This document shows positions 1 through 36,481 of a stretch of 36,481 bases of DNA, piece after piece. This DNA comes from Spirochaetales bacterium. Its GTDB lineage: Bacteria > Spirochaetota > Spirochaetia > Treponematales > Treponemataceae. Below the pieces are notes generated by a model, which did not search any database, was not told where the DNA came from, and worked only from the letters and a program-made list of their open reading frames with translations. Each line of letters opens with the position of its first letter. Position 1 is the first letter of the stretch. Location: contig QKCE01000279.1 in NCBI GenBank assembly GCA_003245785.1, positions 1 to 36,481 on the forward strand, in the 5' to 3' direction. The translations under genes were made by a program, and so were the position numbers.

Positions 1-1
1 C

Positions 2-928
2 TCCCTGGAGCGCGTGACCCCCGCGAGCTCGGCCCCCTACTATCCCTCGTCGTTCTTCGCCGTCTGCGTGCGGGGAGACCTCGACGTCAACGAGGTGAAG
101 CTCGCCGCGACCCTCAAGGCCAGCGAGGTCGAGCTCGCCTCCGACCGGGACGTGGAGCGCATTACCGGCGCCCCCGTGGGCTTCGCCGGTCCCGTGGGCC
201 TCGCCACCGTGCCGATCGTCGCGGACCTTTCGGCCATGGCCATGCATGACTCCGTCACCGGGGCCCTCAAGCAGGACCTCCACTTCGAGCACGTGGAGCC
301 CGGCCGCGATTTCGCCCCCTGGCTCGTCGCCGACGTGCGCACCGTCAAGGCGGGCGACAGGTGCCCGAACTGCGGGGACGAGTTCTACGCGAAGAAGGGA
401 AACGAGCTCGGCCACATTTTCAAGCTCGGCTACAAGTATACCAAGAGCATGAACATGCTCTACCTCGACGAGAACGGCAAGCAGCAGTGCCCCACCATGG
501 GCTGCTACGGCATCGGGGTGGACCGCACCCTTGCCTCGATCATCGAGGAGCATAACGACGACGACGGCATCATTTGGCCCATGAGCGTGGCGCCCTTCCA
601 CGCGGTCGTGGTGCCTATCAAGTACGAAGGCGCGGTGAAGGAGGCGGCGGACTCGCTTTACGCCGAACTCGCCGCCGCCGGGGTCGAGGTCCTGCTCGAC
701 GACCGGGAAGAACGCCCCGGGGTCAAATTCAAGGACATGGACCTCATCGGCATCCCGGTCCGGATCGTCGTGGGCGACAAGAACCTCCCGAACGTGGAGC
801 TGAAGCTCCGCGCCGAGAAGGCCCCGACCCTGGTTCCCCTCGCCGAGGCGGGCAAGAAGGTCGCCGACCTAGTGAAGTCCGCGCTGGCGGGCCTGGACGA
901 GGTTCCGGAAACGGCGGGGCGCGCCTGA
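2..928 (+). CDS. proS: Prolyl-tRNA synthetase, C-terminal part (5' end outside window)
   Basis: Open frame from window edge to TGA 926-928. Protein contains the YbaK-like editing insertion (VERITGAPVGFAGPVGL), class II catalytic segment (GCYGIGVDRTLASIIEEHNDDDGIIWPMSVAPF) and anticodon-binding domain typical of bacterial ProS. Confidence 0.95.
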   Translation, partial: SLERVTPASSAPYYPSSFFAVCVRGDLDVNEVKLAATLKASEVELASDRDVERITGAPVGFAGPVGLATVPIVADLSAMAMHDSVTGALKQDLHFEHVEPGRDFAPWLVADVRTVKAGDRCPNCGDEFYAKKGNELGHIFKLGYKYTKSMNMLYLDENGKQQCPTMGCYGIGVDRTLASIIEEHNDDDGIIWPMSVAPFHAVVVPIKYEGAVKEAADSLYAELAAAGVEVLLDDREERPGVKFKDMDLIGIPVRIVVGDKNLPNVELKLRAEKAPTLVPLAEAGKKVADLVKSALAGLDEVPETAGRA

Positions 929-2163
929 TGCGAGCCGCGGCATCCGCGCGGGGCCTTTCCCTCTTCGCGCTGATCCTGCTTTTACTTTGCGCGCCCGTCC
1001 CGGGGGCCTTCGCCGACGCTTCCGGCGGGGGCTCGGGCGACGTCGCCTTCGGCGGCGGCCCCCTGCCGGGCGAATGGGTCGCGTACCGGGACCTCACCTG
1101 GTCCTCGCCGACCTGGATCGGTTTCACGTATTACGGCGATTCCGCCTGGGGCGCCTTCCTGAAAACCCCGTCCTCGGGCTCGGACGTGCGGGTGCTTTTC
1201 CGCGCCGATTCCTCGGGCGGGAAACTGATCCTTACCGGGCAGAATATCGTCTCCGAAATTACCCGGGCCGACGTGGAAGCCGTGAATTACCTCATGGGCC
1301 TGTTGCCCGAGATTTGGGGCTGGTCCGTGCATGCCCGAAGCGCGCGGGACCTTCCCGGGACCGCGGCGGGTTCCTCCCCGGCGCCCGGGGCGGGTTCAGG
1401 TACCGTTAACGTGGACCGCGCCTGCGCTGCCTCGAAGGCCGGCTCCCGGTCTCCCCTCCTGCCCGCGGCGTATCCCGAGGCGAAGGACCTGCCCGATTTC
1501 GGCGGCGACGTGACCCTCCTCTGGGCCGACGAGATACCGGTTTTCGGGCTGTACTCGATCGCCAAGGCCGACTCCTCCCCGATCCTCGAAATGGTCCGTA
1601 CCGGACGCTCGGCGGCTGCGGGGGACGATTCCTTTTTCGGCTTTTCCCCTATCCCGGACTCCGCCGTAACGGCAGCTTCTTCCTCCCCGACGCCCGCGAG
1701 GGGGAACCCCTCGAAAACGGCGGGCGAAAGGGAAATTCGCACGGTGGACGGCATCTCCCTTTCCCTGGACGGCAACTGGACGATGTACGCGGATAATACC
1801 TTTTTCATGGGGAACGACGCGGTCCTGATCGTCGTAACCGCTGATACCCGGTCTATCGGGCTTCCCGACGGGCAATCCGCGGACGCGCTTCCCCTGTACC
1901 TTTACGGCTTGTTTACGCGGTCCGGCGCGAATGCCTGGGAAGTCCCCGGAAGCCGCGCGCTGACGGGATCTTCCGGCCGATTCCGCGTGGAGAACGTGGT
2001 GTATGACCGGGAAACCGGCCTTCTCAGCCGGAATATCAAGATATGCCTTCCCGTAAAGACCGGTTCGGGTACCGTTTCGGCGGTGCGAATCGCGAGCCTT
2101 TCGGTCAACGACGCCCTGTATCGGGCCTTTCCCTCCTATTTCGACGCGCTGATAGGCGAATAA
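928..2163 (+). CDS. Secreted protein of unknown function
   Basis: ATG at 928 overlaps the proS stop (TGATG). N-terminus MRAAASARGLSLFALILLLLCAPVPGAFADA is a clear signal peptide. The longer ORF from 574 overlaps proS and is unlikely. Confidence 0.75.
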   Translation: MRAAASARGLSLFALILLLLCAPVPGAFADASGGGSGDVAFGGGPLPGEWVAYRDLTWSSPTWIGFTYYGDSAWGAFLKTPSSGSDVRVLFRADSSGGKLILTGQNIVSEITRADVEAVNYLMGLLPEIWGWSVHARSARDLPGTAAGSSPAPGAGSGTVNVDRACAASKAGSRSPLLPAAYPEAKDLPDFGGDVTLLWADEIPVFGLYSIAKADSSPILEMVRTGRSAAAGDDSFFGFSPIPDSAVTAASSSPTPARGNPSKTAGEREIRTVDGISLSLDGNWTMYADNTFFMGNDAVLIVVTADTRSIGLPDGQSADALPLYLYGLFTRSGANAWEVPGSRALTGSSGRFRVENVVYDRETGLLSRNIKICLPVKTGSGTVSAVRIASLSVNDALYRAFPSYFDALIGE

Positions 2164-2190
2164 CTCCCCTCATTTCACGGGGCTCCGAAT

Positions 2191-2232
2191 TAACCAAGTT
2201 GGGGCCCAAACTTAACCCGGGTTGGATTGCGT
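2191..2232 (+). promoter_or_regulatory. Copy A of a repeated ~39-bp box overlapping a putative -35
   Basis: ACCAAGTTGGGGCCCAAACTTAACCCGGGTTGGATTGCG (2193-2231), followed by TTGCGT (2227-2232), 16 nt, TACAAT (2249-2254). Shares blocks with 3909-3946. Confidence 0.45.
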
Positions 2233-2318
2233 CTTCCCGTCGGCCGCTTACAATAAGGGCGAGGATCGTCGAAAAGGACGCCGGATACGCGCGCCTTCGG
2301 CGGTTCGGGAGGTTTTTG

Positions 2319-2504
2319 ATGAAAGTATTGCGAGAATTCGACTCGAGCGAAGACGCGGGCCTGGTGGTCAGCATATTAAACTGGTATTGCATTCCCTTCG
2401 AGATCGGGATCCATGACCGTTTCGTCCAGGTATCCGTGCCCGAGTCGGATTACCCCGTAGCGGTTGAGATGCTCCCGGCCGAGCTTAACCTGGCGCGTTC
2501 TTGA
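2319..2504 (+). CDS. Small DUF2007-like putative signal-transducing protein (61 aa)
   Basis: MKVLREFDSSEDAGLVVSILNWYCIPFEIGIHDRFVQVSVPESDYPVAVEMLPAELNLARS resembles the DUF2007 pattern of residues; ATG follows GGGAGG at 2307-2312. Function by resemblance only. Confidence 0.55.
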   Translation: MKVLREFDSSEDAGLVVSILNWYCIPFEIGIHDRFVQVSVPESDYPVAVEMLPAELNLARS

Positions 2505-3269
2505 TCAGTTTTCGGATTCGTCTTCGGAGGCTCCGGGAAACACCAACTCGCTTTTCGAGGCGAGAAGGAGGAATTCGTTCCGGTTTTCAACGCCAAGCTT
2601 TTTGTAGAGCACCAGCATGCGTTGCTTGATGGTGCTTTCGCTTATGTGGTAGGAATTCGCGATACTGTCGTATTTTTCGTTCGCGAGGACCCGTTTCAGG
2701 AAGTCCAAATCCCGATTTTTCATATCGAACGTGCCAAGGTCGATTACGGGTTTTTCCGCGGGTTCGGGCATGAGGGAAGTCAGGAAGGGATAAAACAGGA
2801 AAAGAAGCAGGGCGAAAATGATCGCGAGCACGCCGATATAGAGCAGGGAGTGGAGAAACTGGGCCGTGCTCGTCAGTATCTGGAATAAAAGCGCCCCAAG
2901 CAGGATGAGCACGAGGGCGAAGAGCTTGGTTCTCGCCTTCTCCCTGAAAAACTCTCCCCGGAAGAGAAAGGCGGTTCCCAGTACGTACAGAAGGAACCCG
3001 ATTATGTCCCCGCCCATGACGATGTTCAGGAGTCCGTTGAAAAAACAAAGCCCGGCGTAGACGAACAGCCGGGGCGGGAAAATAACCAGATAAAGGAACA
3101 CGATCGCGGTGAGCGAATTCGAGATCAGGGTAATCGTGCTGGTGACGTCAACTTCATGGGCAAAATCCGGGCTGCTTTGAATCACGATGTTCGCGATTAT
3201 GACGAGCAGCGTAAAAAACAGCCCGGTTGCCGGAATGATCTTCCAAAGATGTTCTTCCTTCAGGACCAT
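2505..3269 (-). CDS. Membrane-anchored LuxR-type helix-turn-helix regulator
   Basis: About six hydrophobic segments followed by a C-terminal GerE/LuxR-type HTH (ANEKYDSIANSYHISESTIKQRMLVLYKKLGVENRNEFLLLA). Confidence 0.8.
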   Translation of the reverse strand: MVLKEEHLWKIIPATGLFFTLLVIIANIVIQSSPDFAHEVDVTSTITLISNSLTAIVFLYLVIFPPRLFVYAGLCFFNGLLNIVMGGDIIGFLLYVLGTAFLFRGEFFREKARTKLFALVLILLGALLFQILTSTAQFLHSLLYIGVLAIIFALLLFLFYPFLTSLMPEPAEKPVIDLGTFDMKNRDLDFLKRVLANEKYDSIANSYHISESTIKQRMLVLYKKLGVENRNEFLLLASKSELVFPGASEDESEN

Positions 3270-3805
3270 GGTATGGTGGACACCTCCGACGTATCCGCGA
3301 TTTCCTCAATCGCGGGATCGAAGTTGTCCGCGATTATGCGGAGTAGTGTATTCTTTTTTTCCTGGAAGTTCCATACGCCGGAGTTGAGGGGATTGTATTT
3401 TCCGGTCGAAAGGTCGTCTTCCTCGTCCCTTCGGTAGTCGTGGAGCATGATGAGGGCGAGCACCGCCATGCCGTGGGCAAGCGTCCTCTTGTTGCCCCCA
3501 TGATGGTTCATGCCGAGCCTCAGCCGCGCGAAGACGTCCCAATCGTCGTCCGGCGAATGCAGGAAGGCTTCCTTGCCCCCCGTGGCCGCCAGGATGTATA
3601 CGGAGAGGTTCGCCAGGGCCGTTCGTTTCGGGTTTTCGCAACCCGCGACGAAAGGTAATTCGGCGATCAGTCTCGCGGTTTTGCTTTCCCGGAGCCTCGA
3701 CTCCGCCTCGCGCGAAAGTTTGAAGGTGCTGGAAATCGCATCGCAGATTTCTGACCACGCGCAGGAACTTGTCCGGCTTTTTGCTGTAGTACCGCTCTTT
3801 TCCAT
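3260..3805 (-). CDS. Conserved-looking partner protein of unknown function
   Basis: MEKSGTTAKSRTSSCAWSEICDAISSTF...; strong SD (GGAAGGAGG) before the ATG at 3805; 3' end overlaps the start of the downstream regulator by 10 bp. Confidence 0.7.
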   Translation of the reverse strand: MEKSGTTAKSRTSSCAWSEICDAISSTFKLSREAESRLRESKTARLIAELPFVAGCENPKRTALANLSVYILAATGGKEAFLHSPDDDWDVFARLRLGMNHHGGNKRTLAHGMAVLALIMLHDYRRDEEDDLSTGKYNPLNSGVWNFQEKKNTLLRIIADNFDPAIEEIADTSEVSTIPWS

Positions 3806-3906
3806 TAGAGTGCCTCCTTCCTGGAATTTGAAGGATGTTTTTCCACATCCTTTCGGTGTGATTATATATGAGAAATTGGATATTATGGGTACCGAGGACG
3901 CCCAAA

Positions 3907-3947
3907 TGACCAAGTTGTACGCCAAAATAACTTAAGTTGTATTGCGA
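3907..3947 (+). promoter_or_regulatory. Copy B of the repeated ~39-bp box overlapping a putative -35
   Basis: ACCAAGTTGTACGCCAAAATAACTTAAGTTGTATTGCG (3909-3946), followed by TTGCGA (3942-3947), 17 nt, TAACGT (3965-3970). Confidence 0.45.
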
Positions 3948-3974
3948 TTGCGGTACCCCGCGTGTAACGTAAGA

Positions 3975-4046
3975 GCATCTAAAAATATCAAATCAAGAAG
4001 CCCGGGAACGCGGATACACTTACCCCCGCGTTCCCGGGCTTTTTGT
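3975..4046 (+). ncRNA. Candidate small RNA or terminated leader upstream of the glycosidase gene
   Basis: Putative promoter at 3942-3970 and strong intrinsic terminator at 3998-4045, with no ORF between and a separate promoter-like sequence (ctatagtaaaat, ~4108-4119) downstream. Confidence 0.35.
3998..4045 (+). terminator. Rho-independent terminator
   Basis: AAGCCCGGGAACGCGG (3998-4013) perfectly complementary to CCGCGTTCCCGGGCTT (4026-4041), followed by a T tract. Confidence 0.85.
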
Positions 4047-4154
4047 CGTTAATGTCGTAGTACGCCGGTAGGGGATATGCCCGATATGTCCCGTGGGAAA
4101 GGGGTTCTATAGTAAAATAAAACATCGTACCATTTTTGTCGAAGGGAGTCGGGC

Positions 4155-6251
4155 ATGGATCGCTTGAGGGCTATCGACAGGCGCAGGGTTCTCTCCAGGC
4201 ATCTCGTCCGCCGAACCCGGGAGGAACTGAACGCCCCCCTTTCGGTGGGGAACGGAACCTTTTGCGTTACCGTCGATTCCACGGGGCTACAAACCTTCTA
4301 CGGCGAATTTGCCGCCGGAGATGGCTCATTTCCCCTCTGTACAATGGCCGAATGGGGATGGCATTCCTACCCCGACGCGCCGAAGGACGATTCCTCCCTT
4401 CGGCTGGAATCTTTCGACTCCGGCGGACGTACCGTCGGGTACCCGACGGACGATCGCGGGCAGGAAGCCCTGTTTCGCTCCCTTCGCCAGAACGCCCACA
4501 AATTCAGCCTCGCGAGGATCGGCTTCGCGTTTCCCCGGGACGGGACGTACCCCCATGAACCTTTCCTGCAAACCCTCGATATTCATTCAGGCGAGATAGA
4601 GTCCGCCTTCACCCTCCGGGGAGCGCCCGTGCGTGTACTGACCCTCGTGCATCCGGACGAGGATACCCTCTGCGTGCGCGCCGAATCGCCCCTGATACGG
4701 GCCGGTCCCTTGCGCGTCGAGCTCGAGTTCCCCTACGGAAGCCACAAAAAATCCGGCGCCGACTTTTCGGTTCCGGACCGTCACTCCACCGCGACCCGCA
4801 TGACGGAACGTGACCTGCTCCTGATCGAACGGCGCATGGATGGGACGCGGTACCGCGCTACCGTCCGGATGGGAGAAACGACCCGGGCCGCCTTCGACGC
4901 CGCGGGCGGAACGCCGCCGGGGGGCGAGCGGCCCCACTCGGTCCTCTTCTCTTCCGGGAGCGACTCCATCGAGATCTGCGTCCGCTTCGAACCCTCGGAC
5001 GGGAGTCCTTTCGCGGAATTCGCCCGGCCCCCGGCCGAGAGGAGCCCGTTACCGTCCTTCGGCCGGGCCAGGGAAGCCTGCGCCGCCTTCTGGTCGGGGT
5101 ACTGGGAACGGGGCGCGGCGCTGGACCTTTCCCCCTCCGCCGATTCCCGGGCCTTCGAGTTGGAGCGCCGGATAGTCCTTTCCCAATACCTCGCGGCGAT
5201 CAATTCGAGGGGCGTTCTTCCCCCCGCCGAAACAGGGCTCGCGTGCAACAGCTGGTACGGGAAATTCCACCTCGAAATGCATTTTTGGCACGTCGCGCAT
5301 TTCGCTCCCTGGGGGCGGCCGGAGGAACTTTTACGCAGCCTCGAATACTACCGGCGGATCTACGGCCGGGCGGGGGAACTCGCCCGCTCGCAGGGCTACA
5401 CCGGGGTCCGTTGGCCGAAAATGTGCGACCCCTCGGGACGCAATTCCCCGTCGACCATAGCGCCCCTCTTGCTTTGGCAGCAGCCCCACCCGATCGCCCT
5501 GGCGGAACTCGCCTGGCGGGCCACCGGCGACCGGGACCTGCTCGGCCGGTACCGGGACGCGGTGGTTTCAAGCGCCGAATTCATGGCGGGCTTCCTCCGT
5601 CCCGACGGGGACGGCCTTTCCCTGGGGCCGCCGGTCATCCCGGCGCAGGAGCGCCACGACCCCCGCGAGACCGCGAATCCCGCCTTCGAGACGGAATACT
5701 TCCGGTGGGGCCTCAACGCGGCGAACGAATGGCTCGCGCGGCTCGGCGAGCCCGCGGTCCCGGAATTCGCGGAGGCTGCCCTCCGCCTTGCCCGGCCCGC
5801 GACGGCAGGGGGCGCGTATCTCGCCCACGGGCGTTGCCCCGACACCTTCGAGCGGTTCGCCACGGACCATCCGTCCATGCTGATGGCCCTGGGCGTCCTT
5901 CCGGGCGAGGGCCTGGACCGGGGCGCCATGTCGCGGACCCTCGACCTCGTGCGGGAACGCTGGGACTTTACCTCGATGTGGGGATGGGACTTTCCGGCCA
6001 TGGCGATGACGGCCTGGAAGCTGGGACGTCGGGAGGACTCGATGGACCTTCTCCTCGCGGACTCGCCGAAAAACACGTTTCGCTCGAACGGCCACAACGC
6101 CCAGGTAGGGTCAGCGGACCTTCCTCTCTATCTGCCCGGGAACGGCGCCCTCCTTTTGGCGGTCGCCGCGATCGCGGGGGACTGCGCCTCGGGCGCGGAA
6201 GGGCCCCCGGGATTCTCGTTCCGGGGAGAGGGATTCAAACCGTATATATGA
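4155..6251 (+). CDS. Probable glycoside hydrolase with six-hairpin (alpha/alpha)6 fold
   Basis: LACNSWYGKFHLEMHFWHVAHFAPWGRPEELLRSLEYYRRIYGRA and GVRWPKMCDPSGRNSPSTIAPLLLWQQPHPIALAELAWRATGDRDLL resemble GH65/GH95-like six-hairpin glycosidases; SD gaagggag upstream. Confidence 0.7.
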   Translation: MDRLRAIDRRRVLSRHLVRRTREELNAPLSVGNGTFCVTVDSTGLQTFYGEFAAGDGSFPLCTMAEWGWHSYPDAPKDDSSLRLESFDSGGRTVGYPTDDRGQEALFRSLRQNAHKFSLARIGFAFPRDGTYPHEPFLQTLDIHSGEIESAFTLRGAPVRVLTLVHPDEDTLCVRAESPLIRAGPLRVELEFPYGSHKKSGADFSVPDRHSTATRMTERDLLLIERRMDGTRYRATVRMGETTRAAFDAAGGTPPGGERPHSVLFSSGSDSIEICVRFEPSDGSPFAEFARPPAERSPLPSFGRAREACAAFWSGYWERGAALDLSPSADSRAFELERRIVLSQYLAAINSRGVLPPAETGLACNSWYGKFHLEMHFWHVAHFAPWGRPEELLRSLEYYRRIYGRAGELARSQGYTGVRWPKMCDPSGRNSPSTIAPLLLWQQPHPIALAELAWRATGDRDLLGRYRDAVVSSAEFMAGFLRPDGDGLSLGPPVIPAQERHDPRETANPAFETEYFRWGLNAANEWLARLGEPAVPEFAEAALRLARPATAGGAYLAHGRCPDTFERFATDHPSMLMALGVLPGEGLDRGAMSRTLDLVRERWDFTSMWGWDFPAMAMTAWKLGRREDSMDLLLADSPKNTFRSNGHNAQVGSADLPLYLPGNGALLLAVAAIAGDCASGAEGPPGFSFRGEGFKPYI

Positions 6252-7162
6252 AAACCGGGAGGCATTCCGTGCGCAGGGAAGACATCCAGATCAGGGACCC
6301 GTTCATCGTGCCGTCGGGCGGCAAGTATTACCTTTTCGGCTCGACGGATCCGGATATCTGGAAGGGCAGGGGAGTCGGCTTCGACGTATGGACGAGCGAC
6401 GGGGACTTGCGGGAATTCGAGGGCCCGAAGGCGGCCTTCAGGCCCCCGGCGGGCTTTTGGTCCGAGCGGAATTTCTGGGCCCCCGAGGTGCATGCCTACC
6501 GGGGCGCCTGGTACATGTTCGCGACCTTCCTGGTGACCGGCGCGAGGCGGGGAACCGCCGTCCTGCGATCCAGGGAATTGACCGGACCGTTCGAGCCTAC
6601 CGGGCCGGGGCCCGTGACTCCCCCCGATTGGGAATGCCTGGACGGCACCCTCTACCTTGACCGGGCGGGGAGGCCCTGGACGGTCTTTTGCCACGAGTGG
6701 ACCCAGGTCGGGGACGGGGAGATCCGCGCGATGCCCCTGTCCGATGACCTTTCAAAAGCCGCAGGGGACCCGGCATTGCTCTTTCGGGCGAGCGAGGCTC
6801 CCTGGACGGCTCCCCTGAAGGGCAGGGCCCCGGGCAGCTACGTGACCGACGGTCCCTTCCTCCACCGCCTCTCCGACGGGACTTTGCTCCTCCTCTGGTC
6901 GTCCTTCGACGCGGAGGGGGCTTATTGCCTGGGGGCCGCCCGCTCGGAGGGCGGCGAGTTGGCCGGTCCCTGGATACAGGAGGAGAAACCCATCGTCGCC
7001 GGGGGCGCCGGGCACGGCATGGTTTTCCGCTCCTACGCGGGGACCCTCTTTCTCGCGCTCCATTCCCCGAACCGCACCCCGGAGGAGCGCCTCGAATTGG
7101 TGGAGCTCGTCGAGCGCGGCGGTTCGCTTCGCGCCCGATACGCGCGGGAGGTCACGGCATGA
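6248..7162 (+). CDS. Glycoside hydrolase family 43-like protein
   Basis: IRDPFIVPSGGKYYLFGSTDP, WAPEVHAYRGAWYMFAT, YVTDGPFLHRLSDGTLLLLWSSF: five-bladed propeller signatures of GH43. ATGA overlap with upstream gene; no signal peptide. Confidence 0.85.
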   Translation: MKTGRHSVRREDIQIRDPFIVPSGGKYYLFGSTDPDIWKGRGVGFDVWTSDGDLREFEGPKAAFRPPAGFWSERNFWAPEVHAYRGAWYMFATFLVTGARRGTAVLRSRELTGPFEPTGPGPVTPPDWECLDGTLYLDRAGRPWTVFCHEWTQVGDGEIRAMPLSDDLSKAAGDPALLFRASEAPWTAPLKGRAPGSYVTDGPFLHRLSDGTLLLLWSSFDAEGAYCLGAARSEGGELAGPWIQEEKPIVAGGAGHGMVFRSYAGTLFLALHSPNRTPEERLELVELVERGGSLRARYAREVTA

Positions 7163-8073
7163 CCCGACACGGAATCCGCGACGCCTTCACGTCCTACCTG
7201 TTTCTCCTCCCCTGGCTCATCGGGTTTTTCGCCCTCACGCTCTACCCCATGCTCTATTCCCTTTGGCTCTCCTTCACCCAGTTCAATATCCTCCAGCCGC
7301 CCAAATGGATCGGGCTCCGCAACTTCGCGGTCATGTTCGCGGGCGCCGCGGACTTTCCCCGGGACGAGCGGTTCCTCAATTCGCTTTGGGTGACCTTCCG
7401 GTTCGTGTTCCTTTCCGTGCCCCTCAAGCTCGCCTTCGCCCTCGCGGTGGCCCTCCTCATGAACCAGCGGCTGCGCCTCGTGCCCCTTTACCGGACGGTC
7501 TACTATATCCCGACCCTGCTCGGCGGCTCGGTGGCCATCGCGGTCCTGTGGCGCCAGCTCTTCGCCGCCGACGGCGTGGTGAACATGATTTTGCGCGGCC
7601 TGTTTAACGCGAATCCCCCGGCGTGGATTTCGAACCCGAAGTACGCGCTCTATACGCTCGTGCTCCTGGTGGTTTGGCAGTTCGGCTCGCCCATGATCAT
7701 CTTCCTCGCGGGCCTCAAGCAGATACCGAGGGAATACTACGAGGCGGCGAGCGTGGACGGGGCGGGACGGTTCCGGCAGTTCCTCACCATCACCCTCCCC
7801 GGGCTTTCGCCCATCGTGTTTTTCAACCTGGTCATGCAGATGATCAGCGCCTTCCAGTCCTTCACCCAGGCCTTCATCGTCTCGGGAGGGTCCGGCGGGC
7901 CCCTCGATTCCACCATGTTTTACAGCCTCTACCTCTACCTGAAAGGGTTCGCCTTTTCCGAAATGGGTTACGCCGCGGCGATGGCCTGGGTCCTTCTGCT
8001 TATCATCGCCGGCCTTACCCTCGCGACCTTCCGGGTTTCGGGTTCGCTGGTCAGTTACGGGAGCGGGGAATGA
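7159..8073 (+). CDS. ABC sugar transporter permease (UgpA/MalF type)
   Basis: SYLFLLPWLIGFFALTLYPMLYSLWLSF and EAASVDGAGRFRQFLTITLPGLSPIVFF (EAA loop). Confidence 0.92.
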   Translation: MTRHGIRDAFTSYLFLLPWLIGFFALTLYPMLYSLWLSFTQFNILQPPKWIGLRNFAVMFAGAADFPRDERFLNSLWVTFRFVFLSVPLKLAFALAVALLMNQRLRLVPLYRTVYYIPTLLGGSVAIAVLWRQLFAADGVVNMILRGLFNANPPAWISNPKYALYTLVLLVVWQFGSPMIIFLAGLKQIPREYYEAASVDGAGRFRQFLTITLPGLSPIVFFNLVMQMISAFQSFTQAFIVSGGSGGPLDSTMFYSLYLYLKGFAFSEMGYAAAMAWVLLLIIAGLTLATFRVSGSLVSYGSGE

Positions 8074-8918
8074 ACCGGAAACTCGGCGAAGCCGCCTTCA
8101 AGGGCGCCGTGAACGTCGCGATAATCGTCCTCGGGATCGGGATGCTCTACCCGGTGCTCTGGCTCATAACCGCGTCCTTCAAGGAGAGCAACACGATCTT
8201 CTCGAGCCCCGGCCTGTGGCCCAAGGCCTTTACCCTCGCGAATTACGCCGAGGGTTGGAAGGGAATCGGGATCGTCGGGTTCGGGACCTTCTTCGCGAAC
8301 TCCTTCGCGATCTGCGGCCTCTCGGTCCTCGCGAACGTCGCGTTCTGCTCGCTCACGGCCTACGCCTTCGCGCGCCTGAAATTCCCGGGGAGGAAATTCT
8401 GGTTCGCCGCGATGATGCTCACCCTGATGCTCCCCTCCCACGTGACCACCATCCCGCGCTACGTGATCTTCCGTTCTTTCGGCTGGGTGGACACCTGGCT
8501 CCCCCTCGTCGTGCCGAAGGTTTTCGCCACCGACGCCTTTTTCATCTTCCTTCTCGTGCAGTTCGTCCGGAGCCTCCCGAAGGACCTCGACGAGTCCGCC
8601 CTGATGGACGGCTGCGGAAAGCTCGGCATATACCTCAGGATCGTGATGCCCCTCACGGTTCCCGCCCTCATCACCACGGTGCTCTTTACCTTCCTGTGGA
8701 CCTGGGACGATTTTTTCAACCAGCTGCTCTACCTCAATTCCCCGGGCCGTTACACCGTGCCCATGGGGCTCCGGCTCTTCCTCGATTCTTCGGGCATGTC
8801 GTCGTGGGGGCCGATGTTCGCGATGTCGGTCCTCTCGCTGGTTCCCTGCTTTATCCTGTTCTTCTCCCTTCAGCGCTACTTCATCCAGGGAATCACCACT
8901 ACGGGTTTGAAGGGATGA
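8070..8918 (+). CDS. ABC sugar transporter permease (UgpE/MalG type)
   Basis: LYPVLWLITASFKESNTIF and DESALMDGCGKLGIYLRIVMPLTVPALIT (EAA loop); ATGA overlap. Confidence 0.92.
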   Translation: MNRKLGEAAFKGAVNVAIIVLGIGMLYPVLWLITASFKESNTIFSSPGLWPKAFTLANYAEGWKGIGIVGFGTFFANSFAICGLSVLANVAFCSLTAYAFARLKFPGRKFWFAAMMLTLMLPSHVTTIPRYVIFRSFGWVDTWLPLVVPKVFATDAFFIFLLVQFVRSLPKDLDESALMDGCGKLGIYLRIVMPLTVPALITTVLFTFLWTWDDFFNQLLYLNSPGRYTVPMGLRLFLDSSGMSSWGPMFAMSVLSLVPCFILFFSLQRYFIQGITTTGLKG

Positions 8919-8946
8919 ATGTCCCCGAACTATACGGAGGTGAAAC

Positions 8947-10251
8947 ATGAAGAAAAAGTACGCGGTTTTGGCCCTGCTCGCGCTCTGCGGCGCGATGTCC
9001 TTCGCGGCGGGAAAGAAGGATGCCGCCCCCCCGACGCCCGCCCCGGCTCCCGCGCCCGCGGCGACGGCGATCCGGTGGGCCTACTGGGGAAGCGGCGTCC
9101 GGGTGACGATCAGCCAGGAGGCGATCGACCTCTTCCAGCGAAAGAACCCGGGGTTCACGGTGAACCCGGAGGTTTCTGGCGGCACGGGAGACCACTTCAC
9201 GAAGGTGGATACCCAGATCGCGGGGGGGAACGGCCCTGATATCATCCAGATGGGCGGGAACCTCCCGGACTACGTGAAAAAGGGCGTGCTCCTACCCCTC
9301 GAGAAGTACGCGGGCGGCGCGCTGAACGCGGCGGCGATCGACCGGGGCGCGATAGAGTCAGGCACGATCGACGGGCACCTTTACGGCGTTTCCACCGGCG
9401 GCACGATGCCCGCCATGGTGTACAACAAGTCGATGCTCGAGCGCGCGGGCGCCCCGCTCCCGAAAACCTCGATGACCTACGCGGAATTCCGGGACTACCT
9501 CGTCAAGCTGAAGGCGCTGCTCCCGAAGGGCACCTACCCGATGATGGACGTGGGCTCCACCTCCTCGGGCTCCTTCCCCTTCGGGTACTGGACGCGCTAT
9601 AACGGCACGCCGCTCTACGACGCCGTCGCGAACGCGAGCGCCGTGAAGGCCGCCGACGCCCAGAAGTACCTCGAGCTCTTCAAGGACTACCGGGACAACG
9701 GCCTCGTTCCCCCGGCGGACGTCGCCGCGGGCTTCGCGGAGACCAACGCCGACACCTCGGCCCTCATCGCGGGGAAGGTCGCCATCGACGTGATCTGGAC
9801 CAACGCGCTGGGCAATTACCAGGCGGCCACCACCGACGACCTGGGGCTCATAGAGTTCCCGGGCGCGGCGGAGACGAAGGCCCTGTGGTCCGCGCCGAGC
9901 CAGTTCTACACGGTGAACAAGGACTCGAAGAATCCCGAGGCCGCAGTGAAGTTCATCGATTTCCTGGTGAACGATCCCGACGCCGCGAAAATACTCGGCA
10001 GCAACCGCGGGGCCTCGGCGTCCTCGACCGCCCGGGCGAGCGGCGCGAGCGACAAGAACGACGCCAAGATCCTGGCGTACATGAACGCCGCCGGGCCCCA
10101 CTCGTCGAAGGAAACGGCGCACCTTCCCAACGACACGGAGTTCAACAGCACGCTCTACCTCATTTACCAAAAGGTCGCCTTCGGCCAGCTTACGCCGGCC
10201 CAGGGCGGACAGCAGATCCAGGACCTCATTTCACGGATGATTAAAAAATAA
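8947..10251 (+). CDS. Extracellular sugar-binding protein of ABC transporter
   Basis: Signal peptide MKKKYAVLALLALCGAMSFAAG; family 1 SBP features (IRWAYWG, GNGPDIIQMGGNLPDYVKKGVLLPLEKY, GVSTGGTMPAMVYNKSMLERAG). Confidence 0.92.
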   Translation: MKKKYAVLALLALCGAMSFAAGKKDAAPPTPAPAPAPAATAIRWAYWGSGVRVTISQEAIDLFQRKNPGFTVNPEVSGGTGDHFTKVDTQIAGGNGPDIIQMGGNLPDYVKKGVLLPLEKYAGGALNAAAIDRGAIESGTIDGHLYGVSTGGTMPAMVYNKSMLERAGAPLPKTSMTYAEFRDYLVKLKALLPKGTYPMMDVGSTSSGSFPFGYWTRYNGTPLYDAVANASAVKAADAQKYLELFKDYRDNGLVPPADVAAGFAETNADTSALIAGKVAIDVIWTNALGNYQAATTDDLGLIEFPGAAETKALWSAPSQFYTVNKDSKNPEAAVKFIDFLVNDPDAAKILGSNRGASASSTARASGASDKNDAKILAYMNAAGPHSSKETAHLPNDTEFNSTLYLIYQKVAFGQLTPAQGGQQIQDLISRMIKK

Positions 10252-10263
10252 ACGGCAGGCGAT

Positions 10264-10293
10264 CCCGGGCGGGCATGGGTCCGTCCGGGTTTC
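10264..10293. terminator. Probable terminator between convergent genes
   Basis: CCCGGGCGG (10264-10272) / CCGTCCGGG (10281-10289), one G-T pair, followed by TTT; lies between the + binding-protein gene and the - barrel gene. Confidence 0.55.
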
Positions 10294-10301
10294 GCGTTCC
10301 C

Positions 10302-11663
10302 TCAATACGAAAGGCTGAAGCTGAAATCCACCTCGAGTCTCTTTCCCCCGATTACCCGGCTTTCCGGGCGGCAGTCCCAGGCGAAGCCGAGCTTTACCGG
10401 GAGCGATTTCATCGCGTCGAAGAGGAAGAGGATTTCCCCGCCCACCGCCGCGCCGTAATCGTCCAGGTAATCGGAGGCGTCGGGATCCCGGGCCCAGAAA
10501 AGGTCGACCGAGGGCGCCGCGTCTATCTCCGCGGAGTCGAAGCGGGCGATCCGCGTCTGCACGCCCGTGCGGAGGAAGGCGCCGTAGTTGCCGGAAATCT
10601 CCCCGTTCCTGATACCCCGCACCCGGGCGCCCAGGTCGAGCTGGGGCAAGCCCGAGGCGGCGAAGGCGTAGGCGCTGAAGCCCGGGTTGAAAGGCCCGAG
10701 GGCGCGGTAGGCGGCCAATTCCGCCTCGGCGATGAAGCTGTCGCGGATCGAGTCGTAGCGGGGGACGGAGCGATCCCAGCCCGCGGAAGCCGAGGCGGTC
10801 CAGCCGTCCCGGAAGTTCCCGACCCAATCGAAGGCGTCCACCGCGAAGGTGTTCTTGACGGAGACGGAGAGTTCCAGGGGGCCGTAGGCGAGCAGGTCGG
10901 GGTCGCTCGCCTCGACGAGGCGGTTCGCGGGGCTGCCCGCCACGCGGGCCGAAACCGTGTCGGAATAGCGGTCGCCGAAGCGGCGCGTCAGCCCGCCGGA
11001 AGCGGAGAGGCTCGTCACCTCGGCCTCGACCCCGGTACGGCCGCGGTATTCGACCGTCCGCTTTCCCCGGGTGGCCCCGCCGCCCAGGAACAGGGAGACC
11101 GGCCCGAGCTCGATGCCGGACACCGTCGTGAAGAGCATGAAATTGGGCTCGGTCCAGCGAAGGTTGTCGTTTTCGTCGGGAGGCGCGGTATAGAGGCCTA
11201 TGAGAAAGAGGTTCCGCAGGGTGCCCCCCAGGTTTGGCATGTTGACGATGGATCCTGCCTGGAGCCCGTCGTTGCTGTTGTAAAACGCGTAGGGGATGGG
11301 GATGACAGGGGCTCCGTCCTCTATCTCGACGACGAGGTCCGCGAGGTAATCGTCGATCCATTCCACCCGCACCGCGGATTTCTTGAATACCCGGAGCTTT
11401 TCGAGCTTCCTTGCCCGGTCCGCGGCATACTCCTCGAGGGCGGCGGAATCCTGAAATTCCAGGCCCTCGGCGGGGCCGAGAAGGGAAACGAGCGCCTCCG
11501 GGCGGGTTCGCCCATCGATCCGGTATATTTCATTCCGTATGGCGATGCGCGGGTTCTCCCCGGCTTCTTCGGCCGAAACCGCGAAGGCCGCGAGGGCGTT
11601 CAGCGCCAACACAAGCAGTACAGTGACGGAGAGTCGGTCCGCCGCCTTGGTCAATCGGTTCAT
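10302..11663 (-). CDS. Outer-membrane beta-barrel protein, BamA/Omp85-like C-terminus
   Basis: Signal peptide MNRLTKAADRLSVTVLLVLALNALAAFAVSAEE; alternating beta-strand pattern and a terminal aromatic-ended strand (LEVDFSFSLSY). Longer ORF to 11960 would overlap leuC. Confidence 0.7.
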   Translation of the reverse strand: MNRLTKAADRLSVTVLLVLALNALAAFAVSAEEAGENPRIAIRNEIYRIDGRTRPEALVSLLGPAEGLEFQDSAALEEYAADRARKLEKLRVFKKSAVRVEWIDDYLADLVVEIEDGAPVIPIPYAFYNSNDGLQAGSIVNMPNLGGTLRNLFLIGLYTAPPDENDNLRWTEPNFMLFTTVSGIELGPVSLFLGGGATRGKRTVEYRGRTGVEAEVTSLSASGGLTRRFGDRYSDTVSARVAGSPANRLVEASDPDLLAYGPLELSVSVKNTFAVDAFDWVGNFRDGWTASASAGWDRSVPRYDSIRDSFIAEAELAAYRALGPFNPGFSAYAFAASGLPQLDLGARVRGIRNGEISGNYGAFLRTGVQTRIARFDSAEIDAAPSVDLFWARDPDASDYLDDYGAAVGGEILFLFDAMKSLPVKLGFAWDCRPESRVIGGKRLEVDFSFSLSY

Positions 11664-11722
11664 AGTTGATAATATAACCAAATTAACCGGCGAATTTGTC
11701 CTGGCTACCGGATTATTTGCTC

Positions 11723-11762
11723 TTGACTTAATAAATACTACAGTGTATACAGTATATATACA
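11723..11762 (+). promoter_or_regulatory. leuC promoter with overlapping putative operator
   Basis: TTGACT (11723-11728), 17 nt, TATACA (11746-11751); inverted repeat TGTATA-N7-TATACA (11744-11762); SD AAGGAG at 11762-11767. Confidence 0.6.
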
Positions 11763-11775
11763 AGGAGTTTTAATT

Positions 11776-13059
11776 ATGGGTAAAACGCTTGCGCAGAAAA
11801 TTTTTGAATCCCACGTGGTCGACAAGCCCTTCGGCGAGGCCTGGGTACTCCGGCTTGACCGGGTCTTCTGCCACGAGATCACCACTCCCGTCGCGATCAA
11901 CGACCTCGTAGCCCGGGGCATGGATACCGTATTCGACGCCGACAAGATCAAGGCCGTCATCGATCACGTAACCCCCGCGAAGGATTCCAAGACCGCGGAG
12001 CAGGGCAGGGTCCTTCGCAAATGGGCCGAGCGCCAGGGAATAAAGGACTTTTTCGACATCGGCAAGAACGGCGTCTGCCACGCCCTCTTCCCCGAGAAGG
12101 GCTTCGTCCGCCCGGGCTTCACCGTGATAATGGGGGACAGCCACACCTGCACCCACGGGGCCTTCGGCGCCTTCGCCGCGGGAGTCGGCACCACCGACCT
12201 CGAGGTCGGCATTCTCAAGGGCGTGTGCGCCTTCCAGTATCCCGGCACGATCCGCTTCGAGATCGACGGGAAACTGCCCGCCGGGGTCACCCCGAAGGAC
12301 GCGATCCTCACGATCATCAAGAAGGTCGGCGTGAACGGCGCCACCAACAAGGTGATGGAATTCGCCGGGAGCGCGGTGGACGCCATGTCGATGGAAGGCC
12401 GCATGACCCTGTGCAACATGGCGATCGAGGCGGGCGGCACGAGCGGCGTCTGCATGCCCGACGCCGTCACCGTCGAGTACCTCTGGCCCTTTATCGGCCC
12501 GGACGGCGACAAGACGTACGCGAACAAGGACGAAGCCCTGGTCGATTTCCTGAAATGGCACTCCGACCCGGACGCGGAATACGAGGCGGTCCACAAGATC
12601 GACGCGGCGAGCCTCGTGCCGGTGGCCACCTTCGGCTTCAAGCCCGACCAGGTCAAGACCATCAGGGAGATGGCGGGGACCAAGGTCGACCAGGTGTATA
12701 TCGGCAGCTGCACGAACGGCCGCATCGAGGACCTGAGGCAGGCCGCCGCGGTGCTCAAGGGCAAGACCGTGGCCCCGGGCGTGCGCGGCATCGTGAGCCC
12801 CGCCACGCCGGCGATTTTCCGGGAAGCCCTCAAGGAAGGCATCATCCAGGTTTTCATGGACGCGGGCTTCTGCGTCACGAACCCGACCTGCGGCGCCTGC
12901 CTCGGCATGTCGAACGGCGTCCTGGCCGACGGCGAGGTGTGCGCCTCCACGACGAACCGGAATTTCTTCGGCCGAATGGGCAAGGGCGGGACCGTCCACC
13001 TGATGAGCCCCGCGAGCGCCGCCGCGACCGCGGTGGCCGGGACCATAACCGAGGCGTGA
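11776..13059 (+). CDS. leuC: 3-isopropylmalate dehydratase large subunit (aconitase superfamily)
   Basis: MGDSHTCTHGAFGAFAAGVGTTDLE, YIGSCTNGRIEDL and NPTCGACLGMSNGVLADGEVCASTTNRNFFGRMG, i.e. Fe-S cysteines and substrate motifs. Confidence 0.95.
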   Translation: MGKTLAQKIFESHVVDKPFGEAWVLRLDRVFCHEITTPVAINDLVARGMDTVFDADKIKAVIDHVTPAKDSKTAEQGRVLRKWAERQGIKDFFDIGKNGVCHALFPEKGFVRPGFTVIMGDSHTCTHGAFGAFAAGVGTTDLEVGILKGVCAFQYPGTIRFEIDGKLPAGVTPKDAILTIIKKVGVNGATNKVMEFAGSAVDAMSMEGRMTLCNMAIEAGGTSGVCMPDAVTVEYLWPFIGPDGDKTYANKDEALVDFLKWHSDPDAEYEAVHKIDAASLVPVATFGFKPDQVKTIREMAGTKVDQVYIGSCTNGRIEDLRQAAAVLKGKTVAPGVRGIVSPATPAIFREALKEGIIQVFMDAGFCVTNPTCGACLGMSNGVLADGEVCASTTNRNFFGRMGKGGTVHLMSPASAAATAVAGTITEA

Positions 13060-13074
13060 GTTAAGGAGTACGAT

Positions 13075-13614
13075 ATGACCAAATTCGACGGCAAGGTCCT
13101 TTTCCTGGACCGGAGCGACATAAACACCGACGAGATCATCCCCGCGAAATACCTCACGGAGATTTCGAAAGAGGCGCTGAAGCCCAACTGCCTCGAGGAC
13201 CTGAAGGTGCCGGGCTTCGAGCCCAAGCGGGACGTGCCGGGGAAGGCCGCGATCGTGACCCGGGCGAACTTCGGCTGCGGCTCGAGCCGCGAGCACGCCC
13301 CCTGGGCACTGGAAGTGAACGGGATCAACATCGTGATCGCCGAGAGCTTCGCGCGCATTTTCCGGCAGAACATGTACAACTGCGGGCTCATCGCGACCGA
13401 GCTCGCGGCCGCGGAAATAGACGAGGTGTTCAAGGCCTTCTCGGGCCTCGATACCTCCGTCGCGGTCGACCTCGCCGCGGGAAAGATCGCGTTCTCGGCG
13501 ACCGGCGCGGGCGGGGCGAAAGTCGCGAAGGCTTACTCCTTCAAACTCGGCGAGTTCGAGGACGCCCTCGTGAAGGCCGGCGGCTGGGTCGCCTACGCCG
13601 CGGCGAACTACTGA
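13075..13614 (+). CDS. leuD: 3-isopropylmalate dehydratase small subunit
   Basis: DINTDEIIPAKYL, NFGCGSSREHAPWAL, IAESFARIFRQNMYNCGL; SD aaggag upstream. Confidence 0.95.
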   Translation: MTKFDGKVLFLDRSDINTDEIIPAKYLTEISKEALKPNCLEDLKVPGFEPKRDVPGKAAIVTRANFGCGSSREHAPWALEVNGINIVIAESFARIFRQNMYNCGLIATELAAAEIDEVFKAFSGLDTSVAVDLAAGKIAFSATGAGGAKVAKAYSFKLGEFEDALVKAGGWVAYAAANY

Positions 13615-13624
13615 GGTCCTGCCC

Positions 13625-14377
13625 GTGGCAAGGCGCGTTCCCGTCGCCGGGATAATCGGCGGCCTCGGCCCCGAGTCGACGGTCGACTACTATACCTCGA
13701 TCCTCCGGCGCTTCCGGGAGCGGGACCGCGCCCCGCGTTCCGCGGGGTACGCCCCGCGTTCCGGGGGGTACGCCGAGCGGAATCCCGAGCTTCTCATCGC
13801 GAGCGTGGACATTCACGCGATGCTCGCCCTGGTGGAGGCCCGCGACTTCGGCGCCATGGAGAACTTCCTCCTGGACGCCGTCGGGCGGCTCGCCCGGGGC
13901 GGCGCCGATTTCGCGGCGATAGCCTGCAACACCGCCCACGTCGTCTTCGACGGCGTCGCGGCGAAAAGCCCGATCCCGCTCGTCTCCATCGTCGATTCGG
14001 CCTGCGGCCTAATGAGGTCCGCGGGCCGTCGGCGCGCCCTCCTTACCGGGACGGCATTCACGATGGGGGAGGGATTTTACGCGGAGCGGGCCCAGGCGAT
14101 GGGGATCGAGATCGTCGCGCCGGAGAAGGCCGACCGGGAGGCTATACAGGACGTGATTTTCCCGGAGCTCGAGGAAGGCATCGTAGTCCCGGAGAAGAAG
14201 GCGAGGTTCGTGGAGATAGCGAACCGGTACGCCCGGGAGGCGGGGATAGACTCGGTTATCCTCGGCTGCACGGAACTCCCGCTCATGATAGGGGACGGGG
14301 ACCTCGCGGTCGCGACGGTGAACCCCTCGGCGGCCCACGTGGAAGCGATCGTGGGCGCGCTCCTCAACCCCCGATAG
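13625..14377 (+). CDS. Aspartate/glutamate racemase family protein
   Basis: IIGGLGPESTVDYY, AIACNTAHVVFD and VILGCTELPLMI contain the two catalytic-cysteine motifs. Start assumed at ATG-like GTG/ATG of the track; exact start uncertain. Confidence 0.9.
   Translation: MARRVPVAGIIGGLGPESTVDYYTSILRRFRERDRAPRSAGYAPRSGGYAERNPELLIASVDIHAMLALVEARDFGAMENFLLDAVGRLARGGADFAAIACNTAHVVFDGVAAKSPIPLVSIVDSACGLMRSAGRRRALLTGTAFTMGEGFYAERAQAMGIEIVAPEKADREAIQDVIFPELEEGIVVPEKKARFVEIANRYAREAGIDSVILGCTELPLMIGDGDLAVATVNPSAAHVEAIVGALLNPR
13730..13771. repeat. 21-bp tandem duplication inside the racemase CDS
   Basis: GCCCCGCGTTCCGCGGGGTAC (13730-13750) followed by GCCCCGCGTTCCGGGGGGTAC (13751-13771), one mismatch; encodes APRSAGY-APRSGGY. 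Confidence 0.9.
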
Positions 14378-14963
14378 TTTTCAGGAATCCCTCGACGAAG
14401 CTCGGGTCGCGGATGACGACGAACCGCTCGATATCGAATTCGTTCGAGGCCATCGCCTCGAGATACTGGGTCCGCCGGTTTTCGTGGGTGTTCCAGGCCC
14501 AGAGTATTATCGAGTCCCTCGACAGGAAGGATTTCCTGAAGGTTTCCCTGTTTCCCTTCCAGAGTTTCTTGCGGCCGAACACCCGATGGAAGGTGCGCAG
14601 GATTACCCGGCGCATGACGGTGAGCTTCGAGTAATCGAGCCACACGACCGTGTCGCTTTTCCCCCAGGTAAGGTCGCGGACCTTGTTGTAGTTCCCGTGG
14701 ATCACGAAACCGCGTTCCCCGCAGGAGGCGATCGCTTCCGCTATGCGGCAACGGAATTCCCCCGTGTCGCAGCCCTGCCAGTCCGGCTCCCAGTACAGCG
14801 CGTCCAGCTCTATGTCGTGGAGGCCGAGCCTCGAGGCGAGAAGGGCGGCGAGGGTGCTCTTCCCGGAGCCGCTCGTGCCCACGACGATGATCCGGGAATC
14901 CGGGCCTAGCCGGGGAGGGGTTTCGGGGCAGCCCTTCTCCCGGTCGTAAACGTAGACCTCCAC
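14364..14963 (-). CDS. P-loop nucleoside/adenylate kinase-like protein (FlaR-like)
   Basis: Walker A IIVVGTSGSGKSTLAALLASRLG; IELDALYWEPDW; FVIHGNYNKVRDLTWGKSDTVVWLDY. Convergently overlaps the racemase 3' end by 14 bp. Confidence 0.8.
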   Translation of the reverse strand: MEVYVYDREKGCPETPPRLGPDSRIIVVGTSGSGKSTLAALLASRLGLHDIELDALYWEPDWQGCDTGEFRCRIAEAIASCGERGFVIHGNYNKVRDLTWGKSDTVVWLDYSKLTVMRRVILRTFHRVFGRKKLWKGNRETFRKSFLSRDSIILWAWNTHENRRTQYLEAMASNEFDIERFVVIRDPSFVEGFLKTIGG

Positions 14964-14970
14964 GGGAGCG

Positions 14971-15513
14971 TCAGAACGCGAGGTCGGCGGTCTTGATCAC
15001 CGACGCGGTTCGCCCGGGATACTCGACCCCGGCGATGCCGACGTTGAGCTCGGCGATGAGGTCCCGCGCGGGGATCGTCCGGTCGCCTTCGACTTTCAGG
15101 TCCCTGGCGGTATGGGCGTCGCCGAGGAGCACGAGGTCGAACCCATGCTCGAGGGCGCCGTAGGCAGTCGCCCGGATGCACCAGTTGGTCACCGCGCCGG
15201 CGAGGACCACCGTCCGGATTCCCCTTTCGCGGAGGGTCCCGTCGAGGCCGGTTTCCTCGAAGGAGGAATTGTAGCGCTTGGCCACCAGGAGGTCGCCTTC
15301 CTTCGGCTCGAGCCCGTCGGCAAGCTTCCAGGCCGCGCTCCCCTTCACGAGGTTCTCGTCTTCGTGCTGAACCCATGCGACCAGGGCGCCGGCCTCCCGG
15401 GCCCTGCGTTCCGCCTCGAGAATCCGCTCGACGACCCGGCCGGTTTCGTGGGCGTTCGCGACGACCGCGGCCTGGGTATCCACTACGAGAAGTACCGTTT
15501 CTTTGGCTTTCAT
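14971..15513 (-). CDS. Isochorismatase-family cysteine hydrolase
   Basis: MKAKETVLLVVDTQ, LLVAKRYNSSFEETGLDGTLRERGIRTVVLAGAVTNWCIRATAYGALEHGFDLVLLGDAHT: D, K and C catalytic positions present. Extended ORF to 15666 lacks support. Confidence 0.85.
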   Translation of the reverse strand: MKAKETVLLVVDTQAAVVANAHETGRVVERILEAERRAREAGALVAWVQHEDENLVKGSAAWKLADGLEPKEGDLLVAKRYNSSFEETGLDGTLRERGIRTVVLAGAVTNWCIRATAYGALEHGFDLVLLGDAHTARDLKVEGDRTIPARDLIAELNVGIAGVEYPGRTASVIKTADLAF

Positions 15514-15540
15514 TGAAAAAAGGTACCACAGGCGGGGCGG

Positions 15541-15644
15541 CGCCGCAACGGTCCCGTCGGCGTGCCGGGCAAATCGATATCGCCGCAACGGGCGTGCCGG
15601 GTATTGCCGGACACCCGGTGGACACGCCCGAACCGGGGGCGTGT
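15541..15644. repeat. Imperfect direct repeats and a hairpin upstream of the ABC-2 operon
   Basis: CGCCGCAACGG...GCGTGCCGGG appears twice (15541-15569, 15581-15601); ACACGCCC (15622-15629) pairs perfectly with GGGCGTGT (15637-15644). Confidence 0.5.
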
Positions 15645-15722
15645 TCAAGAACCGAAAAAAACGCACTTTGCCCCGAAAAAAAACACCTTTACACGCAGCC
15701 TCCCCGGGGAGATACTTTTCCC

Positions 15723-16742
15723 ATGGCCATAATCCAGGCGAGCGGACTTTCGAAATCTTTCTCGAGCGCGGTCAAGGAACCGGGACTCGCGGGCGCGGTA
15801 AAGCACCTGTTCAAGCCGGCGTACCGCGAGATCAACGCGGTGAGCGACGTGAACCTCTCGGTCGAGCCGGGGGAACTCGTGGCCTACGTGGGCCCGAACG
15901 GCGCGGGTAAGTCCACCACGATCAAAATGCTTACCGGCATACTCATGCCGAGCGCGGGAACGGTCTCGGTGAACGGCTTCGACCCCTACCGCCGGCGCAT
16001 GGACAACGCGAAGCAAATCGGCGTCGTCTTCGGCCAGCGCACCCAGCTCTGGTGGGACATTCCCGTGCGCGAATCCTTCACCCTCATCCGGGACATTTAC
16101 GGCATGACGGAAAGCCGCTACCGCGACAACCTCGGCTATCTTACGGAAGTGCTCGGCCTCGCGGAGTTCCTCGACATGTCCGCCCGCAAGCTTTCCCTCG
16201 GCCAGCGCATGCGCGCCGACCTCGCCGCCTCCTTCCTCCACGACCCGCCGGTCGTCTTCCTCGACGAGCCGACCATCGGCCTGGACATCGCCGTCCGGGA
16301 GCGCATCCGCGCCTTCCTCACCCAGGTGAACCGCGACCGGGGCGTGACCGTCCTCCTCACCTCCCACGACCTCGACGACATCCGCGACGTGTGCAAGCGA
16401 CTCGTCATCATCGACCGGGGCACGATAATCTACGACGGCGCCCTCGAAACCCTCCTCGACCTCTGCGTGAAAACCCGCACCATGCACCTCCGCGTTTCCT
16501 CCGGCGGCGCCGCCCTGGCGGAGCGCCTCGCGGGCAACCCGAAGCTCTCGGTGATCGCCGCGGACGAAACCGGGCTCTCGGTGGAGTTCGACCGCTTCGC
16601 CCTTTCCGCCCGCGACGTGGTGACCCTCGCCATCGCCTCGGGAGACGTGGTCGACTTCCGCATCGACGAGCCCGAGATAGAGCGGGTGATCAAGAACGTG
16701 TACGAGGGCAAGCTCGACCTCGGCGGGGCGAAGGGGCGCTGA
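15723..16742 (+). CDS. ABC-2 type transporter ATP-binding protein
   Basis: Walker A YVGPNGAGKSTTIKML; signature LSLGQRMRADLAASFLHDPPVVFLDEPTIGLD; H-loop TSHDLDDI. Confidence 0.95.
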   Translation: MAIIQASGLSKSFSSAVKEPGLAGAVKHLFKPAYREINAVSDVNLSVEPGELVAYVGPNGAGKSTTIKMLTGILMPSAGTVSVNGFDPYRRRMDNAKQIGVVFGQRTQLWWDIPVRESFTLIRDIYGMTESRYRDNLGYLTEVLGLAEFLDMSARKLSLGQRMRADLAASFLHDPPVVFLDEPTIGLDIAVRERIRAFLTQVNRDRGVTVLLTSHDLDDIRDVCKRLVIIDRGTIIYDGALETLLDLCVKTRTMHLRVSSGGAALAERLAGNPKLSVIAADETGLSVEFDRFALSARDVVTLAIASGDVVDFRIDEPEIERVIKNVYEGKLDLGGAKGR

Positions 16743-17533
16743 TGAGGAAATACCTCCGCCACGCGGCCCTCGCGATCCAGGAAACCCTCGCGTACCGGAT
16801 CGCCTACGTCGTCAACATGGTCAGCACGGTCGTCACCTACGTCGTCGTCTTCCTCATCTGGCTCGCCGTGTACTCCGGGAGGCAGAGCGTCGGGGGCTTC
16901 GACTGGGCCGAAATGAAAAGCTACCTCATCGTGTCCCTCTTCATGAGCGCCCTCGTGTCGGGCTCCAGCGAGTTCCGCATCTCCCGGGCGATCCGCTCGG
17001 GGAACATCGCGGTGGAGCTCATGCGCCCGGTGGACTACCAGAAGGCGAGCCTCGCGATCACGGTCGGCAATACCGCGAGCGAGGGCGTCCTCGTCGGCGT
17101 CGCCTGCCTCGGCTTCGCCTTCGCCTTCGGCGTCACCGTGCTGCCCCATGGCGCCCTCCAGTGGCTCGGCTTCCTCTCCGCGGTCCTCATCGCGGTGGCG
17201 ATAAAATTCCTCCTCGTCTACGTCTTCGGCCTCGCCTGCTTCTGGACCCAGACCCTCATGGGCATCTCCTGGATGCGGAAGGGCCTTACCGACTTCTTCT
17301 CCGGCGCCCTCGTTCCCCTGAGCTTCTTCCCGCTTTGGCTGGGCCGCGTCGCCGACTGGCTTCCCTTCCGGAACGTGGTCTGGGTTCCCGCGGGCGCCTT
17401 CACCGGCCGGCTCGCGGGCGCGGAACTCGCCCGTTCCCTCGGCGTCGGCCTCGCCTGGGTCGTCGGCATGTGGCTCCTCGGCCGCGCCATCTGGGCCCTC
17501 GCCATGCGGCGGGTCACCGTGCAGGGAGGCTAA
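16742..17533 (+). CDS. ABC-2 family permease
   Basis: Six hydrophobic segments; ATG overlaps the ATPase stop (TGATG); ABC-2 permease-like VELMRPVDYQ. Confidence 0.85.
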   Translation: MRKYLRHAALAIQETLAYRIAYVVNMVSTVVTYVVVFLIWLAVYSGRQSVGGFDWAEMKSYLIVSLFMSALVSGSSEFRISRAIRSGNIAVELMRPVDYQKASLAITVGNTASEGVLVGVACLGFAFAFGVTVLPHGALQWLGFLSAVLIAVAIKFLLVYVFGLACFWTQTLMGISWMRKGLTDFFSGALVPLSFFPLWLGRVADWLPFRNVVWVPAGAFTGRLAGAELARSLGVGLAWVVGMWLLGRAIWALAMRRVTVQGG

Positions 17534-17537
17534 GGGA

Positions 17538-18434
17538 ATGGAAAGAAACCGCGAACAGGAAACGCGGCGCCCTTCGGAAGCGACCGCGAAACCCGCCGCC
17601 CCCCGCGACCCCGCGCCGGCCCCGGATCCCCGCCTTGCCGGCCCCGGCCGTACGGTCTACCTCTTCTTCCGCTTCCTCGCCCAGAACACGAAGATAAAGC
17701 TCGAATACAAGGTCGACTCCCTCATCATGTTCGTCTCCGGGGCGGCCATGCAGGCCCTCGGCTTCATGTTCCTCTCGGTCCTCTTCTCGCGCATTCCCTC
17801 CATCCGCGGCTGGACCCAATGGGAAATCGTGTGGATGCTCGCCATCGTCTTCGTCTCCGAAGGCCTCGTCTCCTTCGCCTTCGAGGGACTCTGGCAAATG
17901 GCCTTCCTCGTGAACACCGGCGACCTGGACCGCATGCTCCTCCGCCCCGTCTCGCCCATCCTGCAGATCCTCACCTACACCATGGGCATTCACGGCATCG
18001 GCAACATGGCCCTGGGCGTCGTCCTCCTCGTCGTCTCCACCTCCCGGGTCGCCGTCGCATGGACGGTCGCGAAAATCCTCTTCGTCCCGGTCTTCATCGT
18101 CTCGGCCTGCGCCATCCGCACCGCCGTCTCCTTCGCCGCGAACTGCTCAACCTTCTGGCTCAAGGCCTACTTCAACGCCTTTCCCCTCATGATCTACCAG
18201 CTCGCCGACTTCGTGAAATACCCCTCCTTCATCTTCGGCCGCGCGGTCGAGGCTTTCGTCTTCTTCGTCATCCCCTACGCGTTCATCAGCTACGTCCCCG
18301 CCACCTGGCTCTTCGGCAAGGCCCCCTGGGGCGTCTGGGCCTGGGCCGCCCCCGCGGTCGCGCTCTGGTGCGTGGTGCTCGCCCGCGCGGTCTTCTATCG
18401 CGGCCTCAGGGAATACGACGGTTCCGGAAACTGA
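17538..18434 (+). CDS. ABC-2 family permease (second subunit)
   Basis: Multiple TM segments, TGDLDRMLLRPVSPILQIL motif as in paired ABC-2 permeases; four nt after the first permease. Confidence 0.85.
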   Translation: MERNREQETRRPSEATAKPAAPRDPAPAPDPRLAGPGRTVYLFFRFLAQNTKIKLEYKVDSLIMFVSGAAMQALGFMFLSVLFSRIPSIRGWTQWEIVWMLAIVFVSEGLVSFAFEGLWQMAFLVNTGDLDRMLLRPVSPILQILTYTMGIHGIGNMALGVVLLVVSTSRVAVAWTVAKILFVPVFIVSACAIRTAVSFAANCSTFWLKAYFNAFPLMIYQLADFVKYPSFIFGRAVEAFVFFVIPYAFISYVPATWLFGKAPWGVWAWAAPAVALWCVVLARAVFYRGLREYDGSGN

Positions 18435-18603
18435 GAAAGCGCGAGGTCGAGGCAGGCAGGGGCGCGGGCGATTCGCGCGGGCCCCCTCGGAGCCCCTCGA
18501 AGAAAGTCGGCGCCTGCGCGAGGCGCGCGGGGCGCCCTTGCGGAAAACGCCTTCCGGATGTAACCTGAACGGGTAAACATTAAAAAAACCGAGGTGTTGG
18601 CCA

Positions 18604-19884
18604 ATGCTACAAAGCGCGGAACCGGTATCCACCAAACGCATGCTCGTCTCCCTGATCAAATCGATCGACGCGTACAACAGCCTGCTCAAGGACCATCACC
18701 GCCGCGTCACCGCCTTCGCCCATCGGCTCGGCGTCGAATTCGGCCTTCCCCCCAGGCGCCTCGCGAAACTCGTAATCGCCGCCTCCATCCACGATATCGG
18801 CGCGATCTACGTGAAGGAGCGGGAGCAGCTCATGCGGATCGACGTGGAAGACCCCGAGCCCCACGCGATAAACGGGGCGCGCATCCTCTCGGGCATCCCG
18901 GCCTTCGACGGCATCAGGCTTCTCGTCCGGTACCACCACGTCCGCCACGATGACGTGGAGCGGGGCCTTGTAAGCGCCTCGGAGGTGCCGGAAGAAAGCT
19001 GGTTCCTCCACCTTGCCGACCGCGTCGCCATCTACGACCTCAACTTCGCTTCCGAGCCGGACCCCCGGGAACGGGTGCGCGCGGAAATACGGTCCCGCTT
19101 CGGGCGGGACTTCCTTCCGGAGCTTCGGGGCGCTTTCGAGCGGGCGGCTGCAACCGAAGGGTTCTGGCGCGACGCGGACGAAGACGAATACCGGGAGCTT
19201 TTGACCTTCGCGGTGGACGCCGAGCTGGACGAAACCGTAGGGGCGGACCTCGAAAGCCTCGCGCTCCTTTTCGCCCGGATAGTCGACAACAGAAGCCATT
19301 GGACCCACGCCCATTCCCGAATCGTGGGGGTGCTCTCCGGCAGGATCGGCGGGCTCATGGGCTACCCCCCGGAGACCTGCGCCAAGCTCCGGGTCGCGGG
19401 CTTCCTCCACGATATCGGAAAAATCGCGGTACCCGCGGAAATCCTCGAGAAGCCCCTTCCCCTGGACGAGGCCGAACGGGAAACCATGGAAAGCCACGCG
19501 CGCTTCTCCTCCCTCATCCTTTCCGGGGACGACGAACTCGCGGAGATAGGCCGCTGGGCCGGGAACCACCACGAGAGGCGGGACCGGACGGGGTACCCCC
19601 TCATGACGGGGGGGGAACGTTTCGAGCCCGAAAGCGACATCATCGCCTACGCCGACGTGTTCGCCGCCCTTCTCGAAAACCGGCCTTACCGCTCCGCCCT
19701 ATCCCCACAGGAGGCGATGGACGTGCTCAAGTCCCTCAGCCCGCTCAAGCTCAGCCAGGACGTATTCAACGCCATCGCCGCCAACTTCGCCGAACTCGTC
19801 TCCCTTCTCGACGAAGACCGCGAGCGGGACCTCGGGTTCGGGGGCGAGCGGGACCGGGGCCAAGAACCCTGGCTTTCGGTGTGA
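18604..19884 (+). CDS. Tandem HD-domain phosphohydrolase (HD-GYP-like C-terminal domain)
   Basis: First HD: AASIHDIGAIYV...RYHHVRHDD; second: FLHDIGKIAVPAEILEKP...GNHHERRDRTGYP. Confidence 0.88.
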   Translation: MLQSAEPVSTKRMLVSLIKSIDAYNSLLKDHHRRVTAFAHRLGVEFGLPPRRLAKLVIAASIHDIGAIYVKEREQLMRIDVEDPEPHAINGARILSGIPAFDGIRLLVRYHHVRHDDVERGLVSASEVPEESWFLHLADRVAIYDLNFASEPDPRERVRAEIRSRFGRDFLPELRGAFERAAATEGFWRDADEDEYRELLTFAVDAELDETVGADLESLALLFARIVDNRSHWTHAHSRIVGVLSGRIGGLMGYPPETCAKLRVAGFLHDIGKIAVPAEILEKPLPLDEAERETMESHARFSSLILSGDDELAEIGRWAGNHHERRDRTGYPLMTGGERFEPESDIIAYADVFAALLENRPYRSALSPQEAMDVLKSLSPLKLSQDVFNAIAANFAELVSLLDEDRERDLGFGGERDRGQEPWLSV

Positions 19885-19993
19885 GGGCTCCCGCTCCCCC
19901 CCCGGTTGGAAACCCACATCCCCCTGAATTATACTTTCGGTACGCGGCCTCTCCTCGCCGCGGGAAACCGCCGACCGGCGGATGGAGGTATAC

Positions 19994-20440
19994 ATGGCGA
20001 CCAATAAGGTGACGCTTCACCGCGTCCTTACGGCCAAACCGGAAAAAATCTATCGGGCGTTTCTCGACCCCGACGCCCTGGCGAAGTGGCTCCCGCCCTT
20101 CGGCTTTACCGGGCATGTCCTCGAATTGGACGCGAAAGTCGGGGGAACGCGCCGGATGTATTTCGCCAACTTTTCGACCGGCACCCGCGACTACTTCGGC
20201 GGCGACTATCTCGAACTCGTCCCGAACGAAAAAATCCGCTACACCGACCGCTTCGACAACCCGGACCTTCCGGGGGAAATGACCGTCACGGTCACGCTTA
20301 AGGCGGTCTCCGTGGGCACCGAACTCACCGTGGTACAGGAAGGAATTCCCGGGGTCATACCCCTCGACGGGTGTTACCTCGGCTGGCAGGAATCCCTCGC
20401 CCAGCTCGCCAAGGTGGTGGAGCCCGACATTCCGGGGTGA
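19994..20440 (+). CDS. SRPBCC/AHSA1-family protein
   Basis: LHRVLTAKPEKIYRAFLDPDALAKWLPP...GYLGWQESLAQLAKVVE is typical Activator of Hsp90 ATPase homolog 1-like. Start may alternatively be 19982. Confidence 0.88.
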   Translation: MATNKVTLHRVLTAKPEKIYRAFLDPDALAKWLPPFGFTGHVLELDAKVGGTRRMYFANFSTGTRDYFGGDYLELVPNEKIRYTDRFDNPDLPGEMTVTVTLKAVSVGTELTVVQEGIPGVIPLDGCYLGWQESLAQLAKVVEPDIPG

Positions 20441-20474
20441 AGAAGGCAAGGTCGCGCTGAAAAAGGCGATCGAC

Positions 20475-20678
20475 ATGACCTTCGTGCCCCACTACGAGGA
20501 AATCGCGAAGCTCGACGATCCCACCATCCAGCAGGTGGTACCGAAGCTTTCGGGCGCCGACCTCGTGACCGCCCTCGCGGGCGCGCCCGCCCATATCAAG
20601 GAAGCGGTGTACCGGAATCTCTCCGAGCGGGGCCGGAACGCGATCAGCGAGGCGCGCATGGAAACGTTGAAGGGCTGA
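20475..20678 (+). CDS. Standalone FliG C-terminal-domain-like mini-protein (67 aa)
   Basis: FVPHYEEIAKLDDPTIQQVVPKLSGADLVTALAGAPAHIKEAVYRNLSERGRNAISE matches the FliG pattern F.FEDI..LDDR.IQ.VLREV...DLALALKGA.EE.KEKIF.NMS.RA... Confidence 0.65.
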   Translation: MTFVPHYEEIAKLDDPTIQQVVPKLSGADLVTALAGAPAHIKEAVYRNLSERGRNAISEARMETLKG

Positions 20679-20709
20679 ACGGCGGGAGACCGCGGTTTCA
20701 AGGGAGGAT

Positions 20710-21375
20710 ATGATGCCGGCGAAAATCGAACGGATCAATCTCGGGTTCGTGAATTGCTATCTCATCAAGACCGATGGGGGATTCATCCTCGTGGATACGG
20801 GGATCGGGGCGCTGCGCGAACGGCTCGCGAGAAGCCTGGACGCCGCCGGCTGCGGCGGCAAAAACCTGAAGCTGATAATCCTCACCCACGGCGATATCGA
20901 CCATTCCGGGAACTGCGCGTTCCTCGGGGAAAAATACGGCGCTCCCGTCGCGATGCACGCGGGCGATTCGGCGATGGTCGAGACGGGCGACATGAACGCG
21001 GACAGAAAGGTGAACTCGCGCTTCATGCGGTTCATGCAGGCGATCATGAAACTGACCGGCGCGGCGGCGAAGATGGCGCGGGACTTCGAGAAATTCACGC
21101 CGGACATATTGCTCGCTGACGGTCAGCGGCTCGACGCGTACGGCCTCGACGCGAAGGTCATGCATATTCCCGGGCACACCGACGGATCGATCGCCGTCCT
21201 TCTGGACTCGGGGGAGTGCATATGCGGCGATACCATGCAGAACAACCGGTCGGCGATTATCGTCAAGCACGAAGGGGACCTGAGGCGCAGCCTCGACAAA
21301 TTGTCGGCCCTGAACCTGAAAACGGTATATCCCGGCCACGGGAAGCCTTTCGCCTGGAAGGGCCTCGGGGCATAA
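20710..21375 (+). CDS. MBL-fold metallo-hydrolase
   Basis: FILVDTGIG, IILTHGDIDHSGN, MHIPGHTDGSIAV, CGDTMQ, VYPGHG. Start 20710 or 20713; SD gggagg upstream. Confidence 0.92.
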   Translation: MMPAKIERINLGFVNCYLIKTDGGFILVDTGIGALRERLARSLDAAGCGGKNLKLIILTHGDIDHSGNCAFLGEKYGAPVAMHAGDSAMVETGDMNADRKVNSRFMRFMQAIMKLTGAAAKMARDFEKFTPDILLADGQRLDAYGLDAKVMHIPGHTDGSIAVLLDSGECICGDTMQNNRSAIIVKHEGDLRRSLDKLSALNLKTVYPGHGKPFAWKGLGA

Positions 21376-21548
21376 AGATGGGTGCCCGTGACGCCGTAGC
21401 CGCGCGACGGGCAATCCCCCGGCAAGGGACGGACAGAAAGGCTGAACCGCGGGGTTTATGGTCCGCGGATCGCGTTTCCCCGGCAATGCCCTTCCGGGGC
21501 CCGTCGCGCCACGCCGGGTGAATCGATTTTTTTTTGGGAGACAAGAGT

Positions 21549-21914
21549 ATGAGAATGTGCTGGGTAACCGTCAACGTAAAGAACATGGAAGAGTCCGTCG
21601 CTTTCTGGCAGGACATCGTGGGACTCAAGATCGACCGCCGCATGAACCCCATGCCGGGCACCGAGCTCGTATTTTTCGGAACCGGGGGCGGCACGGAGGT
21701 GGAGCTGATCGCCAACGCGAAAAACCCGAACCCCCAATACGGCAAGGACATGTCCGTCGGCTTCGAGACGGCCTCCCTCGACGCCCTCATCGCGAAACTG
21801 AAGGAAAAGGGCGTGGCAATGCAGGGGCCGTTCCAGCCCAACCCCGCCGTGCGCTTCGTCTATATCGAGGACCCGAACGGGGTGCGCATCCAGTTCGTGG
21901 AGAACGCGAGGTAA
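21549..21914 (+). CDS. VOC-family (glyoxalase/bleomycin resistance-like) protein
   Basis: MCWVTVNVKNMEESVAFWQDIVGLKIDRR...FVYIEDPNGVRIQFVE; SD ggag upstream. Confidence 0.9.
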   Translation: MRMCWVTVNVKNMEESVAFWQDIVGLKIDRRMNPMPGTELVFFGTGGGTEVELIANAKNPNPQYGKDMSVGFETASLDALIAKLKEKGVAMQGPFQPNPAVRFVYIEDPNGVRIQFVENAR

Positions 21915-21990
21915 ACCCCGTCGCGCCGCCGGAAAGGGCGACTCCCCTTTCCGGCTTGACGTCCCGCCGTCGCGGGTTTACCGTGGTGTC

Positions 21991-22686
21991 ATGAAAGAAC
22001 GTACCCTCGGCTTCCTTTTCTTCGGCCTCGCGGCCGCCTGCGGCATTTCCTTTCTCGCCTTCCGCGACGCCCTTCCCCTCGCGGGCGCCATCGCCCTCAA
22101 GCTCGCCCCGACGCTCCTCATGTGCGCGTGGATGCTCGCGAAGGGCGTCGACTCGGTGGATATCTTCATCCTTCTCGGTCTCGTCTTCTCCCTCGTCTGC
22201 GACTTCTTCATGGAGCTTCCGGACGGCGAGCGCTTCACCCGGGTAGGCATGGGCAGCAACATGCTCGCCCTCGTCCTCTATACCGTTTACTTCGTGCGCT
22301 CCGACCCCGGCCTCGACCTGCGCCGGCTCTTTCCGCCAGCCCTCCTCATGGCGGTCTTCTTCCTCATCCTCAACCCCAACCTCGGCGAGAACCGACTGCC
22401 CGTCCTCGCGTACTGCGTCATTTACGCCCTCTTCCTCTGGCGCGCCTCCGCCAGGATCGGGGACGAGGAAATAGGCCGGGCCGCCCAGCTCACGAGCTAC
22501 GCGGGGAGCATGGTCCTCGCCGCGAGCGACTGCGTGCTGGGCCTCATGGTATTCGGCCTCGTGTCGGGACACCCGGCGCTTTACGCCTCGGTAATGTTCC
22601 TCTGGTGGACCGGGCTCTTCCTCCTGATGGCGACGGCGGACATCAAGACCGTCGCGCGGCGGGCGAGGCCGCCGGCCGCCGCTTGA
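21991..22686 (+). CDS. YhhN/TMEM86-family membrane protein (putative lysoplasmalogenase)
   Basis: About eight TM segments with LLGLVFSLVCDFFMEL and SDCVLGLMVF motifs typical of the YhhN family. Confidence 0.75.
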   Translation: MKERTLGFLFFGLAAACGISFLAFRDALPLAGAIALKLAPTLLMCAWMLAKGVDSVDIFILLGLVFSLVCDFFMELPDGERFTRVGMGSNMLALVLYTVYFVRSDPGLDLRRLFPPALLMAVFFLILNPNLGENRLPVLAYCVIYALFLWRASARIGDEEIGRAAQLTSYAGSMVLAASDCVLGLMVFGLVSGHPALYASVMFLWWTGLFLLMATADIKTVARRARPPAAA

Positions 22687-23447
22687 ACCGCGATTTCCTG
22701 ATCCTCGGGATAGCCGAGACCGACGATCCGGCGGAGATCAAAAAGGCCTACCGGCGGCGCGTGAAGGAGCTGCATCCCGACACCGCGGAAACCGGGGAGA
22801 TCCTGAAAAACCATTTCCTTTTCGCGGAGGTGTGCGAGGCGTACCGGAGGCTGACGGCGGGCTCGCGGGGCGGGGCGGTCCGCGGACCCGCGGCGGCCGG
22901 AAGCGGCGCGCCTCCCCGGCGGGAGGACGCCGCCCGGCGCGGTCACCCGGACCCGGGCGGGGCGGTCCGCGGACCCGCGGGCGCCCGGGGCGACGCCGCC
23001 GGGTCCGGGGCGAACGCGATGAGGCCCCACGCCGATCCCGCCTGGGCGTACTACCGGAAGGCGAGCGAGTATTTCTCCCGCATCCACCCCTCGGCATGGA
23101 ACGCGGAGCGGAGTATACTGGTCGACGCGAAACTCGCCCACGACGCCGAGGCTCAGCGCCAAACCGCGGAGCGGGTGCGCGGGCTCGTCAAGCTCTTCCC
23201 GAAGGCCTATCTTTATTTCAGCACCGTGGCGAACGAATATCCCGACTCCCCGTGGGCCGAAGACGCCCGGGACAAGATGCGCGTCATCGAAAAGAGGATC
23301 GCGCGGTATCGGAATATCATCGAGTCGTTTACCGAATGGGGCGCGTATCCGGAACGGTCGAAAGAGGATTTCGAGGGACGCATGCGGGAGGCGAAAAAAC
23401 GTTACGGCGAGTTTCCCGAGGAATCCCGCGAAAAATGGCGCGAATAG
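22683..23447 (+). CDS. J-domain protein with TTG start
   Basis: RDFLILGIAETDDPAEIKKAYRRRVKELHPDTAETG...FAEVCEAYRRL (HPD motif); TTG at 22683 overlaps the previous stop (TTGA); no ATG precedes the J-domain in frame without entering the YhhN gene. Confidence 0.75.
   Translation: MNRDFLILGIAETDDPAEIKKAYRRRVKELHPDTAETGEILKNHFLFAEVCEAYRRLTAGSRGGAVRGPAAAGSGAPPRREDAARRGHPDPGGAVRGPAGARGDAAGSGANAMRPHADPAWAYYRKASEYFSRIHPSAWNAERSILVDAKLAHDAEAQRQTAERVRGLVKLFPKAYLYFSTVANEYPDSPWAEDARDKMRVIEKRIARYRNIIESFTEWGAYPERSKEDFEGRMREAKKRYGEFPEESREKWRE
22871..22980. repeat. Pair of identical 23-bp direct repeats in the J-domain protein linker
   Basis: CGGGGCGGTCCGCGGACCCGCGG at 22871-22893 and 22958-22980, in the same reading frame (GGAVRGPA); core GGTCCGCGGACC is a perfect palindrome. 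Confidence 0.9.
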
Positions 23448-23558
23448 GCGGCTCCGGAAAATAACCCGGCAACGATTCCAATACCTCCAAAAAGGTTTTT
23501 TTCAAACCTGCAAGGCCGACGTACCCACCGGATTTTCTTACGTTTCGGGCGGCTTGAG

Positions 23559-23587
23559 TTGAACTCTCCCCGGCGATGCGGTACACT
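23559..23587 (+). promoter_or_regulatory. Putative sigma70-type promoter of protease operon
   Basis: TTGAAC (23559-23564), 17 nt, TACACT (23582-23587). Confidence 0.5.
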
Positions 23588-23593
23588 AGGGTC

Positions 23594-23763
23594 TCGGGAA
23601 AACTGCCGCTTTATCGCGCGGCATTCCTTCCCGAACAGTTTCTATCTTGCGGAGTCGGAAGTTCAACAACTTACATCCTGCCATGTCACGTTCCGACTCT
23701 CAGGGAAAACATTCCCATACATCCCGTAATGCCGTCTTTAATTTCCTTCAAGGAGCACTAAAT
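23594..23763 (+). promoter_or_regulatory. Structured ~170-nt 5' leader
   Basis: Hairpin 1: TCGGGA (23594-23599)/TCCCGA (23629-23634) with inner GCCGC/GCGGC; hairpin 2: GAGTCGGAA (23652-23660)/TTCCGACTC (23691-23699). Confidence 0.45.
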
Positions 23764-25494
23764 ATGAAGAACAGAATATTGACGCTGCTGTTGCTTACCG
23801 GAATTTGCGCGTCTTCTTTCGCCCAGATCCGCGACTATATTTACGTCGTGCGGCCCGCGTACGACGCGAAGGTCCTCTCCATCTTCGAGTCGACCGCCGA
23901 CGCCATGGAGAAGAACGGGATCAAGGACGCCGCGGAATACGTGCGTAAGTCCAAGGACGGCGGATTCGGTTCCGGCTTCCTGATTACCGCGTCGAACGGG
24001 CGCAATTACGTGGTCACTAACCGCCACGTGGTGGTCGACGCCTCGGAAGCGACCCTCGAGATCGAAAGCGCCGACGGCGCGACGACCAAGATCAGCGGGG
24101 CCAAGGTCATCGCGGTGGACGACGAGGTGGACCTCGCGCTCATCGAGCTGCCCGAGGGCACCCCGGTCCGCAAGGGGCTTCAGTTCGCCCCGGCCAAGGC
24201 GAAGGACGGCGACGACGTCCTGTCCGCGGGCTATCCCGGGCTCGGAAACAAGCCCTCCTGGCAGCTCGGCAAGGGCTCGATCACCAACGCGTCCGCGCGG
24301 GTGGGCGAGCTCGTCGACACGGAACGCACCACCCTTATCCAGCATTCGGCCCAGGTCGACCCGGGCAACTCGGGCGGCCCGCTTCTCATCCCGAACGCCG
24401 CCGGCCGCGAAGGCTACTACGTGCTCGGCGTGAACACCTGGAAGGCCAGCTCCCGCCAGGCCGCCAACTTCGCGATTCCCGCGGCGGCCGTGCAGGCCTT
24501 CGTGGAGCGCGTCATTTCTTCCCAGGGAGTCGACAAGGCATCCGCCGCCCTCGCCGTCCGGGGCAAGGATTTCTCCGTTACCAGCGCCATAGACAACGAG
24601 GACGACCCGATGGAACGCTCCCGGAGAATCGCCCGGTACGTCTCCCTCGATTACGTTTCCTCCTACGGGACGAAGGCGCTCCTGAACGCGTATTCCTCGG
24701 CGCCCACCGTGGCGATCCGCGAGATCATGGGAACCCTGGTGGACCTTTCCCCCATAGAGGGAATGCGCCTCGCCATCGCCTACGAAATCGACGGGAAGCT
24801 CAGGGACGGCGATACCCTTCTCACCCTCGCCGCGCCTACCGCCCCGACAGTAACCTCCGGCGGGAAGGAAGGGACCATGAGCTTCGGCTCGGACAAGCTC
24901 GGCCCGGTGGAGACGAAGTGGGTAATGGAAGCCGCCAACTGGCGCCTCGACTGGTTCATGAAGCAGTACCAGGCGGAAGAAAAGACCGATTCCAAGGGCA
25001 CCTCGAAAGTGACCCTCGAGCCGCCCTATTACGGGATGCTGTACGCGGCGGTAAACCTGCAGGAAACCCCCGGTACCACCTTTGTCGGCGGAATGGAAGG
25101 GAACGGCCACTACTTCGGCCTCGGCATGGAAGTCGGCGGCGGGCTCATCAATATAGAGGCCGACCCGGCCGATCCCTACTCCGAGGACTCGAGCGCCCTC
25201 CTCGTGAAAATGGCGGGCTTCCTGCGGCTCCAATTCCCCGTCTCCATGGATCCCGTATCCTTCGTCCCCTACGTCGACCTCTCCGGCGGAATGCAGATCA
25301 GCGTCGGCTCGTTCGACGGCTATAACGGGCTCTATTCCAGTTACGGCGCGGGCCTGAACCTCTGCTTCGGCGGGGACCTGGTCACCATAGTCGGCATCGA
25401 GGTTGGCCGCGAAGGTTCCTCCGGGATGTTCGACGCCAGCGGCGCGTACGACGTTACCTACGTGACCCTGAGCGTCGGGTTCGGCGCCAAATAA
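23764..25494 (+). CDS. Secreted trypsin-like serine protease with C-terminal barrel-like domain
   Basis: Signal peptide MKNRILTLLLLTGICASSFAQ; triad motifs VTNRHVV, DEVDLALIEL, VDPGNSGGPLL; C-terminus is an alternating glycine/aromatic beta-rich region ending VTYVTLSVGFGAK. Confidence 0.8.
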   Translation: MKNRILTLLLLTGICASSFAQIRDYIYVVRPAYDAKVLSIFESTADAMEKNGIKDAAEYVRKSKDGGFGSGFLITASNGRNYVVTNRHVVVDASEATLEIESADGATTKISGAKVIAVDDEVDLALIELPEGTPVRKGLQFAPAKAKDGDDVLSAGYPGLGNKPSWQLGKGSITNASARVGELVDTERTTLIQHSAQVDPGNSGGPLLIPNAAGREGYYVLGVNTWKASSRQAANFAIPAAAVQAFVERVISSQGVDKASAALAVRGKDFSVTSAIDNEDDPMERSRRIARYVSLDYVSSYGTKALLNAYSSAPTVAIREIMGTLVDLSPIEGMRLAIAYEIDGKLRDGDTLLTLAAPTAPTVTSGGKEGTMSFGSDKLGPVETKWVMEAANWRLDWFMKQYQAEEKTDSKGTSKVTLEPPYYGMLYAAVNLQETPGTTFVGGMEGNGHYFGLGMEVGGGLINIEADPADPYSEDSSALLVKMAGFLRLQFPVSMDPVSFVPYVDLSGGMQISVGSFDGYNGLYSSYGAGLNLCFGGDLVTIVGIEVGREGSSGMFDASGAYDVTYVTLSVGFGAK

Positions 25495-25500
25495 CCGATC

Positions 25501-26154
25501 ATGAAAGAAAACATACATAAGAGAACAAGGAGGACTATCGTGAAGAAATGGAGAGCGGGCGCGGCCTTGACCGCGCTCATCGGCATCGCGGCGATCGGGT
25601 TCGGCTCATGCTCGACCCTTACCGCCGGCACGCCTTCGCTGAACGACAAACTCGTGAAAAAGGCGGACTTCGCCGGGCCTGAGGACAGTACCCTCGTGTA
25701 CGGCTTCGTCGGCATGCCCGGCTTCCTGTCCACCGCGCAAATCCCGACCACCGAATTCGCGCAGATCAATCCCGCCGTCGAGCCTGCGCTGCTGTCCCCG
25801 GGAAAGATGGGAACCTTCTTCTACTTCCAGCCGGTGCCGAAGGGTTCCGAGCTCCACCTGGTATACTATTCGTATACCTCGGGAAGGACCACCTATTATT
25901 CCTACGAGGGAATCCAGAAGGGCCTCGACCTCGACATCCAGACCGAAAAGGCCGGGCTGCATTACGCGGGGAGCTACCTGCTGACTTCGCTGGAGAAGGG
26001 CGGATTCTTCAGCATGCCGAAAGATTACGGCTTCCACCCCACCGGGAAGGAAACCGAGCTTGACGCGCTGAAGAAGCTTCTTTCCAAATTCAAGGGGACC
26101 GCGTGGGAACCCGTGATCCTCGCGCGCATGGAGGAACTCAATGAAACCAAATAA
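25501..26154 (+). CDS. Predicted lipoprotein of unknown function
   Basis: Lipobox-like IGFGSCSTLTAG; start may be 25501 or the internal GTG at ~25540; immediately follows the protease gene. Confidence 0.65.
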   Translation: MKENIHKRTRRTIVKKWRAGAALTALIGIAAIGFGSCSTLTAGTPSLNDKLVKKADFAGPEDSTLVYGFVGMPGFLSTAQIPTTEFAQINPAVEPALLSPGKMGTFFYFQPVPKGSELHLVYYSYTSGRTTYYSYEGIQKGLDLDIQTEKAGLHYAGSYLLTSLEKGGFFSMPKDYGFHPTGKETELDALKKLLSKFKGTAWEPVILARMEELNETK

Positions 26155-26752
26155 GGCATTCCTCGCGGGCCTCCTGGCCCTCTCCTGCCTCGTCGCGGCT
26201 TTCGGCGCGGACAAGTACGACAAGCCCCGCGAAAAGGAAGTCGTCGTCGTGGGCAGGGTCATCCTCGATCCCCCGGTGGACGAGCGATTCTTTTCCAAGT
26301 TCTGGTTCCTGGATTCCCGTTACCTGACGATCAAGCCGGACAAGGGAGTCAAGGAGGGCGACGTGGTCCCCTCCGCGGCGAACATGATCTTCGCCTCTTC
26401 CGGTTTCTCCAACAACCAGATAGGGACGACGAACGCGAACGACGTCATCAGCGGCAAGATCAATATCCCCAAGGACCGGGTCGTCACGCTCCTGAACTTC
26501 GAATACCTTCCCGCGGGCTTCTACCTTTTCAGGATTTACCTCCCGGTTTTCGTGGAGTTCACCGTGCCTGACAATACCAACTACGTGTACGTGGGTACCC
26601 TCAAGTACGTCCGGAAGGGGAACCAGTACGAGCTGGTAAGCGCCACCCGGGTCGACGAGTTCGACGCCGCCCAGGCAGCGGTCAAGGAACGCTACGGGGC
26701 CGACGCCAAGCTCGTCCGCGTGCCCCTGCGGGACATGGAAGAAAAGAAATAA
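26141..26752 (+). CDS. Secreted protein of unknown function
   Basis: Signal peptide MKPNKAFLAGLLALSCLVAAFGA; overlaps the preceding gene by 14 bp. Confidence 0.7.
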   Translation: MKPNKAFLAGLLALSCLVAAFGADKYDKPREKEVVVVGRVILDPPVDERFFSKFWFLDSRYLTIKPDKGVKEGDVVPSAANMIFASSGFSNNQIGTTNANDVISGKINIPKDRVVTLLNFEYLPAGFYLFRIYLPVFVEFTVPDNTNYVYVGTLKYVRKGNQYELVSATRVDEFDAAQAAVKERYGADAKLVRVPLRDMEEKK

Positions 26753-26791
26753 CCCGCGTCGCGCGGAATCGCGCCCGAGGGCGCTGACCTG

Positions 26792-26840
26792 ACCCGCCGG
26801 CGGTTCTCCCCAGGGGATCCGCCGGCGGGTTTTCCTTTTT
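26792..26840 (+). terminator. Rho-independent terminator
   Basis: ACCCGCCGGCGG (26792-26803) / CCGCCGGCGGGT (26819-26830), then TTTTCCTTTTT. Confidence 0.85.
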
Positions 26841-26974
26841 AAAAACCTCCTGCAAGAAATTTCGCCGTTATTTCCGGCCATATCCCGTTCGTTCGCGCGA
26901 CAAGCAACGCGAACCCCGACGCGCGAAACCCGCGTCCCGGTTACGACTGACGGCACGTCGAATCGGCGGGATGG

Positions 26975-29029
26975 ATGGCGCGACGAAAACGAATACCGAA
27001 AAATATACTTCTCCTGTTGTGCGCCCTCCTCGCGGCGCGCTCGCCTTCGCCGGTCGGCGCGCTGCCATCGGACGGAACCGCCGGCACTTCCGCCTTTGAA
27101 TTCGTCGACCAGGATATCGGCGAGATTCTTTACGCGATCTCGCTCAACAGAAAGGTCCCGATCGTCCCGGACTCGACGGTAACCGGCCGCGCGAGTTTCC
27201 GGTTCGCGGGCGGCGATTTCGAGTCCGCGTTCGGCGCCTTCCTGGGCATAAACGGGCTGTACGCCGACCGGGCCGAGGCGGTTTGGACGGTCTCGAGAAT
27301 TCGGTTAGTCCGGAACGGCGACGGTGCCTTGGAGCTTGACGCCAACGACGTATACCTCGCTCAAATTCTCGATCGTCTCTCGGCCTTCACGGGCCGCGCG
27401 ATCGTCCGGGATCTCCTGCCCTCCGGACGGGTGTCGATTCATTTGTCCGGGGCCGGCCTCGCGGAAACCCTCTCGATCCTGATGCGGCCCTACGCGGAAT
27501 ACGCCGTGGCGGACTCGGGCAACTTTTTCGAGATCCGTAGAAATTCCGCGCGGGATTCAACCCCCGCGCCTTCCCCGACGAACGCGCCCGCGGCGCCGTC
27601 CGTGCGGGCATCAGGCGGGCTTTATTCCTTCAGCGGCGAGCGATTCAGGATCGGCGACGCCCTCGACGCGCTCTTCGGCGCCGCGGGCATCGAGTATTCC
27701 TCCTTCGTGCGGGGCGACGGAATCGTCGAACGGCTTTCCTTCAGTGACAAGTCCTTCGACGAGGCCCTCGGTTTGCTGCTCGATCAGGCCAACGCGGAAG
27801 CCGTGAGGTCCGCGAATATATGGTGCATCCTTCCGGGGCAACAATCGGAAATCGCCAAAAGGCTTCGGAACGGCGACAGGGACTGGGTGAGATTCCCCCT
27901 CAAATTCGCCAACTATGCCCAGGTGCAGCCCGTCCTTCTCGCGCGGTATCCCGCCCTCGCGGCGGTACCGCTCCCGGGGGGAGACGGCTTTTTCGCGAGG
28001 GTGACCGAGGCGGAGCGCGCCGATCTCGTTCGCTGCCTCGACGCCGTCGACGCCAAGGGCTTTCGCGGCGAGGTGCGTCTCAAGTACATCAAGAGCGAGG
28101 AGCTCCTGAAAAACCCGCCGCCCTCGGTAACGCGGGAAAACCTCGTGGACGCGGGGGACGGAAACGCCCTCTTTTTCGTCGGGAGCCGCGAGCGGTACGC
28201 GGAATTCGCGAAAGACCTGGAAACCCTCGACCGGCCCAGGGCCCGCATCAGGTACGACCTTCTCATCATGCAGTATCAGGATTCCTCTGACCTCAAGTGG
28301 GGCTTCGCCGCCTCCGCCCGCCGTCTCGCGCCCGGGGACCAAACCATGGTCACCGGGAGTTTCGGCAATATCCTCAAGCTGAACTTCGACGTGATCACGG
28401 TGCTCGGGTATCAGTTCGCGGCGCAGCTCGACACGGCGATCGCCGAAAACCGGGCGAGCGTGTTCGCCGACACCACGCTCTACGGCCTCTCGGGCCAGGA
28501 CATAAAATTCCAGAACACGAACACCTATCGATACCGCGACTACTACATCGATTCGCAGACCAAGGAGACCGTCTACACCGGCGTGACCAGGGAAATCACC
28601 TCCGGTTTGGTCCTAGACGTGAACGGCTGGGTATCGGGAGACGGGATGATTACGACCGCGGTGAACGCCTCGGTGTCTAAGCGCGGCGTCGACGTGTCGA
28701 GCGGGGTGGGCAATCCGCCGCCGACCTCGGAGAAGACGATCTCGACCCAGGTCCGCTCGCGCTCCGGCGAGACGGTCGTGCTCAGCGGCTTGAGGCAGGA
28801 CGACTCTACCCTCGTCGAGGAGCGCGTGCCGTTCATTTCGCGGATTCCCCTCATCGGCTGGCTTTTCAGGAACCGCGACGAGTCCAGGGAAAAGTCCCAG
28901 ACGGTAATCTACCTGATTCCCCGCGTGGACCTCGGATCCGACGAGTACGGCCAGGAAGGGCGCAGGACCGAATCGGCCTACGAGCGGCTGGTCCGTCCGT
29001 ACCTGGGAGGCCAAGATGACCGGCCTTGA
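26975..29029 (+). CDS. Type II/IV secretion-family secretin (GspD/PilQ-like)
   Basis: Signal peptide; N-domain FEFVDQDIGEILYAISLNRKVPIV; C-terminal secretin signature ERVPFISRIPLIGWLFRNRDESREKSQTVIYLIPRV. Confidence 0.92.
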   Translation: MARRKRIPKNILLLLCALLAARSPSPVGALPSDGTAGTSAFEFVDQDIGEILYAISLNRKVPIVPDSTVTGRASFRFAGGDFESAFGAFLGINGLYADRAEAVWTVSRIRLVRNGDGALELDANDVYLAQILDRLSAFTGRAIVRDLLPSGRVSIHLSGAGLAETLSILMRPYAEYAVADSGNFFEIRRNSARDSTPAPSPTNAPAAPSVRASGGLYSFSGERFRIGDALDALFGAAGIEYSSFVRGDGIVERLSFSDKSFDEALGLLLDQANAEAVRSANIWCILPGQQSEIAKRLRNGDRDWVRFPLKFANYAQVQPVLLARYPALAAVPLPGGDGFFARVTEAERADLVRCLDAVDAKGFRGEVRLKYIKSEELLKNPPPSVTRENLVDAGDGNALFFVGSRERYAEFAKDLETLDRPRARIRYDLLIMQYQDSSDLKWGFAASARRLAPGDQTMVTGSFGNILKLNFDVITVLGYQFAAQLDTAIAENRASVFADTTLYGLSGQDIKFQNTNTYRYRDYYIDSQTKETVYTGVTREITSGLVLDVNGWVSGDGMITTAVNASVSKRGVDVSSGVGNPPPTSEKTISTQVRSRSGETVVLSGLRQDDSTLVEERVPFISRIPLIGWLFRNRDESREKSQTVIYLIPRVDLGSDEYGQEGRRTESAYERLVRPYLGGQDDRP

Positions 29030-30410
29030 GCGCTCCGCCGTTTCGCTGAGTCCCGCGTTCTGCGCCCACAACGGCGTACTCCTCCTTCCCTCGAGCGATG
29101 GCGAAGTGTGCCTCGGCATGCTGGATATCGACGACCTGCCCTTGCGGGGGCGAATCGAGCGGGAATGGCCCGGCTCGCGGTTCAGTTACTCGCCCCTTGG
29201 CAGGGACGAGTTCGCCCTCGCCCTGAGCCGACTCTTCGCGGAGGATCGCGCGGAAGGCGGGGACGACGGCAGCGGGATGACGGCCTGCGACCGGCGCGAC
29301 GGCGGCTCGGCGATCGACCGCGTCGAACGGGACGCGCCAATCGTGAATCTCCTCAATTCGATATTCCTGGAAGCCTCTTCCCTCGGCGCGTCGGACATTC
29401 ACCTCGAGTCCGAGGCAAGCCACGTCGCCGTGCGGTACCGGGTGGACGGTCGGCTCAGGACGATGGCGAGGCTTTCGCCGGACCGGGGCGATGCCCTTTC
29501 GACCCGGCTCAAGCACCTCGCGAACCTCAATATCGTCGAGCGCCGACGGCCCCAGGACGGGAGGCTGAACGTCGCGGGGGCCGGCCGCGCGCTGGACGTG
29601 CGGGTTTCCTTCGCGCCGACGGTCCGGGGCGAGTCCGTCGTGCTGCGCCTCCTCGATTCGGGGAACGCGGCGCTCGACCTCGATTCCCTCGGCTATTCCA
29701 CCCGGGAGCTCGCGCGCCTCCGCGGCGCCGTCGCTTCCGGTTCGGGACTCGTCCTGGTCTCCGGCCCCACCGGTTCGGGGAAGACCACGACCCTATCGGC
29801 GATTCTCCGGGAGCTGGCGAGCGACGAGCTCAAAATCGTCTCGATCGAGGATCCCGTCGAGTACCGGCTCGCGGGGGTTACGCAGATCCAGACCGACGAA
29901 GGACTCGCGCTCACCTTTGAATCGCTCCTTCGCCGGGTGTTCCGGCAGGACCCCGACGTCGTGATGATCGGCGAGATCCGCGACGGCCAGACCGCCCGGC
30001 TCGCCGCGAGGGCAGCGCTCACGGGGCATCTCGTGTTCGCCACCGTCCACGCGACCGGCGCGCTGGAGGCGATTCCCCGGTTAATGGACCTCGGCGTCGA
30101 ACCCTATCTCGTCGCGGCCACCCTCAGGCTGTCGGTCGCCCAGAGGCTCCTGCGGAGGCGCTGCGCCCCCTGCGGCGGGACGGGTTGCCCGGCTTGCGGG
30201 GGAACCGGCTACGCCGGACGCGTCGCGGTATCGGAATCCTTCGGGATCGATCGGGACGCGAGGGGGGCTATCGAGTCCGCCCGGCCCGCTGAGCGTTTGG
30301 AAGCCCTGGCGCGCAGGGGCGGGTTCAGGACGATGAGGGAAGACGCGGCGGAAAAGATTCGAGCCGGGATCACGGACGAGGGCGAGGCCCGGCGGGAGAT
30401 AGGCCCGTGA
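29016..30410 (+). CDS. Type II secretion ATPase (GspE family)
   Basis: GASDIHLESEASHVAVRYRVDGRL, Walker A GPTGSGKTTTLSAIL, Asp box SIEDPVEYRL, Walker B QDPDVVMIGEIRD, His box TGHLVFATVHA. Confidence 0.95.
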   Translation: MTGLERSAVSLSPAFCAHNGVLLLPSSDGEVCLGMLDIDDLPLRGRIEREWPGSRFSYSPLGRDEFALALSRLFAEDRAEGGDDGSGMTACDRRDGGSAIDRVERDAPIVNLLNSIFLEASSLGASDIHLESEASHVAVRYRVDGRLRTMARLSPDRGDALSTRLKHLANLNIVERRRPQDGRLNVAGAGRALDVRVSFAPTVRGESVVLRLLDSGNAALDLDSLGYSTRELARLRGAVASGSGLVLVSGPTGSGKTTTLSAILRELASDELKIVSIEDPVEYRLAGVTQIQTDEGLALTFESLLRRVFRQDPDVVMIGEIRDGQTARLAARAALTGHLVFATVHATGALEAIPRLMDLGVEPYLVAATLRLSVAQRLLRRRCAPCGGTGCPACGGTGYAGRVAVSESFGIDRDARGAIESARPAERLEALARRGGFRTMREDAAEKIRAGITDEGEARREIGP

Positions 30411-31375
30411 GCGGCGCGGTGCGAGGGAACGTGGGGCGGTTCACCTCGATGGCCCGGTCTCTTCTCGATTCGGGATACGGCCTGAACGACGCCCTGAGGC
30501 TGCTCTCCCGTGGCGACGTGTCTCCCGGCGCGCGGGATATCGCCGCGGCCCTCGCCGCCGAGATACGCCGGGGCAGGGGCTTTTCGCAAGCCCTCGCCGC
30601 CTTGCGTACCCCGGGGGGCGGAAGGGTCTTTCCGGAGGAATACGCGCTCCGCGTGGCGGGAGGCGAAAGGTCCGGCGATCTCGCGGGGGCGTTCGCCCGG
30701 CTGGACGACGGTTACTCGGAGCGGAAGAAGGCGAGGGAGAGACTCGTCTCGGCGCTCGTCTATCCCGCCTTCATCGTGGCGGTCTCGGGGGCGGGAACCG
30801 TCGCTGTCCTCGCGAGGGCCGTCCCGTACCTTCTCGCCATGGGATACCTCGACGCGGCGTCCCGCTCGGGAATCGTCTCGGGGCTCGTCGCGGCCTGGGC
30901 CGCGCTTCTCGTCCTTTCCGCTGCTTTTTCGGTCGCCGCCTGGCGGCTCGTCGGGAGGGCGTCGGGCGAATCCCTCGCTTTCGCCGTGCTGGAGGATTAC
31001 GCCGCGGCGGGATTGCCCCTCGGGGACGCGCTCCTCCTTTGCGTCCGGGAACTTGGCCCGACGCCGCTCGCCGCGGCACTCGCCGGTATACGAAGGGCCG
31101 TCGCGTCGGGGCGTCCCCTGGCCCTCGCCTTTCGAGACGCGGGCCGGTTTCCCGCCTCGGTGACCGACCTCCTCCTCATGGGCGGCGAGTCGGGCGACGC
31201 GGGGAAGATGTTCGCGGGGGCGGCCCGCCACTACGCGGAGCGGGACAGGCGAAGGCGCGAGTACGCGCTTCGGGCGAGCGAACCGGCGGCGATCGCGATC
31301 GTCGGCGTCTACCTCGCCATCGCGCTCGAATCGGTCGTAATCCCGCTGTTGACGGGTATAGGGGGAATTCCATGA
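30407..31375 (+). CDS. Type II secretion inner-membrane platform protein (GspF family)
   Basis: Two GspF-type repeats (FTSMARSLLDSGYGLNDALRLL; DYAAAGLPLGDALLLCVREL) and TM segments; ATGA overlap with gspE-like gene. Confidence 0.88.
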   Translation: MSGAVRGNVGRFTSMARSLLDSGYGLNDALRLLSRGDVSPGARDIAAALAAEIRRGRGFSQALAALRTPGGGRVFPEEYALRVAGGERSGDLAGAFARLDDGYSERKKARERLVSALVYPAFIVAVSGAGTVAVLARAVPYLLAMGYLDAASRSGIVSGLVAAWAALLVLSAAFSVAAWRLVGRASGESLAFAVLEDYAAAGLPLGDALLLCVRELGPTPLAAALAGIRRAVASGRPLALAFRDAGRFPASVTDLLLMGGESGDAGKMFAGAARHYAERDRRRREYALRASEPAAIAIVGVYLAIALESVVIPLLTGIGGIP

Positions 31376-31800
31376 AGGGAAGAAACGAAGAGGGTTTCAC
31401 GTTCATCGAGACGGTAATCGTCATCGCGATCATCCTCATCCTTTCCGCGGGAGTCGGGTTTTCGGCGATGAAGTACGTCGACAGGGCGCGGGTCGCCTCG
31501 GCGCGCAACCAGATATCGGCCTACAAGCTCGCGCTCGAGTCGTACTACCTCGACTGCGGCCGTTACCCTTCCGCCGGGCAGGGGCTCGTCGCGCTGTGGG
31601 AAAAGCCCGCCTTGAGCCCGGTGCCAGAGTCCTGGGCCGGTCCGTACGTGGACCGGGAAGTCGCCGGGGACCCTTGGGGCCGTCCTTTCGAGTATTCGGC
31701 GCCGGGAGAAAACGGGCTTCCTTTCGGGATCCTTTCGCTCGGGGCGGACGGTCTTCGGGGCGGGGAGGGAAATGATGCGGACGTCGCTTCGTGGAAATAG
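31372..31800 (+). CDS. Major pseudopilin (GspG family)
   Basis: Prepilin motif EEG|FTFIETVIVIAIILIL; LALESYYLDCGRYPSAGQGLVAL and DPWGRPFEY are GspG hallmarks. Confidence 0.93.
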   Translation: MKGRNEEGFTFIETVIVIAIILILSAGVGFSAMKYVDRARVASARNQISAYKLALESYYLDCGRYPSAGQGLVALWEKPALSPVPESWAGPYVDREVAGDPWGRPFEYSAPGENGLPFGILSLGADGLRGGEGNDADVASWK

Positions 31801-31978
31801 CGAGGGCTTTTGCCTGCTGTACGCCGTCTTGGCGATCTTCCTTTTCTCGCTCCTTTTCGTTCCGTTCTCGGAAGCCGCGTCGGCCCGGGCGAGGCTCGCG
31901 GAAAGGACGAGGTCCGCGGTTCTGTCCGCGAACGAACTGGCTAACGGGGAGGTCGTAAACCGCCATGACGTTCACTGA
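31772..31978 (+). CDS. Short minor-pseudopilin-like ORF lacking Glu5
   Basis: MMRTSLRGNSEG|FCLLYAVLAIFLFSLLFV: leader plus hydrophobic helix; position 5 is Tyr. Overlaps flanking genes; 68 aa. Confidence 0.6.
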   Translation: MMRTSLRGNSEGFCLLYAVLAIFLFSLLFVPFSEAASARARLAERTRSAVLSANELANGEVVNRHDVH

Positions 31979-32303
31979 GCTTGGCGCCGCCGTCCTGATA
32001 CTCGCGCTCTTTTTCGCGGGCCTCTCGTCCGCGGCGGCCCCGGCGGCGAGACTGTACGCAGGATCGTGCCGTTCGCTCCGCGAGGCAAGGGAGCTTTCCT
32101 TCGTGATCGAGAGCTTTCGCGCGGAGTGCCGGTCCGGGGATGCCGATTTCGCGGAATGGAAGCGCGCCGTATCCGTCGTCGACGGGGTGAAGGGGATCGA
32201 AATCTCCGCTTTGGAAACCGGCGACGGCACGGGGGCGTGGCGGCTCTCCTGCGAGGCTTACGGCGTTCCGCTGGAAGTGTTGGCCGCGGGAGCCTGCGAA
32301 TGA
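31965..32303 (+). CDS. Leaderless pseudopilin-like protein
   Basis: MTFTELGAAVLILALFFAGLSS, with Glu at residue 5 counted from Met1; in-frame TAA three codons upstream precludes a longer leader. Confidence 0.6.
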   Translation: MTFTELGAAVLILALFFAGLSSAAAPAARLYAGSCRSLREARELSFVIESFRAECRSGDADFAEWKRAVSVVDGVKGIEISALETGDGTGAWRLSCEAYGVPLEVLAAGACE

Positions 32304-33604
32304 AAGGATACGCGATACCCCGCGGTGATTTCGAAAGCTACTTTCTCAGGGCCGAACCGGGAACTCCCCCGAGGGGAAAGGCTTTCCGCGGGTGGGTCCG
32401 GTCGGAACTGGAAAAGCTGCATCCGGGCTTCGGGGAGTCCCACGCGGCGGACGTCAAGAAATTGCGCGTGCCGGGCGGGTCATGGTATCTCGCCACCGTG
32501 ATGAGGCAAGAGGTCCTGGCGGAACACCGGGCGTTGGCCCGTCGCGCGCCTCTCGTCGCGGCGGAATGGTACGTCCTGGACGCGGAGGGCGCGCCGACGC
32601 TCCCGACGGGCGAAAGTCACGGACCTAAAAGGGCTTCGCGGCTCGGTCCCTCGTTCGCGAAGCGTCCCGGACGCGCGGCCGCATACGTTTCCCTCGCCGC
32701 GCTTCTTTTCGCGGCCTGCGCTCTCGCCCTGCCGCGCCCCGGGCGCGCGACGGCCGGTTCCCCGGTCTCTCCTTCCGGGGTCGTGATCGAGACGGAACGC
32801 GCGCCCCCTCTCCCCGACGCCGCGGACCTATTTGCCCTGATCGCCTCCCGCATCGCTGACACGGGCGCGACGGTATCGGACATGGAGGTTTCGTCTCGGG
32901 AGAGCCCTCCCGTGAGGATTTCCGTCGGCGGGAAGGGCCCCTCCGCCGTCATGGCTTCCCTGGAGGGCGCGGTTCCCCTGGACGCGGGTTCGTTCGGTCC
33001 GGTCTCTTTTTCGGGGAACGTCCCGCGGTATTCCCTGTCCTACGGATTCTCCGGGAACGGGATATCCCCTCCGACGGAGGGCGTGGCCCCCTCGTCGGCC
33101 CTTGCGTTCTTGTCGCGGGCCGCGGAATCGCTAACCGCTTCCGGGGGGACCCTCGAAGCCGCGCGGCTCGGTGGAGACGACGGGGATCGGGCTCTCTTTA
33201 TCGAAGCCGCCGCGCCCCTTAGTCGCTCGGGTTCGGTACTGCTCGGGTTAACCGAAACGGCCAAAGCCTCCGGACTGGTCGTCGTTTCGGCCTTCGCGGA
33301 GGCCGGGGGGCAGGATGGCGTCCTGAGACTCAGGTTGAGCCTTCGGACGGCGTTGACCATTGGCGGAAACCCCGAGGAAGGCGCGGATTCCGGCGACTTC
33401 GGTCCCATCGAGGCCCGCTATGCCGACGTACCGCGGGCTTTCGGGTTTTTCGCCGCCGCTCCATCGTCGCAAACCACTTTACCAGGGAAAGGTACCGGGC
33501 CGGAAAGCGGATGGGCTGCCATCGGCACGATCGTCGACGCCCGGGGAAGGCGGGTCGTCTATTACAGGGATTCGGGAGGAAAGATCCATGAAATCGAAAA
33601 TTGA
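32300..33604 (+). CDS. Bitopic membrane protein, possible GspL/GspM functional analogue
   Basis: Cytoplasmic ~125 aa, one TM (AAAYVSLAALLFAACALAL), long periplasmic region; ATGA overlap and position after pseudopilins. No clear sequence similarity recognised. Confidence 0.6.
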   Translation: MKGYAIPRGDFESYFLRAEPGTPPRGKAFRGWVRSELEKLHPGFGESHAADVKKLRVPGGSWYLATVMRQEVLAEHRALARRAPLVAAEWYVLDAEGAPTLPTGESHGPKRASRLGPSFAKRPGRAAAYVSLAALLFAACALALPRPGRATAGSPVSPSGVVIETERAPPLPDAADLFALIASRIADTGATVSDMEVSSRESPPVRISVGGKGPSAVMASLEGAVPLDAGSFGPVSFSGNVPRYSLSYGFSGNGISPPTEGVAPSSALAFLSRAAESLTASGGTLEAARLGGDDGDRALFIEAAAPLSRSGSVLLGLTETAKASGLVVVSAFAEAGGQDGVLRLRLSLRTALTIGGNPEEGADSGDFGPIEARYADVPRAFGFFAAAPSSQTTLPGKGTGPESGWAAIGTIVDARGRRVVYYRDSGGKIHEIEN

Positions 33605-34187
33605 ATCGGCGTTACCATACGCGCCCCTGGCGCTCTTGGCGCTCCTGGCTTCCTGCTCGACCTTCGGGTTTTCCCCGGGCAGGTTCGACGTGCGCGGCAT
33701 GGTGTACGACTTCGAAAACCGCCCGGTCGCGAAATACGAGGTTTCCCTCGACGGGAAGGCCAAGGCGGTTACCGACGTGACGGGCCGTTACGTCCTGCCA
33801 TTGGTCTCCCCGGGGCGTTACCGGCTCACCGGGGAGGGCAAGTGTTTCGAGCGTTACGAGGCCCCGGCGGAAATCCTTTCCGGAAACGACGTCCAGTACC
33901 TTCGGGTCGTCTCGGCGGAGGAACTGCTCGAGCTTGCCGACGGGGCGCTTTCTCGGGGCGACCTTGACCGGGCTGCCGAATACGTATCCCGGGCGGAAAA
34001 AACCGGAAGCGAGTCCCCCCTCATTCCCTTTTATTCCGCGGTGACGCTCTTTCGGAAGGGAAAGCCCGGGGATGCCCTCGCCGTTCTCGAATCGTTAGCG
34101 GCGAAGGGTTTCGACGATCCCTGGGTGGAGGCGATGGCGGGTGACATGAGGGCCCTCGCGCAGGGGGAAAACGATGTCGATGAATGA
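33588..34187 (+). CDS. Lipoprotein with carboxypeptidase-regulatory-like domain and TPR-like region
   Basis: Lipobox ALLASC; VRGMVYDFENRPVAKYEVSLDGKAKAVTDVTGRYVLPLVSPGRYRL; helical repeat LADGALSRGDLDRAAEYVSRAEK. Confidence 0.7.
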   Translation: MKSKIESALPYAPLALLALLASCSTFGFSPGRFDVRGMVYDFENRPVAKYEVSLDGKAKAVTDVTGRYVLPLVSPGRYRLTGEGKCFERYEAPAEILSGNDVQYLRVVSAEELLELADGALSRGDLDRAAEYVSRAEKTGSESPLIPFYSAVTLFRKGKPGDALAVLESLAAKGFDDPWVEAMAGDMRALAQGENDVDE

Positions 34188-34644
34188 TCGCCCCGTCGCC
34201 GCGGCGGCTTTTTTGCTTTCGCTCGCCGTCGGGCTTCTCGCGTCATGCGACCTTCAGCCGGATTCTTTTCCGCCCTTCGTTCTGGGGAAACCCGAATGCG
34301 TGATCGGCGAGCGGCCCGGCTATTACCTCGTCGCGGGCATCGAATTCGAATTCGCGAACACCTCGGGAAAATCGATCCGCTCCCTCTCGGTATCGGCCAT
34401 GGTATACGACCGGGAGACGGAGTCGAATCCTTTCGTCGGGTCGAACCGGATCGAGGGCCTGTTCGCGGGGGACATCCCCGGCAAGTCAAAGATCGACGCG
34501 GCGATACCCCTCGATTCCTATATATACGTCGCGCCGAGCGAGCCGTACATCGTCGACTTTTTTTACGTCTCGGCGATCGAGTATTCCGACGGCACGAGCT
34601 GGGCTGACCCGAACGGCGCCTATTGCACCGGGAGCGAGCCATGA
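34174..34644 (+). CDS. Small predicted lipoprotein
   Basis: Lipobox VGLLASCD; overlaps preceding gene by 14 bp. Confidence 0.65.
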   Translation: MSMNDRPVAAAAFLLSLAVGLLASCDLQPDSFPPFVLGKPECVIGERPGYYLVAGIEFEFANTSGKSIRSLSVSAMVYDRETESNPFVGSNRIEGLFAGDIPGKSKIDAAIPLDSYIYVAPSEPYIVDFFYVSAIEYSDGTSWADPNGAYCTGSEP

Positions 34645-36221
34645 TCGGGAGGGATAAAAACAAGCGCATCGCCATTTTCGCCCTACGCGCGGCCGCCTGC
34701 GCGCTTCCCCTTTTGGCGCTTCCCTGTTCCTGCCTGCAAGGGATTCCCGCCGCGGGGATTCTCGAGATTACCGAAGGCATCTACAGCCTCACGGTAAACG
34801 ACGGGGTGAACGGGACGGTAACCGTCGAGCCGGAAAAGGAGCTCTACGCGGAAAACGAGACGGTTCGCCTTACGGCCGCGCCCGCGGCGGGATACGTGTT
34901 CTGCGGCTGGAACGGCGACGTCGATGACGGGGAGTCGGCGGCCATGGAGATCGTGATGAACGGGAACAAGTCCGTCGGCGCGGACTTTTCCGCCCGCGGA
35001 TGGACGCATCTCGTGTATATGGCGGCGGATAACGATCTCGACGACGAGGCCCTGAACGACCTGAACGAAATGGAAGCCGCCGATACCGGCGGGAAGGCAA
35101 TGACGATACTCGCGCTGGTTGACCGCAAGGCGGGAAACGGCGACTGGCCGGACACTCGCCTGTACGAGATCGCCCATGATCCCGGCGGGAACTCGGCCTC
35201 CATCGTATCGTCGAGGCTCGCCTCGCCGGAGCTTGGCCTTTCGGCCGACGTCCCGGGCGAGCTCGATCTTTCCGATCCCGTCACCCTGGAACGCTTCATC
35301 GCCTACGCGGTCCGCGCGTATCCCGCCGCGCGGTATTCCCTGACGGTCTGGGGCCACGGTACGGGCTGGCGCGGCGACGGCGATGCCTCGACCGACGGCT
35401 CAATCCCGATGAAGGCGGTCGCCGTCGACGAAACCTCGGGGTCCTACATGACGATCGCCCTCCTCGGGGAAGCCCTACGAGACCGCGGCATAAGCGTCAT
35501 CGGCTTCGATACCTGTTTCGGGGCGCTCCTCGAAGTCGCCTACGAGCTGCGGGACGCGGGCGAATACCTGGTGGGTTCCGAGGGACCGACGAAAGATTCC
35601 GGCTGGGATTACGCGACGCTCTTTTCTTCGGTCGACGGCTCGACGACCGCCACTTCGCTTGCCGACGCCGTGGCGGATCAGTTCAAGGCCGGGTACGCCG
35701 GGACCGCCAACGCGACGGTCTCCGTGATTCGCCTCGCGGAAATGGGGGCCTTGCAGGCGGACTTCGACTCATGGGCGACCGCGCTCGCCATGCGGATCGA
35801 TGCCGCCGAAAAGAGAGATGCCCTGAGATCGGCCCTTTTCGATTCGTCCCGAATCGACGCGTTCTGGTATCCCGGAACTTCGAGCGACTACTACGTGGAC
35901 GTATCAAGCCTCGTATCCCTCGCAAACGAAACCATCGACGACGACGGCCTGATCGCGGCGTCGGCGGAACTCCTCGAGACCCTGGACGGGGCCGTTCCCC
36001 GGACCTGGTCGGACGAATACGCGGAATCGGCCCGGCAAATCGGGGTGTTCCTGATCGGCGTAAACGATTCCAAGGTGCCGGCCTCGACCCACAGCCCCGC
36101 GTATACCCAAGGGAGCGGGGCGGACTGCGGCGCCTTCGTGAACGATACCGGGGGCTGGGTGCCGAACGCCGATCCGGACGCGGTAAGCGCGCTCAACAGG
36201 ATTTTTTACTCCGTATTCTGA
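34641..36221 (+). CDS. Clostripain-family (C11) cysteine protease with N-terminal bacterial repeat domain
   Basis: LVYMAADNDLDDEALNDLNEME, SLTVWGHGTGW (catalytic His), VIGFDTCFGALLEVAYEL (catalytic Cys); N-terminal GTVTVEPEKELYAENETVRLTAAPAAGYVFCGWNGD repeat; signal/lipobox-like LPCSC. Confidence 0.88.
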   Translation: MIGRDKNKRIAIFALRAAACALPLLALPCSCLQGIPAAGILEITEGIYSLTVNDGVNGTVTVEPEKELYAENETVRLTAAPAAGYVFCGWNGDVDDGESAAMEIVMNGNKSVGADFSARGWTHLVYMAADNDLDDEALNDLNEMEAADTGGKAMTILALVDRKAGNGDWPDTRLYEIAHDPGGNSASIVSSRLASPELGLSADVPGELDLSDPVTLERFIAYAVRAYPAARYSLTVWGHGTGWRGDGDASTDGSIPMKAVAVDETSGSYMTIALLGEALRDRGISVIGFDTCFGALLEVAYELRDAGEYLVGSEGPTKDSGWDYATLFSSVDGSTTATSLADAVADQFKAGYAGTANATVSVIRLAEMGALQADFDSWATALAMRIDAAEKRDALRSALFDSSRIDAFWYPGTSSDYYVDVSSLVSLANETIDDDGLIAASAELLETLDGAVPRTWSDEYAESARQIGVFLIGVNDSKVPASTHSPAYTQGSGADCGAFVNDTGGWVPNADPDAVSALNRIFYSVF

Positions 36222-36242
36222 TCAAATAAAAGGAATAATAAA

Positions 36243-36481
36243 ATGAATAAAAGAGCATGGTTCGTGGCATTTAAGGTCGTGGCGCTCGCGTCATTCATTC
36301 GCGCGGTTCCGGCTTTCGCGGGGGGATTGGAAACGGTCCTGAGTTACGACTTCGGGAATGGCCGCGCCGTTATGCTCCCCTGCGAAGGAACGGTCGAGCT
36401 CCGCGGGCCCGGAATCAGGCTCGAATTGGCGAATGGCTCCTCGATCGAATGCGCGAAGAGCCAGCCGGTATGGATAATCGG
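36243..36481 (+). CDS. Secreted protein, truncated at window edge
   Basis: MNKRAWFVAFKVVALASFIRAVPAFAGGLETVLSYDFGNGRAVMLP... open to the window end; signal-peptide-like N-terminus. Confidence 0.55.
   Translation, partial: MNKRAWFVAFKVVALASFIRAVPAFAGGLETVLSYDFGNGRAVMLPCEGTVELRGPGIRLELANGSSIECAKSQPVWII

What the first reader, a model, noticed from the sequence alone, without database searches (positions are those of the whole stretch)
26975..34187. Compact, divergent type II secretion-like cluster
Sequence shows secretin, GspE, GspF and GspG homologues in a tightly overlapping operon, but no recognisable GspC, GspK, GspL, GspM or prepilin peptidase. Instead there are two aberrant pseudopilin-like ORFs, one bitopic protein and lipoproteins. 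Established knowledge: classical T2SS needs C, L, M and H-K. Inference: a minimal or alternative T2SS in which novel proteins replace the platform/tip components.
Basis: partly seen in the sequence, partly recalled or inferred. Interest (0 to 1): 0.75.

Follow-up and report, generated by a model that had tools for sequence, protein, structure and literature searches.

The report
Stripped-down spirochaete protein secretion machine
Many treponeme-like spirochaetes carry a shrunken type II secretion machine in which three platform proteins are fused into one and a tip subunit is encoded already 'trimmed', without the leader that is normally cut off, next to a protein-cutting enzyme that is probably its cargo.

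Summary
Ten overlapping genes (window 26975-36221) encode GspD, GspE, GspF, GspG, two tiny pseudopilins, one bitopic protein, two lipoproteins and a clostripain-family peptidase. Profile-profile comparison shows that the bitopic protein is GspL, GspM and GspC fused and shortened. AlphaFold plus Foldseek supports the PilM/GspL and PilO/GspM domains. The 68-aa ORF is a headless GspI that has lost Glu5. The 112-aa ORF is a GspJ without a leader peptide: in 24 of 24 loci a start codon occupies mature position +1, with Glu/Asp at +5. In all 18 full-system GspJ compared, +1 is Phe, Tyr or Ser. GspK is gone, and no GspH gene is seen. The cluster is not a decayed copy: it recurs in the same order across Treponematales (69 of 384 genomes) and its GspE forms one lineage (100/99 support). 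The same genome also has a fuller T2SS with separate I, J, K, L, M and C genes. The most likely function is a dedicated exporter of the co-encoded clostripain lipoprotein; that step is inferred. New variant of a known kind.

The parts
26975..29029 (+). GspD secretin with STN-like N domain
   Evidence: PF00263 E=3.3e-28; orthologues in the same place in relatives
29016..30410 (+). GspE ATPase with a shortened tetracysteine motif (CAPCGGTGCPAC)
   Evidence: PF00437 5.4e-107; TIGR02533 best NCBIfam hit; motif compared with full systems; tree
30407..31375 (+). GspF platform protein lacking about 66 N-terminal residues (322 aa against about 400)
   Evidence: PF00482 3.9e-36; TIGR02120 match starts at profile position 67; 400-aa GspF on C103
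31372..31800 (+). GspG major pseudopilin, ordinary leader and cleavage site (MKGRNEEG|FTFIE)
   Evidence: TIGR01710 above cut-off
31772..31978 (+). Headless GspI (68 aa): cleavable leader ...GNSEG|F kept, Glu5 lost, no globular head
   Evidence: mini-I against full-system GspI profile E=3.2e-7, next best 2e-3; hit to C103 GspI; weak ComGG hit in NCBIfam
31965..32303 (+). GspJ without leader peptide: starts M1-T-F-T-E5; in-frame stop just upstream, only two codons between
   Evidence: mini-J against full-system GspJ E=5.7e-8, aligned residue 2 to residue 2; 24/24 loci with a start codon at +1; AlphaFold long helix plus three-stranded sheet, pLDDT 83.6
32300..33604 (+). GspL-GspM-GspC fusion: short PilM/GspL-like N domain, one TM helix, two ferredoxin-like domains, GspC-HR-like tail
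   Evidence: hhalign against full fused LMC 3.5e-13, GspL 2.1e-10, M-C fusion 9.2e-10, GspC 1.3e-5; AlphaFold and Foldseek
33588..34187 (+). CarboxypepD_reg + TPR lipoprotein, shared with the full T2SS
   Evidence: PF13620 3.4e-8; homologue in the same place on C103 and in full systems
34174..34644 (+). Small lipoprotein specific to the mini-system
   Evidence: alignment A1, invariant columns; same place in about 20 loci; no convincing Pfam family
34641..36221 (+). Clostripain-family (C11) peptidase with InlB B-repeats; probable exported cargo
   Evidence: PF03415 2.9e-36, PF18998 2e-14; TIGR02806 6e-18; catalytic His and Cys present

Best explanation
The cluster is a lineage-specific, reduced type II secretion system of Treponematales. 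Shown by sequence: GspD, E, F and G are kept; GspL, M and C are one shortened protein; GspI is headless and lacks Glu5; GspJ has no leader peptide; GspK is absent and no GspH gene is seen. Inferred mechanism: the prepilin peptidase processes GspG and GspI. GspJ is inserted directly with its initiator methionine standing where a processed pilin's first residue would be, on the cytoplasmic face, so it needs no processing. GspI takes GspK's place as the cap, because the top subunit has no neighbour above and needs no Glu5; GspJ follows, then GspG. GspE, GspF and the GspLMC fusion drive a short pseudopilus into the secretin, and the HR-like tail of the fusion contacts the secretin's N domain. The main cargo is probably the co-encoded clostripain-like peptidase, usually a lipoprotein, placed on the cell surface, with the two other lipoproteins as accessories.
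For: Core families. Colinear order with the full C103 system and with about 20 other mini loci. Full systems show the steps of fusion: L/M/C separate; M-C fused (256-285 aa); L-M-C fused (547-590 aa) with GspK still present. Profile matches of the mini fusion to L, M, C and fused LMC. AlphaFold gives two alpha-beta-beta-alpha-beta-beta domains; Foldseek hits PilM (prob 0.97-1.00), PilO (0.97) and the periplasmic domain of PulL (0.95). I and J each match their own full-system counterpart best; J has a start codon at +1 in 24/24 and E/D at +5 in 24/24 against F/Y/S at +1 in 18/18 full J; I has no acid at +5 in 18/18. Mini GspE is one side of a branch (100/99). The peptidase gene closes nearly every mini cluster, catalytic dyad kept in 21 of 23, and is absent beside the full clusters inspected. 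Cap subunits lack Glu5 and leaders end in Gly/Ala (PMC10191384). T2SSs can export surface lipoproteins (PMC12802150).
Against: No function has been tested anywhere for this cluster. No Foldseek match reaches E<=0.001, and the J model found no pilin in the PDB. The M part of the fusion is weak alone (3.6e-4). The own assembly has no prepilin peptidase, so processing of G and I in this organism is not shown. Three related loci lack I and J entirely, so those subunits are not always needed. The window's own peptidase has a less clear lipobox than most relatives.
Confidence: 0.74

Rival explanations
1. It is a decaying duplicate of the genome's full T2SS, on the way to loss.
For: A fuller system exists on contig C103; GspF, GspE, GspI and GspJ are all shorter than in full systems.
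Against: All ORFs are intact and overlapping; the order is kept in about 20 loci and the fusion in 69/384 genomes; the mini lineage is one well-supported branch, not a recent copy; most relatives with it have no GspK-bearing full system (compare).
Confidence: 0.05
2. It is not for secretion but builds a type IV pilus-like or DNA-uptake filament.
For: The secretin scores slightly better to PilQ than to GspD in NCBIfam, both far below cut-off; minor pilins are unusual.
Against: The major subunit passes the GspG-specific cut-off; the own genome has only two PF00437 proteins, both GspE, so no PilT was found; a C11 peptidase and lipoproteins are co-conserved, not competence genes.
Confidence: 0.1
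3. The clostripain-like protein is not cargo but processes or releases the real substrates, for instance RHS proteins encoded next to several clusters.
For: RHS-repeat proteins adjoin the cluster in L012, L013, L014, L016 and L106; clostripains are implicated in processing of surface proteins (PMC3482391).
Against: The peptidase is almost always present while RHS neighbours are not; two loci keep the gene with a broken active site.
Confidence: 0.25
4. GspJ is translated from an upstream non-standard start and does have a leader.
For: In some loci the frame stays open upstream (L012, L013, L016); L013 has a Gly at -1.
Against: Seven loci, the window included, have an in-frame stop 0-3 codons upstream; Gly or Ala at -1 in only 2 of 24; a start codon at exactly +1 in 24 of 24.
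Confidence: 0.05

Closest known systems
Canonical T2SS (e.g. Klebsiella Pul, Vibrio Eps; TXSScan model)
   Same: GspD, E, F, G homologues; platform domains of L, M and C; I and J pseudopilins; operon layout
   Different: L, M and C fused and shortened; no H or K; headless I without Glu5; J without leader; GspF and GspE trimmed; three lipoproteins built into the operon
Full T2SS of the same spirochaetes (contig C103; L104, L109, L125-L142)
   Same: Colinear genes, headless GspI, the same CarboxypepD/TPR lipoprotein; in some members M-C or L-M-C already fused
   Different: GspK present, GspJ with ordinary leader, larger GspL, no small lipoprotein or clostripain gene beside it
Chlamydial T2SS
   Same: Reported to lack minor pilins and GspL/M (PMC6668835)
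   Different: There the parts seem absent; here L, M, C, I and J are still identifiable in altered form
T2SS export of surface lipoproteins (PulA; Acinetobacter InvL with GspN, PMC12802150)
   Same: Lipoprotein cargo is plausible here
   Different: No GspN found in the cluster; the cargo is a peptidase encoded in the operon itself
Clostripain / C11 peptidases (PF03415)
   Same: Fold family and His/Cys dyad
   Different: Fused to InlB B-repeats, mostly lipoproteins, tied to a secretion operon

Membership tests
Type II secretion system | Secretin GspD | tested here: met
   PF00263 3.3e-28
Type II secretion system | Assembly ATPase GspE | tested here: met
   PF00437 5.4e-107; best NCBIfam TIGR02533, below its equivalog cut-off
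Type II secretion system | Platform protein GspF | tested here: met
   PF00482 3.9e-36; N-terminal part missing
Type II secretion system | Major pseudopilin GspG | tested here: met
   TIGR01710 131.1 bits, cut-off 88.85
Type II secretion system | Minor pseudopilins I and J | tested here: met
   Profile-profile E=3.2e-7 and 5.7e-8 to full-system I and J; both structurally altered
Type II secretion system | Minor pseudopilin K (and H) | tested here: not met
   GspK profile finds only C103 in this genome; the G-to-LMC interval has room only for I and J
Type II secretion system | GspL, GspM, GspC as separate proteins | tested here: not met
   One fused protein; homology itself is met
Type II secretion system | Prepilin peptidase | tested here: inconclusive
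   None in the 84%-complete assembly; near gspD in G005, G106, G186, G208 and G287, elsewhere in G284
[quoted passage not shown]
   Needs deletion and secretome or surface proteomics
Type IV pilus / competence pilus | Retraction ATPase PilT | tested here: not met
   Only two PF00437 proteins in the (incomplete) genome, both in gsp clusters
Clostripain family C11 | PF03415 domain with catalytic His and Cys | tested here: met
   E=2.9e-36; WGHGTGW and GFDTCFG motifs

The most novel reading that the evidence does not exclude
A type II secretion system has been reduced to about seven machine proteins (D, E, F, G, headless I, leaderless J and one L-M-C fusion; in some relatives only five). It uses a pseudopilin that is genetically pre-processed, so that the tip forms without prepilin peptidase acting on GspJ, and a headless GspI replaces GspK as cap. 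The machine is dedicated to one family of surface peptidase lipoproteins.
Probability: 0.55. Interest if true: 0.75.

Novelty: new variant of a known kind. Interest (0 to 1): 0.62.

Why it matters
It shows which parts of a T2SS can be merged, trimmed or dropped while the operon stays conserved, and it supplies a natural minimal machine for reconstitution. The leaderless GspJ bears on an open question: whether cleavage by prepilin peptidase matters for the cut itself or only for the free N-terminus at the right place. It also points to a surface-protease export route in treponemes, whose outer-membrane export is poorly understood.

Tried and rejected
Pfam and NCBIfam on the bitopic protein and GspJ gave nothing. 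hhalign with only two or three full-system sequences was too weak; it became decisive once 13 L, 8 M, 9 C, 6 M-C and 6 L-M-C sequences were collected. Foldseek on the GspJ model returned unspecific hits, so its pilin fold rests on the profile match and on the predicted topology. The small ORF at 31772 was first taken for GspK because it lacks Glu5; comparison showed that it matches GspI (3.2e-7) and not GspK (0.1). Literature searches for a leaderless pseudopilin, fused GspL/M/C, or clostripain with T2SS in spirochaetes found no report in the open-access library searched; subscription papers were not covered. Denise 2019 notes T2SS in Spirochaetes without these details.

Full report
What is there. 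The window is one whole contig (C135) of a 3.3-Mb, 84%-complete assembly. Its named relatives are spirochaete MAGs: two Spirochaetales isolates (SZUA-438, SZUA-475), Treponema and Spirochaetaceae MAGs, and a Spirochaetia bacterium. Ten genes on the + strand, 26975-36221, each overlap the next. Gene calls come, domain calls. The order is gspD, gspE, gspF, gspG, a 68-aa ORF, a 112-aa ORF, a 434-aa bitopic protein, a CarboxypepD/TPR lipoprotein, a small lipoprotein and a clostripain-family peptidase.

A second T2SS in the same genome. Contig C103 carries gspD, E, F, G, I, J, K, L, M, a 160-aa GspC-like gene and a homologue of the same TPR lipoprotein. Of the C103 I-to-C proteins scanned, Pfam recognises only M, weakly. 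The two clusters are colinear, which gives the key to the small ORFs in the window: I and J sit between G and the platform genes in both, and K is missing from the window.

The cluster is conserved. Searching with the bitopic protein and then with its profile gave the same gene order in other genomes. The final profile (27 sequences) found it in 69 of 384 genomes of the order and 47 of 198 good ones. In a spread over the phylum it found 7 of 198, only two of them outside the order and weak. Genomes that have only the full system (G248, G344) give no match, so the profile is specific. In G005, G186 and G208, D and E lie apart from the G-to-lipoprotein block. On a tree of 44 GspE sequences the mini-systems are one side of a branch (100/99; 100% of bootstrap trees), so one origin fits, with the root unknown.

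The bitopic protein is GspL-GspM-GspC. Full systems found through GspK fall into three forms: L, M and C separate; L plus fused M-C of 256-285 aa; and fused L-M-C of 547-590 aa, the last still with GspK and ordinary GspJ. The full fused form matches separate L, M and C at 2.6e-29, 2.1e-12 and 6.3e-11. The mini protein (27 sequences) matches the full fused form over 386 columns (3.5e-13), GspL over its first half (2.1e-10), M-C over its second half (9.2e-10) and GspC at its last 34 residues (1.3e-5). These E-values are for single comparisons. AlphaFold on six sequences (pLDDT 70.7) gives a short alpha/beta N domain, one membrane helix at 126-141, two alpha-beta-beta-alpha-beta-beta domains and three C-terminal strands. 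Foldseek's T2SS/T4P-related hits are PilM, PilO, the periplasmic domain of PulL and that of EpsL, at probabilities of 0.75-1.00 for the best chain of each but E-values above 0.001. The actin-like part of GspL is mostly gone.

The two small pseudopilins. The 112-aa family matches full GspJ (5.7e-8) better than I, G or K; the 68-aa family matches full GspI (3.2e-7) better than the rest. In GspJ the alignment pairs residue 2 with mature residue 2, so the initiator Met is at +1. Over 24 mini loci +1 is ATG in 23 and TTG in one, and +5 is Glu (17) or Asp (7). The residue before it is Gly or Ala in only 2, and an in-frame stop lies 0-3 codons upstream in 7, the window included. The ATG overlaps the stop codon of gspI in the window and its closest relatives. 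In all 18 full-system GspJ, +1 is Phe, Tyr or Ser with a normal leader. GspI is the mirror image: it mostly keeps its cleavage Gly but has no acidic residue at +5 in 18 of 18 mini loci, whereas most full GspI have one and the L-M-C-fused group has Lys or Arg. A review states that leaders end in Gly or Ala, that the peptidase works on the cytoplasmic face, that Glu5 binds the N-terminal amine of the subunit above, and that the cap lacks Glu5 (PMC10191384). From this I infer that GspI has become the cap in place of GspK and that GspJ is encoded in the mature form. Three loci have gone further and lost I and J.

Other trimming. GspF lacks its N-terminal domain. The zinc-binding loop of GspE is shortened in the window group and its motif lost in most others.

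Cargo. The last gene encodes a C11 peptidase with InlB repeats; the His and Cys are kept in 21 of 23 complete sequences and most have a lipobox. It and the small lipoprotein go with the mini-system and were not seen beside the full systems inspected. Export of lipoproteins by T2SSs is known (PMC12802150). That the peptidase is the cargo is inference.

Prepilin peptidase. None is found in the assembly. In G106, G287, G186, G208 and G005 it lies near gspD; in the closest relative G284 it stands apart. I take its absence here to be an assembly gap, since GspG and GspI keep cleavage sites.

Verdict. A real, conserved, lineage-specific reduced T2SS: a new variant of a known kind. The architecture is well supported; the mechanism of tip assembly and the cargo are inferred.

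Noticed in passing
L012 3-1541, L013 2-1141, L014 15091-16356, L016 3-5513, L106 19320-20000: RHS-repeat type proteins lie next to the mini-T2SS in several genomes and may be further substrates.
   Followed up: no
L085, L087, L088 (G237-C14, G131, G372): GspI and GspJ are absent: from the GspG stop to the start of the LMC fusion there are 0, 14 and 235 nt, so D, E, F, G and LMC alone remain.
   Followed up: partly
L016 5553-8018 and L090 12966-14294: The clostripain-like protein has lost a catalytic residue (Cys to Gly; His lost), suggesting an inactive surface protein in these genomes.
   Followed up: partly
L104, L132, L138, L140, L141, L142: Full T2SSs with GspK and an ordinary GspJ carry their own 547-590 aa GspL-M-C fusion; the fusion may have arisen more than once.
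   Followed up: partly
window 23764-25494, 25501-26154, 26141-26752: A trypsin-like secreted protein and two lipoprotein-like ORFs lie just upstream on the same strand.
   Followed up: no
L013 1159-1713, L015 13588-14130: A TlpA-like thioredoxin gene beside the cluster.
   Followed up: no
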